A DNA stretch of 64,000 nucleotides from NCBI RefSeq assembly GCF_009827315.1, contig NZ_WTYF01000004.1, positions 1,612,001-1,676,000 of the forward strand, written 5' to 3'. Both the position numbers and the translations under genes were made by a program. This DNA comes from Qipengyuania gaetbuli. Its GTDB lineage: Bacteria > Pseudomonadota > Alphaproteobacteria > Sphingomonadales > Sphingomonadaceae. Below the pieces are notes generated by a model. The model was not told where the DNA came from. It was given only the letters and a program-made list of their open reading frames with translations, and ran no database searches. Positions 1-64,000 of the stretch are shown here, in pieces. Numbering within the stretch: position 1 is the stretch's first letter; each line of letters starts with the position of its first letter.

Positions 1-142
1 CATCTCTGTTCCGGTAACGCTCGGGGCAGTGCCCTCGGCGCCGGATGTGAGCGTTGTAATAATCTTGCTGGCGGACGAACAAAAGTGAGAAAAGGTCAGG
101 GTGTGTTGCGTTTTGCGCAAGTACCAAACCGCCACCTCCCTA

Positions 143-158
143 GGGCGGCACGCCGCCC
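143..158. repeat. GC-rich inverted repeat upstream of the TIR-TPR gene
   Basis: Arms GGGCGGC (143-149) and GCCGCCC (152-158) form a perfect 7-bp inverted repeat with a 2-bp centre. It lies about 90 bp upstream of the TIR-TPR start. It could be an operator, or chance in GC-rich DNA. No other gene is visible in positions 1-249. The CAT at 1-3 could be the start codon of a leftward gene outside the window, but one codon cannot support a call. Confidence 0.3.
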
Positions 159-249
159 GCATTTGCATCCCGCGCAAGACTGCGACAAAATCGCGAAAAA
201 ATAGAGGGGGTTGCCGAGTCGAATCCGGGGTCGCATCCGGAGAGCACAC

Positions 250-2283
250 TTGGCCGAGCGTCACTACAAGGCATTCATGAGCTATTCGCACCGCGACCGG
301 CAGGTGGCGAACTGGCTCCATCGCGCGCTCGAAACCTATCGCCTGCCCCCGCACATGATTGCCGCCGGCAAGGCCGAACGCCTGCGCCCGATCTTCAAGG
401 ATCGCGACGAGCTGCCAGCATCCGACAGCCTCGGCGATGCGATCGAGACCGCCATCCGTTCGAGTGACGCGTTGATCGTCCTGTGTTCGCCGGCTGCTGC
501 CGCATCGCCCTGGATCGCGCGCGAGGTCGATCTCTACAAGCGCATCCATGGCGACCGCGGGGTGATGCCCGTGGTGGTCGAGGGCGAGCCGCCAGGCAAT
601 TTCCCGGCCCCGCTGCTGGTCCACTACGAGAACGGCGAGCCGACCGACCGCGAGGCCGAGCCCATTGCTGCCGACATGCGGCCCGAAGCCGACGGGAAGA
701 AACTGGCCAAGCTCAAGCTCGTCGCCGGGCTGGCGGGTGTCGATCTCGACCATCTCGTCCAGCGCGATGCGGCCCGCCGCCAGCGCAAGCTGGTCTTGGT
801 GGCAGGGGCATCGGCCCTCGGCATGATCGGGACCACGGCGCTGTCGGCCTATGCGATCGACCAGCGCAACGAGGCGCGCGAGCAAAGGGCGGAAGCCGAC
901 GGTCTGATCGAATACATGCTGACCGACCTGCGCAAGCAGCTGGAGCCGGTCGGCCGGCTGGAACTGCTCGACGGCGTGGGCAAGCGCGCGATGGACTATT
1001 ACGCCCGCCAGAAGCTGGCCGACCTGTCCGCCACCGAACTCGGCCGCCGTGCACGCGCCACCATGCTCGTGGCCGAGGTCCAGAACCTGCGCGGCAACAA
1101 TGCCGAGGCCCTGCCCGCCTTCCGCCAGGCCGCGCGCACCACGGCCGAACTGCTCGAACGCAAGCCCGACGACCCGGAGCGCATGTTCAACCACGGACAG
1201 AGCCTGTTCTGGGTAGGCTACATCGCCTGGCAGCACGGCAGGCTGGAGGAGGCGCGCAAGGCGATGGAGGAATATGCCGACATCTCCCACCGGCTCGCGG
1301 CGAAGGACCGCTCCAACCTCGCCTGGCAAATGGAGGAGGCCTATTCGCTTTCCAATCTCGGTACGATGGCCAAGGAGGCGGGCGAGCTGGCAAGCGCGCT
1401 CGACTATTTCCGCCGCAATGTCGAACTGACCGAGATCGTCTCGGTAAAGGAAGGGCGCCCCGTCGCCCGCGAGATCGAGATCGCCGGCGGCCTGTCATGG
1501 GTCGCCTCTACCTTGCAGTCGCTGGGCCGGATGGATGAGGCGCTGGAGGCACGGCGCAAGGAACTCGCCATAATCGACAAGGTCGTGGCCGATGGTCCTG
1601 CCAATATCGAGGCGCGCAAGGGCCGGATCTTCTCGCTGGCCAATATCGGGCAGCTCGAGGCTTTCCAGGGCGACCGCGCGGCGGCACGAAGATCGCTCGA
1701 TGCCGCGATTGCGGACTTCGACAGGGTGCTCGCCACGGACCGGGACAATACGCTGTTCAAGGAACTGGGCCGCTCCGCCTTGCGCGACCGCGCCCTGCTG
1801 GCATGGTCCGACGGAGACAATGCCCTTGCCAGCAGGCAATTCGACCGGCTGGAAGCCATCCAAACCGACCTGATCGCGCGCGACCCGAAGAATCACGAAT
1901 GGACGGTCAGCAGTCCGGCCGTCCTCGCCCTGCAGCGCGCCCTTACCGACCGCAGCGATCTGCCTGCAGCGGCGTTGCACGGAATAGCCGACAAGTGGGA
2001 AAACGCGCTCGATGCCGAGGATCCGGACCGTCAGTTCGTCCGCGTCGCCAGCCGGATGGTGCATGCCGCGGCCTACCGGAAGGAAGGCGATACCGCCCGC
2101 GCCCACAAAGCCTATTCCGCCGCGCTCGCCGTGCCGGAAACCAAGGGCGAAAGGGTCGACTTCCGCTCCATCGCACTACGCGCAGTCGCAGCGGAGAAGA
2201 CCGGCCAGCCGCGCATGGCAGCACAGCTTCGCGCCCGCCTGAAGAAGATGGGCATCGACCCGCTCATCGACGACCGGCTTTGA
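250..2283 (+). CDS. TIR domain-membrane segment-TPR repeat protein
   Basis: The N-terminus is a TIR/TIR-like domain: strand A is KAFMSYSHRD, then FKDRDELPASDSLGDAI, then SDALIVLCSPAAAASPWIAREV. The Glu after SPWIAR sits where TIR NADases carry their catalytic Glu. One hydrophobic segment (LVLVAGASALGMIGTTALSA) follows. The remaining 450 or so residues are Ala/Leu/Arg-rich helical pairs typical of degenerate tetratricopeptide repeats. This suggests an anchored protein with a cytosolic TIR and a TPR scaffold. A TTG at 250 has GGAGAG five bases upstream. The longer TTG at 211 abuts its purine run, so 250 is preferred. The downstream 165-aa gene lies 42 bp away and is probably co-transcribed. Function (signalling, NADase or defence) is not shown by the sequence. 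Confidence 0.8.
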   Translation: MAERHYKAFMSYSHRDRQVANWLHRALETYRLPPHMIAAGKAERLRPIFKDRDELPASDSLGDAIETAIRSSDALIVLCSPAAAASPWIAREVDLYKRIHGDRGVMPVVVEGEPPGNFPAPLLVHYENGEPTDREAEPIAADMRPEADGKKLAKLKLVAGLAGVDLDHLVQRDAARRQRKLVLVAGASALGMIGTTALSAYAIDQRNEAREQRAEADGLIEYMLTDLRKQLEPVGRLELLDGVGKRAMDYYARQKLADLSATELGRRARATMLVAEVQNLRGNNAEALPAFRQAARTTAELLERKPDDPERMFNHGQSLFWVGYIAWQHGRLEEARKAMEEYADISHRLAAKDRSNLAWQMEEAYSLSNLGTMAKEAGELASALDYFRRNVELTEIVSVKEGRPVAREIEIAGGLSWVASTLQSLGRMDEALEARRKELAIIDKVVADGPANIEARKGRIFSLANIGQLEAFQGDRAAARRSLDAAIADFDRVLATDRDNTLFKELGRSALRDRALLAWSDGDNALASRQFDRLEAIQTDLIARDPKNHEWTVSSPAVLALQRALTDRSDLPAAALHGIADKWENALDAEDPDRQFVRVASRMVHAAAYRKEGDTARAHKAYSAALAVPETKGERVDFRSIALRAVAAEKTGQPRMAAQLRARLKKMGIDPLIDDRL

Positions 2284-2325
2284 GGCGGGACATTTCGACG
2301 AACCAGCAGGAGAGAGGACCAGACG

Positions 2326-2823
2326 ATGAGCAAGGACATCTCGATCGACGTGACAATCAGCAACGTGAGGAAACGCACCGGACAACCCTATACCGACCAG
2401 TACGAGTGCGATTTCCACTTCGCCTCGACTTCCAGCGAAGTGACGGACAATGGCGACGTCGACCTGTCCTGTGTCACGCAAGGCGCCAAGCTGACCTTCA
2501 ATCTCAAGACCACCAGTTTCGTGATGAACAACCAGTCCTACCAGTGTGCCTTTCCGGCAAACGTGAACGAGGCCTTCTGGATTGCGCGGCAGGGCGGACC
2601 GCCTCCGGGCAAGGGCAACGCACCGCCGATGGCGGGCGGGGGCAAGCTGGACAACCAGTTCGCCGTCGGAAACGATTCCAATTCGACCAAGGCCATCCTC
2701 CAGGACGACAATGACGACGGGAATAGCTGGAAGTATTGCCTGGTGATGGAATTCACCCTGGGCAAGGCGTCCAAGGACATCATCATCGACCCTGTCATCA
2801 TCAATCGGAAGCCGGATCTGTAA
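2326..2823 (+). CDS. hypothetical protein, partner of the TIR-TPR gene
   Basis: A 165-aa protein I do not recognise. It has no signal peptide or membrane segment. It is rich in beta-forming and polar residues ([24 protein letters not shown]). A Pro/Gly loop ([17 protein letters not shown]) falls in the middle, and the acidic stretch DDNDDGNSW is followed by [10 protein letters not shown] and [12 protein letters not shown]. This reads as a compact soluble beta-sandwich. The ATG at 2326 has a strong AGGAGAGAGG ribosome site, better than that of its upstream neighbour. The 42-bp gap and shared strand suggest an operon with the TIR-TPR gene, so it may be a ligand, inhibitor or substrate of that protein. 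That role is inference only. Confidence 0.75.
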
Positions 2824-2888
2824 ATTCGACTGCAGGCAAGGGCGGGCGCGCTGGACTTGCGCGCGCGTCCTGCCTAACCGCTTGCGCC

Positions 2889-4463
2889 ATGGACGACGCG
2901 CACCTTCCCGATTCCATCCTTATCGTCGATTTCGGCAGCCAGGTTACCCAGCTCATCGCACGCCGCGTGCGCGAAGCGGGTGTCTATTCCGAGATCGCGC
3001 CCTTCACGCAGGCCGAAGAGGCATTCCACCGGCTGAAGCCCAAGGGCATCATCCTGTCGGGCTCTCCCGCCGGCGTACCCGAAGAGGGCAGCCCCCGCGC
3101 GCCCGAGATGCTGTTTGAAGCAGGCATCCCGATCCTCGGCATCTGCTACGGCCAGCAGGTCATGAGCCACCAATTGGGCGGCGAAGTTCGTCCGGGCCAT
3201 GAAACGGGCGAAGGCGGCGAATTCGGCCGCGCCTATCTCACCGTCACCAAGGACTGCGCCCTGTTCGACGGGTTGTGGCAGGTCGGCGAGCGCCACCAGG
3301 TCTGGATGAGCCATGGCGACAAGGTCACCAAGTTCGCCCCCGGCTTCGAGATCGTCGCCATTTCCGACGGCGCGCCCTTCGCAGTGATCGCCGACGAGGA
3401 ACGCAAGTTCTACGGCACGCAATTCCACCCCGAGGTCGTCCATACGCCCGACGGCGGCAGGCTGATCGCGAACTTCGTGCGCCATGTCTGCGGCCTTGCG
3501 GGCGACTGGACCATGGCCGCCTATCGCGAGACCAAGGTGCGCGAAATCCGCGAGCAGGTCGGCGACGGCAAGGTCATTTGCGGCCTGTCGGGCGGTGTCG
3601 ACAGCTCGGTCGCGGCAATCCTCATCCACGAGGCGATCGGCGAACAGCTGACCTGCGTCTTCGTCGACCATGGCCTGCTGCGCCTGAACGAGCGCGAACA
3701 GGTCGAGACCATGTTCCGCGACCATTACAACATCCCGCTGGTCGTCGTGGACGCCGAAGAGATGTTCATGGAAGGCCTTGTCGGGGTCACCGACCCCGAA
3801 GCCAAGCGCAAGTTCATCGGCAAGACCTTCATCGACGTGTTCGAGGCAGAGGCCAAGAAGGTCGGCGGTGCGGACTTCCTCGCGCAGGGCACGCTCTACC
3901 CCGACGTCATCGAAAGCGTCAGCTTCACCGGCGGACCGAGCGTGACGATCAAGAGCCACCACAATGTCGGCGGCCTGCCCGAACGCATGAACATGAAGCT
4001 GGTCGAGCCGCTTCGCGAATTGTTCAAGGACGAAGTGCGCGAACTGGGCCGCGAGCTGGGCCTGCCCGACATGTTCGTCGGCCGCCATCCCTTCCCCGGA
4101 CCGGGCCTCGCGATCCGCATCCCGGGCGAGGTCACCAAGGAACGCTGCGATATCCTGCGCAAGGCCGACGCGATCTACCTCGACGAGATCCGCAAGGCGG
4201 GCCTCTACGACGCGATCTGGCAGGCTTTCGCCGTGCTGCTGCCGGTCAAGACCGTGGGCGTGATGGGCGACTATCGCACCTATGACAGCGTCTGCGGCCT
4301 GCGCGCGGTGACATCGACCGACGGCATGACCGCCGATGTCTATCCCTTCGACGCCGCCTTCCTGACAGGCTGTGCCACGCGCATCGTCAACGAGGTGCAG
4401 GGCATCAACCGCGTGGTCTACGACTACACGTCAAAGCCCCCCGGCACGATCGAGTGGGAGTGA
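2889..4463 (+). CDS. guaA: GMP synthase (glutamine-hydrolysing)
   Basis: Converts XMP to GMP with ATP and glutamine in cytosolic purine synthesis. The N-terminal class I glutaminase has the nucleophile in GICYGQQ and the His/Glu pair in FHPEV. The ATP pyrophosphatase domain carries the P-loop [11 protein letters not shown]. The C-terminal dimerisation domain ends in KPPGTIEWE, as in the family. At 524 aa it matches the usual length. The ATG at 2889 begins [19 protein letters not shown]. An upstream extension to 2736 is open but does not fit the family start. The next gene begins two bases after the stop. Confidence 0.97.
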
Positions 4464-4464
4464 C

Positions 4465-5175
4465 TTGCAGCTAGATCTCGGACCGGACCCCCGTACCGAG
4501 ACGCTGCGCCGGTTGCAGGCGCTGCTGGTCCAGCGGTTCGGACGGATCGAGCGCGCGGCAGCCGAATGGCGCAAGCCCGAATGGGTGCTGGTCCAGGGCG
4601 TGATCGGCGCGCGCACCAAGTCCGAAGTGTCGAACATAGCGACGGACCGGCTGCTGGGGCGATACGGTTCGTGGGAGGCAGTGGCCGATGCGCCGCTCGA
4701 TGAACTGCAGGCCAAACTGGCAACGCAGACCTATCCCAACATTGCGGCAGAGCGGCTCAAGGCGAGCCTGACCGCGCTCGTGGCCCTGCGGGGAGCCGTG
4801 GACCTCTCGCACCTCGCCGAGATGGATACGGGCGCCGCGATGCGCTGGCTGGAACAGCTGCCCGGCATCGGTCGCAAGATTGCGGCGGGAGTCATGAACG
4901 CCTCCACGCTGGACCGCCGCGCGATCGTGCTCGACGGGCATCACACCCGTATCCTCCAGCGGATGGGCCTCGTGCCGGCCAAGGCAACGACCGACCGAGC
5001 TTTCGATGCGATCATGCCCGCGATGCCGGACGAATGGAGCGCCGCCGATTACGACGAGCACCACCTGCTGATGAAGAAGCTGGGGCAGACCTGGTGCCGC
5101 CCCGCCTCGGTTGAATGCGGAACCTGCCCCGCGCTCGCTTTGTGCGAGACAGGAACCAAGCGTTCTAGACGCTGA
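4465..5175 (+). CDS. endonuclease III-like DNA glycosylase (HhH-GPD, 4Fe-4S)
   Basis: A base-excision repair glycosylase/lyase of the HhH-GPD superfamily. It has the helix-hairpin-helix LPGIGRKIAAGVMN with the catalytic-type Lys, then the conserved Asp in IVLDGHHTRIL. A C-terminal cluster loop with spacing C-x6-C-x2-C-x5-C is visible in CRPASVECGTCPALALC. These are the hallmarks of Nth/MutY relatives. It is not clearly canonical Nth, because the His-His after the catalytic Asp and the divergent N-terminus suggest a subfamily. The TTG at 4465 has GGGAG just upstream inside the end of guaA, which fits translational linkage. Extensions upstream run through the guaA frame and are not credible. 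Substrate cannot be read from sequence. Confidence 0.85.
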   Translation: MQLDLGPDPRTETLRRLQALLVQRFGRIERAAAEWRKPEWVLVQGVIGARTKSEVSNIATDRLLGRYGSWEAVADAPLDELQAKLATQTYPNIAAERLKASLTALVALRGAVDLSHLAEMDTGAAMRWLEQLPGIGRKIAAGVMNASTLDRRAIVLDGHHTRILQRMGLVPAKATTDRAFDAIMPAMPDEWSAADYDEHHLLMKKLGQTWCRPASVECGTCPALALCETGTKRSRR

Positions 5176-5178
5176 GCG

Positions 5179-5598
5179 TCAGCCTTCGCCTTCCTTGTCG
5201 GCAAGGCGGTAGGGAACGAAATCATCGAGGAAGATGAAGCCGGTGTACATGTCCGAGAAGCGGTCGCGCGTGGTGATCTGGTCGCTGCGGCACAGCTGCG
5301 AACCGCTGAACTTCCGGATCACCATGTAGTCGCTGTCGTCGATCGCGTCGGGGGTCTTGGTGTAGTTCACCCAGATCGTGTTGCCCGACTTGTAGACCAG
5401 CGCGGTCTCGTCGATCCGCGTCAGCGGACGCGAACCGATCATCGTGATGCAGCTTTCCGGCTTACCCGCAACGCGGCCTTCGAGCATCTTGGCGAGCTTG
5501 GCCTCGCCCTTGGTCATCTCGGCCTGTTCTTCGGCGTGAGCGACGGGGGCGGCCAGCAGGCCGAGGGCGGCGGAAGCAAGAGCAAGGCGTCTGATCAT
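5179..5598 (-). CDS. exported hypothetical protein
   Basis: 139 aa with a clear Sec signal peptide (MIRRLALASAALGLLAAPVAHA, cut after AHA). The mature part of about 117 residues contains two Cys, in ESCITMIG and SQLCRSDQ, which could form a disulphide in the periplasm. No known domain is recognised, though the look is of small conserved sphingomonad periplasmic proteins. An AAGGAG ribosome site precedes the ATG. It converges with the glycosylase gene three bases away, so no long terminator separates them. Confidence 0.75.
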   Translation of the reverse strand: MIRRLALASAALGLLAAPVAHAEEQAEMTKGEAKLAKMLEGRVAGKPESCITMIGSRPLTRIDETALVYKSGNTIWVNYTKTPDAIDDSDYMVIRKFSGSQLCRSDQITTRDRFSDMYTGFIFLDDFVPYRLADKEGEG

Positions 5599-5616
5599 CG
5601 CGAGTCTCCTTGAAGG

Positions 5617-5645
5617 ATATAACCTTGTATCATGGCCTAAATGAA
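5617..5645 (-). promoter_or_regulatory. candidate sigma-70 promoter of the exported protein gene
   Basis: On the minus strand TTCATT (5645-5640) and TTATAT (5622-5617) are separated by exactly 17 bp, about 20 bp upstream of the start codon. Box matches are partial (4/6 each), so this is a reasonable but unproven call. Confidence 0.35.
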
Positions 5646-5673
5646 CCGGCGATGAGTCGAGCCCTGGCAGCGC

Positions 5674-7107
5674 TCAGCCGGTGCCGCCTACCGTGATCCC
5701 GTCGATCAGCAGGCTGGGCTGGCCGACGCCGGCAGGCACGCTCTGCCCGCCCTTGCCGCACATGCCTACGCCTTGGTCGAGCGCCATGTCGTTGCCGATG
5801 CCCTTCACGCGCGTCAGCACGCTGGGCCCGTCGCCGATCAGCGTCGCGCCCTTGATCGGGGCGACGACCTTGCCCTTCTCGACCTTGTAGGCTTCCGTGC
5901 AGGCGAAGACGAACTTCCCGCTGGTGATGTCGACTTGGCCGCCGCCGAAGCTGGTGGCATAGATGCCGTCTTCCACCCGGCTCAGCAGTTCTTCAGGATC
6001 GTCCTGCCCGCCCTGCATGAAGGTATTGGTCATGCGCACCATCGGCGCGTGCTGGTAGCTTTCGCGGCGACCGTTGCCGGTCGGCTCGGCGCCCATCAGC
6101 CGCGCATTGAGGCGGTCTTGCATGTAGCCCTTCAGGATGCCGTCCTCGATCAGCACCGTTTCGCGCGTGGGCGTGCCCTCGTCGTCGATGGTGAGCGAGC
6201 CGCGCCGGTCGGCGAGCGAACCGTCATCGATTACCGTCACGCCGGGCGAGGCCACGCGTTCGCCGATGCGGCCCGAAAACGCGCTGGTGCCCTTGCGGTT
6301 GAAATCGCCTTCAAGCCCGTGGCCGACTGCCTCGTGCAGCAGCACGCCGCACCAGCCGGGGCCGAGCAGGACGGTCTTCTCGCCCGCCGGGGCGGCAATG
6401 CTTTCGAGGTTCACCAGCGCCTGGCGCACTGCCTCGTCGATGGCGTACATCCACGCGCCCTCGTCGAACAGGCGGTCGTAGAGATGGCGTCCGCCGAAGC
6501 CGTAAGAGCCCGTTTCGCGCCGCCCGTTCTGTTCGGCGACGACCGAAACGTTGAGCCGCACCAGCGGGCGGATGTCGCGCGCGACATGGCCGTCGGGACG
6601 CACGATCTCGACCACGCTCCAGCTGGCGGCGAGGCTGGCGGACACCTGCGCCACGCGAGGATCCTTCGCGCGGGCGACCGAGTCGATCTTTTCCAGCAGC
6701 GCGACCTTTTCGGCAAAGGGCACGAGGTCGAGCGGGCAGGCATCGGTGTAGAGGTGGCGGTTGGTCCGCTCGGGCGGGGCAGCCAGCGGATTCTTCGTCG
6801 CATCGAGCAGCTTGAGCGTCTCGCCCGCGCGCGCGATCGCCGCCGCGCTGATCTCGTTGGCATGGGCAAAGCCGGTCATCTCGCCCGACACGCCGCGCAG
6901 GCCGAACCCCGAATCGCGGCTGTAGTCGGCCGTCTTGAGCCGCCCGTCGTCGAAGCCGAAGGCCTCGGACGCGATGAACTGGAGATACAGCTCCCCGTCA
7001 TCGCAGGACGAGAGCAGCTGGCGCGTCAGGCGCTGCGCGTCTGCCGGGTCCAGTTTCGTGCCGTATAGGAGTGCGTGGGGGTCGTTGGCTTGCGTCATGC
7101 CAGCCAA
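5674..7107 (-). CDS. tldD: TldD family metalloprotease
   Basis: A cytosolic zinc metallopeptidase of the TldD/PmbA family, which forms a TldD-TldE complex that degrades unfolded peptides and matures some modified peptides. The zinc motif HEAVGHGLEGD (HExxxH) is intact. The C-terminal half carries the conserved FGGGQVDITSGKFVF and GNDMALDQGVGMCGKGGQ regions. The length of 477 aa is normal. Starts at 7107 or three codons later are equally possible. The TldE/PmbA partner is not in this window. The zinc-finger gene lies 33 bp upstream on the same strand and may share its transcript. Confidence 0.95.
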   Translation of the reverse strand: MAGMTQANDPHALLYGTKLDPADAQRLTRQLLSSCDDGELYLQFIASEAFGFDDGRLKTADYSRDSGFGLRGVSGEMTGFAHANEISAAAIARAGETLKLLDATKNPLAAPPERTNRHLYTDACPLDLVPFAEKVALLEKIDSVARAKDPRVAQVSASLAASWSVVEIVRPDGHVARDIRPLVRLNVSVVAEQNGRRETGSYGFGGRHLYDRLFDEGAWMYAIDEAVRQALVNLESIAAPAGEKTVLLGPGWCGVLLHEAVGHGLEGDFNRKGTSAFSGRIGERVASPGVTVIDDGSLADRRGSLTIDDEGTPTRETVLIEDGILKGYMQDRLNARLMGAEPTGNGRRESYQHAPMVRMTNTFMQGGQDDPEELLSRVEDGIYATSFGGGQVDITSGKFVFACTEAYKVEKGKVVAPIKGATLIGDGPSVLTRVKGIGNDMALDQGVGMCGKGGQSVPAGVGQPSLLIDGITVGGTG

Positions 7108-7140
7108 TGTAGGGACCTCGCGCGCGATAAGCGAGTGGGC

Positions 7141-7401
7141 TTACCGGTGGCCCGGATCGCCGCCTTCGGAAATGTCCATCAGGGTGGACTGGTCAACCCC
7201 GTCCGCCGGACCGCCTTCGAGGACGAAGCGGCGGTCGCAATAGCCGCAGTCGACATAGCCATGCTCGTCGATCTCGAGGTAGACCTTGGGATGGCCGAGC
7301 GCGATCGGCTTGTAATTTTCACCGCTGCGGATGTCGGTTGCACCGTCGCACCACACGCGGCGCGTGGTGACCTTGGACACTTCGGGAGGAGGCAGGCTCA
7401 T
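7141..7401 (-). CDS. zinc-finger domain protein (zf-CHCC / NDUFS6-like)
   Basis: 86 aa with the pattern C-x(n)-GHPKVYLEID-x4-YVDCGYCDRRF. One Cys, one His and a CxxC pair form the zf-CHCC zinc site found in the complex I accessory subunit NDUFS6 and in many small alphaproteobacterial proteins. In bacteria these are usually stand-alone proteins, and a link to respiratory complex I is inference from the mitochondrial relative. It is divergent to the ABC ATPase gene, with 55 bp between starts. Confidence 0.85.
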   Translation of the reverse strand: MSLPPPEVSKVTTRRVWCDGATDIRSGENYKPIALGHPKVYLEIDEHGYVDCGYCDRRFVLEGGPADGVDQSTLMDISEGGDPGHR

Positions 7402-7456
7402 GAGAGGGGCCGATAATAGGTTTGACGGAGGCGCTCAAGAGCCTAGGTCACGCTGC

Positions 7457-8395
7457 ATGACCACGCCTTCTGCGATCCGCATCGACAACCTCGTCAAGGA
7501 ATATGCCCCGCCCGGTCCCGGAGAGCCGCCCAAGCTGGCGCTGAAGGGCGTCAGTTTCGACGTGCCGCAGGGCGGCGTCTTCGGCCTGCTCGGCCCCAAT
7601 GGCGCGGGCAAGTCAACGCTGATCAACATCCTTGCAGGCCTTGTCCGCAAGACTTCCGGAAGCGCGGAAATCTGGGGTTTCGACATCGACGACAACCCCC
7701 GCAATGCCAAGCGGTCGATCGGAATCGTGCCGCAGGAAATCGTCTTCGATCCCTTCTTCACGCCGTTCGAGGTGCTGGAAAACCAGGGTGGCTTCTACGG
7801 CATCGGCAAGAAGGACCGGCGCAGCGAGGAACTCCTTGCCGCCGTCCACCTTGCCGACAAGCGCGATGCCTATGCCCGCACGCTATCGGGCGGGATGAAG
7901 CGCCGCCTGCTCATCGCCAAGGCCATGGTCCATTCTCCGCCGATTCTCGTGCTCGACGAGCCGACCGCGGGCGTCGACGTCGAACTGCGCCGCCAGCTGT
8001 GGGAACTGGTGCAGGAACTGAACGACGAAGGCGTCACCGTGGTCCTGACCACGCACTACCTCGAGGAGGCGGAGCAACTGTGCGACCGCATCGCCATCAT
8101 CAACCACGGCGAACTCATCGCCAACAAGCCGACCCGCGAGCTGGTCGGCATGGCACGCGAAAAGATCGTCTCCGTCACGGTAGACAAGGATCTCGGCGGG
8201 CCGATCATGGAAGAAGCCTTCCTTCGCGCCGACGTGGTCGAGCCGCGCCGGCTCGACATCACCTACGACCGCGACAAGGCGAGCGCGGGCCAGGTGCTCG
8301 CGCTCGTCCAGTCGCATGGCTACGGTATCGAGGACGTGACCACCCGCGAGGCGGACCTCGAGGATGTCTTCGTCCAGCTTACCGGTTCGGGCTGA
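7457..8395 (+). CDS. ABC transporter ATP-binding protein (ABC-2 type)
   Basis: Energises an ABC-2 type exporter at the inner membrane. It has Walker A GPNGAGKST, signature LSGGMKRR, Walker B ILVLDEPTAGVD and the H-loop His in LTTHYLEEAEQLCD. The roughly 90-residue C-terminal extension is typical of YadG-like ATPases. The ATG at 7457 begins MTTPSAIRIDNLVKEY. The upstream 126 bases are open but overlap the divergent zinc-finger gene. No permease gene is adjacent, so the partner and substrate are unknown. Confidence 0.9.
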   Translation: MTTPSAIRIDNLVKEYAPPGPGEPPKLALKGVSFDVPQGGVFGLLGPNGAGKSTLINILAGLVRKTSGSAEIWGFDIDDNPRNAKRSIGIVPQEIVFDPFFTPFEVLENQGGFYGIGKKDRRSEELLAAVHLADKRDAYARTLSGGMKRRLLIAKAMVHSPPILVLDEPTAGVDVELRRQLWELVQELNDEGVTVVLTTHYLEEAEQLCDRIAIINHGELIANKPTRELVGMAREKIVSVTVDKDLGGPIMEEAFLRADVVEPRRLDITYDRDKASAGQVLALVQSHGYGIEDVTTREADLEDVFVQLTGSG

Positions 8396-8398
8396 TCC

Positions 8399-8587
8399 TC
8401 AGACGAAGTTGCGCGGGCCGAGCCCTGCGTCCTTCACCCGGATCACGCCCCAGACGTGCGGTTCGATTTCTTCCATCGGTGTCTTGCAGCATTTGCATTT
8501 GCCGACATGCATGCCGCCCGACTTGCGCATGTTGGCATGATCGACGGCGTGGCGCCCGAAGGCGCAGGCAAGCAGACCCATTTTCAT
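8399..8587 (-). CDS. small zinc-ribbon-like hypothetical protein
   Basis: 62 aa, MKMGLLACAFGRHAVD onwards, with a CKCC motif and a His (GMHVGKCKCCKTPMEE) that could bind a metal. The start at 8587 lies 11 bases after GGAGGG. An alternative at 8605 overlaps that ribosome site. It is reminiscent of short DUF1660-like zinc proteins, but I cannot assign a function. It converges with the ABC ATPase gene. Confidence 0.6.
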   Translation of the reverse strand: MKMGLLACAFGRHAVDHANMRKSGGMHVGKCKCCKTPMEEIEPHVWGVIRVKDAGLGPRNFV

Positions 8588-8621
8588 TTTTTTGCGACCC
8601 TCCAAAGTCCCGGGACCCCTG

Positions 8622-8657
8622 TTAACGCTCGCATACCGCGCAAATCCGCGGTGTTAA
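8622..8657. promoter_or_regulatory. dyad upstream of nadB
   Basis: A nested dyad: TTAAC (8622-8626) with GTTAA (8653-8657), and inner arms ACCGCG (8635-8640) with CGCGGT (8647-8652) around a 6-bp centre. It lies 65 bp upstream of the nadB start. It could be an operator for an NAD-pathway repressor, but no match to a named site is claimed. Confidence 0.3.
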
Positions 8658-8721
8658 GCGGGGAATCGGCGAGGCGTTCTGTGCTTGCCGCATGGCGATT
8701 GCATGGGCATGACACGGCCCC

Positions 8722-10299
8722 ATGAAACACGACGTCCTCGTCATCGGATCAGGGGCAGCAGGCCTCACCGCCGCGCTCGAAATCGCCCAGCACAAGAAGG
8801 TGCTGGTGCTTGCGAAAGGCAAGCTGACCAGCGGCTCGACCGCTTGGGCACAGGGCGGCATCGCGGCCGTGCTTGATGCAGGCGACACGTTCGAAAACCA
8901 CATCCACGACACGATGGTAGCAGGCGCCGGCCTCAACGATCTCGAGACGGTCGAATTCGTCATCGAACGCGCCCCTGCGGCGATCGACCGATTGTGCGAA
9001 CTGGGCGTGCCGTTCAACCGCGAAGAGGGCGACCTCCACCTCACCCGCGAAGGAGGCCACTCGCACCGCCGCATCGTCCATGTGAACGATGCGACCGGCT
9101 GGGCGGTACAGGCCGCCCTGCTCAAGGCGGCGGAGGAAAATCCGAATATCACGCTGCTGCCCAACCAGAGCTGCATCGACCTCATCACAGGCCGCAACCA
9201 GAAGGACTATTCGGGATCCGGCCGCGTCTGGGGCGCCTATGCGCTGGACGAGGAGAGCGGCAAGGTCGTCGCCCATCTTGCGAAGGCGACCGTGCTGGCC
9301 GCAGGCGGGGCAGGCCGCGTCTACCTGTTCTCGACCGCACCGCGCGGCGCGACCGGAGACGGCATCGCGATGGCGTGGCGGGCCGGTGCGCGCGTCTCCA
9401 ACATGGAGATGATGCAGTTCCACCCGACCTGCCTCTACAATCTCGAGGTCAAGAACTTCCTCATCACGGAGGCCGTGCGCGGAGAGGGCGGACGCCTGTT
9501 CAACCCGGTGACGGGCGAACGATACATGGAGAAATACGACGCGGAGCGCATGGAGCTTGCCCCGCGCGACATCGTGGCGCGCGCGAACGACGACCAGATC
9601 AAGCGTTACGGCCTAGACTATGTCCATCTCGACATCAGCCACCAGCCGCCCGAATTCGTGAAGGAGCATTTCCCCACGATCCACGAGAAGCTGCTCGGCC
9701 TCGGCATCGACATGACGAAGCAGCCGATCCCGGTCGTCCCCGCCCAGCATTACACCTGCGGCGGGGTGAAAGTGGACCTCGATGCGCGCACCGACCTGCC
9801 CGGCCTGTGGGCGGCGGGCGAATGTACCGAGAGCGGGCTGCACGGCGCGAACCGCCTCGCATCGAACTCGCTGCTCGAATGCTTCGTCTTCGGCGAGGCG
9901 GCGGCAAAGGACATCCTGCGCTGCTGGGACCAGCTCGACGAACCGCCGGAAATCCTGCCGTGGGACGAAAGCCGCGTGACCGATTCCGACGAAGAAGTGG
10001 TCATCAAACAGAACTGGACCGAAATCCGACGCTTCATGTGGAACTATGTCGGTATCGTGCGCACAACCAAGCGCCTCGAACGCGCCGCGCACCGCATCCG
10101 CCTGCTGCGCGAGGAGGTGGAGGATTATTACGGCCACTTCCGCGTGACCACGGACCTCATCGAACTGCGCAACCTGCTCGAATGCGCAGGGCTCATCGTC
10201 AGCAGCGCCCTCAAGCGGCACGAGAGCCGCGGGCTGCATTTCATTCTCGATTATCCGGAAACGGACCCCGTCGCGCGCGACACGGTGCTGGTGCCCTAG
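8722..10299 (+). CDS. nadB: L-aspartate oxidase
   Basis: Oxidises L-aspartate to iminoaspartate, the first step of de novo NAD synthesis. The FAD-binding Rossmann motif is VIGSGAAGLTAAL. Family marks include SGSTAWAQGGIAAV, the loop REGGHSHRRI, and HYTCGGVKVD near the flavin. The C-terminal helical domain (REEVEDYY..., LIELRNLLECAGLIV) follows. The 525-aa length is normal. No clear Shine-Dalgarno sequence is seen before the ATG. NadA and NadC are not in the window. Confidence 0.95.
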   Translation: MKHDVLVIGSGAAGLTAALEIAQHKKVLVLAKGKLTSGSTAWAQGGIAAVLDAGDTFENHIHDTMVAGAGLNDLETVEFVIERAPAAIDRLCELGVPFNREEGDLHLTREGGHSHRRIVHVNDATGWAVQAALLKAAEENPNITLLPNQSCIDLITGRNQKDYSGSGRVWGAYALDEESGKVVAHLAKATVLAAGGAGRVYLFSTAPRGATGDGIAMAWRAGARVSNMEMMQFHPTCLYNLEVKNFLITEAVRGEGGRLFNPVTGERYMEKYDAERMELAPRDIVARANDDQIKRYGLDYVHLDISHQPPEFVKEHFPTIHEKLLGLGIDMTKQPIPVVPAQHYTCGGVKVDLDARTDLPGLWAAGECTESGLHGANRLASNSLLECFVFGEAAAKDILRCWDQLDEPPEILPWDESRVTDSDEEVVIKQNWTEIRRFMWNYVGIVRTTKRLERAAHRIRLLREEVEDYYGHFRVTTDLIELRNLLECAGLIVSSALKRHESRGLHFILDYPETDPVARDTVLVP

Positions 10300-10306
10300 A
10301 CAGTCC

Positions 10307-10672
10307 TTAAAGGCTGCTGCTGGCCCTTGCGCCCAGGGGCGGCAGGCGGCGGCCGAAGCGGTCGAAATCCGCATCGTCGGTCACGGTGATGCCGTCGGCG
10401 AAACGGAAATAGTCGAGCGTCGCCATGCTGATGGGAACGGCGAACTTTACACCGGCAAGACTGTCCTCGATCCAGCAGACGGTGCCGGTAGCCGTCATGC
10501 CGGCCGGAAGCTGCAGTTCGACCTCGTCCCCGCGAGAGATGCCTTCGCCCAGGCCGCGCAGGCGGCAACCAGCGAGCGACAGATCCAGGATCTGCGCTTC
10601 ACCGCGACATTCGGCCGACGAATATTCGACTGTGGAAGACGCTTCGTAGCGCTCTGCGCCCCGCCGTTCCAT
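10307..10672 (-). CDS. PilZ domain protein (probable c-di-GMP binder)
   Basis: About 121 aa with both PilZ signatures: an R-x3-R loop in ERRGAERYEA and D-x-S-x2-G in DLSLAGCRL. The barrel strands DEVELQLP and TGTVCWIEDSLAGVKF follow. The family binds cyclic di-GMP and changes motility, adhesion or polysaccharide output. I chose the start just before MERRGAERY, where the domain begins. Longer starts at 10705 and 10786 are open. No effector domain is attached. Confidence 0.8.
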   Translation of the reverse strand: MERRGAERYEASSTVEYSSAECRGEAQILDLSLAGCRLRGLGEGISRGDEVELQLPAGMTATGTVCWIEDSLAGVKFAVPISMATLDYFRFADGITVTDDADFDRFGRRLPPLGARASSSL

Positions 10673-10846
10673 CCAAGCACCCCCCCGAAATTCGCGTAAA
10701 TACATAGCAAATTGCCGGATTTCGTCTTGTAAGTTTACGACACCCCATTCCCCGGCCTTCCGGCGCACCTTTCCAGCGATAGACAAGCGGGCCGGAATGC
10801 GGTCATGTGCAGCAACAGGATTGCACTAGCGAAGGAGAGCGCAGGC

Positions 10847-11740
10847 GTGCCCATCACCAAGGCCAACGGGATCGACATCCATTACGAAGAGCATGGCAAC
10901 AGCAATGATCCCGCCATGCTGCTCATCATGGGCTTCGGCGCACAGCTGACCCTGTGGCCGGACGAACTGGTCGAGGCGCTTGCAGGGCACGGTTACCGCG
11001 TCATCCGCTACGACAATCGCGACATCGGCCTCAGCCACAAGTTCGACGGCGTGAAGGCGCCCGGCCTCGTCAAGATGACGCTGATGGGCAAGCTCGGCCT
11101 TACTCCGCGCGTCCCCTATACGCTGGCCGACATGGCGGCCGACGGCGTGGGCCTGCTCGACGCGCTGGAAATCGAGCGCGCGCACATCGTCGGGGCCAGC
11201 ATGGGCGGCATGATCGCCCAGCACGTCGCGCACAAGTATCCCGACCGCTGCCTCAGCTTCACGCAGGTCTTCTCCACCACCGGCCATGCCAAGCTGCCGC
11301 CGGCGCGCAAGGAAGCGCTGCAGGCGCTGGTAACGCGGCCCAAGAGCACCGAGGAAGAAGCGCTGGTCGCGCACGGCATCATGCTGGCGCGCACCATCGG
11401 CTCGCCCGGCTATCCTTCGCCCGAGGAACGGCTGCGCGAACGCACGCTCGCCAGCGTCAGGCGCAGCTTCTACCCCGAAGGCCCGACCCGGCACCTGTCC
11501 GCCATCGTTGCCGACGGCGACCGCAGCACGATGCTGCGCGACGTGCGCGTGCCGACGCTGGTGCTCCACGGCGAGGACGATCCCCTGGTCCCGTGCGAAG
11601 GTGGGCGCCACACGGCGGAATGCATTCCCGACGCGAAACTGAAGACGATCCCGGGCTGGGGCCATGACCTCCCGCTCGACCTCATCGACGAACTCGCCGC
11701 CGAGATCGCCGGTCACGCACGCGAAAGCGTCGCCGCCTAG
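10847..11740 (+). CDS. alpha/beta hydrolase
   Basis: 297-aa alpha/beta hydrolase fold. Seen: strand-4 motif RVIRYDNRDIGLS, nucleophile elbow GASMGGMIA (Ser), acid HGEDDPLVP (Asp) and the C-terminal His in GWGHDLP, so the catalytic triad is complete. It resembles esterases and 3-oxoadipate enol-lactonase relatives, with no substrate assigned. The GTG at 10847 has AAGGAG nine bases upstream, better than the 10805 ATG. It converges with sdaA. Confidence 0.88.
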   Translation: MPITKANGIDIHYEEHGNSNDPAMLLIMGFGAQLTLWPDELVEALAGHGYRVIRYDNRDIGLSHKFDGVKAPGLVKMTLMGKLGLTPRVPYTLADMAADGVGLLDALEIERAHIVGASMGGMIAQHVAHKYPDRCLSFTQVFSTTGHAKLPPARKEALQALVTRPKSTEEEALVAHGIMLARTIGSPGYPSPEERLRERTLASVRRSFYPEGPTRHLSAIVADGDRSTMLRDVRVPTLVLHGEDDPLVPCEGGRHTAECIPDAKLKTIPGWGHDLPLDLIDELAAEIAGHARESVAA

Positions 11741-11765
11741 CCTGCAGAACCGCCCAGCGCGGCGG

Positions 11766-13151
11766 TCAGCATTCGATGACGTTCACGGCCAGCCCGCCCT
11801 GGCTGGTTTCCTTGTACTTGCTCGACATGTCGATGCCGGTCTGACGCATCGTCTCGATCACCTGATCGAGGCTGACGCAGCTTTCCGCGCCGGTCCGGTG
11901 TAGCGCGAGGCGCGCGGCGTTCACCGCCTTCACCGCGCCGATGGCATTGCGCTCGATACAGGGGACCTGCACCAGACCGCCTACGGGATCGCAGGTCAGG
12001 CCGAGATTGTGTTCCATCCCGATTTCCGCCGCGCTCGCGACCTGCGCGGGCGATGCGCCCCACAGCGCGGCAAGGCCACCCGCTGCCATGGAGCAAGCGA
12101 CGCCCACCTCGCCCTGGCAGCCCATTTCCGCGCCCGAAATACTGGCGCGCTGCTTGTAGAGCAGGCCGATGGCCCCTGCGGTCAGCAGGAAGGTCCGGCG
12201 GCTGTCGCGGCAAGGGCTCTCGTCAGAGGTCACGCAGTAGAAGCGGATGACCGCGGGGATGATCCCTGCCGCGCCATTGGTCGGCGCGGTGACGACGCGG
12301 CCGCCTGCCGCATTTTCCTCGTTCACCGCCATGGCGAAGCAGTTGAGCCAGTCGAACAATTGCTCGCGCTCGTTGGACTGGGGATTGGCCGACAGCTTGT
12401 CCCACAGGTCCGGTGCGCGGCGTTCGACCTTGAGCCCGCCGGGCAGGATGCCGCGCTGGGCAAGGCCGCGGTCGATGCACTGGTCCATCGCCTGGGCAAT
12501 CAGGTCGATGCCCGCCAGCGTCTTCTCGCGCGGACGGAAGGCATCCTCGTTGGCCAGCACCAGCTCGGCGACCGAGAGGCCTTCCTGATCGCAGCGGGCC
12601 AGCAATTCCTCTGCCGAGCCGAAATCGTGTGGCACGCTGGTGCCGGTTTCCACGCGGTCGTTGCGGGGCTTGCGCTTGAGCTGCGCTTCGGACGCGACGA
12701 AACCCCCGCCGGTCGAATAATAGGTCCGCTCCAGCAAGGCCGCGCCCGCAGCATCGCGCGCCACCAGCTTCATGCCGTTGGGATGGAGGTCGGGAATGAT
12801 GTGACCGGCGAGATCGATATCCTTTGCCGGATCGAAGGCGATGGCGTGCCTGCCGCCCAGCATGAGGCGCATCTCGGCGCGGATCTGCGCCAACGTCGCC
12901 GCCGCTTCGTCCGGACAGGTCCGATCGGGCACGAAACCGGCAAGGCCGAGCACGCTCGCATCGACAGTGCCGTGCCCGACTCCCGTCAGCGCCAGCGAGC
13001 CCTGGAGTTCGACCGCGATCCGCGCGACGTCCTCGAGTTTTCCGCGCTTGGCCAGCGCGCGCACGAAGAGCGCACCGATCCGCATCGGACCCACGGTGTG
13101 CGAAGAGGACGGACCGATGCCGATCCGGAAAATATCGAGCACAGAAAGCAT
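11766..13151 (-). CDS. sdaA: L-serine ammonia-lyase (4Fe-4S, single chain)
   Basis: Deaminates L-serine to pyruvate. A single-chain enzyme joins beta and alpha domains in 461 aa. The N-terminal motif GPSSSHTVGPM is diagnostic. The alpha domain has the cysteines of the iron-sulphur cluster (CFAMAVNEENAAGGRV, CSMAAGGLAALWG, LGLTCDPVGGLVQVPC). The end GLAVNVIEC puts a Cys at the C-terminus, which in this family plugs the active site until substrate arrives. It sits between the hydrolase and the M20 peptidase. Confidence 0.95.
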   Translation of the reverse strand: MLSVLDIFRIGIGPSSSHTVGPMRIGALFVRALAKRGKLEDVARIAVELQGSLALTGVGHGTVDASVLGLAGFVPDRTCPDEAAATLAQIRAEMRLMLGGRHAIAFDPAKDIDLAGHIIPDLHPNGMKLVARDAAGAALLERTYYSTGGGFVASEAQLKRKPRNDRVETGTSVPHDFGSAEELLARCDQEGLSVAELVLANEDAFRPREKTLAGIDLIAQAMDQCIDRGLAQRGILPGGLKVERRAPDLWDKLSANPQSNEREQLFDWLNCFAMAVNEENAAGGRVVTAPTNGAAGIIPAVIRFYCVTSDESPCRDSRRTFLLTAGAIGLLYKQRASISGAEMGCQGEVGVACSMAAGGLAALWGASPAQVASAAEIGMEHNLGLTCDPVGGLVQVPCIERNAIGAVKAVNAARLALHRTGAESCVSLDQVIETMRQTGIDMSSKYKETSQGGLAVNVIEC

Positions 13152-13199
13152 AGTCGCGCCCTGCGCTGCCGCTGCCGTAGCGTCAAGCGGCGATGCCGG

Positions 13200-17260
<4,061 letters not shown>

Positions 17261-17279
17261 GCCGGTCGCAGGGGGCGGA

Positions 17280-18350
17280 ATGGAACAGCCGGGCAAGGGT
17301 TCGATCGAGGAGGGCGGCTTCCTGCTGTTCCTCGCGCTGGTCACGCTGGCGCTGCTCGTCATCGTCCTGCCGTTTTTCCAGCCGCTGCTGTGGGCAGCGC
17401 TGGCGGCGATCATGTTCCAGCCGCTGCTGCGCTGGTTCCTCGCCCGCCTGCCGGGCCGAGACACGCTGGCGACGCTGCTGACGTTGGGCGTCATCTTCGT
17501 GGCGGTGATCCTGCCGACCTTCTGGATCGGCAGTGCCGTGGTGGACGAGGCCGCCGGGCTGGTCGTCGCCTTTCAGGAAGGCCGGATCGACGTCAGCATG
17601 TGGTTCGACCAGGTGTTCGCCGCCCTGCCTGCCAATATCCAGGCCTCGCTCGAAGCCTCGGGCTGGGGCAATCTCGGCGCGCTGCAGCAGCGTGCACAGG
17701 AATTCGCGCAGGCCAGTCTCGGCCTCATCGCGCAGCAGGCGCTGGCCATCGGCGGCAGCGTGTTCGGCTTCGTGTTGGCCCTTGCCATCGGGCTCTACGT
17801 GACCTTCTTCCTGCTGCGCGACGGACGTGCGATCGGGGAAAGCGTGCTGGACGCGCTTCCCTTCGAACGCGGCATTGCCGACCGGCTGGCAGCACGGTTC
17901 CTCGGCATCGTGCGCGCCACGATTAAGGGTTCGGTCGTCGTCGGCCTCGTGCAGGGCGCGCTGGGCGCAATCACATTCTCGATCGTCGGTATCCCGTCCG
18001 TGCTGCTGCTGGGCGTGATCATGGCGATCGCTTCGCTGCTGCCGGCAGTCGGCCCGGCCATCGTCTGGGTGCCGGCCGCAATCTACCTGCTAGCGACCGG
18101 CGCGATCTGGCAGGGTATCGTCGTGATTGTGTCCGGCGTCGCGCTGATCGGCATGATCGACAATGTCCTGCGCCCGATCCTCGTGGGCCGCGACACGGGC
18201 ATTCCGGACTGGCTGATCCTTGTCACCACGCTCGGCGGGATCGCATTGTTCGGGCTATCGGGCATCGTCATCGGACCGCTGGTGGCAGGCCTGTTCCTGG
18301 CCGGCTGGGGCATATTGTCGGAACAACGCGCACAGGCCGCAGCGGCCTAG
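17280..18350 (+). CDS. AI-2E family transporter (PerM-like membrane protein)
   Basis: 356-aa inner membrane protein with about eight hydrophobic segments. It has the AI-2E/PerM family layout: two N-terminal helices, a soluble segment around FDQVFAALPANIQASLEA, then the helical core with IGLYVTFFLLRDGR and GIPSVLLLGVIMAIASLLPAVGP. The C-terminal helices include DNVLRPILVGRD. Members include TqsA (AI-2 export) and Na+/H+ antiporter-like proteins, and the substrate cannot be assigned. It starts 19 bp after gyrB. Its TAG stop shares CTAG with the stop of the convergent gene. Confidence 0.85.
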   Translation: MEQPGKGSIEEGGFLLFLALVTLALLVIVLPFFQPLLWAALAAIMFQPLLRWFLARLPGRDTLATLLTLGVIFVAVILPTFWIGSAVVDEAAGLVVAFQEGRIDVSMWFDQVFAALPANIQASLEASGWGNLGALQQRAQEFAQASLGLIAQQALAIGGSVFGFVLALAIGLYVTFFLLRDGRAIGESVLDALPFERGIADRLAARFLGIVRATIKGSVVVGLVQGALGAITFSIVGIPSVLLLGVIMAIASLLPAVGPAIVWVPAAIYLLATGAIWQGIVVIVSGVALIGMIDNVLRPILVGRDTGIPDWLILVTTLGGIALFGLSGIVIGPLVAGLFLAGWGILSEQRAQAAAA

Positions 18351-18874
18351 TCGATCACCTTGGCGCGCAGCACCGGGTTCATTTTCGTGATGTGGTTGAG
18401 CCATGCCTTGGGCTTGCGCAGCATGTCTTCCGGATAGGCGACCTTCAAACCGAGGATCCGGCCGATCTCGCCTACGAAATGTATGCAGTTGCGCGTGTCG
18501 AGATCGTAGAACTTGCCCGGCGCATCGCGCCATTCGGACACCAGCTTGCGCACCTTCCAGTACTGGGCATCATTCATGGTCAGGGTGAAATGGCGGTTGG
18601 TCTTGGTCAGCCACTTCTCCTTCTCGGTCATGATGATGTGTTCGACCGGCCCGCGCAGCACGGCAATCGACGCGCGCTTGGCCGAAAAACCGTAGTTCTC
18701 CTTGACCGCGGTGCCGTCTTCCAGCGTCCCTTCCATCGAGATGAAAGTATGCGGATAGCGCCCCGCGATCACCGACCCGTTGAAGGAATGGAAGGTGATC
18801 TGGACTTCCGCCGCGGCGAGCGAGGACCAGGCAAGCGCGAGCAGGACGAGGAAATGCCGGAGGGTGCGAACCAT
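18347..18874 (-). CDS. exported protein with NlpC/P60-like Cys/His residues
   Basis: 175 aa with signal peptide MVRTLRHFLVLLALAWSSLAAA. The mature protein has an early His in GRYPHTFISMEG and a late Cys in TRNCIHFVGEIG. This His-before-Cys order, with Cys starting a helix (NCIHFV), is like circularly permuted NlpC/P60 or LRAT-type hydrolases. The family call is by eye only. Alternatives are an unrelated periplasmic domain. It converges with the AI-2E gene and overlaps it by four bases. Confidence 0.65.
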   Translation of the reverse strand: MVRTLRHFLVLLALAWSSLAAAEVQITFHSFNGSVIAGRYPHTFISMEGTLEDGTAVKENYGFSAKRASIAVLRGPVEHIIMTEKEKWLTKTNRHFTLTMNDAQYWKVRKLVSEWRDAPGKFYDLDTRNCIHFVGEIGRILGLKVAYPEDMLRKPKAWLNHITKMNPVLRAKVID

Positions 18875-18923
18875 GGGGGCGGTTTATGCCAGCCCGCCAT
18901 GGTTTCGCAATGGCTTGTGTCGC

Positions 18924-21900
18924 TCAGCTCGCCAGCAGGGTGGCGTTGCCGCCTGCCGCGGTCGTGTCGATGCAGACCACCCGTTCGGTCGCGAACCGGG
19001 CGACATAGTGCGGACCGCCCGCCTTGGGACCGGTGCCTGACAGGCCCTCTCCTCCGAAGGGCTGGCTTTCCACCACCGCGCCGATCTGGTTGCGGTTGAC
19101 GTAGAAATTGCCGACCCGCGCCCGCGCTTCGACGAAGGCGCGCGTATCGTCGTTGCGGCTGTGGAGGCCGAGTGTGAGGCCATAACCGGTGGCATTGATT
19201 TCCTCGACCACGCGGCCGAGGTCCACCGCCTTGTAGCGCACGACATGCAGTACGGGCCCGAAGTTCTCGCGCTTCAGGTCGAGGATCGAATCCATCTCGA
19301 TGATGGTGGGCGCGACATAGCAACCGGCACTCGCGCCCTTGTGCAGGCGGCGGCGCCAGACCTGCCGCCCGGCCTTCTTGCGGCGGGCGACATGGCGTTC
19401 GAGCGCGGCCTTGGCGTCAGGGTCGATGACCGGGCCGACATCGGTCGCCAGATCTTCCGGATCCCCCACGGTCAGCGCCTCGAACGCGCCGCGGATCATG
19501 TGCAGCATGGAATCGTAGACCTCGTCCTGGATGTGCAGGACGCGCAGCGCCGAACAGCGCTGGCCCGCGCTCTGGAAAGCAGAGGCAACGACATCGCGCG
19601 TGACCTGTTCAGGCAGCGCGGTGGAATCGACGATCATCGCATTCTGCCCGCCGGTCTCGGCGATGAAGGTCGCGATCGGCCCGTCGCGCGAGGCGAGGCT
19701 GCGGTTGATCGCCTGCGCGGTCTGGCTCGAGCCGGTGAAGGCCACGCCAGCGATTCGCGGGTCGGAGGTAATCATCTCGCCCACATCGCCTGCGCCCGGC
19801 AGGATCTGGAAGGCTTCTTCCGGAATGCCCGCCTCGTGACACAACCTGACGGCCAGCGCCGCGATCAGCGGGGTCTGTTCGGCAGGCTTGGCGACGACGG
19901 CATTGCCCGCTGCCAGCGCCGCTGCGGCCGGGCCGATGAAGATGGCGAGCGGGAAGTTCCATGGGCTGATCGTGGCGAACACGCCGCGCCCTGCCATGGT
20001 CAGGCGGTTTTCCTCGCCCGTGGGGCCGGGCAGCGGGATCGGGGCCGAGAACAGGCGCCGCGCCTCGACCGCGTAATAGCGCAGGAAGTCGACCGCCTCG
20101 CGCAGTTCGAGCACCGCATCCTGCAAGGTCTTGCCGGCTTCGCGCTGGCACAGCGAGAGGAACTCCTCCGTATGCGCCTCGAACAGGTCGGCTGCCTCTT
20201 CCAGGAGCAGGGCACGCTTCTCGCCGCCCAGTGCATTCCAGCCAGGCTGGATATCGAGCGCGCGGGTGATCGCTTCCTCGACCTCGAAGTCGAGCGAATC
20301 CCGCCTCGTGCCGACTTCGGCAGTCAGATCGTGCGGCTTGTTGATCGGGGCAACCTCGCCCTCGGCACCCGACACGAAGGTCGGCTCGGCATGCCAGTGG
20401 CGGGTGGACAGCGCATTGAGCCGGTCGAGCAGTGGCTCGCGCACCAGCGGATCCGACAAGTCGACCCCGGCCGAGTTCTTGCGGTTGGGGAAAATGTCCT
20501 TCGGCAGCGCGATGGCCGGATTGCGATAAGGCTTCAGCGCCTTGAGGTCGGCGCACGGATCGGTGACGAGATCGGCCACCGGCACTTCGGCATCGGCCAT
20601 GCGGTTGACGAAGCTGCTGTTCGCCCCGTTCTCCAGTAGGCGCCTCACCAGATAGGCGAGTAGGTCCTTGTGCGTGCCGGTCGGTGCATAGATCCGCACG
20701 GTGGTGCGCGCGTTGCCCTCAACCTGAGCGAGCGCGTCATAGACGTCCTCGCCCATGCCGTGGAGGCGCTGGAATTCGAACGGCTTGCTGCCTGCCAGCG
20801 CCTTGATCGCGCCCACCGTATAGGCGTTGTGCGTGGCAAAGGCGGGATAGATCACGTCGCTTGCCGAAAACAGCGTGTCCGCGCAGGCCAGGTAGCTGAC
20901 GTCGGTCGCCAGCTTGCGTGTAAAAACCGGAAAATCGGTGAAGCCGCCCACGTGGCTCACCTTGATCTCGGTGTCCCAGTAAGCGCCCTTCACCAGCCGG
21001 ACGAAGAACTTGCGGTCGTACTTGCGCGCAAGGCGGGCGACCCATTCGCACATCGGCACACCGCGCTTCTGGTAGGCCTGGATGGCGAGGCCGAAGCCTT
21101 CGTAGCGGCTGCCGTCGGCGCGCATGAACAGCGCATCATCCTGCGCCAGCGCCTCGATGATATCCATCGACAGCTCCAGCCGGTCGGCTTCCTCGGCATC
21201 GATGGTGAAATGGATGTTCGCATCGCGCGCCTTTGCGATCAGCGGGCGCAGCATCGGCACCAGGTCCGCCACGGCCTTCTCGCCGTGGAAGAAGGTGTAT
21301 TTCGGATGCAACGCCGACAGCTTGACCGAAATGCCGGGGGAGGTCCGGGGATCGCCCGTGCCTTCGCGCGCAAGCCGGTCGATCGCGCGCTCGTAGCTGG
21401 CGCGGTAGCGTTTGGCATCATCGAAAGTCATCGCGCCTTCGCCGAGCATGTCGAAGCTGTGGGTCAGCCCCTTGGCGCGTTCGGGTGCGGCTCGCTTGAG
21501 CGATTCGTCGATCGTGCGGCCGTATACGAACTGGCCGCCGAGGATGCGCATGGCCTGCAAGGTCGCCTTGCGGATGACCGGTTCGCCCAGCCGCGTGACG
21601 GCGTTCTTGAGCGTGCGGCGCATGCCTTTCTGCGCTTCTTCGGGGCGTTCCAGCACCTCGCCGGTCAGCATCAGCGAGAAGGTCGCCGCATTGACGAAGG
21701 TGGAGGAGCTTTCGCCGAGATGTTCGGACCAGTCGATATCGCCGATCTTGTCGCGGATCAGCGCGTCGGCGGTGGCGGCATCGGGTACGCGCAGCAGGGC
21801 TTCGGCAAGGCACATCAGCGCCACGCCTTCTTCGGTTGCGAGGCCGTACTGCTGGAGGAAAGCGTCGATCCCGCTCGCCTTGCGGCGCCGCGCGCCCTCG

Positions 21901-22061
21901 ATCAGCTTTGCCGCCAGAGCAGCCGCCTCGCCATGCTTCTCGCTCGCCCTTCCGGCCTGGCCGAGACGCTCTGCCACGCAGGCGTTTTCTTCTGCGCGAT
22001 AGGCCTCGCGCAGCGACTGGCGGGAGATGGGGGAAAGGCGGGCAGGATCGTGCAAGGCCAT
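18924..22061 (-). CDS. putA: bifunctional proline dehydrogenase / P5C dehydrogenase
   Basis: Oxidises proline to glutamate in two steps with substrate channelling. N-terminal FAD proline dehydrogenase barrel: GEGAMTFDDAKRY, VKLSALHPKY, RLVKGAYWD. C-terminal NAD aldehyde dehydrogenase: SPWNFPLAIF, AFTGSSQTAQAIN, ETGGQNAMIVDS and the nucleophile in SAGQRCSALRVL. At 1,045 aa it is the short type without the ribbon-helix-helix repressor domain of E. coli PutA, so it should not self-regulate. The start at 22061 (MALHDPARL) follows GGAG. The longer frame to 22121 is unlikely. Confidence 0.96.
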   Translation of the reverse strand: MALHDPARLSPISRQSLREAYRAEENACVAERLGQAGRASEKHGEAAALAAKLIEGARRRKASGIDAFLQQYGLATEEGVALMCLAEALLRVPDAATADALIRDKIGDIDWSEHLGESSSTFVNAATFSLMLTGEVLERPEEAQKGMRRTLKNAVTRLGEPVIRKATLQAMRILGGQFVYGRTIDESLKRAAPERAKGLTHSFDMLGEGAMTFDDAKRYRASYERAIDRLAREGTGDPRTSPGISVKLSALHPKYTFFHGEKAVADLVPMLRPLIAKARDANIHFTIDAEEADRLELSMDIIEALAQDDALFMRADGSRYEGFGLAIQAYQKRGVPMCEWVARLARKYDRKFFVRLVKGAYWDTEIKVSHVGGFTDFPVFTRKLATDVSYLACADTLFSASDVIYPAFATHNAYTVGAIKALAGSKPFEFQRLHGMGEDVYDALAQVEGNARTTVRIYAPTGTHKDLLAYLVRRLLENGANSSFVNRMADAEVPVADLVTDPCADLKALKPYRNPAIALPKDIFPNRKNSAGVDLSDPLVREPLLDRLNALSTRHWHAEPTFVSGAEGEVAPINKPHDLTAEVGTRRDSLDFEVEEAITRALDIQPGWNALGGEKRALLLEEAADLFEAHTEEFLSLCQREAGKTLQDAVLELREAVDFLRYYAVEARRLFSAPIPLPGPTGEENRLTMAGRGVFATISPWNFPLAIFIGPAAAALAAGNAVVAKPAEQTPLIAALAVRLCHEAGIPEEAFQILPGAGDVGEMITSDPRIAGVAFTGSSQTAQAINRSLASRDGPIATFIAETGGQNAMIVDSTALPEQVTRDVVASAFQSAGQRCSALRVLHIQDEVYDSMLHMIRGAFEALTVGDPEDLATDVGPVIDPDAKAALERHVARRKKAGRQVWRRRLHKGASAGCYVAPTIIEMDSILDLKRENFGPVLHVVRYKAVDLGRVVEEINATGYGLTLGLHSRNDDTRAFVEARARVGNFYVNRNQIGAVVESQPFGGEGLSGTGPKAGGPHYVARFATERVVCIDTTAAGGNATLLAS

Positions 22062-22146
22062 GCGACTCCGTTGGGCTTGGGTGGACGTGCGCCCCTTGGA
22101 CCCGCGCGCAGGCGCTTTCAAGCTTTGTGAACCGTGCCTGCGGACC

Positions 22147-23631
22147 TCAGGCCTGCGCGAACCATTCCGCTACGGCAGGGGCGCTTTCGGCAGGGAGGTG
22201 CAGGCCCAGCTTGCTGCGGCGCCACAGCACGTCTTCGGCGCTGCGGGCGTATTCGAAATCACGCAGGTAGCGCAGCTCCGCCTCATAGAGATCGCCGCCG
22301 AAATGCTCGCCCAGTTCGCCCAGCGAGGTGGCGGACCCGATCACGCGGTCGAGGCGCGTCCCGTAGGCGCGGGCAAGGCGCAGCAGCATTTCGGGCGGGA
22401 GCCAGGGATAGCGCTCGCTCGCGCTCCACAGATAGCGGGCGAAGTCGGCGCGCTCCATGTCGCCGCCGGGCAGGGGTGCGTCTTGCGTCCACAGGCCGGA
22501 TGGCAGCGGGAGGTGCCGCCCGAGCTTGGCCAGCGCGTGTTCGGCGAGCTTGCGATAGGTGGTGATCTTGCCGCCATAGACCGACAGGATCGGCGCCCCG
22601 CCATCGGTTTCCAGCTCGAACACGTAATCGCGCGTGACGGTCGAATTGCTCTTCGAATTGTCCTCGTAGAGCGGGCGGACACCGGCATAGGTGTGGACGA
22701 TGTCTTCCTCGGTGATCCCGCTCTTGAGGTATTGGGTCGCCGCCTCACGCAGGTAGGCCTTCTCTTCCTCGCTGATCTCAACGCGGTCCAGATCGCCTTC
22801 GTAGAGCATGTCGGTCGTGCCGATCAGCGTGAAATCGCGCTCGTAGGGGATGGCGAAGACGATCCGCCCGTCGGCCTGCTGGAAGATGTAGGCATGGTCG
22901 CCCGGATAGGCGCGCGGCACGATGATGTGGCTGCCCTTCACCAGCCGCAGATGGGCGGGCGTCCCGCTGCCGAGAGCGCGCTTCGCCACGCGGTCGACGA
23001 AGGGGCCGGCGGCATTGACCACGGCCCGCGCCTCTACTTTGCGCTCCCCGTTTTCGTCCACGAGCGTTGCCACCCAGTGGTCGGCATGCCTGTCGAGCGC
23101 GGTGCATTCGGTGCGCGTCCAGACCTTCGCGCCGCGTTCCTGCGCGTCCATCGCCGTCAGCACGACAAGGCGCGAATCCTCCACCCAGCAGTCCGAATAT
23201 TCGAACCCTGCGACCAGGTGTTCCTGCAGGATCGAGCGGTGCGGGGCCTTGCGCAAATCGATCCGGTGCGAGCTGGGCAGCGTCTTCCGCCCGCCCAGCC
23301 GGTCATAGAGGAACAGGCCTGCGCGCAGCATCCACTTGGGCCGCATGCCGGGCTCGTGCGGCAGGACGAAGCGCAGCGGCCAGATGATGTGAGGCGCATT
23401 GGCAAGCAGCACCTCGCGCTCGCGCAGGCTCTCCGCAACAAGGCGAAATTCGTAATTCTCGAGATAGCGCAGGCCGCCGTGGACCAGCTTGGTGCTGGCC
23501 GACGAGGTGTGGGAGGCGAGATCGTCCTTCTCCACCAGCGCCACCGACAGGCCGCGCCCGGCGGCATCGCGCGCGATGCCTGCGCCGTTAATCCCGCCGC
23601 CGATGACGAGGAGGTCGAAGCGCTCGCTCAT
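22147..23631 (-). CDS. glpD: glycerol-3-phosphate dehydrogenase (FAD)
   Basis: Membrane-peripheral flavoenzyme that oxidises glycerol 3-phosphate to DHAP and feeds quinone. FAD motif VIGGGINGAGIARDAAGRG. Family blocks include SASTKLVHGGLRYLE and YDRLGGRKTLP, then VVNAAGPF and GGKITTYRKLAEHAL before the C-terminal helical cap. The 494-aa length is normal. The ATG at 23631 overlaps the mtnP stop as ATGA, so translation is coupled. No glpK or glpF is nearby. Confidence 0.95.
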   Translation of the reverse strand: MSERFDLLVIGGGINGAGIARDAAGRGLSVALVEKDDLASHTSSASTKLVHGGLRYLENYEFRLVAESLREREVLLANAPHIIWPLRFVLPHEPGMRPKWMLRAGLFLYDRLGGRKTLPSSHRIDLRKAPHRSILQEHLVAGFEYSDCWVEDSRLVVLTAMDAQERGAKVWTRTECTALDRHADHWVATLVDENGERKVEARAVVNAAGPFVDRVAKRALGSGTPAHLRLVKGSHIIVPRAYPGDHAYIFQQADGRIVFAIPYERDFTLIGTTDMLYEGDLDRVEISEEEKAYLREAATQYLKSGITEEDIVHTYAGVRPLYEDNSKSNSTVTRDYVFELETDGGAPILSVYGGKITTYRKLAEHALAKLGRHLPLPSGLWTQDAPLPGGDMERADFARYLWSASERYPWLPPEMLLRLARAYGTRLDRVIGSATSLGELGEHFGGDLYEAELRYLRDFEYARSAEDVLWRRSKLGLHLPAESAPAVAEWFAQA

Positions 23632-24500
23632 CGGGCGCGGAACAGGCGGCCCGCGACTGCGTCGAGCTTGGCCATCAATTCCTTGTCGTGGTGGGCAGGT
23701 GCGGTGATCACCGCATCGTCGAGCGTGCGGTCGATGGGCGAGGGATTGCGCTTTTTCGGCAGGCCCTTGCAGAATGCGACCAGCGCCTTCTTCGCCAGTT
23801 CGGAATTCTTCTGCATCTGCGCAACGATCTCCGCCACGTCGACGGTCGCCTCGTTATCACGCCAGCTGTCCCAGTCGGTCACCATGGCGAGCAGGGCATA
23901 GGGTAGCTCCGCCTCGCGGGCGAGCTTGGCCTCGGGCATGCCGGTCATGCCGATCACTTCGGCGCCCCAGTGGCGGTAGAGCTTGCTTTCCGCGCGGGTG
24001 GAAAACTGCGGGCCTTCCATGGCGAGATAGGTCGCGCCCTGCGTCACATCGCCGCCGGCCTTTTCGACCGCCTTGGCAATGTGCTTCGACAGGCGGGGGC
24101 AGACCGGGTCGCCGAAGGGCACATGGGCGACGAAGCCGTTGTCGAAGAAGGTGGACGGGCGGCCCTTGGTATTGTCGATGAACTGGTCGACCGTGACGAA
24201 GCGGCCCGGCGGCAGGTCTTCCGCCAGCGATCCGACCGCACTGATGGCGAGGAGATCGGTACAGCCTGCGCGCTTCAGTGCATCGATATTGGCGCGCGCC
24301 TCGATCTTCGAAGGGATGATCGGATGCCCGCGCCCGTGCCGCGGCAGGAAGCGCACCCGCACATGGCCGATCGTGCCGCACAGGATCTGGTCGGACGGCT
24401 CGCCCCAGGGCGAGTTCACCTCGATCCACTGCGCATCCTCGAGCTCGTCGATTGCATAAAGGCCCGATCCGCCGATGATGCCGATGGTCCAGTCGCTCAT
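23628..24500 (-). CDS. mtnP: S-methyl-5'-thioadenosine phosphorylase
   Basis: Cleaves methylthioadenosine to adenine and 5-methylthioribose 1-phosphate in methionine salvage. Phosphate and base motifs: IGIIGGSGLYAI, FLPRHGRGHPIIPSK, YLAMEGPQFSTRAES, GMTGMPEAKLAREAE and the base-recognition block MVTDWDSW, whose Asp pair marks 6-amino purine users. About 290 aa, family-normal. The start at 24500 (MSDWTIG) is preferred. The longer frame to 24638 has no family match. It is first of a coupled pair with glpD. Confidence 0.93.
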   Translation of the reverse strand: MSDWTIGIIGGSGLYAIDELEDAQWIEVNSPWGEPSDQILCGTIGHVRVRFLPRHGRGHPIIPSKIEARANIDALKRAGCTDLLAISAVGSLAEDLPPGRFVTVDQFIDNTKGRPSTFFDNGFVAHVPFGDPVCPRLSKHIAKAVEKAGGDVTQGATYLAMEGPQFSTRAESKLYRHWGAEVIGMTGMPEAKLAREAELPYALLAMVTDWDSWRDNEATVDVAEIVAQMQKNSELAKKALVAFCKGLPKKRNPSPIDRTLDDAVITAPAHHDKELMAKLDAVAGRLFRAR

Positions 24501-24746
24501 GATAAAATCCCGTTTCCTGCCCCAGAGGCCACGCATCGCCCGCAAGCCGTGACAGGAAGGTTGGCGCTTGCGGTTAACGTGCCGGAATGGGTGGAGAATG
24601 ACGCGGCAGGTGTAAAGGGCGAAGCACCCGCTTGGCACATCTGCGCGAACGCAAACCTATTCATGCCGCCATTTGCCGCCTTCGCTTGACTCGGGAACCG
24701 CTTTGCCGCGCATTCGTGAGTTGAAAGACGACAGGAGAATTCGCGT

Positions 24747-27521
24747 TTGACCGACCTTGCCCCGCTATCCTTCGACCGGCTGGCCGACCGCCTGCGCGAA
24801 TTGCACGTGCGCACGCAGGAAACGCCGCTGTTCAACCCGGTCTTCCAGCTGGCGCACGATATCTCGCGCACTCTGGAAGCGGGCGACGTGTCGCTGGAGG
24901 ACGTGGCGCAGCTGGTGGGCGAGCTCGAGGCGGAATCGCTCGGTGCACGGGCCGAACGGCTGCGCTGTCTCGTCACGCCCGACGCTGCGGCGAGCAGGCT
25001 CGACGGCTTTTGCAGCGACTCCGGCAGTTTCGAGGATTTCGCGGCGTACTGGGCCAATCCGCAGCTGCACGTCGTCTTTACTGCGCACCCGACCTTCCTG
25101 CTCTCGCCCGGCCAGACCCGCGCGGTGGCGCAGGCGGCAAGCACGGGCCGGACCATCGAGGCAGCGGACGGGACGCGCACCGCGATCACGCTCGACTATG
25201 AACATGGCGAAGCGATGCAGGCGCTCGCCCATGCGCAGAATGCGCGCGACCGGCTCGTATCCTCGCTGCTGTCCTGCGCAGCGAAGAAGTGGCCGGACCG
25301 CTGGCGCGAGCTCGAGCCGCTGCCGTTCCGTTTCGCCAGCTGGGTCGGCTACGACATGGACGGGCGCACCGACATCAAGTGGTATACCTCGATCCGTTTC
25401 CGCCTGGCCGAAAAGGCCGAGCGGCTCGGTCGCTATGCCGACAGCCTTGCCGCGATCGATGCAGGCCACGGCCTGGTCGGCAAGCTGCGCGCAGCCCAGA
25501 CGCATACCGAGCGCAGCGCAGCGGATTTCGCCGGCGATCTCGGCAAGCCGGCGGACCTGTCTGCCGCCGCCAACCGCCTGACCGCGGGCGACCCCGACAA
25601 GCTGCTGAGCCTTGCGCCGGTCATCGCGCAGCTCGAGGAGGAAGCCGCAGGGGCGGATGGCGACGAGGCCGTCGCATTGAAGACGCTGGCCGCCGCGATG
25701 CGCGCCGATGGCCTTGGCATGGGGAATATCCATTTCCGCGTGAACGCCAAGCAGCTCCACAACGCCATCCGCACGCGGATCGAGAATGGCGAGGAGCTGG
25801 ATATCGGCAGCCAGGGCGCGCTGGGTGCCCTGCGCGACCTGCTGGCGGAGGCAAAGCCGCTGTCGGCCAATTTTGCCTCGCTCGCGATCGAAAGCTCGAC
25901 CGCGGTGCGCCAGTTCCTCGCCATGGCGCAGATCCTCAAGCATGTGGACGCCGATGCACCGATCCGCATGCTGGTCGCCGAATGCGAACAGCCCGCGACC
26001 GTGCTGTCGGCGCTCTACTTCGCGCGCCTGTTCGGGATCGAGGACAAGGTCGATGTCTCGCCCCTGTTCGAGACGGAAAGCGCTCTGGAACATGGCGGCC
26101 GCTTCCTCGACGCGCTGCTCGCGGAAGAGGACTACCGCGCCTACGCAAGGAAACGCGGACGCGTGGCCATCCAGACCGGCTTTTCCGATGCCGGCCGGTT
26201 CGTCGGGCAGATCCCGGCCAGCCTCGCGATCGAGCGCCTGCAGGGCCGCCTCGCCGAAGCAATGGCCGCGAACGGGCTAACCGATGTCGCCGCATTGGTG
26301 TTCAACACGCATGGCGAAGGCATGGGCCGCGGCGCGCATCCCGCGAGCTTCAAAGACCGCCTCGAATGGCCGCTCAGCCCATGGGCGCGCCGCCGTTTCG
26401 CCCGCGCAGGCATCCGCATCGAACCCGAGGCGAGCTTCCAGGGGGGCGATGGCTACCTGTTCTTCTCGACGCCCGAATTGGCGCTTGCGACGCTGTCGGA
26501 GATTGCCGAGCGGGCTCCTGCGACCGGCGATCTCGAAGCTCCGGCGGACGCCTTTTACCGCCGCACCGATCTCAGCCTCGATTTCTACCGCGCGATCAAA
26601 GACCACCAGCAGGAACACCTTGAGAGCCGGACCTACAGCCGCGCGATCACGGCCTTCGGCCTTGGCCTGCTCAACACGACCGGCAGCCGCGTTTCGCGCC
26701 GCCAGAGCGACATCAATGCCGACCGCGAGATGAGCCTGCGCCAGATCCGCGCCATCCCGCATAACGCGATCCTCCAGCAGCTGGGCTATCCGGTGAACAT
26801 CATCGCCGGCATCGGCAGCGCGGCGGAAAGTAATTACGAGGATATTGCCGAACTGCTGCGCGAAAGCCCGCGCGGACGGCAGATCATGCGACTGGTGCGC
26901 GCCTCCAACGCGCTGGCCAGCATCAAGACGGTCGCCGCCTATGGCGAACTGTTCAATTCCGCATACTGGGCCAGCCGCCCCTATCGCGGCACGGAAGACC
27001 ACCTCGCCCGCGCCTGCGAGACGCTGGCGGAGTATCTCATCCAGGACGACCGCAACGGCGTCTTCCGCCGCCTTGCCTCGCGCCTGAGGGTCGATGCGCT
27101 GAAACTGCACCGCCTGTTCGACCTCGTCCCCGACGAGGAGCCGCATCCCGAACGCGAAGGCGTGCGCCGGACCATCGGCGTGCTGCAATCGCTGCGCCTT
27201 GCGCTGATGCAGCACATGTTCCTGAAAGTCGTCTCGGTGCCGGTCTTCAGCCGCGCCAACGACATCAGCCGGACCGACGTGCTGGAGATGGTCTTCACCC
27301 TGCGGGTGGACGAGGCCCTCGCCCAGCTACGCCGCGCCTATCCCACCAGCTTTCCGCAAAAGAGCGACTTCGCGATGGACGAGGGCGGTGAATATCCGCG
27401 CGGCGCGGGCGAAGGCTACGATGCGATCCGCACGAATTACATCGACCCGATCGAGCAGGCGCACGGCCTCTCGCTGCGCATTTCGACCGCGATCGCCAAC
27501 CTGTTCGGCGCGCACGGCTGA
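24747..27521 (+). CDS. ppc: phosphoenolpyruvate carboxylase family protein, divergent
   Basis: 924 aa, the length and block order of PEP carboxylase, which makes oxaloacetate from PEP and bicarbonate. Family marks remain, but several signature sites are changed. VFTAHPTF has Phe where TAHPTE is usual. GYDMDGRTD stands for GGDRDGNP. PLFET keeps the metal-ligand Glu. GFSDAGRF stands for YSDSxKD, so the Lys is replaced. HGEGMGRGAHP stands for HGRGGxxGRGG. The end NLFGAHG lacks the conserved NTG tail. Activity is therefore uncertain; it could be a lineage-specific PEPC or a relative with a new role. The TTG at 24747 has AGGAG nine bases upstream. Confidence 0.75.
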   Translation: MTDLAPLSFDRLADRLRELHVRTQETPLFNPVFQLAHDISRTLEAGDVSLEDVAQLVGELEAESLGARAERLRCLVTPDAAASRLDGFCSDSGSFEDFAAYWANPQLHVVFTAHPTFLLSPGQTRAVAQAASTGRTIEAADGTRTAITLDYEHGEAMQALAHAQNARDRLVSSLLSCAAKKWPDRWRELEPLPFRFASWVGYDMDGRTDIKWYTSIRFRLAEKAERLGRYADSLAAIDAGHGLVGKLRAAQTHTERSAADFAGDLGKPADLSAAANRLTAGDPDKLLSLAPVIAQLEEEAAGADGDEAVALKTLAAAMRADGLGMGNIHFRVNAKQLHNAIRTRIENGEELDIGSQGALGALRDLLAEAKPLSANFASLAIESSTAVRQFLAMAQILKHVDADAPIRMLVAECEQPATVLSALYFARLFGIEDKVDVSPLFETESALEHGGRFLDALLAEEDYRAYARKRGRVAIQTGFSDAGRFVGQIPASLAIERLQGRLAEAMAANGLTDVAALVFNTHGEGMGRGAHPASFKDRLEWPLSPWARRRFARAGIRIEPEASFQGGDGYLFFSTPELALATLSEIAERAPATGDLEAPADAFYRRTDLSLDFYRAIKDHQQEHLESRTYSRAITAFGLGLLNTTGSRVSRRQSDINADREMSLRQIRAIPHNAILQQLGYPVNIIAGIGSAAESNYEDIAELLRESPRGRQIMRLVRASNALASIKTVAAYGELFNSAYWASRPYRGTEDHLARACETLAEYLIQDDRNGVFRRLASRLRVDALKLHRLFDLVPDEEPHPEREGVRRTIGVLQSLRLALMQHMFLKVVSVPVFSRANDISRTDVLEMVFTLRVDEALAQLRRAYPTSFPQKSDFAMDEGGEYPRGAGEGYDAIRTNYIDPIEQAHGLSLRISTAIANLFGAHG

Positions 27522-27524
27522 TAG

Positions 27525-29120
27525 TCAGGCAAGGCCCCAGCGTTCAAGCGCAGGGGAGATGAACACCTCCGCGTCGGTGCCGAGCAATTCTGTGCGCGCG
27601 GCGCGATAGGCGGCAACGCCGGGTCCGTACTGCGCAGCGATAGCGCTTGCATCCATCTGCGCATCCTTGCCCCAGTGCATGGAGAAGGGGATGCCCGCCT
27701 TGCCGAGCAGGTACTGGAGGCGCTGCGCCGCCACATGGGCATCGGTGCCGAGCGGGAAATTCTTGGGCAGGCCGTCGATATTGATGATGGCATTGTCCTC
27801 GAACCGCAGGAAGCCTATCGCCGCCGGGCTCTTCTTCGCAAAGCGCACGGTATAGACGAAGTCCTTGCTGAAATGGCGGATGTTCTCTTCGGTCCCGGCT
27901 GCCATTTCGCGCGCGATCTTCAGCGCTTCGGGCAAGCGATCGAGCGGCAAGGCGAAAGCCGCATTGTAAACGTCGACCCGCAGGCCGAAGAGGCGGTGCG
28001 GTTTCCATTCGGCCGTCAGCTGGGACAGCGTGCGCGGCACGTCGCGCTCGTCGCAGGCGTGTTCCTTGAAATCTTCGAACAGCATGCCCGGCACATCGAT
28101 CAGGTCGCGCAGCTTGGCCTCGATCATGAAGTGCGCAAGCGGGTTCTCGCTCGCTTCCTTCAGTCCCTTGGCCGCGCGCTCGCCCAGCGCCTCGAAGCCG
28201 GTGCGGCTGACCGGTTCCGCATCGAGTGCGGGCTTGGCATCGGCATCGATCCTGAGCCAGATCGTCTCGAGCACCTCGTGCCCGTCCTTGGCGAAGGGGT
28301 CGAAGGTGAGCTCGTAGTAATGCGGCACGCGGCCTTCCGCGATGTCGCCCATGGCTTCGGCAAAGCGCCCCTGCGCGACTAGCGCGCCCCAATCGGCGGG
28401 CAGGCGGCGGGCGCGCTTGACGAGGCCGCAGTAGAACTCGTCCACCGCCTCGAGGAGATAGGCGGAGACGAAGCCCATGCCGCCCAAGTGGACCTGCACC
28501 GCAGCGAAGTGCGCCGGATCGCCGAGGCTGGCGAACTGCGCCACCCATTCGTCCCGCAATACCGGCCGCGCAGGATCGGCCAGCCACACCGCCTCGCCCG
28601 TTCCCGTCGAGAGCAAGACAGCGCGCACATGACCCTCGCAGCCCGTCTCGCCCAGCGTCGAGCCGTGCGATCCGGTGCCCGCCAGCCCGGCTATGCTCTG
28701 TCCCTTGTGCGAGCCTGCCGTGCGCAGCGACAGGTCGCGGCCGGGCTTGCCGAGCCAGTCCATCAGGCGGAAAATCTTGGTCCCGCCGGTGACGATGACA
28801 TAGCGCTGGCGCCCCTCGACCCCGTCGCGGAAAGCGCTGTCCGGAACTGGCCAGATGCCGTGATCCTCGTCGGTTTCGACGTGACTGGAGAAGCCGTGGA
28901 AGACCTTGCTCTGCGACCAGCCGGAGCCGGTCACGCACAATTCGCGGTCACGCTCCGCCTCGTAGGCGATGAGGTCGCCCATCACCGCGCGCCGCTGGCG
29001 CAGGGCGTCGACCAAGTCCTGCTCGCCGTCCTGGTGGATTTCCACGGTGCGGCGCATGAAAGTGGCGATCGAGCGGTGCTCGTTCAGCCACGGTCCGCCG
29101 CCCTTGCGTTCGATGCGCAT
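27525..29120 (-). CDS. FAD-binding oxidase (PCMH/VAO type)
   Basis: 531-aa flavoprotein of the vanillyl-alcohol-oxidase superfamily. The FAD-pyrophosphate region LRTAGSHKGQSIAGLAGTGSHGS shows the His/Ser-rich loop of gulonolactone-oxidase relatives. HLGGMGFVSAYLLEAVDEF matches the next conserved block. Substrate is unknown; sugar-lactone or polyol oxidation would be the default guess. GGGAGGGGG precedes the ATG at 29120 at good distance, so the frame to 29207 is rejected. Convergent with ppc, four bases apart, and divergent from the patatin gene. Confidence 0.75.
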   Translation of the reverse strand: MRIERKGGGPWLNEHRSIATFMRRTVEIHQDGEQDLVDALRQRRAVMGDLIAYEAERDRELCVTGSGWSQSKVFHGFSSHVETDEDHGIWPVPDSAFRDGVEGRQRYVIVTGGTKIFRLMDWLGKPGRDLSLRTAGSHKGQSIAGLAGTGSHGSTLGETGCEGHVRAVLLSTGTGEAVWLADPARPVLRDEWVAQFASLGDPAHFAAVQVHLGGMGFVSAYLLEAVDEFYCGLVKRARRLPADWGALVAQGRFAEAMGDIAEGRVPHYYELTFDPFAKDGHEVLETIWLRIDADAKPALDAEPVSRTGFEALGERAAKGLKEASENPLAHFMIEAKLRDLIDVPGMLFEDFKEHACDERDVPRTLSQLTAEWKPHRLFGLRVDVYNAAFALPLDRLPEALKIAREMAAGTEENIRHFSKDFVYTVRFAKKSPAAIGFLRFEDNAIINIDGLPKNFPLGTDAHVAAQRLQYLLGKAGIPFSMHWGKDAQMDASAIAAQYGPGVAAYRAARTELLGTDAEVFISPALERWGLA

Positions 29121-29149
29121 CGCTTGCCCCCTCCCAATGTCGGCCCTCT

Positions 29150-29180
29150 CCAATAGAGTTGTAACCCGCGGGCCTATTGG
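29150..29180. promoter_or_regulatory. inverted repeat CCAATAG-N17-CTATTGG in a divergent promoter region
   Basis: Perfect 7-bp arms CCAATAG (29150-29156) and CTATTGG (29174-29180), 17 bp apart, placed between the start codons of the FAD oxidase (29120, minus) and the patatin (29222, plus). The position fits an operator that could control both genes. The binding protein is unknown. Confidence 0.45.
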
Positions 29181-29221
29181 TAAAAACCGACCGCGCGGGC
29201 CAGCCAAGGGGGGATGTGCCG

Positions 29222-30619
29222 ATGCTGGAAAATCTTGTCTACCTCGTCATCGGCTTCTGCCTGCCCTTCGTCATCTTCTTCGTCGGCCGCAAGCTCCTGA
29301 ACTGGGGCGCGCACGATGTGCCCTGCTCGCACTTCCACGACCACGTCCACGATGCCGCCCCCAGCCGCTTCGTGCGCGATATCCAGCGCGATGCGCCCGT
29401 CTCGCACGACCATCTGTTCGACGAGAACGACCACGAACCCGACCCGCTGGGCCGCGAGTTGGAAAAGCTGGTCGAAGAATGCGCGCTGCACGGCCATTCG
29501 GCCGGCGAGCTGAAGCTGGCGCACGATCCGGCCAAGCCCGAAAAAGCACATGGCGAGAAAGTCCTGATGCTGTCGGGCGGCGGGCAATGGGGCGCTTACG
29601 GTGCAGGCCTGTTCCGCACGCTGCACGATGCCAGCGGCAACGACCTCGCCATGCGCGGGGTGCGTATCATCACCGGCATTTCGACCGGATCGCTGCAGAC
29701 CCTGCTGCTGATGGTGGCGCTCGACGAAAAGGCTCGGCCCGAGACGCGCCGCTACGCGATGGAACGGCTCGAATGGGGCTATTCGCCGAAAAAGGAGAGC
29801 GAGGTCGTCCTCAACACAGGCCTCAAGATGCTCCCCTTTCGCGGCGCCCAGGCCGGGACCACGCCGCTGCGCCGCCGGATCCGCGACGCGATCTACGAGA
29901 ACGGCGACGGTACGCTGCTCGATGCGCTGCGCCAGTCGAGCATCGCGGGCTATATCGGCTTCGTCGAGGCGAATTGCGGCCAGTTCCACTATGTCGACGT
30001 GCGCGGCCTCGTCCGCGACGAGCCGGACAACGAGAGGGCAGTCGATGCCCTGTGCGCAGCAGCCATGGCCTCCTCCGCCATGCCGGTGTTTCACCAGCAG
30101 TTGCGCGTCACCGGGTCGAGCAAGGGATCACGCGTGCTGTACGATGGCGGGGTGCGCCGCTCGGTCTTCTTCGAACGCTCGATGGAGCGGATGCACGACC
30201 ACGTGTGCAAGCACGCCGGCCTGCCCGAAGACCATCACCCGGCAGGTGCGGACCGTGCCGCGGTCACGCCCGCCTTCTTCGTGGTGCGCAACGGGCCGAC
30301 CGTGCGCATCGCCGACCCCGACCTCGACAGCAAGGACGACCCCATCCTCAACGGCAAGCGCGGCTACGACCTGCTCGTCAACGAAAGCGAGGTCGGTGCG
30401 ATCGCGGGCCTGCGCCTGCTCAATCCTTATGGCGACATCTACGTCACCACGGCGGACCAGTGGGACAGCTTCGAATGCACCTGCCCCGAGGCGGACTGCA
30501 AGAAGGAGGGGGAGATGTTCAAGCCCGGCTTCATGGCCTGCCTGCGCGATCTGGGCCGGCACAAGGCGCAGCGCAGTGGCGGCCCGTGGTGGCCGCTCAG
30601 CCCGATCGACGCACGCTAG
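29222..30619 (+). CDS. membrane-anchored patatin-like phospholipase
   Basis: 465 aa. One N-terminal membrane segment (LVYLVIGFCLPFVIFFVG) and a His/Asp-rich linker precede a patatin domain. Oxyanion loop SGGGQWGAYGAG, nucleophile GISTGS (Ser154) and the Asp of YDGGVRR make up the Ser-Asp dyad. Such enzymes are lipid acyl hydrolases. A C-terminal CTCPEADCKKEG has two Cys that could bind metal. The ATG at 29222 lies eight bases after AAGGGGGG. The membrane anchor suggests action on phospholipids at the inner membrane, cytosolic side. Neighbour relation is divergent with the FAD oxidase. Confidence 0.85.
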   Translation: MLENLVYLVIGFCLPFVIFFVGRKLLNWGAHDVPCSHFHDHVHDAAPSRFVRDIQRDAPVSHDHLFDENDHEPDPLGRELEKLVEECALHGHSAGELKLAHDPAKPEKAHGEKVLMLSGGGQWGAYGAGLFRTLHDASGNDLAMRGVRIITGISTGSLQTLLLMVALDEKARPETRRYAMERLEWGYSPKKESEVVLNTGLKMLPFRGAQAGTTPLRRRIRDAIYENGDGTLLDALRQSSIAGYIGFVEANCGQFHYVDVRGLVRDEPDNERAVDALCAAAMASSAMPVFHQQLRVTGSSKGSRVLYDGGVRRSVFFERSMERMHDHVCKHAGLPEDHHPAGADRAAVTPAFFVVRNGPTVRIADPDLDSKDDPILNGKRGYDLLVNESEVGAIAGLRLLNPYGDIYVTTADQWDSFECTCPEADCKKEGEMFKPGFMACLRDLGRHKAQRSGGPWWPLSPIDAR

Positions 30620-30703
30620 GAACGGCGCGCAGATTCTTCGCTTCGGTGCGAAACCAAATGGCGATTGGCGAATTCCTCCTTTCAAGAAGGGGAAGTTTCA
30701 CTC

Positions 30704-31060
30704 GTGTCGCCATGCAGCAAGGTCCTGATCGTCGATGACGAGGCATTGATTGCCTTCGATTTCGAGATGACTCTGGAATCGGCAGGCTATGACGTGATGG
30801 GCCCCGCGACTTCGCTCGACGAGGCATTCTCCATGGTCGGCAACGAAATGCCGCGTGCTGCCATCCTCGACATTGATGTGAACCAGAACCCGGTCTGGCC
30901 TCTGGCCCGCCAGCTGCGCAGCAACGGCACCTATATCGTCTTCGTCAGCGCCAATCTGCACCACGAGGAACTGCGCAGCGAATTCGAGCAGGAAAAGCGG
31001 CTCGACAAGCCGGTCAGCGGCAAGGACCTGCTTGCCGCCCTGCGCCCCGCCTTCGCCTGA
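30704..31060 (+). CDS. stand-alone response regulator receiver domain
   Basis: 118 aa consisting only of a receiver: acid pair VLIVDDEAL, phosphoryl Asp in AAILDIDVN, switch Ser in VFVSANL and Lys in LDKPVSG. There is no output domain, as in CheY-like or Spo0F-like shuttles. The GTG at 30704 follows GAAGGGGAAG. A TTG at 30665 is also open. It is convergent, six bases apart, with the HWE kinase gene, so it is the likely phosphoryl partner of that kinase. Receivers of this style often serve HWE kinases in alphaproteobacteria. Confidence 0.88.
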   Translation: MSPCSKVLIVDDEALIAFDFEMTLESAGYDVMGPATSLDEAFSMVGNEMPRAAILDIDVNQNPVWPLARQLRSNGTYIVFVSANLHHEELRSEFEQEKRLDKPVSGKDLLAALRPAFA

Positions 31061-31066
31061 AGCCGC

Positions 31067-34000
31067 TTAGCTGTCGATCGGGAAGGTCAGGGTGCGCCGG
31101 TAGCCAGTATCGACCACCTCACCAGAAATCGTCCCCGATAGCTGGCGGGCCGTAACCTCGAGCAGGCGCGTGCCGAAACCAACGCCGGTGTCGTTCTCTG
31201 ACACCACGCTGCTCTCTTCCCAGTCGATCCGCAGATTCTCGCCATCCCGTTCCCAGCGGACGTGAACCGCCCCGTCCTGGTCCCGCAACCCGCCATGCTT
31301 GGCCGCATTGGTCGCCCATTCGTGCAGGATGAGCGCCAGCGAAGTGAGCTTGGAAGTGGGCACTTCCACGTCCGGACCCTCGAAACCCATTTCCTGTTGG
31401 TTATGGGAGGGCGCCAGCACCGTATCGAGCAGTTCGCGCAAGGTAACCGACGGCCCGTCCGTCTGCCGCGAAGTCAGCGAATGCGACCGGCCGAGCGCAT
31501 GGATCCGGTCGCGCAGGTCTTCGGCGAAACTGTCGAGATCGGTCGCCTCGCGGCGCGAGATCGACACCATGGCTGCGATGATCGCAAACAGGTTCTTCAC
31601 GCGGTGGTTCATTTCGCGCAGCAGGATTTCGCGCTGGGCCAGCGTCTCGCGCTCGCTGGTGATATCGTAGGTGACGCCTATGAACTTGGCGCCCTCGCTG
31701 CTCATGATGCGGCGGCCAAGTCCGTGCAGGTAGCGGGTGCCACCGTCCTTCAGCGGAAGGGCGAAGACCTCGTCGTAATCGCTCTCGCCGTCCATCGCGC
31801 GGCGAAGCGCATTGTTGACCCGGTCGCGGTCCTCCGACGGCAGGCGGGCAAGGATCGGCTCCATGGTGTTGCCCTCGTCCTCGTCGAGATCGAGCAGCTC
31901 GCGCTCGGTCTTGTCGAGAACGGTCTTGTCCGAGGTAGGCTCGTATTCCCACACGCCGATCTTTGCGACTTCCAGCGCGAGGCGCAGGCGTTCGCGTTCC
32001 TCGCGCAGGTTCTGTTCCATCGACAGGGCTTCGGTCACATCGGTGAAAACTAGGGTGGCGCCATCGATGGCCCCGTCGATCTGGCGATAAGGGATGGCCC
32101 TGATGATATATTCGCGCGAACCGTCCTTCGACGACGCACGGTATTCTTCGGTCAGCCCTTGCTCTGCCGCAGCGCGGGTGAGCGCGACGAAATTGTCTTC
32201 GGCCAGACTTTTGGGCAACTGATCGATTGGGCGACCCAGATCGCGTTCGTCGATCCCGAATATCGCTTTCACTGCATCGGTGAAGCTGCGCAGATTGAGT
32301 TTCTCGTCCACCACCAGGACCATCAGCTGCGTGGAATCGACGAAATTCTTGAGGTCGGCGTTAGCGACGGTGACCTGGTCGACCTTGGTCTTCAGCTCGT
32401 CATTGACCGTAGTCAGCTCCTCATTGGTGGACTGGAGCTCCTCGTTCATCGACATCATTTCTTCGTTGGAGCTCTTCAGCTCCTCGTTGGTCGTTTCGAG
32501 CTCCTCGACCGTCGAGCGCAGGCGATGGCGCGTGGCTTGCAGCTCTTCCTCGAGGAACTGCAGCTGGCCGTCGCCGACCTCGAATTCGTCCAGCTCCTCG
32601 TCCGTGAACGGTTCCAGCGCACCGGTCTCGCGGATGACGATCAGGTAGCCGCCCGGCGCCACCGGTTCCACCAGCACCGATGCGGTAATCCGCCCGAATT
32701 CGGTACTGATCGCAAGGTCCCGCTTGATGATCCGGCCTTGCCCCTCCGACACCTGGCGCAACATCGGGCCGATGATTTCGCGCAGGCCCGGCCGGGCGAG
32801 CGTGGGAACGTGCACCGTGCGTTCGAGCCGGTCGGGGAATTCGAGATAGCGTCCGGCCGCTCCCCATTTCTGCAGCAGCGTGCCTTCGCCATCGACCAGG
32901 AAGGTTACCGGCGCATAGCGTTCGGCGATGCGCCGCAGCGCCGCCACTTCGGCCGAGCCCGACTGGATCGCGGTGCCACCTGCCATGCTGCTTTCGCGGC
33001 GGCGGACATAAGTCGGGGACTGGCCCCGCCCCATCTGCAAATTATAGTTGCTCTTGACGTTCCTGCGCCGGAACAGCCGCGCTCCCTGGTTGAGCGTTTC
33101 GAACAGGTCCTCGAACCGGCCGATACCTTCCGATGTCCCGAGGAAGAGGTAGCCGCTGTCGCGCAGGGAAAAATGGAACAGCGGCAGGACGTGCCGCTGC
33201 AGGTCCTCGTCGAAATAGATGAGGAGGTTGCGGCAGGAAATGAGGTCCACCTTGGAGAAGGGCGGATCGCGCACGACGTTGTGCAGGCTGAAGCGGACCA
33301 GGTCGCGGATTTGCGGTGTGACGGAAAAGGTGTCCGTTCCGCCGATGACATAGCGGTGCTGGTACTCGTTCGGAATGTCGACCAGCGCGGACACCGGATA
33401 AGTCGCACTGCGCGCGATATCGAGCATCTTGTCGTCGATATCGGTGGCGAAGATCTGCAGGTAGGGGCGCTTCTCGTACCGTCGCATCGCTTCGGCAAAA
33501 AGCATGGCGATCGAATAGGCTTCCTCGCCGCTGGAACAGCCCGGCACCCAGACACGCAGTTCCTGCCCGTCGCGCGACTTGCGCACCAGTTCGGAAATCA
33601 CGAGTGCGTTGAGCGCCTCGAAATCGTTCGCATCGCGGAAGAACTGCGTGACGTTGATCAGCAGGTCCTGGAACAGCGCCTGGCATTCATCGTCGTCGCT
33701 GCGCATCCGGGCGATGTATTGCCCCGCATCCTCGATCGAGAGGACCTGCATCCGGCGTGCCACGCGGCGCACCAGTGTCGAGCGCTTGTAGCGCGAAAAG
33801 TCATGCCCGACGGTTTCGCGCAGCACCTCGCACAATTCGTCCAGCCGGTCGGCGACTTCCTGGGCCTCGTCCTCCAGCCCGTCGTGCGAATGCCGGGAGA
33901 AGAATTCCCAGATGGCCCCGATCATGTCGGATGGCGGTGCGACGATATCGACGAGGCCGGTACCGATGGCCGAGACTGGCATCCCGTCATAGCGCGCCGT

Positions 34001-34471
34001 GTCCGGCTGCTGCGCCACGGCCAGGCCGCCATTTTCCTTGATAGCGCGCAGGCCGCGGCTGCCGTCGGCGCCCGTCCCCGAGAGGATGACGCATGCGGCC
34101 TTGTGCTGCCGATCCTGGGCGAGGCTGTCGAAGAAATCGTCGATCGGGCGGCGCTGGCCGCGGGGGTCGGCGAACTCGGTCAGCTCCAGCGTGTTGTCAT
34201 GGATAGCAAGCCCGTGCGCAGGCGGGATCACGTAAATGTGATCGGGTTCGAGCGCTTCGCCGCCTTCCGCCTGCGTCACTTTCATCTCGGTGTAGCGTTC
34301 GAGCAGCTGCGCCATCAGCGATTCGTGGGTCGGATCGAGATGCTGGACGACAACGAAAGACATGCCGGTATCGCCGCTATTTCCGGCGAAGAGTTCGCGA
34401 ATGGCCTCGAGCCCGCCTGCTGATGCGCCGATGGCGACGACCGGGGGCAGGCTGTCTTTCTCTTCGCTCAT
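31067..34471 (-). CDS. CheB-CheR-coiled coil-PAS-HWE histidine kinase fusion
   Basis: 1,134 aa in one chain. Residues 1-185 are a CheB methylesterase with Ser17 (GASAGG), His44 (QHLDP) and Asp136 (GTGADG), all intact, and no receiver domain. About 205-480 is a CheR methyltransferase starting at DFSRYKRSTLVRRVARRM. A long coiled coil of repeated NEEL/NEEM units follows around 640-710. Two PAS-like regions then lead to an HWE kinase: His956 in MNHRVKNLF, HEWATNAAKHGG near 1050, and the RIDWEES Trp-Glu near 1084. The pattern is known from alphaproteobacterial CheB/CheR-PAS kinases. The start overlaps the LOV gene's stop by one base (TGATG), so synthesis is coupled. No chemoreceptor, CheA or flagellar genes are near, so the methyl-transfer domains may act on another target. 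Confidence 0.93.
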   Translation of the reverse strand: MSEEKDSLPPVVAIGASAGGLEAIRELFAGNSGDTGMSFVVVQHLDPTHESLMAQLLERYTEMKVTQAEGGEALEPDHIYVIPPAHGLAIHDNTLELTEFADPRGQRRPIDDFFDSLAQDRQHKAACVILSGTGADGSRGLRAIKENGGLAVAQQPDTARYDGMPVSAIGTGLVDIVAPPSDMIGAIWEFFSRHSHDGLEDEAQEVADRLDELCEVLRETVGHDFSRYKRSTLVRRVARRMQVLSIEDAGQYIARMRSDDDECQALFQDLLINVTQFFRDANDFEALNALVISELVRKSRDGQELRVWVPGCSSGEEAYSIAMLFAEAMRRYEKRPYLQIFATDIDDKMLDIARSATYPVSALVDIPNEYQHRYVIGGTDTFSVTPQIRDLVRFSLHNVVRDPPFSKVDLISCRNLLIYFDEDLQRHVLPLFHFSLRDSGYLFLGTSEGIGRFEDLFETLNQGARLFRRRNVKSNYNLQMGRGQSPTYVRRRESSMAGGTAIQSGSAEVAALRRIAERYAPVTFLVDGEGTLLQKWGAAGRYLEFPDRLERTVHVPTLARPGLREIIGPMLRQVSEGQGRIIKRDLAISTEFGRITASVLVEPVAPGGYLIVIRETGALEPFTDEELDEFEVGDGQLQFLEEELQATRHRLRSTVEELETTNEELKSSNEEMMSMNEELQSTNEELTTVNDELKTKVDQVTVANADLKNFVDSTQLMVLVVDEKLNLRSFTDAVKAIFGIDERDLGRPIDQLPKSLAEDNFVALTRAAAEQGLTEEYRASSKDGSREYIIRAIPYRQIDGAIDGATLVFTDVTEALSMEQNLREERERLRLALEVAKIGVWEYEPTSDKTVLDKTERELLDLDEDEGNTMEPILARLPSEDRDRVNNALRRAMDGESDYDEVFALPLKDGGTRYLHGLGRRIMSSEGAKFIGVTYDITSERETLAQREILLREMNHRVKNLFAIIAAMVSISRREATDLDSFAEDLRDRIHALGRSHSLTSRQTDGPSVTLRELLDTVLAPSHNQQEMGFEGPDVEVPTSKLTSLALILHEWATNAAKHGGLRDQDGAVHVRWERDGENLRIDWEESSVVSENDTGVGFGTRLLEVTARQLSGTISGEVVDTGYRRTLTFPIDS

Positions 34472-35028
34472 CAGTCCCCCTTCAGCCCCGACATCCGCAG
34501 TTTCGCGATGATCGAGTGGCTCGATGCCAGCTGCTCGTAAGTACCGAGCATGACGATCCCCATCTCGCCGGCAATCGAACCGAGCTGGCGGATATCCTGT
34601 TTCAGCGCCGTTTCGTAGATTTGCAGGGCTTCTTCGCCGTGCCTTCTGATTTCGAACTGCGACCCGAATATGTAAGCGATTTCATTCCTGTATTGCAACT
34701 TGGTCATGTAGACGAGGTTGAGAAAGGGCGAACCGTCGGCCCTGACATTGGGCACGAGGAACTTGCCGTCCTCTATTCTGTCATTGGCGATGAAATCGCG
34801 CATCCGCTGGCGAACCGGACCGGCCCCGCCTGGCGGCTGCAGGAAGCGGCAATTGCGTCCGAGGCACAGCTCCGGCGCATACTGGGTTACCTGGCAGAAG
34901 GCTTCGTTGACCCCGATGAGCGGCGCGTCGGGCAGGCGCACGTCGGCCAGCGTCAGCGGCACCTTGCTGCGCTGCATCAGGTCACCGAACCCGGGCGCGG
35001 GTTCGCTGTCTTCCTTCCACCAGTACAT
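34471..35028 (-). CDS. short LOV-domain blue-light photoreceptor
   Basis: 185 aa. The flavin-adduct motif GRNCRFLQ is intact with Cys60. The FMN-contact residues are also present: Asn of NEAF, Asn of FLNLVYM and Gln of FGSQFEI. The domain should bind FMN and form a Cys-flavin adduct in blue light. The roughly 60-residue helical tail (EEALQIYETALKQDIRQLGSIAGEM...) has no kinase catalytic domain or HTH and may dimerise or dock onto the kinase. The ATG at 35028 is used, though a GTG at 35046 and longer forms are possible. A weak TTGTGA-N17-TAGGCT promoter lies at 35091-35063 on the minus strand. It is coupled to the kinase gene. Confidence 0.88.
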   Translation of the reverse strand: MYWWKEDSEPAPGFGDLMQRSKVPLTLADVRLPDAPLIGVNEAFCQVTQYAPELCLGRNCRFLQPPGGAGPVRQRMRDFIANDRIEDGKFLVPNVRADGSPFLNLVYMTKLQYRNEIAYIFGSQFEIRRHGEEALQIYETALKQDIRQLGSIAGEMGIVMLGTYEQLASSHSIIAKLRMSGLKGD

Positions 35029-35137
35029 AGAGCCCGACTCGCTCACTCCCCCTTGGCCCTGAAGCCTATGCAAGGCCCCGCGAATTCACAAGAAATCTCG
35101 CCAAAGCTGCCCGCCTGCGAAAAATTTGCCGGTCGAT

Positions 35138-35164
35138 GGATTAAGCGCGCACCGGCGTCCGTTT
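35138..35164 (+). promoter_or_regulatory. ECF-type promoter GGATTAA-N15-CGTTT (site 1)
   Basis: GGATTAA (35138-35144), 15 bases, CGTTT (35160-35164). It lies 50 bp upstream of the ATG of the 114-aa exported protein. Same boxes and spacing as sites at 36892 and 38201, and extended likeness to the latter (ATGGATTAAGCG; CCTTTC-A/G-AGCG after the -10). Attribution to the nearby ECF sigma factor is inference. Confidence 0.7.
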
Positions 35165-35214
35165 CCCTTTCAAGCGACCGGCATCGCCGTGCGCGCCAAA
35201 AGGAGAAACGACAC

Positions 35215-35559
35215 ATGAACAAGCTTGCCACCCTGCCGCTCTTCGCCCTCGGCCTCGCCACAGCCGCGACCGCCGCCGTGCCGATGCTGCACGAGGAACA
35301 GGTCGCCCGCGCCGAGGAAGCGCTGATCATCACCACGCCGATCGCCGGGATCGAGAACAGCCTGTGGTTCGATTACCGCATCGACATCACCGAGGCGCAG
35401 AAGGAGCTGACCAGCGACCTGCGCCGCGCCAGCGATATCGAGGACCGCCGTGATGCGTGGGAGGAATACGCCCACGAACTGAAGCACGAGCGGATCGACT
35501 ACATCGAGGAAATGGCCGAGCGCGGATACCGCATGGGCCAGGTCATCTTCGTCGACTGA
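35215..35559 (+). CDS. exported small hypothetical protein, putative ECF target
   Basis: 114 aa. Signal peptide MNKLATLPLFALGLATAATA. The mature part is strongly charged and helical (LTSDLRRASDIEDRRDAWEEYAHELKHERIDYIEEMAERG), then a short RMGQVIFVD tail. No Cys and no known family. AAAAGGAG sits ten bases before the ATG. The GGATTAA-N15-CGTTT site and a strong downstream terminator make it a monocistronic unit. A periplasmic stress or chaperone-like role would fit its control but is not shown. Confidence 0.8.
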   Translation: MNKLATLPLFALGLATAATAAVPMLHEEQVARAEEALIITTPIAGIENSLWFDYRIDITEAQKELTSDLRRASDIEDRRDAWEEYAHELKHERIDYIEEMAERGYRMGQVIFVD

Positions 35560-35610
35560 CCGACAGCAACGTCCCGGGCCGCGCCAGTCCCTCGGCGCGG
35601 CCATCCCCCG

Positions 35611-35648
35611 AAGGAAGGACCGGAAGACCCGCCGGTCCTTCCTTTTTT
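35611..35648 (+). terminator. intrinsic terminator
   Basis: A 13-bp perfect stem, AAGGAAGGACCGG (35611-35623) with CCGGTCCTTCCTT (35632-35644), loop of eight, then a T run to 35648. A second hairpin, GGCCGCGCC (35577-35585) with GGCGCGGCC (35594-35602), lies just before it. They end the small exported protein transcript and could also block the convergent anti-sigma message. Confidence 0.9.
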
Positions 35649-35691
35649 CGTGCGTGAATGGTGGAGGGGAGATGACCCGCCGGGCAGTAGC

Positions 35692-36390
35692 TCAACGCCA
35701 GCCCTGCTCGCGCGCTGCCTGCTCGCCCTGTGCATCGAGCGCCGGTCCCGCTGCCATCTCCTGTGCCAGGGCCAGGATCTCGGCATCGCCTGCGCCGGCC
35801 ATGCGGTAATCGGTCGAGGCGCCTTCGCTGCCCTCGCCAAGTGCCTCCAGCTTCCACCCCGCCTCGTCGCGGCAGGCAATCCCGCCGCCCGCGCTGGCGC
35901 TGAAGGCACGGCAATAGCGGCCTTCCTCGGTGCGGAACGACAGGAGCACGCGGGTTTCGTCTCCCGGCGACTGGTCGGCGACGAGCCGGTCGTCGAGCAC
36001 TCCGGCAAGCTGGGTGTCGGCATAGGCCGGTGCTTCGCTGCCCTGGCCCGGCAGGAACACCGCAAGCGCCAGCGATGCGGCAAGCGCCGGTCCGGCGATC
36101 CAGCCCCAGTGCGGCAGGCGCCGCCTGCTCTCGCGCCGCTCGCGGGCCGCGGCGAAGTCGACCACCTCGGCCGGTTGCGGCCGGGACAGCATGGCAGCCA
36201 GCCGGTCGGGCACGGGCTGGTCGAGGACAGGCGAATAATGGCCGGCCAGCATGGCCTTCAGCGATTTGTGCCGTGCCACCTGCTGCGCCAGTTCGGGATC
36301 GGCCTTAATCGCAGCGGCGACCTGCGCCTCGCGTTCGCCCGACAGTTCGCCATCGGCAAACGCGGCGATGTCTTCGGGGGTAATCGTCAC
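35692..36390 (-). CDS. membrane-bound anti-sigma factor
   Basis: 232 aa. The N-terminal helical anti-sigma domain (ITPEDIAAFADGELSGEREAQV...) lacks the zinc-binding HxxxCxxC. One membrane helix (WIAGPALAASLALAVFLPG) is followed by a periplasmic C-terminal region with two Cys (GRYCRAFS, GIACRDEAG) that could form a redox-sensitive disulphide. It follows the sigma gene with an ATGA overlap, the usual sigma/anti-sigma coupling. It is expected to hold the sigma factor at the membrane until an envelope signal releases it. The signal and release route are unknown. Confidence 0.85.
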   Translation of the reverse strand: MTITPEDIAAFADGELSGEREAQVAAAIKADPELAQQVARHKSLKAMLAGHYSPVLDQPVPDRLAAMLSRPQPAEVVDFAAARERRESRRRLPHWGWIAGPALAASLALAVFLPGQGSEAPAYADTQLAGVLDDRLVADQSPGDETRVLLSFRTEEGRYCRAFSASAGGGIACRDEAGWKLEALGEGSEGASTDYRMAGAGDAEILALAQEMAAGPALDAQGEQAAREQGWR

Positions 36391-36875
36391 GATGCTTCTC
36401 CGAGCATTGCCATCAGCGCGTCGCGGCCGCGCACGAGGCGGGAATTGAGCGTGCCGACCGGGCAGCCGACGATTTCGGCCGCCTCCTTGTAGGCATAGCC
36501 TTCGACCATCACGAGCAGCACGGCCTCGCGCTGGTCTTCCGGCAGTTTCTGCATGGCGCGATCGACGTTGGACAGTTCGACCGCGGCTTCCTGCGCGCCA
36601 TCGCCGCCGACGCCGACGCCGGCCTCCTCGGCCACGAAGGTCTGCAGGCTGCGCGTCGCCTTACGGCCCTCGTCGATCCAGATATTGCGCATGATCCGAT
36701 ACATCCAGCTGTCGAGCCGCGTGCCTTCTTCCCAGCGGGACCGGTTGGCCAGCGCGCGCTCAATGGTCATCTGGCAGAGATCGTCACCGTCGGACGGATT
36801 GCCGGACAGCCCGATTGCGAAACGGCGCAACCGGGGCAGCAGGGCCAGCAAGTCTTTCTCGAACGATGTGTTCAG
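36387..36875 (-). CDS. ECF sigma factor (RpoE-like)
   Basis: About 162 aa with sigma region 2 (LLPRLRRFAIGLSGNPSDGDDLCQMTIERAL, shown here in part; SWMYRIMRNIWIDEGRK for -10 recognition) and region 4 (LPEDQREAVLLVMVEGYAYKE, VGCPVGTLNSRLVRGRDAL helix-turn-helix). No ATG or GTG fits. The family-like N-terminus FEKDLLALLPRL runs upstream of the TTG at 36851, and a CTG at 36875 lies eight bases after GGAAGG, so CTG is the best start. A minus-strand GGATGAA-N15-CGTTT lies 20 bp upstream, suggesting autoregulation. Confidence 0.88.
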   Translation of the reverse strand: MNTSFEKDLLALLPRLRRFAIGLSGNPSDGDDLCQMTIERALANRSRWEEGTRLDSWMYRIMRNIWIDEGRKATRSLQTFVAEEAGVGVGGDGAQEAAVELSNVDRAMQKLPEDQREAVLLVMVEGYAYKEAAEIVGCPVGTLNSRLVRGRDALMAMLGEAS

Positions 36876-36891
36876 CGTCTCTGCCTTCCAG

Positions 36892-36918
36892 GGATTAAAC
36901 GGACGAGCGCGTGCGTTT
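36892..36918 (+). promoter_or_regulatory. ECF-type promoter GGATTAA-N15-CGTTT (site 2, toward the S8 protease)
   Basis: GGATTAA (36892-36898), 15 bases, CGTTT (36914-36918), 41 bp before the protease ATG. It overlaps the opposite-strand site at 36897-36923, so one 32-bp near-palindrome serves both directions. Confidence 0.7.
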
Positions 36919-36923
36919 CATCC
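36897..36923 (-). promoter_or_regulatory. ECF-type promoter GGATGAA-N15-CGTTT (site 3, toward the sigma gene)
   Basis: On the minus strand GGATGAA (36923-36917), 15 bases, CGTTT (36901-36897). One mismatch in the -35 relative to the other sites. Transcripts would begin near 36890, leaving a leader of about 15 bases that carries GGAAGG. Confidence 0.6.
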
Positions 36924-36959
36924 ATGCTTAATGCGTTTTAGTCGAAGAACGAGAGGACG

Positions 36960-38180
36960 ATGCGAGTTTTTTCCCTGCTTTGCGCCGTACTGGCACTGGT
37001 TACCGCGCCGCTGGCCGCGCAGGTCGCGCTGCCGCGTGTCCAGCTGCCGCAGGTGGGGCCGGTTGTGGGCGAAACGCTCGACACGCTCGACGAGGCGCGC
37101 GCCGGAGTGCAGCGCACGGTCGAACGGCTCGCGCGCGACCGCCTGCGCACGATAGACCGGCTGGTGCGCCGCAATGCCGATGCGATCGAGTACGATGCGG
37201 CAGGCGCACCCGCGCGGCGCGGCGAGCTGCTGGTGATGGACGTTTCCGCCAATGCACTCAGCCCGGCCCTGGAGGCAGGCTTTACCGTCCTTTCGCGCGA
37301 AGAGGTCGAGGGGCTGGATCTCTCGCTCATGCGCCTCGGCGTGCCCGAGGGGATGGACCTTGCAGAAGCGCAAGCGGCGCTCGCCCTCCTCCTGCCGCAG
37401 GCCCAGGTCAGCGCCGACAACCTCCACTTCCAGTCGGGCACCGGCAATGGCGCGGTGCTGGCCATCTCGGCGCAAGGTAGCGCGGGCAGCGCGGCGCCGG
37501 TCGGCATGATCGACGGCGCGCCCGGGCCTGCGGTAAAGGTCACGGAGACGCGCGGCTTTGCCGCTGGCGCGCCCTTCCCGAGCCACCACGGCAGCTCGGT
37601 TGCATCGCTGCTCGCCCATGCAGGCGCGGGCACGATCCGCGTGGCGGACGTGTACGGCACCGACAAGGCAGGCGGCAACGCGCTCGCCATGGCCAAGGGG
37701 CTGGGCTGGCTGGTTGCGCGCGGGAGCAAGGTGGTGACGATCAGCCTAGTAGGACCGCGCAATGCGGTGCTCGAACGGGCGATCGGCGCAGCCCAGCGCA
37801 AGGGCGTGGTGGTGGTCGCGGCGGTCGGCAATGACGGCCCGGCCGCCCCGCCCGCCTATCCGGCCTCCTACGACGGCGTGGTTGCCGTGACTGCGGTCGA
37901 CGGCAAGCGTCGCGCGCTGATCGAGGCGGGCCGCGCGCTCCATCTCGACTATGCCGCGCCGGGCGCAGACATCTACGGCCGCAATGCCAAGGGCAAGCGC
38001 ATCGGCCTGCGCGGTACGTCCTTTGCCACCCCGCTGGTCGCGGCCCGCCTGGCGCGGGCCTTGGCGCAGGGCCGCAGCTGGCGCGCCGCGCTCGATGCAG
38101 AGGCCGTGGACCTAGGACGCAAGGGCCATGACGACACCTATGGCAGGGGCCTTGTCTGCGGCGGTTGCACCGGACGCTGA
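36960..38180 (+). CDS. exported S8 (subtilisin-like) serine protease
   Basis: 406 aa. Signal peptide MRVFSLLCAVLALVTAPLAA. About 160 residues of helical N-terminal region follow, then a peptidase S8 domain with a complete set: Asp185 (GMIDGAPG), His210 (PSHHGSSVAS), oxyanion Asn291 (VGNDGP), Ser354 (GTSFATPLVAA). A CGGC pair near the end could bind metal or form a disulphide. It is divergent from the ECF sigma gene and shares the overlapping promoter site, so it is probably a target. It may cleave envelope proteins, possibly the anti-sigma factor, which is speculation. Confidence 0.9.
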   Translation: MRVFSLLCAVLALVTAPLAAQVALPRVQLPQVGPVVGETLDTLDEARAGVQRTVERLARDRLRTIDRLVRRNADAIEYDAAGAPARRGELLVMDVSANALSPALEAGFTVLSREEVEGLDLSLMRLGVPEGMDLAEAQAALALLLPQAQVSADNLHFQSGTGNGAVLAISAQGSAGSAAPVGMIDGAPGPAVKVTETRGFAAGAPFPSHHGSSVASLLAHAGAGTIRVADVYGTDKAGGNALAMAKGLGWLVARGSKVVTISLVGPRNAVLERAIGAAQRKGVVVVAAVGNDGPAAPPAYPASYDGVVAVTAVDGKRRALIEAGRALHLDYAAPGADIYGRNAKGKRIGLRGTSFATPLVAARLARALAQGRSWRAALDAEAVDLGRKGHDDTYGRGLVCGGCTGR

Positions 38181-38200
38181 AATTTTTTTCGCGCTTTTAT

Positions 38201-38227
38201 GGATTAAGCGCCGCAGCCCACCCGTTT
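38201..38227 (+). promoter_or_regulatory. ECF-type promoter GGATTAA-N15-CGTTT (site 4)
   Basis: GGATTAA (38201-38207), 15 bases, CGTTT (38223-38227), 57 bp upstream of the next ATG. Its flanks match site 1 beyond the boxes. Confidence 0.7.
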
Positions 38228-38284
38228 TCCTTTCGAGCGGATGCACCGACCCCCTTCGCATCCGCAGATCGAAAGGAACTGACG

Positions 38285-39130
38285 ATGAAGAACCTCATGC
38301 TTGCCGCTTCGGCACTCACCCTGATTGCAGCCCCTGCCCACGCCCAGCTGCTGGGCGGTGGCGGCCTGTCGGGCGTCACCGGATCGCTCAATGGCACGGT
38401 CAATTCTACCCTGCGCGCACCGACCGAAACGCTGCGTTCGACCACCCGCGGCACGCTGCGCGGCGATGCCGCCACGCGCGGCAACCAGAATGTCGACCGC
38501 AAGAACGGCAGCGTCGCCATCGACCGCAGCGTCGACACCAGCCTCGATGCCACCACCAGCCAGCTGCTCGGCACGCCGGCAGGCGAGGCTTCGGGCAATG
38601 CTTCGGGCTCTGCCAATGCCTCGGGCTCGGGCAGCGCCAATGCGCAGCTGATCGGCACCGATGCCGTGACCGGCGCAGTCCAGGGCACTGCCGCCCGGGC
38701 GCGCGAGACCGCCTCGAGCGTCCGCAATATCGCCACCCCCGCCGTGGGTTCGGCCCGCGACCGCCTGTCGGGTGCAACGGCACAGGCCGGCAGCCTCGCC
38801 GGTTCGGCAAGCGGCGCTGCACAGGGCGCAGGCATGATCGATAACGGCGTGCTGGCGCTGGCAGGTAGCGGCGCGGCCCAGGGCGAAGGCGTCTTCGCCG
38901 TCGCGCCGGGCATGCCGGTCCAGCTGCCTTCGGGCGAACAGCTCGGCACCGTGCGCGACATCGTTGCCACGCGCAGCGGCGAGATCCGCCAGCTGGTCGT
39001 CGACACCAAGGACGGCCTGACCACCCTTCCCGCCGGCAGCCTGACGGCCAGCGGCACCGCGCTCATCGCGGGCCAGGCCAGCGGCTCGGCATCCAACGAG
39101 GCTCCCGCCGAGGCGAGCGGCACCGAATAA
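38285..39130 (+). CDS. exported Ser/Gly/Ala-rich protein with PRC-barrel-like end
   Basis: 281 aa. Signal peptide MKNLMLAASALTLIAAPAHA. A low-complexity middle rich in Ser, Gly, Ala, Thr and Asn (GNASGSANASGSGSANAQL and similar) gives a flexible, probably unfolded stretch. The C-terminal 70 residues, VQLPSGEQLGTVRDIV to LTTLPAGSLTASGTAL, look like a PRC-barrel-type strand set. AAAGGA lies seven bases before the ATG. It is likely an envelope structural or adhesive protein under the ECF promoter, with a terminator after it. Alternative: a secreted scaffold without barrel. Confidence 0.8.
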   Translation: MKNLMLAASALTLIAAPAHAQLLGGGGLSGVTGSLNGTVNSTLRAPTETLRSTTRGTLRGDAATRGNQNVDRKNGSVAIDRSVDTSLDATTSQLLGTPAGEASGNASGSANASGSGSANAQLIGTDAVTGAVQGTAARARETASSVRNIATPAVGSARDRLSGATAQAGSLAGSASGAAQGAGMIDNGVLALAGSGAAQGEGVFAVAPGMPVQLPSGEQLGTVRDIVATRSGEIRQLVVDTKDGLTTLPAGSLTASGTALIAGQASGSASNEAPAEASGTE

Positions 39131-39150
39131 GCCGCCGTCACCGTGAAACG

Positions 39151-39186
39151 AAGGCCGGGTTGCCCATGCGGGTGGCCCGGCCTTTT
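39151..39186 (+). terminator. intrinsic terminator
   Basis: AAGGCCGGG (39151-39159) pairs with CCCGGCCTT (39176-39184), then a short T run to 39186, 20 bp after the Ser/Gly-rich gene. Confidence 0.8.
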
Positions 39187-39244
39187 CGCATGGCCCGCGC
39201 ATGCGCAGGCTGCGGTTTCGTCGATTTGCAGGGAAAGGGACTGA

Positions 39245-39331
39245 TGGTGCGGTCGAGAAGACTCGAACTTCCACGGGCGTTAGCCCACAACGACCTCAAC
39301 GTTGCGCGTCTACCAGTTCCGCCACGACCGC
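39245..39331 (-). tRNA. tRNA-Leu (anticodon GAG)
   Basis: Minus strand, 87 bases with encoded CCA (complement of 39245-39247). Acceptor GCGGTCG pairs with CGACCGC, discriminator A. Anticodon stem CAACG/CGTTG holds the loop TTGAGGT, anticodon GAG, reading CUC and CUU. The long variable arm (TGGGCTAACGCCCG) fits class II leucine tRNA, and the T-loop TTCGAGT is present. Small reading frames over it are spurious. Confidence 0.96.
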
Positions 39332-39444
39332 ACACAGTCTGAAATCGGTAGCGAATCCCGCGGAGGGGAAACAGGTGCTACCGCCGGTAGGAGCGCGCCC
39401 CTAGCAGCGCCTTTGCACTGCCGCAAGCACCTTTGTCGCGAGGG

Positions 39445-40311
39445 TCAGAGCGGGGCCCAGCCCACGTCGGCATAGACCGCGTTGCGCGGGACCTGCGTGC
39501 TCGCCTCGTCGATGGTGATCGTCTCGCCCGGTGCCAGCGTGGGCTGCGGCGGCTGCACGATCCAGGTGAAGACCTGCTGTTCGCGCTCGTTGAGCATGAC
39601 GATCTGGATCGGCGGCAGGCGGCGGCTTTCGCGCGCCTTGTTTTCCACCTCGATCCGGGCGGAGAAGAGGTAGGTCTTGTTCTCCAGCTCGCGCCAGCTC
39701 TGCGATTCCTGCGGGAAGCGCAGTTCGAGATCGGGTTGCGCCTGGCCGAAGGCAGGTTTGTCGACCGGCCACCAGGACGGCGTGCCGAACTGGGTGATCG
39801 CCACCACTGCGCCCAGCGCCAGCACGGCAAAGGTCGCTGCCGCCCAGGTCCACAGCTTCATCATGTTGCGGCGCGGGCGGAACGGCGGCGCATGGTCGAA
39901 GCTGGAGACGAAATCGTCCTCGTCCTCGTAGGCGCGGCTCACCGGCGGCGGGGCCGGCTGTTCCTCGTCATAGGAAGGGGGCGTCGTCGCATCGAAATCG
40001 GGCGCTTCGTCCTCTGCCGCATCCTCGACCGGCGGGGCTTCCGCCGTAGCGACGTCGGCCTCGCCTTCAGCGAAACTGAAGCCGGGCCGCGCAGGCGAGC
40101 TATCTTCGCGCTGCACCGGAGCGGGAGGTGGCGGCGGCGGAGGAGGAGGCGGTGGAGCTGCCGCTTCGCTGGCCACGACGCCTTCGACTTCGGCCCCGTC
40201 CTGGAACCAGGAATGCTTGCACTTGGCGCAGCGCACCGTGCGGCCGTCCACGCCGATTGCGCTATCGGGAACGACATAGCGCGTGCTGCAGGCAGGACAG
40301 GCAATAATCAT
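39445..40311 (-). CDS. MJ0042-type zinc-ribbon membrane protein
   Basis: 288 aa. It opens with the zinc ribbon MIIACPACSTRYVVPDSAIG...VRCAKCKHSW (two CxxC knuckles). A long Pro/Glu-rich linker with a polyproline run near residue 60 follows, then one membrane helix (LWTWAAATFAVLALGAVVAI) and a C-terminal beta domain with DUF3426-like features. Common in Proteobacteria with unknown role. The start at 40311 begins the ribbon and the frame to 40419 is unsupported. Divergent from ftsE. Confidence 0.85.
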   Translation of the reverse strand: MIIACPACSTRYVVPDSAIGVDGRTVRCAKCKHSWFQDGAEVEGVVASEAAAPPPPPPPPPPPAPVQREDSSPARPGFSFAEGEADVATAEAPPVEDAAEDEAPDFDATTPPSYDEEQPAPPPVSRAYEDEDDFVSSFDHAPPFRPRRNMMKLWTWAAATFAVLALGAVVAITQFGTPSWWPVDKPAFGQAQPDLELRFPQESQSWRELENKTYLFSARIEVENKARESRRLPPIQIVMLNEREQQVFTWIVQPPQPTLAPGETITIDEASTQVPRNAVYADVGWAPL

Positions 40312-40470
40312 GGTGGACAAAAGCCTTACGCATTGCCGCGAATCGCGACAAGCTGCGCATCTGTGCGTGAAAGGCCCAAGCGGCTTTTTTCCACATCGAA
40401 GGACGGTTATAGGCCCCAATCGGACGATGGCGGCTCCTATTCATCCCTTTTTCGCGGCGATTGCAGGCCG

Positions 40471-41205
40471 ATGAGCGTGCAGGAAAGCGCAATCGTGCAG
40501 TTCGACAACGTCGGATTGCGCTACGGGACCGAGCGCGAGGTCCTCTCGAATATTTCCTTCACCCTGTTTTCGGGCCGGTTTTACTTCCTCACCGGGGCCA
40601 GCGGCGCGGGCAAGACTTCACTGCTGAAGCTGCTTTACCTCGCCCAGCGCCCGTCGCGCGGGGGCATGCGGATGTTCGGCACCGATGTCATCACCATGCC
40701 GCGCGACCAGCTGCCCAAGTTCCGCCGCAGGATGGGCGTGGTGTTCCAGGACTTCCGCCTCGTCGACCACCTGTCCGCCTTCGACAATATCGCCCTGCCG
40801 CTGCGCGTTTCGGGCGTGCGCGAGAGCGATCTCGAAGGGCCGGTCAACGACATGCTCGAATGGGTCGGGCTGGGCCACCGCGCCGATGCGCGCCCCGCCA
40901 CGCTGTCGGGCGGCGAGCAGCAGCGCGTCGCGATTGCCCGCGCGGTCATCGCCCGGCCGGAAATCCTCGTGGCCGACGAACCGACCGGCAACGTCGACCC
41001 GGAAATGGCGCTCAAGCTCATCCGCCTGTTCGAGGCGCTCAATCGCCTCGGCACGACGGTGGTGGTCGCCACCCATGACGTGCAGCTGATCCGCAAGGTG
41101 CCCGAAAGCCTGATCATGCGGCTCGACAAGGGCACGCTGTCCGATCCCACGGGCGCACTGCGCTATCCGCCCAAGCGCACCTCGGGCACGGGAATGCCGG
41201 AATGA
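40471..41205 (+). CDS. ftsE: cell division ATP-binding protein FtsE
   Basis: ATPase of FtsEX, which at the septum links FtsZ to cell-wall hydrolase activation. Walker [11 protein letters not shown], signature [14 protein letters not shown], Walker [15 protein letters not shown]-loop VVATHD. 244 aa from the ATG at 40471; the much longer open frame upstream is the antisense of the zinc-ribbon gene. The end overlaps ftsX by ATGA. Confidence 0.95.
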
Positions 41206-42134
41206 AGCGCCCCCCGACCCTTGGCCGGGCCGTCGACCGGGGCCTTGCGCCGTTTCGCGGCAGGCGCGCCGCGCACCTGTTGCCGCGCACCCGGCTGGGC
41301 GGCCCGGTGCCCTGGGTCATCGCCATCATGACAGCCCTCACCGTGCTGGCGGTTGGCGGAGCGCTGGCCCTGTCCAACCTAGCGGCGAGCGCGCGAGGCG
41401 AGCTTGCCGGCAGCGCAACCGTGCAGATCCTCGAAGCTGATCCCGACCTGCGGGCGGAACAGACGCAGCGCGTCGCCGCGCTGCTGCGGCAGGACGCCTC
41501 GGTCGAGGCGGTCCGGATCGTGCCCGAAAGCGAGATTGCCGCCCTTCTCGAACCCTGGCTCGGCACGGGCGAGGCGATCGAGGCGGTGCCCTTGCCCGCG
41601 CTGATCGACCTGCAGCTGGCCGCAGGATCGGGCGAGGCTCAGCTCGAAGCGCTGGAAGGGCGCATTGCCGCCGCCGCGCCGTCGGCCCGCATCGATGCGC
41701 AGGAGGCCTGGCTTGCCCCCGTCCTCGAAGCTTTGAACTCGCTGCGCTACATGGCCTTCGCGCTCATCGCCCTGCTCGCCTTCACGGGAGCCGCCGCAGT
41801 CTGGCTGGCGGCGCGCAACGCGCTCGACGGCAATCGCGACACGATCGAGATCGTCCACCTCTTGGGCGGCAGCGACGAGCAGGTGGCGCGGGTGTTCCAG
41901 CGTTCGATCCTGTTCGACGCACTGGCAGGCGGCGTGCTCGGCCTGGCGCTGGGCACGGGCGCAATCCTGCTGGTGGCGAGCCGTTTCGCCGCGCTCGATT
42001 CCGGGATGGTGGCAGGCGGGACACTGTTGCCGACCGATTGGGCGATAGTTGCACTGGTCCCGCTTTTCGCGGTCGGAATTGCCGTCTACACCGCGCGCAT
42101 GACCGTCCTGTCCTCCTTGCGGAAAATGCTGTGA
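41202..42134 (+). CDS. ftsX: cell division protein FtsX
   Basis: Permease-like partner of FtsE. 310 aa: basic N-terminus (RPPTLGRAVDRGLAPFRGRRAAHLLPR), first membrane helix (WVIAIMTALTVLAVGGALAL), a periplasmic domain of about 130 residues, then three membrane helices separated by the conserved DTIEIVHLLGG. Gene order and ATGA overlap match ftsEX operons. A GTGA overlap continues into the YdcF-like gene. Confidence 0.93.
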   Translation: MKRPPTLGRAVDRGLAPFRGRRAAHLLPRTRLGGPVPWVIAIMTALTVLAVGGALALSNLAASARGELAGSATVQILEADPDLRAEQTQRVAALLRQDASVEAVRIVPESEIAALLEPWLGTGEAIEAVPLPALIDLQLAAGSGEAQLEALEGRIAAAAPSARIDAQEAWLAPVLEALNSLRYMAFALIALLAFTGAAAVWLAARNALDGNRDTIEIVHLLGGSDEQVARVFQRSILFDALAGGVLGLALGTGAILLVASRFAALDSGMVAGGTLLPTDWAIVALVPLFAVGIAVYTARMTVLSSLRKML

Positions 42135-42661
42135 TCCTGCGTTTCGTTGCCGGCCTGGTGCTGATCTACGCATTCGGCTTCCTCGCCTTTGCAGTGACGC
42201 TGCCCGGCCCTTCGGCGGAAACGAAGACCGATGCGGTGATCGTGCTGACCGGCGGCCCGGGGCGCATTGCCCGCGGGCTGGAAGTGGTCGCCACCGGCGA
42301 AGCGAAGGAGATGTTCGTCTCCGGCGTCGATCCGGAAGTGAAGCCGGGCGAATTCGCGGCCGAATTCGATGTGCCGCGCCGCACGATGAACTGCTGCGTG
42401 ACGCTGGGCTACCTCGCGGTCGACACGCGCAGCAATGCCGGCGAGGTCGCCCAGTGGATGAAGGAGAAGGAGTTCACCTCCGCCCGCCTCGTCACGACCG
42501 ACTGGCACATGGCCCGCGCCTCTTCCGAAGTGACCGAGACCCTGCCGGAGGAAATCAGACTGGTGAAGGACGCGGTCGTCTCGCACCCGGACCTTGCGAC
42601 GCTGTTCCTCGAATACAACAAGCTGCTGGCGTCCGAGATCTCGCAGGGACTGCCGGTCTGA
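42131..42661 (+). CDS. YdcF family (DUF218) membrane-anchored protein
   Basis: 176 aa. One N-terminal membrane helix, then a DUF218 domain with TDAVIVLTGGPGRIARGLEV, LYLA-type switch AVDTRSNAGEVAQWMKEKEF and LVTTDWHMARA (the SanA/ElyC/YdcF pattern). Such proteins affect envelope integrity; their biochemistry is mostly unknown. The GTG at 42131 overlaps the ftsX stop, so it is translationally coupled. Confidence 0.88.
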   Translation: MILRFVAGLVLIYAFGFLAFAVTLPGPSAETKTDAVIVLTGGPGRIARGLEVVATGEAKEMFVSGVDPEVKPGEFAAEFDVPRRTMNCCVTLGYLAVDTRSNAGEVAQWMKEKEFTSARLVTTDWHMARASSEVTETLPEEIRLVKDAVVSHPDLATLFLEYNKLLASEISQGLPV

Positions 42662-42665
42662 CGCG

Positions 42666-43346
42666 ATGATCCTGCTGCGCAATATCGCGTTCTATTTCGC
42701 TTTTTATATCGGCTCGATCTTCGTGACCGCATCGGCGCTGGCGTGCCTGCCGTTCTCGCGCCCCGCTTTCCGCCGAAGGGTCGAGAACTGGAGCGAATGG
42801 CAACGCTGGTGCGTGCGCCACCTGCTGGGCATCGAACTGGTGATGGAAGGCGCGCCGCTGGACGAGCCGGTGCTCTACGCAGTCAAGCACGAGAGTTTCT
42901 TCGAGGCGATCGACGCCCCCGCCCTGTTCGACAGCCCGGCAGTCTTCGCCAAGCAGGAACTGCTCGGCATTCCGGGCTGGGGCAAGGCAGCCGCGGCATA
43001 CGGCCTGATCTTCGTCCAGCGCGACCAGGGCGCCAAGGCATTGATGGCCATGATCCGCCTTGCGAAGTCGCGTTCGGCAGAAGGGCGACCGCTGGTCATC
43101 TTCCCCGAAGGCACCCGAGTGCCGCATGGCGAGCGCCGTCCGCTGCAATCGGGTTTTGCCGGGCTCTACAAGATGCTCGGCCTGCCGGTCGTGCCGGTCG
43201 CGGTCGACAGCGGGCCGCTCTACCACCGCCCGCTGAAAGCCCGGGGACGCATCACCTACCGCTTCGGCGAGCCCATTCCCGCCGGCCTGCCGCGGGAGGA
43301 GATCGAGCGGCGCGTGCTCGACGAAATCAACGCTCTGAACAGCTGA
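42666..43346 (+). CDS. lysophospholipid acyltransferase (PlsC family)
   Basis: 1-acyl-glycerol-3-phosphate acyltransferase family, inner membrane. 226 aa with an N-terminal membrane segment, motif I KHESFFEA (H-x4-E where H-x4-D is usual), motif III FPEGTRVPHGERR and motif IV VVPVAVDSG. The Glu in motif I is a tolerated variant in some relatives, so activity is likely. Last gene of the ftsEX-ydcF-plsC run. Confidence 0.88.
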   Translation: MILLRNIAFYFAFYIGSIFVTASALACLPFSRPAFRRRVENWSEWQRWCVRHLLGIELVMEGAPLDEPVLYAVKHESFFEAIDAPALFDSPAVFAKQELLGIPGWGKAAAAYGLIFVQRDQGAKALMAMIRLAKSRSAEGRPLVIFPEGTRVPHGERRPLQSGFAGLYKMLGLPVVPVAVDSGPLYHRPLKARGRITYRFGEPIPAGLPREEIERRVLDEINALNS

Positions 43347-44252
43347 TCAGTGGTCCTTGCGGCCGAAGTCGGGCCGCGCGTCGTCCTGCCCTTCCTCGAT
43401 GATCGAGCGGCGGATCGTGCGCGTGCGCTCGAACAAATCGTGCAGCGTGTCGCCGTCGCCATTGCGGATCGCCCGCTGGAGCGCGGTGAGGTCTTCGTTG
43501 AAGCGCCCCAGCACTTCGAGCACCGCGTCGCGGTTGGTCAGGAACACGTCGCGCCACATGACCGGGTTCGACGCGGCGATGCGCGTGAAATCGCGAAAGC
43601 CGCCGGCGGAATACTTGATCACTTCGCCCCGCGTCACGTCCTCGAGATCCGAGGCAGTGCCGACGATGGTGTAGGCGATGAGGTGCGGGATATGGCTGGT
43701 CACGGCGAGGACGAGGTCGTGATGTTCGGCATCCATGATCTCGACCTTGGCGCCCAAGCCTTCCCAGAAAGCCGACAAATCGGCCACGGCAGCTTCGGGC
43801 GCATCGGCGCCGGGTGTCAGGATGCACCAGCGGTGGCGGAACAGCTCGGCAAAGCCTGCGTCCGGCCCGCTGCGCTCGGTACCGGCGACGGGGTGCGCGG
43901 GGATGATCGTCGCATCCGGCAATGCGCGGGCGAGCGCCTTGGCGACGCTGCCCTTGGACGAACCGACGTCGCTGACGATCACGCCGGGCTTGAGTGACGC
44001 AGCGATGCCACTGGCCGCTTCCTCCATCGCGCCGACGGGCACGCAAAGGATCACGAGATCGGCATCGATCACCGCTTCGCCCGCCGTATCGCAAACCTTG
44101 CCGACAAGGCCGCGTTCGCCAGCGCGGCGGCGCACTTCGGAGTCGGCATCCCACCCCGTCGTTTCCACCTCGCCCAGCATCTCGCCGGTCGCGAGGCCGA
44201 TGGAGCCGCCGATGAGGCCGAGGCCGATGATGGCGACGCGCTCGATCGTCAC
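43347..44252 (-). CDS. tyrC: prephenate/arogenate dehydrogenase
   Basis: Makes 4-hydroxyphenylpyruvate or tyrosine from prephenate or arogenate. NAD(P) motif [15 protein letters not shown], catalytic His in [10 protein letters not shown], and [17 protein letters not shown], then a C-terminal helical dimer domain. 301 aa, no ACT domain. The start overlaps the hisC stop by ATGA, so the two are coupled; which substrate it prefers is not visible. Confidence 0.92.
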
Positions 44253-45367
44253 GAGACGGCCCTTGCCGCATCGCGCAGGATGCGGGCGATATCGTCCATC
44301 TGTTGGCGCGTGCCGACGGTAATGCGCAGTGCATGCGGCAGGCCCTGTCCCGGCAGGTGGCGCACGGCGTAACCGCCTTCGGCCAGCGCGCCGAGCGCCA
44401 TTTCCGCCGTCAGCGCGCCTTCGAACAGGACCAGCACGAAATTCGCCTTGCTCGGCACGGCGCGAAGGCCGTGGTTGCCGAGCGCTGCAATCGCCTCGGC
44501 GAACCGGTCACGCTCCTCGCCATTGGCCTTGCGCGACAGTTCGACGAAGCCTTGGTCGCCCAGCGCGGCGATAGCCGCGCGCTGGCCGCTGGTGGTGACG
44601 TTGAATGGGCCGCGGATCCGGTTGAGCGTATCGATCAGGTGCGGCGCGCCGGTCGCCCAGCCGATCCGCTCGCCCGCAAGGCCGTAGATCTTGGAGAAAG
44701 TGCGCGTAACCAGCACGTTGTCATGCGCCGCGGCGAGGGCCATGCCGCCATCGTCCTCCGCCTCGTCCAGGTATTCGCCATAGGCCTGGTCGACCACCAG
44801 CAAGACATTGGCGGGCAAGCCCGCGTGCAGCCGCTCGATCTCGGCGCGCGGCAAATAGGTACCGGTCGGATTGTTCGGGTTGGCAAGGAATACGACCCGC
44901 GTGCGCTCCGTCACCGCAGCCAGCAACGCGTCCACGTCGGTCGCGTAATCGGCATCGGGCGCCTCGACCGGCGTCGCCCCGCAGCGGCGCGCGGCGATTT
45001 CGTAGACCACGAAGGAAAAGCGGGCGTAGAGGACCTCGTCCCCGGGCCCCGCGAAGCCTTGCGCGGCTAGATTGAGCAACTCGTCCGAACCGGTCCCGCA
45101 CACGATCCGCGCCGCATCGAGGCCGTGCAGTTGCGCAATCGCCTCGCGCAGCGCCGTCGCATCGGGATCGGGATAGCGCGCCGGATCCCCACCCTTGCCG
45201 AGCGCAGCCAGTGCCTGCGCGCTGCACCCCAGCGGATTCTCGTTGGCGGACAGCTTGGTCAGCTCGCGCCCGTCGCTGCCCTTGGACTTGCCTGGCACAT
45301 AGGCATGGATTGCCTCGATCCAGGGCTTCATCGTCGGGCGGGCGGAACTATCGTTGGACTGGGTCAT
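44249..45367 (-). CDS. hisC: histidinol-phosphate / aromatic aminotransferase
   Basis: PLP aminotransferase, 372 aa. [32 protein letters not shown], Lys in [17 protein letters not shown], and the C-terminal ALRITVGT. HisC class; linkage to tyrC suggests it may also serve aromatic amino acids. The ATG at 45367 begins MTQSNDSS. The frame to 46093 overlaps metX and is not credible. A small hairpin (GCGGC/GCCGC, 45369-45381) sits where a ribosome site would be. Confidence 0.92.
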
Positions 45368-45392
45368 CGCGGCTTCGCCGCATGAAAGAAAA

Positions 45393-45449
45393 ACGCCCCT
45401 TCGACAAGCACCTGCCTTGGCTGTAGAGGCCAAGGAATGTCCGGGGCGT
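45393..45449. promoter_or_regulatory. nested inverted repeats between hisC and metX
   Basis: Outer arms ACGCCCC (45393-45399) and GGGGCGT (45443-45449), inner arms CCTTGGC (45415-45421) and GCCAAGG (45429-45435). On the minus strand GGGGCGT runs into TTTTTCTTT, a terminator-like form ahead of hisC. On the plus strand the structure encloses the metX start codon at 45437. Confidence 0.5.
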
Positions 45450-46528
45450 CCCAAGTTTTGCAATTGACCGATCCCCTGCCGCTCGACGGCGGGAGCGAGC
45501 TGGCGCAGGTCGAGATCGCCTACGAGACCTATGGCACGCTGGCGGACGATCGCTCGAACGCCATCCTGATCTGCCATGCGCTGACCGGCGACCAGTATGT
45601 CGCCAGCACCCACCCCGTCACCGGCAAGCCGGGCTGGTGGGAGCGTATGGTCGGACCGGGCAAGCCGATCGACACCGACCGCTATTTCGTCGTTTGCGCC
45701 AATGTCATCGGCAGTTGCATGGGCTCGAGCGGCCCGGCGAGCCTCGCGGCCGACGGCAAGCCCTATGCCATGCGCTTCCCGGTCATCACCATCCGCGACA
45801 TGGTCCGCGGGCTGGTCGCCCTGCTCGATGCACTGGGGATCGAGCGGCTGCACGCCGTGGTCGGCGGGTCGATGGGCGGGATGCAGGCATTGAGTCTCGC
45901 CGCCAACTGGCCCGAGCGTGCGACCCGCGTGCTGGTCATCGCATCGACCAGCCGGCATTCGGCCCAGAACATCGCCTTCCACGAGCTTGGGCGGCAGGCG
46001 GTGATGGCCGACCCGAACTGGTGCGGGGGCGACTATTACGCTGCCGACGCACAGCCCGATTCCGGCCTCGCCGTGGCGCGCATGGCGGCGCACATTACCT
46101 ATCTGTCGGAAGAGGCGCTGACCGAGAAGTTCGGCCGCAACCTCCAGGACCGCGAGACCAAGAGCTTCGGCTTCGATGCCGATTTCCAGGTGGAAAGCTA
46201 CCTGCGCTACCAGGGCAGCGGCTTCACCCGCCGCTTCGATGCGAACAGCTATCTCTATATCACCCGCGCGATGGATTATTTCGACCTAGCCGAAGAACAC
46301 GGCGGCAAGCTGGCCGATGCCTTTGCCGGGACCACGGCGCGCTTCTGCCTCGTCAGCTTCGATTCCGACTGGCTCTACCCGACAAGCGAAAGCCGCCATG
46401 TAGTCCATGCGCTCAATGCGGCAGGCGCCGCGGTCAGCTTTGTCGAACTCAGCGCCCCGCATGGCCACGACAGCTTCCTGCTCGACGTGCCCGCCCTCGA
46501 CCGCGTGGTGAAGGGGTTCCTCGAATGA
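45437..46528 (+). CDS. metX: homoserine O-acetyltransferase
   Basis: Acylates homoserine for methionine synthesis. 363-aa alpha/beta hydrolase: nucleophile [10 protein letters not shown] (Ser), [15 protein letters not shown] oxyanion region ICHALTGD, acid in SFDSDWLYP, and His in [10 protein letters not shown]. Acetyl versus succinyl specificity is not decided from sequence here. The start codon is inside a nested stem-loop. The stop overlaps metW by ATGA. Confidence 0.95.
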
Positions 46529-47112
46529 GCGTGCTGCGCCCAGACCTTGCCGCCATTGCCGAGGCGATTGCGCCGGGCACCCGCGTGCTCGACATCGGCT
46601 GCGGCGACGGCACGCTGCTGGGCGAACTGCGCGCGACCAAGCAGGTCGATGCGCGCGGGATCGAGATCGACCCGGCCTGCGTCGAGCGCTGCGTGGCGCA
46701 GGGCCTCTCGGTGGTGCAGGGCGATGCCGACAGCGCGCTGGCCGACTATCCGGACAAGGGGTTCGACTACGCCGTGCTCAGCCAGACGCTGCAGACCGCG
46801 CGCCGGCCCGACCTCATGCTCGACCAGCTGCTCCGCGTCGGCAAGCAGGCCTTCGTCTCCTTCCCGAACTTCGCCCACTGGCGCACCCGCGCCGCGCTGA
46901 TGTTCGGCGGGCGCATGCCGGTGACGCGCAGCATTCCGGTCAGCTGGTACGAGACGCAAAACATCCACCACGTGACCGTGAAGGACTTTCGCGAACTGGC
47001 GCGCGAGAAGGGCGCGCGGATCGAACGGGAATGGTTCTTCGCCGGAGAAAGGCCGGTCGCGGGCGCATCCAATCTGCGCGCCGAATTCGCGGTCTTCCTG
47101 CTCAGCCGCTAG
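46525..47112 (+). CDS. metW: methionine biosynthesis protein MetW
   Basis: 195-aa methyltransferase-fold protein. SAM-like motif [12 protein letters not shown], then [16 protein letters not shown] and [13 protein letters not shown] as in MetW, which is found next to MetX in many proteobacteria and supports its acyltransferase activity. Coupled to metX by ATGA. The 3' end overlaps the convergent DUF4126 gene by 11 bases. Confidence 0.95.
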
Positions 47113-47713
47113 GCGGCGGAGGGGCCTTGGCGCCGCCGTTGAAGAAGCTGCGGATGATCCGCCGCGCCGTCAGTATCAGCCAGACCGTCAGCCCCAGCAG
47201 CACCAGCGCGATGCCGCCTGCCACGTAAGGATATTCGTAAGCGAGGTAGAGCAGGCCCGCGGTCGCCACGTCCTCCACGCTGGAGACGGCGATATTGCTG
47301 ACCGGTTCGGGGCTGGCATTGACCACGCCGCGTGCGCCCGCCTTGCCCGCATGGGCGGTGAGCGCCGCGCCGCCGCCGAGCAGGAAGGCGACGACCTGCG
47401 TTGCCGGGTCCGCCGGATCGATGATCGCGAGCGCCAGCAGCGCGCCGCCGATCGGCCGCACGAAGGTGTGGACCGCGTCCCACGCGCTATCGAGCCACAT
47501 GACCTTGTCGGCAAAGAATTCGGCCAGCGCTGCCACGGCCGCGATGCCCATGATCCAGGGGTTCGCCAGAATGTCGAGGCTCTGGAGGTGTTCGGGCAGC
47601 GGGATCGCGCCCAGCCGCATGGCGAGACCGGTGGCGAAAATGCTCAGGTACAGTCGCCAGCCCGCCAGCAGGCTGACACTTCCGGCAACGCCGATGATTT
47701 CCATAATGCCCAT
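47102..47713 (-). CDS. DUF4126 membrane protein
   Basis: 203 aa with several hydrophobic helices. The DUF4126 pattern is seen: SLLAGWRLYLSIFATGLAMR at the start, FADKVMWLDSAWDAVHTFVRPIGG in the middle, SPEPVSNIAVSSVEDV after. Role unknown. The ATG at 47713 touches the terminator T run, so the start may be the internal ATG at 47704. Confidence 0.82.
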   Translation of the reverse strand: MGIMEIIGVAGSVSLLAGWRLYLSIFATGLAMRLGAIPLPEHLQSLDILANPWIMGIAAVAALAEFFADKVMWLDSAWDAVHTFVRPIGGALLALAIIDPADPATQVVAFLLGGGAALTAHAGKAGARGVVNASPEPVSNIAVSSVEDVATAGLLYLAYEYPYVAGGIALVLLGLTVWLILTARRIIRSFFNGGAKAPPPPSG

Positions 47714-47750
47714 AAAAAAGCATCCTCCGACGGCTTTGGCCGGAGGATGC
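47714..47750 (-). terminator. intrinsic terminator after the thiolase gene
   Basis: Minus strand: GCATCCTCCG (47750-47741) pairs with CGGAGGATGC (47729-47720), then TTTTTT (47719-47714). Perfect 10-bp stem, 35 bp after the thiolase stop. Confidence 0.9.
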
Positions 47751-47784
47751 GCTTTTACAGGGGCTTAAACAAGCCGGTGTTGGA

Positions 47785-48963
47785 TCAGAAGATCTCGAAC
47801 AGGCCGGCTGCACCCATGCCGCCGCCCACGCACATGGTGACGACGCCGTACTTGGCACCGCGGCGCTTGCCTTCGATCAGCGTGTGGCCGACGCAGCGCG
47901 CGCCGGTCATGCCATAGGGGTGGCCGATCGAGATCGAGCCGCCGTTCACGTTGAGCTTGTCGTTGTCGATGCCCAGCTTGTCGCGGCAATACAGCACCTG
48001 CACGGCGAACGCCTCGTTCAGTTCCCACAGGCCGATGTCCTCGACCTTGAGGTCGAAGCGCTTGAGCAGCTTCGGGATCGCGAAGACCGGGCCGATGCCC
48101 ATTTCATCGGGCTCGGTACCGGCAACCGCCATGCCGACATAGCGGCCGAGCGGCTGGAGGCCGCGCTGTTCGGCGACCTTGGCTTCCATCAGCACGCTGG
48201 CCGAGGAACCGTCCGACAGCTGCGAGGCGTTACCCGCGGTGATCGAGGTACCCGGACCCATGACCGGCTGCAGCGACTGCAGGCCTTCGAGCGTGGTCGA
48301 GGGACGGTTGCCCTCGTCCTTGGCGATGGTGACTTCCTGGTCGGAAATCTCGCCGGTTTCCTTGTTCTGCACCTTCATGGTGGTGGTGACGGGGACGATC
48401 TCGTCGTCGAACTTGCCGGCTTCCTGTGCGGCAGCGGTGCGCTGCTGCGACTGGAGCGCGTATTCGTCCTGCGCTTCGCGGCTGATGCCGTAACGCTGGG
48501 CGACCGTTTCGGCGGTCTGCAACATGGGCATGTAGATCGCGCCGTGCATCGCCATCAGTTCGGGATCGGGCATGACCCGCATTTCCTTGGTCTGGACGAG
48601 GCTGATCGATTCCTGGCCGCCGGCCGCCACGATATCCATACGATCGGTGATGATCTGCTTGGCCGCGGTGGCGATGGTCATCAGGCCCGAGGAGCACTGG
48701 CGGTCGATGGTCATGCCCGACACGCCGATCGGGCAGCCGGCACGCAGCGCGACCTGGCGGCCGAGGTTGCCGGCCTGCGCGCCCTGCTGGAGCGCGGCGC
48801 CCCACAGCACGTCGTCGACTTCGCCGGCATCGATGCCGGCACGCTCGATCGCGGGCTTCAGCGAATAGGAACCGAGGGTCGCGCCCTTGGTGTCGTTGAA
48901 GCCGCCCTTGTAGGCCCGGCCGATGGCGGTGCGGGCGGTGGATACGATGACTGCGTCACGCAT
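47785..48963 (-). CDS. acetyl-CoA C-acyltransferase (thiolase)
   Basis: Thiolase II, either degradative beta-oxidation or acetoacetyl-CoA forming. Nucleophile Cys in [11 protein letters not shown], His in [10 protein letters not shown], second Cys in [14 protein letters not shown]. 392 aa. The start at 48963 is six bases after AAGGA; the ATG at 48969 is too close to it. The MaoC hydratase gene lies upstream on the same strand, which favours fatty-acid oxidation. Substrate chain length is not readable. Confidence 0.93.
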
Positions 48964-49021
48964 GGTCATTCCTTAGATAATATTGGTCAGCGAAACGGGT
49001 ACGGTTTCCCCCGGGGAGGAG

Positions 49022-49047
49022 GCGCTCCGGGTCGCGGACCGGAGCGC
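49022..49047. repeat. 9-bp perfect inverted repeat between MaoC and thiolase genes
   Basis: GCGCTCCGG (49022-49030) and CCGGAGCGC (49039-49047), loop of eight, no T run. It lies between two same-strand genes, so it may be an mRNA processing or partial attenuation hairpin. Confidence 0.5.
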
Positions 49048-49057
49048 AATTCTATTC

Positions 49058-49507
49058 TCAGACGAAATACATGGTCATCCATTCGCAGATCAGGGCCGGC
49101 TTGTCCTCGCCCTCGATCTCGATGGTGATTTCCATGGTCTGCTGCCACTGGCCGGGACGCTTCTCGCTCATTTCGAGCAGCTTCCAGTGGCCGCGGATAC
49201 GCTTGCCCGAACGCACGGGCGCGATGAAGCGCGTCTTGTTGCCGCCGTAGTTGACGGCCATCTTGATCCCGTCGACCCGCGGCACGTCGCTGTTCGCGGT
49301 GAGGAAGGGGATCATCGACAGGGTGAGGAAGCCGTGGGCGATGGTGCCGCCGAACGGCGTCATCTTGGCCATCTCTTCGTTGATGTGGATGAACTGGTGG
49401 TCGCCGGTGGCGTCAGCGAACTGGTTGATGCGCTCCTGGCTCATCTCGACCCATTCGCTGGTGCCGACCTGTTCACCGATCTTGGCTGCGATTTCCTGGG
49501 GGCTCAT
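49058..49507 (-). CDS. MaoC family enoyl-CoA hydratase
   Basis: 149-aa single hot-dog domain with the hydratase-2 motif: Asp and His in DATGDHQFIHINEE, then FGGTIAHGFLTLSM. It resembles NodN/PhaJ-type R-specific hydratases. AGGAGAG precedes the ATG. It is probably co-transcribed with the downstream thiolase. Confidence 0.88.
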   Translation of the reverse strand: MSPQEIAAKIGEQVGTSEWVEMSQERINQFADATGDHQFIHINEEMAKMTPFGGTIAHGFLTLSMIPFLTANSDVPRVDGIKMAVNYGGNKTRFIAPVRSGKRIRGHWKLLEMSEKRPGQWQQTMEITIEIEGEDKPALICEWMTMYFV

Positions 49508-49621
49508 GCGCGTCTCTCCTCGATTGCCATAAAAGGGGGCGCGGGAAGCCGTTTGCGCCCGCGCGAACGGGCGGTGTCATGGCCTATGCGGAAGGCTCGT
49601 GCAACCGCGCTTGCGGTGCCC

Positions 49622-51016
49622 CTACGGAATGGCGGGATCGGGCGCGGCGGCCCGGGCATCGGCGCGCCGGTTGGCTGCCTTGACCTCCTTGAAGGCCGCC
49701 TTGTCGAGCGCCGACTCGCGCCGTTTCACGTGATCGGCCAGCGCGATCTGCAAGCCCACAATCATCAGCACGACCGGCTGGTAGGCGATCCCCTGGAAGG
49801 TCGCTCCGACGAGGTAGATGATATTGGCGAACTGCAAGGCGCTGGCGAGCGGGCCCTGCCACCCCTCGATCCGCCCGGTCCGGCCGGCATAGCGGCGGCG
49901 GATGCGCTCCATCTGGACCAGCCCGGTGACGTGCAGCAGCGTCCACAGGATGAGGCCCGGCCAGCCCTGCTCGCCCAGCATCTCGAACCACGAGGAATGG
50001 AACGCGCGCCCGCTTTCGGTCACGTCCTGGTAAGTGACGCGCACCGTATTCCCGTCCACCTCCTTGACCGGCATCTTGTAGGTGAAACTGTTGCCCCGGT
50101 AGACGTCGAAGCCGCCGCCGAGCGGATTGCGCTCCACATAGTCGAGCGTCCACGACCACACCTGCATGCGGGTCGAGGCGGATTGTTCGGACTGCGCTTC
50201 CTTGATGGTCGACATGCGTTCGGTGAAGGAGGACGGCAGGAAGGGCAGCGCGGCAATGCCGATGGCAGCCGCCGCCCCGATGTAAAGGAAGCGCCGCTTC
50301 ACATCGCGCAGCAGCATCAGGCCGAGCGCGGCGATGCACAGCAGGCCCGTGCGCGCTTCGGTCCCGATGGGGATGAGCAAGCAGGCAAAGATCAGCGCCG
50401 CGCCGAACAGCTTCACCCGCCAGTCGGGCTTGAAAATCGTGCCGTGCCGCATGAACCACAGGATGATCGGGATGAGCGCGATCGCCACGGTCGACAGGGT
50501 AGAGCTTTCGTAGATGTTCGAATTGTCGTTCACGAACAGGTAGAGATTGCCGTAGCCGCCCCCGCCGCCCACGGTCTTGAGGCCCGCAGAGATGATGATC
50601 GCAGCGGCCGTCAGCACGGTTATCAGCATCGCCGCCTCGATCCGCAATTTGGTCGTCAGCGTCAGCGGCAGGAAGATGGCGAAGACCAGCGCCTTCCACA
50701 CCCAGGCCCATTTCTCTGCCCCCGCTTCGGGGAAATCGGCCCATTGCAGGGTGATGAAGCACCACACCAGCAGCGCCGCCAGCAGGCCCTGCCGCATCGA
50801 CAGGCGGAAGCCATCTTTCTTTTCCGCCACCGCCCAGCCGCCGAAGGCGAGCAGGAAGGCGATCAGCGATACGGGCAGCAATTGCGCCAGCGACCAGCCG
50901 ATCTTCTGCGGGGCGAGGATGTCGATGTAGAGATAGGCCAGCACCCAGATGAAGGGCTTGCGCAGACCTAGCAGAAACATCCCGATGACGACGAGGAACA
51001 GCGCAAGGTCAAGCAT
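49622..51016 (-). CDS. O-glycosylation ligase-like protein, exosortase A associated
   Basis: 464 aa with about ten membrane segments and a large periplasmic loop (FTERMSTIKEAQSEQSASTRMQVWSW..., FHSSWFEMLGEQGWPG), the Wzy/O-ligase layout. The start LDLALFLVVIGMFLLGLRKPFIWVLAYLYIDI and the QSASTR-type loop match the ligase family linked to exosortase A systems. It likely transfers glycans onto protein or lipid at the periplasmic face. GGAGG lies six bases before the start. The adjacent glycosyltransferase supports this context. Confidence 0.85.
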   Translation of the reverse strand: MLDLALFLVVIGMFLLGLRKPFIWVLAYLYIDILAPQKIGWSLAQLLPVSLIAFLLAFGGWAVAEKKDGFRLSMRQGLLAALLVWCFITLQWADFPEAGAEKWAWVWKALVFAIFLPLTLTTKLRIEAAMLITVLTAAAIIISAGLKTVGGGGGYGNLYLFVNDNSNIYESSTLSTVAIALIPIILWFMRHGTIFKPDWRVKLFGAALIFACLLIPIGTEARTGLLCIAALGLMLLRDVKRRFLYIGAAAAIGIAALPFLPSSFTERMSTIKEAQSEQSASTRMQVWSWTLDYVERNPLGGGFDVYRGNSFTYKMPVKEVDGNTVRVTYQDVTESGRAFHSSWFEMLGEQGWPGLILWTLLHVTGLVQMERIRRRYAGRTGRIEGWQGPLASALQFANIIYLVGATFQGIAYQPVVLMIVGLQIALADHVKRRESALDKAAFKEVKAANRRADARAAAPDPAIP

Positions 51017-51215
51017 CGCGCGCCTCCGCCCGGGCGCGGGCGCGCCGCTTTTCGCGCAGCGATGGCCCTTCGCGCTCGACCTTCTCCTCCTCGACCTCGA
51101 GCAGGTCCTCGTTATCGAGATCGGCGCGGCCCAGCAGGCGGATCAGCGCGATGGCGATCAGCACATGGGTCAGCAGCAGGGCGAAATTGTCGATCAAGCG
51201 CGCGTGACTTTCCAA
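51009..51215 (-). CDS. small membrane protein upstream of the O-ligase
   Basis: 68 aa: one hydrophobic helix (FALLLTHVLIAIALIRLLG), then an acidic patch (LDNEDLLEVEEEKVE) and an Arg-rich end. It overlaps the ligase start by eight bases, so it is coupled. No family recognised; perhaps a small partner of the ligase. Confidence 0.6.
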   Translation of the reverse strand: MESHARLIDNFALLLTHVLIAIALIRLLGRADLDNEDLLEVEEEKVEREGPSLREKRRARARAEARDA

Positions 51216-51300
51216 TGCGCCGCAGGTGCGGCGTGCATGACCCTCATAGCGAAACGCGGTTGACGCGCCGTTAAGCCTGTTGTGACACAGGAGACGCGCA

Positions 51301-52527
51301 ATGACACGGGTCCTTCATATCCTCGACCACTCGCTGCCCCTGCATTCGGGCTACACCTTCCGCACGCGCGCCATCCTGAAGAGCCTCGAGGCGAGCGGGA
51401 TCGAAGTGGCGGGCGTGACCGGCCAGCGGCACGCGGCAGGCGGTGCGGACAGCGGGGAAGTCGCGGAAGAGGTGGAGGGCCTAACCTTTTACCGCACACC
51501 GGGAACGCCCTCCGGCCCGCCGGTTGCGCGCGAAATGCGCGAAGTGGCGGCACTGCGCCGCCGGATCGAGGAGGTTGCGCGCGACTGGCGTCCTGACGTC
51601 ATCCATGCGCATTCGCCCGCACTATGCGGCATGGCCGGGCTGAAGGCTGCCCGCGCGCTGGGCCTGCCTTTCGTTTATGAAATCCGCGCCTTCTGGGAAG
51701 ATGCGGCGGTCGGCAACGGTACGGGCACGCAAGGTTCGGCCAAGTACCGCCTCACCCGCGCGCTCGAAAATCGCGTGGTGAAGCGCGCCGACGCGGTCTT
51801 CACGATCTGCGAGGGTTTGCGCGGCGACCTCGTCGCGCGCGGCCAGGATGCGGGCAAGATCGCGATCTCGCCCAATGGCGTCGACCTGTCGCTGTTCGGC
51901 GATCCGCCGCCGCGCGACGAGGCATTGGCGAGCGAACTCGGCATGGGCGAGGGGCCGGTCATCGGCTTCATCGGCAGTTTCTACGATTACGAGGGGCTCG
52001 ACGACCTGATCGCCGCCATGCCCGCCCTGCGCGAAAAGCATCCCTCGGCCAGCCTGCTGCTGGTCGGCGGCGGACCGATGGAAGAGGCCCTGAGAGCGCA
52101 GGCCCAAGCCTCCCCCGCAGAAAATGCCATCCGCTTCACCGGCCGCGTGCCGCATTCCGAGGTGGAACGGTATTACTCGCTGATCGACGTACTTGCCTAT
52201 CCGCGCAAGAAATCGCGCCTCACCGACCTCGTGACGCCACTGAAGCCGCTGGAGGCGATGGCCCAGCGGCGGATCGTGGCGGCCAGCGACGTCGGCGGAC
52301 ACCGCGAACTGATCGAGGACGGGGTGACCGGCCTGCTCTTCCCGCCCGACGATCCGGCGGCGATGGCGGCCTCGCTGGCCCGCTTCATCGATGCGCGCGC
52401 CGGCTGGGACGCGATGCGCGATGCCGGCCGCGCCCATGTCGCGGACAAACATGACTGGGCACGCAATGTCTCCCGTTATCGCGACGTTTACGCCAAGCTG
52501 CTACAAGCGCAGGGGCAAGGGCGCTGA
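51301..52527 (+). CDS. GT4-type glycosyltransferase, exosortase A associated
   Basis: 408 aa, GT-B fold. N-terminal DHSLPLHSGYTFRTRAILKSL is the signature of the exosortase-A glycosyltransferase family. The C-terminal nucleotide-sugar block is LLVGGGPMEEAL, SEVERYYSLIDVLAYPRK and TPLKPLEAMAQRR. It is cytosolic and probably builds the glycan used by the O-ligase. AGGAGA precedes the ATG. Confidence 0.88.
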   Translation: MTRVLHILDHSLPLHSGYTFRTRAILKSLEASGIEVAGVTGQRHAAGGADSGEVAEEVEGLTFYRTPGTPSGPPVAREMREVAALRRRIEEVARDWRPDVIHAHSPALCGMAGLKAARALGLPFVYEIRAFWEDAAVGNGTGTQGSAKYRLTRALENRVVKRADAVFTICEGLRGDLVARGQDAGKIAISPNGVDLSLFGDPPPRDEALASELGMGEGPVIGFIGSFYDYEGLDDLIAAMPALREKHPSASLLLVGGGPMEEALRAQAQASPAENAIRFTGRVPHSEVERYYSLIDVLAYPRKKSRLTDLVTPLKPLEAMAQRRIVAASDVGGHRELIEDGVTGLLFPPDDPAAMAASLARFIDARAGWDAMRDAGRAHVADKHDWARNVSRYRDVYAKLLQAQGQGR

Positions 52528-52549
52528 GCCCGCAAGGATTTGAGGCCCG

Positions 52550-53314
52550 ATGAGCTACGTGGACAATGACAGCACGCTGACCACGAAGGCCTGGTTCAGG
52601 CCTGCCGTGGGCTTGTGGTTCGGGATGCTCGTGGGCGCAGGCACGCTTGGCGTGCTCTACGTAACCCCCGCCGATACCCGCGACGCCCTGTTCCAGAGCG
52701 CTGGGCTGACCGGCCTGCACCGCTTCTTCGAGCCGCCCGTGGGCATGGCGGGCTTTGCCGCCGTCGCCGTGGCGGCAGGCGTCGTCGGCTTTCTCTTCGG
52801 CCTCGTAATCGCATCGCGCCTTGCGCGGCGCGCCGCCTTGGTGGAGCAAGTGGAGATCGCGCCCGAAACTGAAGAAGCGGAACCTGTGGCCGAAGACCAG
52901 TCGCGCCGCCGCGTATTCTCCGCCCGCGAGGATATCGGCGAGGAAGGCATTGCCGTGACCGAAACCGCCGAGGCGCTTGCCGCGCCCGAAATCGAGGCGG
53001 AATTGGAGGAAGTCGAAGAGGTCGAGGCCCCGGCTGAAGAACCGGCACCGGTGCGCCCTGCGGCGCCCACAGCGCGCGAATCGCTCGCCGATCTCTCGCT
53101 CGACCAGCTGACCTCGCGGCTTGCCGCCGCCTTGGAGGCTCGCAAGGCCGCGCCCGCCACGCCGCCTGCCGAGGAAGATCCCGACCAGGTCATCTCCTTC
53201 CTGCGCCGCGAGGCTGCCCGCGCGGCGCCGCCGGCCGGACCGGGCAGCGAGGACCCGCAGGCCGCACTGCGCAGCGCGCTCGACAAGCTGGGACGCGTCG
53301 GCAAGCCCGACTGA
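52550..53314 (+). CDS. hypothetical two-helix membrane protein with acidic tail
   Basis: 254 aa. Two membrane helices ([42 protein letters not shown]), then a Glu/Pro/Ala-rich, probably disordered linker, and a short helical C-terminal region ([20 protein letters not shown]). No known family. It follows the glycosyltransferase by 22 bp, so it may belong to that envelope operon. Residues 53315-53574 hold no gene. Confidence 0.75.
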
Positions 53315-53574
53315 CCCCGCCTGCTGCTTGTGCGCTTGCACAGGCGGATACGAATTCTTCCATGCTGCAATGCGGCAAAACGCGCCAAAACTTGGGTCGC
53401 GTGAAATTTTGCTACCGTCCCGTGCCATTGCAAAATCGCTTTCGTGCCTGCAAAGGGACCATTCGCGAAATTTTGGCAGTGCGGCCATGCGGCACTGCGG
53501 CATTTTCGACCCGTCTTCAGCTGGCCCTCCGGGCACGCAAACGAGGCGGGTCCGACTGGAGGACGCCTCGGCAC

Positions 53575-58235
<4,661 letters not shown>

Positions 58236-58236
<1 letters not shown>

Positions 58237-59672
58237 TGGGCAAGGAAACCGGCTTCCTCGAATACGAACGCGAGGATCGCACCTACCTGCCGCCGGAAGA
58301 GCGGCTGAAGAACTACAAGGAATTCGTCGTCCCGCACGACCGCGAGGCGCTGCGCAAGCAAGCCGCGCGCTGCATGAATTGCGGCATTCCCTATTGTCAC
58401 AACGGCTGTCCGGTGAACAATATCATCCCGGACTGGAACCACCTCGTCTACGAGGACGACTGGAAGAACGCGCTCGAGGTCCTGCACTCGACCAACAACT
58501 TCCCCGAGTTCACCGGTCGCATCTGCCCCGCCCCGTGCGAGGCGGCCTGCACGCTCAACATCGTCGACAGCCCGGTCACCATCAAGTCGATCGAATGCGC
58601 CATCGTCGATCGCGGGTGGCAGGAAGGCTGGATCAAGCCGCAGGTCCCCGAACGGCAGACCGGCAAGGCCGTCGCCGTGATCGGGTCGGGCCCCGCAGGC
58701 CTGGCTGCCGCGCAGCAGCTGGCGCGCGCCGGCCATGCCGTGACCGTGTTCGAGAAGTCCGACCGCATCGGCGGCCTGCTTCGCTACGGCATTCCCGACT
58801 TCAAGATGGAAAAGCACCTCATCAACCGCCGCGCGGTGCAGATGGAGGCTGAAGGCGTGCAATTCCGCACCTCGTCGGAAGTCGGCGTGGAAGTCAGCTT
58901 CGAGGCGCTGAAGGAGAATTTCGACGCAGTGGTGCTGGCAGGCGGCGCGGAGGAAGCGCGCAAGCTGGACATTCCCGGCTCCGAACTTTCGGGTGTCAGG
59001 CTAGCAATGGAATTCCTGACCCAGCAAAACAAGCGCAATGCGGGCGACGACGAAGTGCGCGCCGCCCCGCGCGGCAGCCTGACCGCGACCGGCAAGCACG
59101 TCATCGTGATCGGCGGCGGCGACACCGGCAGCGACTGCGTCGGCACGTCCAACCGGCAGGGCGCGGCCAGCGTGACCCAGCTGGAAATCATGCCCAAGCC
59201 GCCCGAAAAGGAAGACAAGGCGCTGACCTGGCCCGACTGGCCGCTGAAGCTGCGCACCTCTTCCAGCCATGAGGAAGGCGTCGACCGCGACTGGGCCGTC
59301 CTGACCAAGCGCGTGGTCGAGGAGAATGGCGATGTCGCCGGGCTCGAATGCGTGCGTGTCGAATGGAAGGACGGGCGCATGCAGGAAGTGGAAGGCAGCA
59401 GCTTCACGCTGAAGGCCGACCTGATCCTGCTCGCCATGGGCTTCACCGGACCCAAGCGCCGCGGCCTGCTCGACCGGGCGGGCGTGGAGCTGGATGCGCG
59501 CGGCAACGTCAAGGCGGACACCAACCGCTATGCCACCAGCGAGCCGAACGTCTTTGCCTGCGGCGACATGCGGCGCGGCCAGAGCCTGGTCGTCTGGGCC
59601 ATCCGCGAAGGCCGCCAGGCGGCGCGCGCGGTGGACGAGGCGCTGATGGGCAAGAGCGAGCTGCCGCGCTAG
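58236..59672 (+). CDS. gltD: glutamate synthase (NADPH) small subunit
   Basis: Passes electrons from NADPH to GltB. 478 aa. N-terminal 4Fe-4S cysteines ([29 protein letters not shown]), FAD site [18 protein letters not shown] site [12 protein letters not shown], and the C-terminal [17 protein letters not shown]. The first base is the last base of the gltB stop, so expression is coupled. Confidence 0.96.
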
Positions 59673-59682
59673 GCGGCCCGCT

Positions 59683-60003
59683 TCACCCGCCGTCGAAGAT
59701 CAGCTGGTCGCCTTCGCGCGGCGGCACGCAGAATTCGGGCGGCAGGGCGACGAATGATTCTTCGGTCATGTCGATATCTGAAAGACCGTCGATCTTGAAA
59801 TGGCCGAGCGAAGGCAGCTCGTCCGAGCGCCGCGCCTTGGCCGGATTGAGCGCGCCGAGATAGAGCGCATTGTTGCGCAGGATGATCTGGTGCGGAGCCA
59901 GCGTGAGCTCGCTCGAATTGTAGCGCGCGCGGATCATGCGGCGCGAGGCGATGGCGGCGGCGATCAGCGCGCGCCCGTCGTTCTCGGGAAGATCGTGTTG
60001 CAT
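59683..60003 (-). CDS. small WYL-like domain protein
   Basis: 106 aa. SRRMIRARYNSSELTLAPHQIIL...ALYLGALN and GHFKIDGLSDIDM resemble the core of a WYL domain (R/Y ligand-binding strand set with a YL pair) but without an HTH. WYL domains sense ligands in transcription and defence regulation; the stand-alone version has no assigned role. Convergent with gltD. Confidence 0.55.
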   Translation of the reverse strand: MQHDLPENDGRALIAAAIASRRMIRARYNSSELTLAPHQIILRNNALYLGALNPAKARRSDELPSLGHFKIDGLSDIDMTEESFVALPPEFCVPPREGDQLIFDGG

Positions 60004-60285
60004 TGCACCATAATGGCATGCAGCCGACTGAACGCGAAATTGACAAAAGCGCGTGTCACAATCGCCAAGCGACGTCGAGCGCTTTGCCGAAAGCAGATCT
60101 CAGGACGGGAAAGCGTTTTCCTACAGAAGCTTAGCCGTGCCACATCCGGCTCATGCCCGCAGCCCCACTCTCCAACTCTGAATAGCTATGCAGAGGCTTG
60201 CGAGCCGCCTGAGAACATTTCCACCTGGACCGTGTTCCAAGCGTTCCATCCTGTAGGCCCGCCCACGGCAGGTTCAACGCGCGTC
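60004..60285. other. 282-bp region without a gene
   Basis: No coding frame fits. Noted: TTGACA (60040-60045) with TGTCA 8 bp away forming a short dyad, and GGAAAGCGTTTTCC (60108-60121), nearly palindromic with a central CG like LacI-family operators. TGTAGG/CCTACA (60252-60257, 60285-60290) can pair. Nothing is recognisable as a known RNA. Confidence 0.4.
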
Positions 60286-60966
60286 CTACAAGGCCCAGTC
60301 GATGGCCCCACGCCCCTTCGCTGCAAGGAAGCTGTTGGACCGGCTGAACGGCCGCGATCCGAAGAAGCCGCGATGGGCGGACAGCGGGCTGGGGTGCGGG
60401 CTCTCGATCACATGGTGGGGGCCGCTGCGCAGGCCCTCGATCCGCTTGGCCTTGGCCTGTGCATGGCTGCCCCAGAGGATGAACACCGAAGGCTCCTCGC
60501 GCGCGGCCACGGCCGCCACGCAGGCATCGGTCACCGCGTCCCAGCCGCGCCCGGCATGGCTGCCCGCCTGTCCCGCCTCGACCGTCAGCGTGTTGTTGAG
60601 CAGCAGCACACCCTGCCGGCCCCACTTGCTGAGATCGCCATGCGCCGGGCGCGGGATGCCGAGATCGGCCTCCAGCTCCTTGTAGATGTTCACCAGGCTC
60701 GGCGGCACGCGCACGCCTTCGGGCACGGCAAAGCACAGACCCATCGCCTGGCCCGGCCCGTGATAGGGATCCTGCCCGAGGATCACGACCTTCACATCCT
60801 CGAGCGCGGTCAGCTCCAGCGCCTTCAGCCGGCACCCGCGCGGCGGATAGACGGTCTTGCCCGCGTCCTCTTCGGCGCGCAGCCAGCCGCCCAGCTGGCG
60901 CGCCTCGGCCGTGGCCAGCACGGGGTCGAGGACCGGTTTCCAGCTTTCGGGGACGCTCTCGCTCAT
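60286..60966 (-). CDS. ung: uracil-DNA glycosylase
   Basis: Removes uracil from DNA. 226 aa with the water-activating motif VVILGQDPYHGPGQAMG, LLLNNTLTVE, and the DNA-intercalation loop ESPHPSPLSAHRG; family 1 UDG complete. The ATG at 60966 (MSESVPES) is preferred over a GTG at 60975. Confidence 0.95.
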   Translation of the reverse strand: MSESVPESWKPVLDPVLATAEARQLGGWLRAEEDAGKTVYPPRGCRLKALELTALEDVKVVILGQDPYHGPGQAMGLCFAVPEGVRVPPSLVNIYKELEADLGIPRPAHGDLSKWGRQGVLLLNNTLTVEAGQAGSHAGRGWDAVTDACVAAVAAREEPSVFILWGSHAQAKAKRIEGLRSGPHHVIESPHPSPLSAHRGFFGSRPFSRSNSFLAAKGRGAIDWAL

Positions 60967-61046
60967 GCGCCCCACCCTGCCGCGAGTGCGCAGCGCGGAC
61001 CAGTCCGCCCTTCCCTACAATCCCCAATCAGCCTAAGGCGCGGGGC

Positions 61047-61670
61047 ATGGCAGTGCATTTCCACGAAGAAGACCTCCCCGAAGGCGTCCTCGCCGACGGG
61101 CCGATCGCAGTCGATACCGAGACGATGGGCCTCGTCACCATTCGCGACCGTTTGTGCGTCGTCCAGATCAGCGACGGGAAAGGCGACGAGCATCTCGTGC
61201 GCTTCGGTCCCGAAAGCACCTATGACGCGCCCAATCTGAAGGCGGTGCTCGGCGATCCCGAACGGCTCAAGCTGTTCCACTTCGCCCGCTTCGACCTCGC
61301 GGCGATCGAGTACTATCTCGGTGTCACCGCGGCGCCCTGCTATTGCACCAAGATCGCCAGCAAGATGGTGCGCACCTTCACCGACCGCCATGGCCTCAAG
61401 AACCTCGTCGAGGAACTGCTCGGCGAAAGCATGTCGAAGGTCCAGCAGAGCAGCGACTGGGGCGGCCCGGTCCTCAACGACGCGCAGCGCGAATACGCTG
61501 CCAGCGACGTGCGTTTCCTCCACCGCCTCAAGGAAGAGCTCGACCGCAGGCTGGAACGCGAAGGCCGCACGGAACTGGCGCAGGCCTGTTTCGATTTCCT
61601 TCCTGCACGCGCCCACCTCGATATCCTCGGCTGGGACGACCACGACATCTTCAGCCACGCGTCAGCCTAG
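61047..61670 (+). CDS. rnd: ribonuclease D family 3'-5' exonuclease
   Basis: 207 aa, exonuclease domain only, without HRDC domains, as in alphaproteobacteria. DEDDy residues: AVDTETMG, FHFARFDLAA and YAASDVRFL. It likely trims tRNA or other RNA 3' ends. Divergent from ung. Confidence 0.88.
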   Translation: MAVHFHEEDLPEGVLADGPIAVDTETMGLVTIRDRLCVVQISDGKGDEHLVRFGPESTYDAPNLKAVLGDPERLKLFHFARFDLAAIEYYLGVTAAPCYCTKIASKMVRTFTDRHGLKNLVEELLGESMSKVQQSSDWGGPVLNDAQREYAASDVRFLHRLKEELDRRLEREGRTELAQACFDFLPARAHLDILGWDDHDIFSHASA

Positions 61671-61688
61671 GAAGGGCAATCCGCACCC

Positions 61689-62357
61689 ATGGTGTTCCGC
61701 AAGCGCAGGATCGAAACGCAGGAGGCGCAGCAGCTCCGCTCGCGCCGCCAGCACTTCGCCGCGCCCGGCGGGAGCCATGACAAGCTGGTCCACTTCCTTG
61801 CCCGTGCCCTGCCTATGGGCGTGGGCGTAATTGCCGCGCTCATGCTGATCACCCCGCTCAGCCCGCGCGGCGAGATCAGCTTCCTGCTCGACCGCAACGA
61901 CGTGGCCGTGATCCAGGAACGCCTGCGCGTCGACAATGCGCTTTACCGCGGACAGGACGCGCAGGGCCGCCCGTTCTCGCTCACCGCCGACGAGGCCGTC
62001 CAGCGGTCGAGCGCGGAAGGGATCGTGCGCATGAGCGATATCGTCGCCCGCCTGCTGATGGCCGATGGTCCGGCGCGGATCAGCGCCGAGGGCGGGCAGT
62101 ACGATATCGACGAGCAGCGCATCGACGTGGCCGGCACCATGCGCATGGAGGCCGCCGACGGCTATCGCATGCGCGCCACCGGCGTGTCGGTCGACCTTGC
62201 TACCAAGCAGGTCACCGGCGCGGGCGGCGTCGAAGGGGCGGTGCCTGCAGGCACGTTCCGCGCCGACCGGCTCGAAGCCGACCTTGCCGAGCGAACAGTA
62301 ACCCTCGTGGGCAATGCGCGCCTGCGCATGGAACCCGGAAAGCTGAGAATGCCATGA
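61689..62357 (+). CDS. lptC: LPS export protein LptC
   Basis: 222 aa. Basic N-terminus, one membrane helix (FLARALPMGVGVIAALMLITPLS), then a periplasmic OstA-like beta domain (FSLTADEAVQRS, DGYRMRATGVSVDL). It passes LPS from LptFG to LptA. The stop overlaps lptA by ATGA. Confidence 0.85.
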   Translation: MVFRKRRIETQEAQQLRSRRQHFAAPGGSHDKLVHFLARALPMGVGVIAALMLITPLSPRGEISFLLDRNDVAVIQERLRVDNALYRGQDAQGRPFSLTADEAVQRSSAEGIVRMSDIVARLLMADGPARISAEGGQYDIDEQRIDVAGTMRMEAADGYRMRATGVSVDLATKQVTGAGGVEGAVPAGTFRADRLEADLAERTVTLVGNARLRMEPGKLRMP

Positions 62358-62908
62358 TCAAGCACCACCTGCCCGCCATGACCAAGTCGCTGGTCGCCGG
62401 TTTCGCGCTGACCTGCGCGGCGCTCGGCGGCATCCAGCTGAACGCCCAGGCGATCGCCAGCCACAATTCGAACGCGCCCGTCTCCTTCGACGCAGGCCGG
62501 ATCGAGCTGCAGGACCGGCAGGACCGCGTGGTGCTGTCGGGCAATGTGCGGATCACGCAGGCCGGCCTCACGCTCAATGCGGCGCGCACGGTGATCGACT
62601 ATTCGGACCAGGGCACGCTCGAAATCCAGCGCATCCTTGCGACCGGCGGCGTGACCGTGGCGCGCGGCAACGAGCGGGCGAGCGGCGACACGGCGGTCTA
62701 CGACTTCAACCGCCGCATCATCACCATGGCCGGCAACGTTCGCCTCAATCGCGGCAGTGACACGCTCAATGGCGGGCGTCTCGTAATCGATCTCGCCAGC
62801 GGCGTGTCGAGCGTCGACGGGCGCGCCAGCGGCTCGTCCTCGGTCACCGGCCAGACGGGCGAGTCCGGCGGACGCGTGACCGGCACCTTCTCCGTCCCGC
62901 AGGACTGA
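62354..62908 (+). CDS. lptA: LPS transport periplasmic protein LptA
   Basis: 184 aa. Signal peptide ending NAQA, then OstA repeats (FDAGRIELQDRQDRVVLSGNVRITQ, RITMAGNVRLNRGSDTLNGGRL in parts). It bridges LptC and LptD in the periplasm. A later start, MTKSLVAG at 62378, is possible. lptB is not seen to the right; instead a nucleotidyltransferase gene follows with a one-base overlap (TGATG). Confidence 0.88.
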   Translation: MIKHHLPAMTKSLVAGFALTCAALGGIQLNAQAIASHNSNAPVSFDAGRIELQDRQDRVVLSGNVRITQAGLTLNAARTVIDYSDQGTLEIQRILATGGVTVARGNERASGDTAVYDFNRRIITMAGNVRLNRGSDTLNGGRLVIDLASGVSSVDGRASGSSSVTGQTGESGGRVTGTFSVPQD

Positions 62909-64000
62909 TGCAGCCGCGCCTGCTCGCGCTGGCCGGCTGCCGCGCGGGCGAACTGGGCGCGCTTTCGCCGACCGAATGGCGGGCGCTGGATGCGCTCGCC
63001 GAAGCGCACCGGCTGGGGCCGCATCTCCACGGACGGCTGTCGCGCGGCGAGATGCCGGTCGAGGTGCCGCAGGACATCGCCGAGGGCTGGCGAACGGCGC
63101 ACCGGGCGAACGCCATCGCCGTGCTCGCGCAGCGGCGGGCCCTGGCGCAGGCGGCAACGCTGCTTGGAGGTCTCGGCATCGAGGCGGTCGCGCTGAAAGG
63201 ATCGGCGCTTGCGTGGAGCGTCTGGCCGTCCCCTGCAGAACGGGTCATGCGCGACATCGACCTGCTGGTTCCGCAGGACCGCGCGGTGGAAGCCTACAAA
63301 GCCCTGCGCGATGCGGGCTGGCAGGGACCGGCGGCGACGCCGGAACTGCTCGACCGGTTGGCGTGCGAGGAAACGCATCTGCCGCTCCTCGTCTCGCCCG
63401 ACGGCGTGCTGTGCGAACTGCACGCCCGTGCTTGGGCGAGCGCACCGCTCGCAGGCCTCGACATGCCGCGCTGCGACGATGCGGGGCTGCTTGAGCGGTC
63501 AGTCTTCGACGAGGTGCTGGATATGCGGGTGCCCGCAGCGCAGGACATGCTGGCGCATCTCGTGGTGCATTGCGCCTGCTCGCACCTGTTCAATGTCGGC
63601 CCCTTCGCACTGGCCGACATCGACTACCTCACCCGCAAGCGCGTCATCGACTGGCCGCGGTTCTGGAAAGCGGCGCAGCGCGAAGGGTATGAGCGCGCCG
63701 CTGCGCTCGTGCTGGCGCTTACCGACAGCTGGTTCCGGCCGGGGCTCGTGGATGCGAGCGGATGCCCGGTGGCCGTCCCGGCAGAGGAGGTCGAGCGGGC
63801 CGAGGCGTTGCTGGTCCAGCAACCCGCCGCCCGCAGGGACATCAATGCCATTGCCGGGCTGACGCTGGGCGGCGGGGCGGACCGGATGGCGCAGCACCCG
63901 CTCGACGAGGCGGAAGGAAGTGCGGGCGGCCTTGCCCGTGCCGGCCAGCTGGCCCGGCGCGGCCTGTCGGTCGCAGGAAGCCTCCTTGACGGACCGACCC
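62908..64000 (+). CDS. nucleotidyltransferase family protein (3' end outside window)
   Basis: Open frame from ATG 62908 to the window edge with no stop, at least 364 aa. GIEAVALKGSALAW, then RVMRDIDLLVPQDR (the DxD pair of nucleotidyltransferases), and later AAQDMLAHLVVHCACSHLF match the NTP_transf_5-type family often found in exosortase A clusters. The reading was translated by hand and has normal codon use. It overlaps the lptA stop by one base, so it is coupled to lptA. Confidence 0.8.
   Translation, partial: MQPRLLALAGCRAGELGALSPTEWRALDALAEAHRLGPHLHGRLSRGEMPVEVPQDIAEGWRTAHRANAIAVLAQRRALAQAATLLGGLGIEAVALKGSALAWSVWPSPAERVMRDIDLLVPQDRAVEAYKALRDAGWQGPAATPELLDRLACEETHLPLLVSPDGVLCELHARAWASAPLAGLDMPRCDDAGLLERSVFDEVLDMRVPAAQDMLAHLVVHCACSHLFNVGPFALADIDYLTRKRVIDWPRFWKAAQREGYERAAALVLALTDSWFRPGLVDASGCPVAVPAEEVERAEALLVQQPAARRDINAIAGLTLGGGADRMAQHPLDEAEGSAGGLARAGQLARRGLSVAGSLLDGPT

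Follow-up and report, generated by a model that had tools for sequence, protein, structure and literature searches.

A predicted ECF sigma factor regulon with a fused two-way promoter and a putative CUG start codon in Qipengyuania gaetbuli

In S. meliloti, the gene of RpoE6, a sigma factor of group ECF26, is divergent from the serine protease gene SMa0142, which RpoE6 activates; upon overexpression of RpoE6, SMa0142 rose by a log FC of 4.7 and ecfR6 by 3.6 (PMC6180224). That study assigns RpoE6 no defined function. The locus described here lies in a 64,000-nucleotide stretch of the Qipengyuania gaetbuli genome, hereafter the window, and resembles RpoE6-EcfR6-SMa0142 in its layout, with a sigma gene followed by the gene of an anti-sigma factor, a membrane protein in S. 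meliloti and putatively one here, and a divergent serine protease gene (for S. meliloti, PMC6180224). The sigma factor on pSymA of S. meliloti is 45% identical to the window sigma factor over residues 19–159. The locus is a sigma-protease module of the kind represented by RpoE6-SMa0142 (PMC6180224), and its sigma factor is described here as ECF26-like rather than called a member, the comparison having drawn on domain architecture, gene layout, and promoter letters.

The published RpoE6 consensus is GGAATA at −35 and GT at −10 (PMC6180224), whereas the four sites found here carry GGATKAA at −35, and only their −10 box, CGTTT, contains the GT. About 40 RpoE6 target genes are reported for S. meliloti, compared with four exact sites here, and motifs of the RpoD/RpoH type accompany the rpoE6 start mapped there (PMC6180224). 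The 32-bp palindrome described below, which forms the predicted fused promoter, is lacking in the S. meliloti, Paracoccus, and Aminobacter relatives that share the sigma-protease layout, the best site matching 13 of 20 letters. The S. meliloti sigma gene, as read by us, does not start with CTG, unlike the one in the window. Our overall explanation is a sigma-driven regulon of four predicted promoters, two of them fused, with a CUG start acting as a brake; we put its probability at roughly 0.8. In the open-licence literature, we found no description of a fused ECF promoter or of an ECF gene that begins with CUG; the palindrome, the CTG start, and the occurrence of the motif at distant p114 genes go beyond the initial annotation and had no print record there.

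The motif GGATTAA-N15-CGTTT occurs on the plus strand at 35138-35164, 36892-36918, and 38201-38227, and GGATGAA-N15-CGTTT occurs on the minus strand at 36923-36897. The initial annotation had reported these four sites with their spacer of 15, facing genes for a 114-aa protein, an S8 protease, a Ser/Gly-rich protein, and an ECF sigma factor, and we found the sites and the genes as it had described them; the signal peptides of the three exported-looking products were judged by eye. In the whole genome (2,780,525 bases), exact GGATKAA-N15-CGTTT was found four times, always at the sigma locus, and the reversed control pattern gave no exact match. An independent-base model expects 0.13 exact sites per genome, and a chance origin of the four is ruled out. 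The initial annotation had proposed such a scan, in which a frequent motif would speak against a regulon; the motif proved rare and local. Allowing one mismatch added 11 sites elsewhere in the genome, nine inside frames that run for some 400 codons or more without a stop on one strand and two (L009 and L013) with one altered letter in a box each; none is counted as a further regulon member. The comparison with related genomes, also suggested there, showed a fixed spacing across 764 kb: the related loci, taken from the best 80 of 203 sigma loci, amount to 763,772 bases, in which the exact motif was present 189 times with a spacer of 15 and never with a spacer of 13, 14, 16, or 17. The anti-sigma genes, serving as an internal control, carried the motif in none of 77 related loci. 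A local ECF regulon is thus well supported at the level of sequence comparison.

The sigma gene (36387..36875, minus strand) encodes 162 residues matching Sigma70_r2 and Sigma70_r4_2 above the Pfam cut-offs, and the presence of sigma2 and sigma4 only is the ECF architecture. The sigma2 region has a further Pfam match, to the family "Sigma2 domain of PhyR". Promoters of the general stress factor EcfG (ECF15) have the form GGAAC-N16/17-CGTT, similar to those found here in the CGTT-type −10 and the GGA-type −35, and a rival reading is that EcfG, not the local sigma factor, drives the four promoters. In S. meliloti, moreover, the targets of RpoE6 overlap with those of RpoE2 (ECF15), and the GGAAC letters are found in the RpoE2 promoters of Table 1 (both from PMC6180224). 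The local anti-sigma factor differs from the EcfG system in having 232 residues, a putative membrane segment, and a NepR match only below the cut-off. All four −35 boxes here, however, read GGATKAA and not GGAAC, and only four exact sites exist in the genome. In addition, all 33 sigma copies with an identity of 52% or more, among 119 genomes of the family, adjoin the palindrome with at most two letters off. Control by EcfG is therefore extremely unlikely, and the local sigma factor is retained as the probable reader of the motif.

The initial annotation counted four sites; the count holds, and they are better read as two single promoters and one fused two-way promoter. The two central sites form a single 32-bp inverted repeat at 36892..36923, GGATTAAACG-N12-CGTTTCATCC, with the general form GGATKAAACG-N12-CGTTTMATCC. 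Its predicted rightward half, toward the S8 protease gene, has its −35 at 36892-36898 and its −10 at 36914-36918 on the plus strand; the leftward half, toward the sigma gene, has its −35 at 36923-36917 and its −10 at 36901-36897 on the minus strand. In both halves, the −35 (GGATKAA) shares letters with the inverted −10 (AAACG) of the opposite strand.

Conservation was followed in the best 80 of 203 confirmed sigma loci, a sample that leans to close relatives; L057–L059 were dropped as repeats of L056 over the compared stretch, leaving 77 loci and the window, and kinship among genomes inflates all counts given here. The palindrome was present at all 78 of these distinct loci with at most two of 20 letters off, was perfect in 68, and had an arm distance of 12 in every one. 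Whole-genome scans, in which individual sites are those among the matches listed and the per-genome tables are complete, supplied 50 fetched palindrome loci (30 chosen automatically and 20 by hand). These represent 42 sites, eight having been fetched twice (L141/L174, L143/L170, L144/L171, L145/L172, L148/L167, L149/L168, L150/L169, and L154/L173), and 40 of the 42 lie between a sigma gene and an S8 relative. Outside the host's order, 12 genomes have two-mismatch matches; the sites followed there were the three zero-mismatch palindromes, and all three lie between sigma and S8. The palindrome is therefore a useful search signature, since every zero-mismatch site that was followed marked the module, also outside the host's order.

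Near-perfect inverted symmetry around a constant 12-bp centre would also be expected of an operator bound by a dimeric regulator. The palindrome, however, has the same boxes and spacing as the asymmetric single sites before the SG and p114 genes, in which the second half was found in 0 of 71, and both of its arms carry a −10-like CGTT at promoter spacing. Since no conserved regulator other than the sigma and anti-sigma factors was seen within the four-gene core either, we regard an operator as very unlikely. The regulon and the fused promoter are, as sequence predictions, very probable.

The palindrome also varies in an informative way. In 138 arm-letter records, which include the eight sites fetched twice, the paired letters were T/A in 124, A/T in nine, and others in five, and the GGAA-type palindromes found in the host's order likewise lie between sigma and S8 (13 of 13). 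The joint shift of both arms to GGAA is mostly confined to one genus. This joint change from GGAT to GGAA points, in the sequences compared, to a sigma factor and its own predicted two-way promoter co-evolving. Among the lower-identity sigma paralogues examined (G111, G002, G041, and G013), three lack the palindrome and that of G111 has the GGAA form. In sigma region 4, the change of Leu143 to Val was considered as the sole determinant of specificity and rejected, since it fits one genus but fails in L159, L160, and L203. Val to Ala at residue 148 fits the GGAA sites, including that of the diverged paralogue L203, but reflects at most two events, and we make no claim for it.

Autoactivation is common among ECF factors, and it is usually the anti-sigma factor that is held to keep this positive feedback in check. 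The locus suggests two further candidate brakes, both encoded in its DNA and shared between genera: the predicted exclusivity of the two-way promoter and the CUG start. In the mechanism we propose, the ECF sigma factor would read GGATKAA-N15-CGTTT at four promoters, those of the sigma/anti-sigma operon, S8, SG, and p114, and the 32-bp element could be read in either direction. The geometry of the element suggests that a polymerase-sigma complex bound in one orientation would keep out a complex in the other. Each event in the protease direction would then be a lost autoactivation event, and therefore the positive feedback would be damped. The CUG start would hold sigma synthesis down further, the anti-sigma start being mostly AUG in relatives, so that mutually exclusive firing and weak CUG initiation may together keep sigma low. 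The membrane-anchored-looking anti-sigma factor would hold the sigma factor until a signal frees it, a signal perhaps sensed via its conserved cysteine pair.

Bidirectional sigma-70 promoters are alike in having pseudo-symmetric DNA on which polymerase binds in two orientations, one excluding the other (PMC12825309); at our locus, exclusion is a prediction. In the sigma-70 type, the symmetry resides in one shared −10 (PMC12825309), whereas here two −10 boxes lie 12 bp apart, each overlapping the opposite −35. Unlike those promoters, the element here is proposed to be read by an ECF sigma factor, and one of its two target genes encodes that same factor. At the sigma-70 promoters, basal firing is too low for polymerase competition (PMC12825309), and exclusion may accordingly matter only under strong induction. 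The same result, obtained with five tested two-way promoters (PMC12825309), is in line with a simpler account, in which a single sigma factor reads two unremarkable promoters set back to back in a crowded intergenic stretch and exclusion has no selected role. The symmetry would arise by itself, since one sigma factor reads both directions and the −35 and the inverted −10 share letters. On the other hand, the arm distance is 12 in 78 of 78 loci (from the best 80 of 203), the layout outlives the change of both arms, and the intergenic stretch was free to lengthen in many lineages; these points argue against drift but do not prove a role for exclusion. We place the back-to-back account slightly short of even odds, and exclusion as a selected function, a tentative proposal, somewhat lower. 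Equally tentative is the fuller proposal that the symmetric promoter was selected as a sigma-or-protease switch and, with the CUG and AUG starts, flattens the response and lowers noise. If true, the symmetric promoter and the CUG would constitute a dosage device for a self-activating sigma factor, each complex yielding either sigma/anti-sigma or protease.

CTG start codons are rare in bacteria. The putative CTG start of the sigma gene lies at 36875-36873. CTG occupies the start position in 63 of the 78 loci (from the best 80 of 203). In these 63, Phe5 is invariant with codons varying between TTC and TTT, and 58 have Glu at residue 6 with codons varying between GAA and GAG; because the residues are kept while the codons vary, the N-terminal stretch is translated. 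A rival reading places the start of the sigma factor upstream, or at a TTG, GTG, or ATG farther into the gene. An in-frame ATG, GTG, or TTG does precede residue 15 in 47 of the 63 loci, and in five (L019, L030, L051, L064, and L072) an in-frame standard codon lies 5′ of residue 1. The conservation of Phe5 and Glu6 argues against a later start, and in 58 of the 63 loci the stretch from the −10 to residue 5 contains no standard start codon; AAGG lies 8–9 nt 5′ of the CTG in 49. In addition, the start-position codon is CTG in all 63, compared with 67% CTG among the leucines at residue 13. Locus L040, which has an ATG two codons upstream, has CTA at this position, and RefSeq places the start at the CTG in L181. 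Another start is therefore unlikely, and the predicted CUG start is very likely genuine. It matters for annotation: in the plasmid record L179, the annotated sigma start falls inside the gene's own predicted −35.

The anti-sigma gene (35692..36390, minus strand) starts with GTG and overlaps the end of the sigma gene by 4 nt. This overlap recurs in 77 of 77 related loci (from the best 80 of 203), a count that leans on our rule of taking the candidate start nearest the sigma stop; the start is ATG in 68 of the 77. The predicted regulon, fused promoter, start codon, and gene overlap are all supported by comparison. A putative membrane segment of the product was recognized by eye, and the matches of the product to anti-sigma families are weak and below the cut-offs. 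Cys160 and Cys173, in the presumably periplasmic C-terminal domain, are invariant in 77 of 77 aligned sequences, and EcfR6 of S. meliloti shares the pair, as judged by eye. In the structural model, which has N-terminal helices and a C-terminal sheet, the two cysteines lie on adjacent strands, and a disulphide between them may be taken as a lead only.

The exported-looking S8 (subtilase) protease (36960..38180, plus strand) matches PF00082 with an E-value of 9.9e-17. An S8 match lies next to sigma in the window and in every one of the 77 distinct related loci (from the best 80 of 203). The single predicted promoter at 38201..38227 (plus strand, GGATTAA-N15-CGTTT) precedes SG, a Ser/Gly-rich exported-looking protein (38285..39130, plus strand); that at 35138..35164, with the same letters on the same strand, precedes p114, a 114-aa exported-looking protein (35215..35559, plus strand). 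We infer a role for the exported proteins in the module. The initial annotation had the ECF factor drive its own gene and these three as a compact envelope-stress module. The products do look exported, and a role in envelope stress is a conjecture. The local regulon is upheld by the unique motif, its fixed spacing, its presence before p114 at several other positions, and its co-change with the sigma promoter in one genus, whereas for SG and p114 the motif is present only in some relatives: of 74 related loci, 43 have the relaxed motif 5′ of SG and 31 do not, and GGAT-N18-CGTT was found upstream of p114 in 28 of 40 and absent in 12. In other genomes, 6 of 13 examined p114 copies have GGAT-N18-CGTT and seven do not. 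The motif is kept before an unlinked p114, more than 1 Mb away, in two genomes (G111 and G047), and the unlinked p114 of G042 has the GGAA form, as in the sigma promoter of G042. Of 19 genomes that carry p114, four lack a sigma orthologue. The PRC-barrel match of SG is weak and below the cut-off (19.7 versus 21.2 bits). The p114 sequence has no Pfam or NCBIfam match, and no Pfam domain was found among the 120 listed of its 460 relatives; its AlphaFold2 model is a helical hairpin (mean pLDDT 85) with helices at residues 26–35, 49–71, and 75–102.

The module in the window comprises an ECF sigma gene (36387-36875, minus strand), an overlapping anti-sigma gene (35692-36390, minus strand), a divergent S8 protease gene (36960-38180, plus strand), the gene of a Ser/Gly-rich protein (SG; 38285-39130, plus strand; its PRC-barrel match is below the cut-off), and that of an exported-looking 114-aa protein (p114; plus strand). 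Signal peptides, that of p114 included, were assigned by eye, as was the membrane segment of the anti-sigma. The initial annotation had described four GGATKAA-N15-CGTTT sites (-35 and -10) here, and all four were recovered at their coordinates with a spacer of 15: single plus-strand promoters on the p114 side (35138-35164, with p114 to its right) and the SG side (38201-38227), and two central sites between the sigma and S8 genes. The central two, however, turned out to be not separate sites but a single 32-bp inverted repeat (36892-36923), GGATTAAACG-N12-CGTTTCATCC, in which two bases are common to each strand's -35 (GGATKAA) and the opposite -10 read backwards (AAACG). A scan of the whole genome (2,780,525 bases, both strands), proposed in the same annotation, found no further exact match, and the reversed control pattern had zero matches; 0.13 exact matches are expected with independent bases. 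Eleven one-mismatch sites lie outside the locus, nine of them inside long stop-free frames. Across 119 genomes of the family there were at most four exact matches per genome, and many of the single ones look like chance matches within coding sequence.

Related loci were collected by a scan of genome contigs; the best 80 of 203 confirmed loci were taken, and because three repeat a fourth, 77 are distinct. The closest sigma protein among them (95% identity) is that of Qipengyuania huizhouensis. Matches in the fetched DNA (E < 1e-8) were found for the anti-sigma and the divergent S8 protease at all 77 loci, for SG at 74, and for p114 at 40. Comparison of the intergenic regions with relatives, also suggested at the outset, showed the palindrome at 78 of 78 sigma loci (the window included), always with an arm separation of 12; its 20 specified letters were all matched at 68 loci, 19 at seven, and 18 at three, counts that, like the others given here, are inflated by relatedness. 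The module occurs twice in some genomes (L016/L029, L064/L072, G071, and L159/L160 in G272), examples being Qipengyuania huizhouensis (sigma identity 95% and 89%) and Croceicoccus ponticola. One locus (L056-L059, Erythrobacter donghaensis; G425) occurs on four contigs, two of them very short, and is identical across the 360 compared bases, which reflects either amplification or an assembly artefact.

The palindrome was also searched for directly in whole genomes, with up to two mismatches. It was found in 100 of 396 genomes of the order (the reversed control matched in three) and in 16 of 289 genomes drawn from the class, the window's genome among them; some of the searched genomes may share species with the contig-scan loci. 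We inspected 42 distinct sites (30 listed loci and 20 of our own choice, eight sites being in duplicate), and 40 of them have a sigma relative on one side and an S8 relative on the other. The two exceptions (L126 and L152) are two-mismatch matches, and the 40 include all three zero-mismatch sites from outside the order, where sigma identity is 46, 48, and 53%. From the sigma side, 32 of the 119 family genomes possess an orthologue of at least 52% identity, in 33 copies, and by our reading of the searches the palindrome adjoins all 33, at most two letters off.

At some loci, mostly of a single genus, GGAA replaces GGAT in both arms. The pattern GGAAKAAACG-N12-CGTTTMTTCC, with up to one mismatch, was found in 13 of 296 genomes of the order (12 from one genus and one from another), always between sigma and S8; its sole match among the 289 class genomes (L216) is not in that position. 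In 138 site records, duplicates included, the fourth base and its partner were T/A in 124, A/T in nine, and other in five. Eight of the nine A/T records came from the one genus and the ninth from G111, where it belongs to a paralogue with 44% identity (L203). Two independent arm shifts are likely, and we claim no more. Sigma residue 148, in region 4, is valine in most GGAT-type sigmas and alanine in all nine A/T-type ones, L203 included; it is a possible candidate for a specificity residue, with at most two events behind this. In G042, whose p114 is on another contig, the promoter-like site of p114 has the GGAA form too.

The relaxed form GGAT-N18-CGTT was found upstream of sigma at 77 of 77 loci, S8 at 75 of 77, SG at 43 of 74, and p114 at 28 of 40, and upstream of the anti-sigma at 0 of 77; SG and p114 are not universal targets. 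The exact motif with spacer 15 occurs 189 times in 763,772 bases of related loci, and never with a spacer of 13, 14, 16, or 17. Among the 71 SG and p114 promoters, AAACG follows the -35 start in five and none has a second inverted half, so the symmetry is a property of the divergent promoter and not of sigma recognition itself. The relaxed form accompanies p114 at several places to which the gene has moved. It is present upstream of p114 copies 1.6 Mb (G111) and 1.15 Mb (G047) from sigma and in all six loci where p114 has changed place or strand: two of Blastomonas (L080 and L087), where p114 lies on the opposite side, past SG, with the exact motif alongside, and four of Sphingobium and kin (L081, L084, L086, and L092). 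Six of 13 examined p114 copies have it; the seven without are that of G042 (GGAA form), second copies in G001 and G108, and those of G037, G041, G055, and G095, which lack a sigma orthologue. In the 119 genomes, p114 occurs in 19, sigma in 32, and both in 15 (Fisher p = 2.7e-7, relatedness ignored). In G037 (C35:2700-3600, L186), with no sigma match at E 1e-30, a looser GGA-type match, GGAAGCC-N15-CGTTG, lies 47 nt upstream of the p114 relative and may be read by another sigma.

The sigma frame in the window contains no ATG, GTG, or TTG from the predicted -10 to residue 9. At residue 1, CTG is present in 63 of 78 loci, and 13 of the 15 others have TTG, GTG, or ATG there or at most two codons away (no clear start was identified in L066 and L077). 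Fifty-eight of the 63 CTG loci lack a standard start between the -10 and residue 5 (the exceptions are L019, L030, L051, L064, and L072), and 16 lack one up to residue 14. The residue-1 codons of the 63 are all CTG, whereas only 67% of residue-13 leucine codons are; Phe5 is invariant, its codon varying synonymously, and AAGG precedes the CTG by 8-9 nt in 49 of 63. L040 (Q. flava) has CTA in place of the CTG, together with an ATG two codons further upstream. In a tree of all 78 sigma proteins, CTG is found on either side of the midpoint root; there are 10 changes, at least seven of them forced by supported branches. The RefSeq start in L181 is CTG; that in L179, an ATG at 2953, 48 nt upstream of the CTG and inside the gene's own predicted -35 (palindrome 2951-2982), is probably wrong. 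More distant relatives often lack CTG at this position, indicating that the CTG start is a clade feature.

Sigma stop and anti-sigma start share a 4-nt overlap at all 77 loci. The anti-sigma start codon is ATG in 68, GTG in eight, and TTG in one; the window has GTG. Cys160, Arg161, Cys173, and Trp179 are invariant in all 77 aligned anti-sigmas, and the two cysteines lie on adjacent strands in the predicted structure (mean pLDDT 85, low at 102-107 and 112-118). By eye, the cysteine pair is kept in S. meliloti EcfR6 and in Paracoccus and Aminobacter relatives, whereas the anti-sigma of another S. meliloti sigma without an S8 neighbour (L182) lacks it. Sensing by two cysteines has been proposed for the anti-sigma factors of the unrelated group ECF16 (PMC8315932); here a thiol or redox signal can reasonably be guessed at, but no more.

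In the working that we propose, sigma would be released when the C-terminal domain of the anti-sigma receives a signal. The sigma-polymerase would then fire the two-way element, rightward for the protease and leftward for sigma and anti-sigma, as well as p114 and SG. Recognition of these promoters by the local sigma rests on comparative evidence. Because the same 32 bp serves both directions, rightward firing would limit leftward firing at high activity, making the positive loop less steep than with a private promoter; we put the probability of this exclusion and damping at about 0.4. The CUG start would reduce the amount of sigma made from each message in comparison with anti-sigma.

The module itself is known from S. 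meliloti RpoE6. Lang et al. (2018, PMC6180224) describe divergence of rpoE6 from the serine protease gene SMa0142 as widely conserved in ECF26 and show that RpoE6 overexpression raises SMa0142 (log FC 4.7) and ecfR6 (3.6); they define no function for RpoE6. Over residues 19-159, the pSymA sigma shows 45% identity, and the fetched locus has both of the paper's promoter sequences but not the palindrome. Searches of open-licence papers gave no description of the fused promoter, the GGAT specificity, or the CUG start. Warman et al. (2026, PMC12825309) describe symmetric sigma-70 promoters, of other geometry than the two-way element, at which one polymerase shuts out another; noise is lower where competition occurs, and none is reported at basal activity.

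At the predicted S8 transcript start, the window has ATGCTTAATGC (36924-36941, plus strand) followed by an in-frame TAG, a possible 5-codon leader; many close relatives, not all, also have this block. Adjoining the module (31067-35031, minus strand) are a 1134-aa CheB/CheR/PAS/HWE histidine kinase fusion and a small PAS protein. The NCBIfam families that match the latter best, below the cut-off, are those of blue-light (LOV) kinases and of YtvA-like photoreceptors; a GRNCRFLQ stretch was read by eye.
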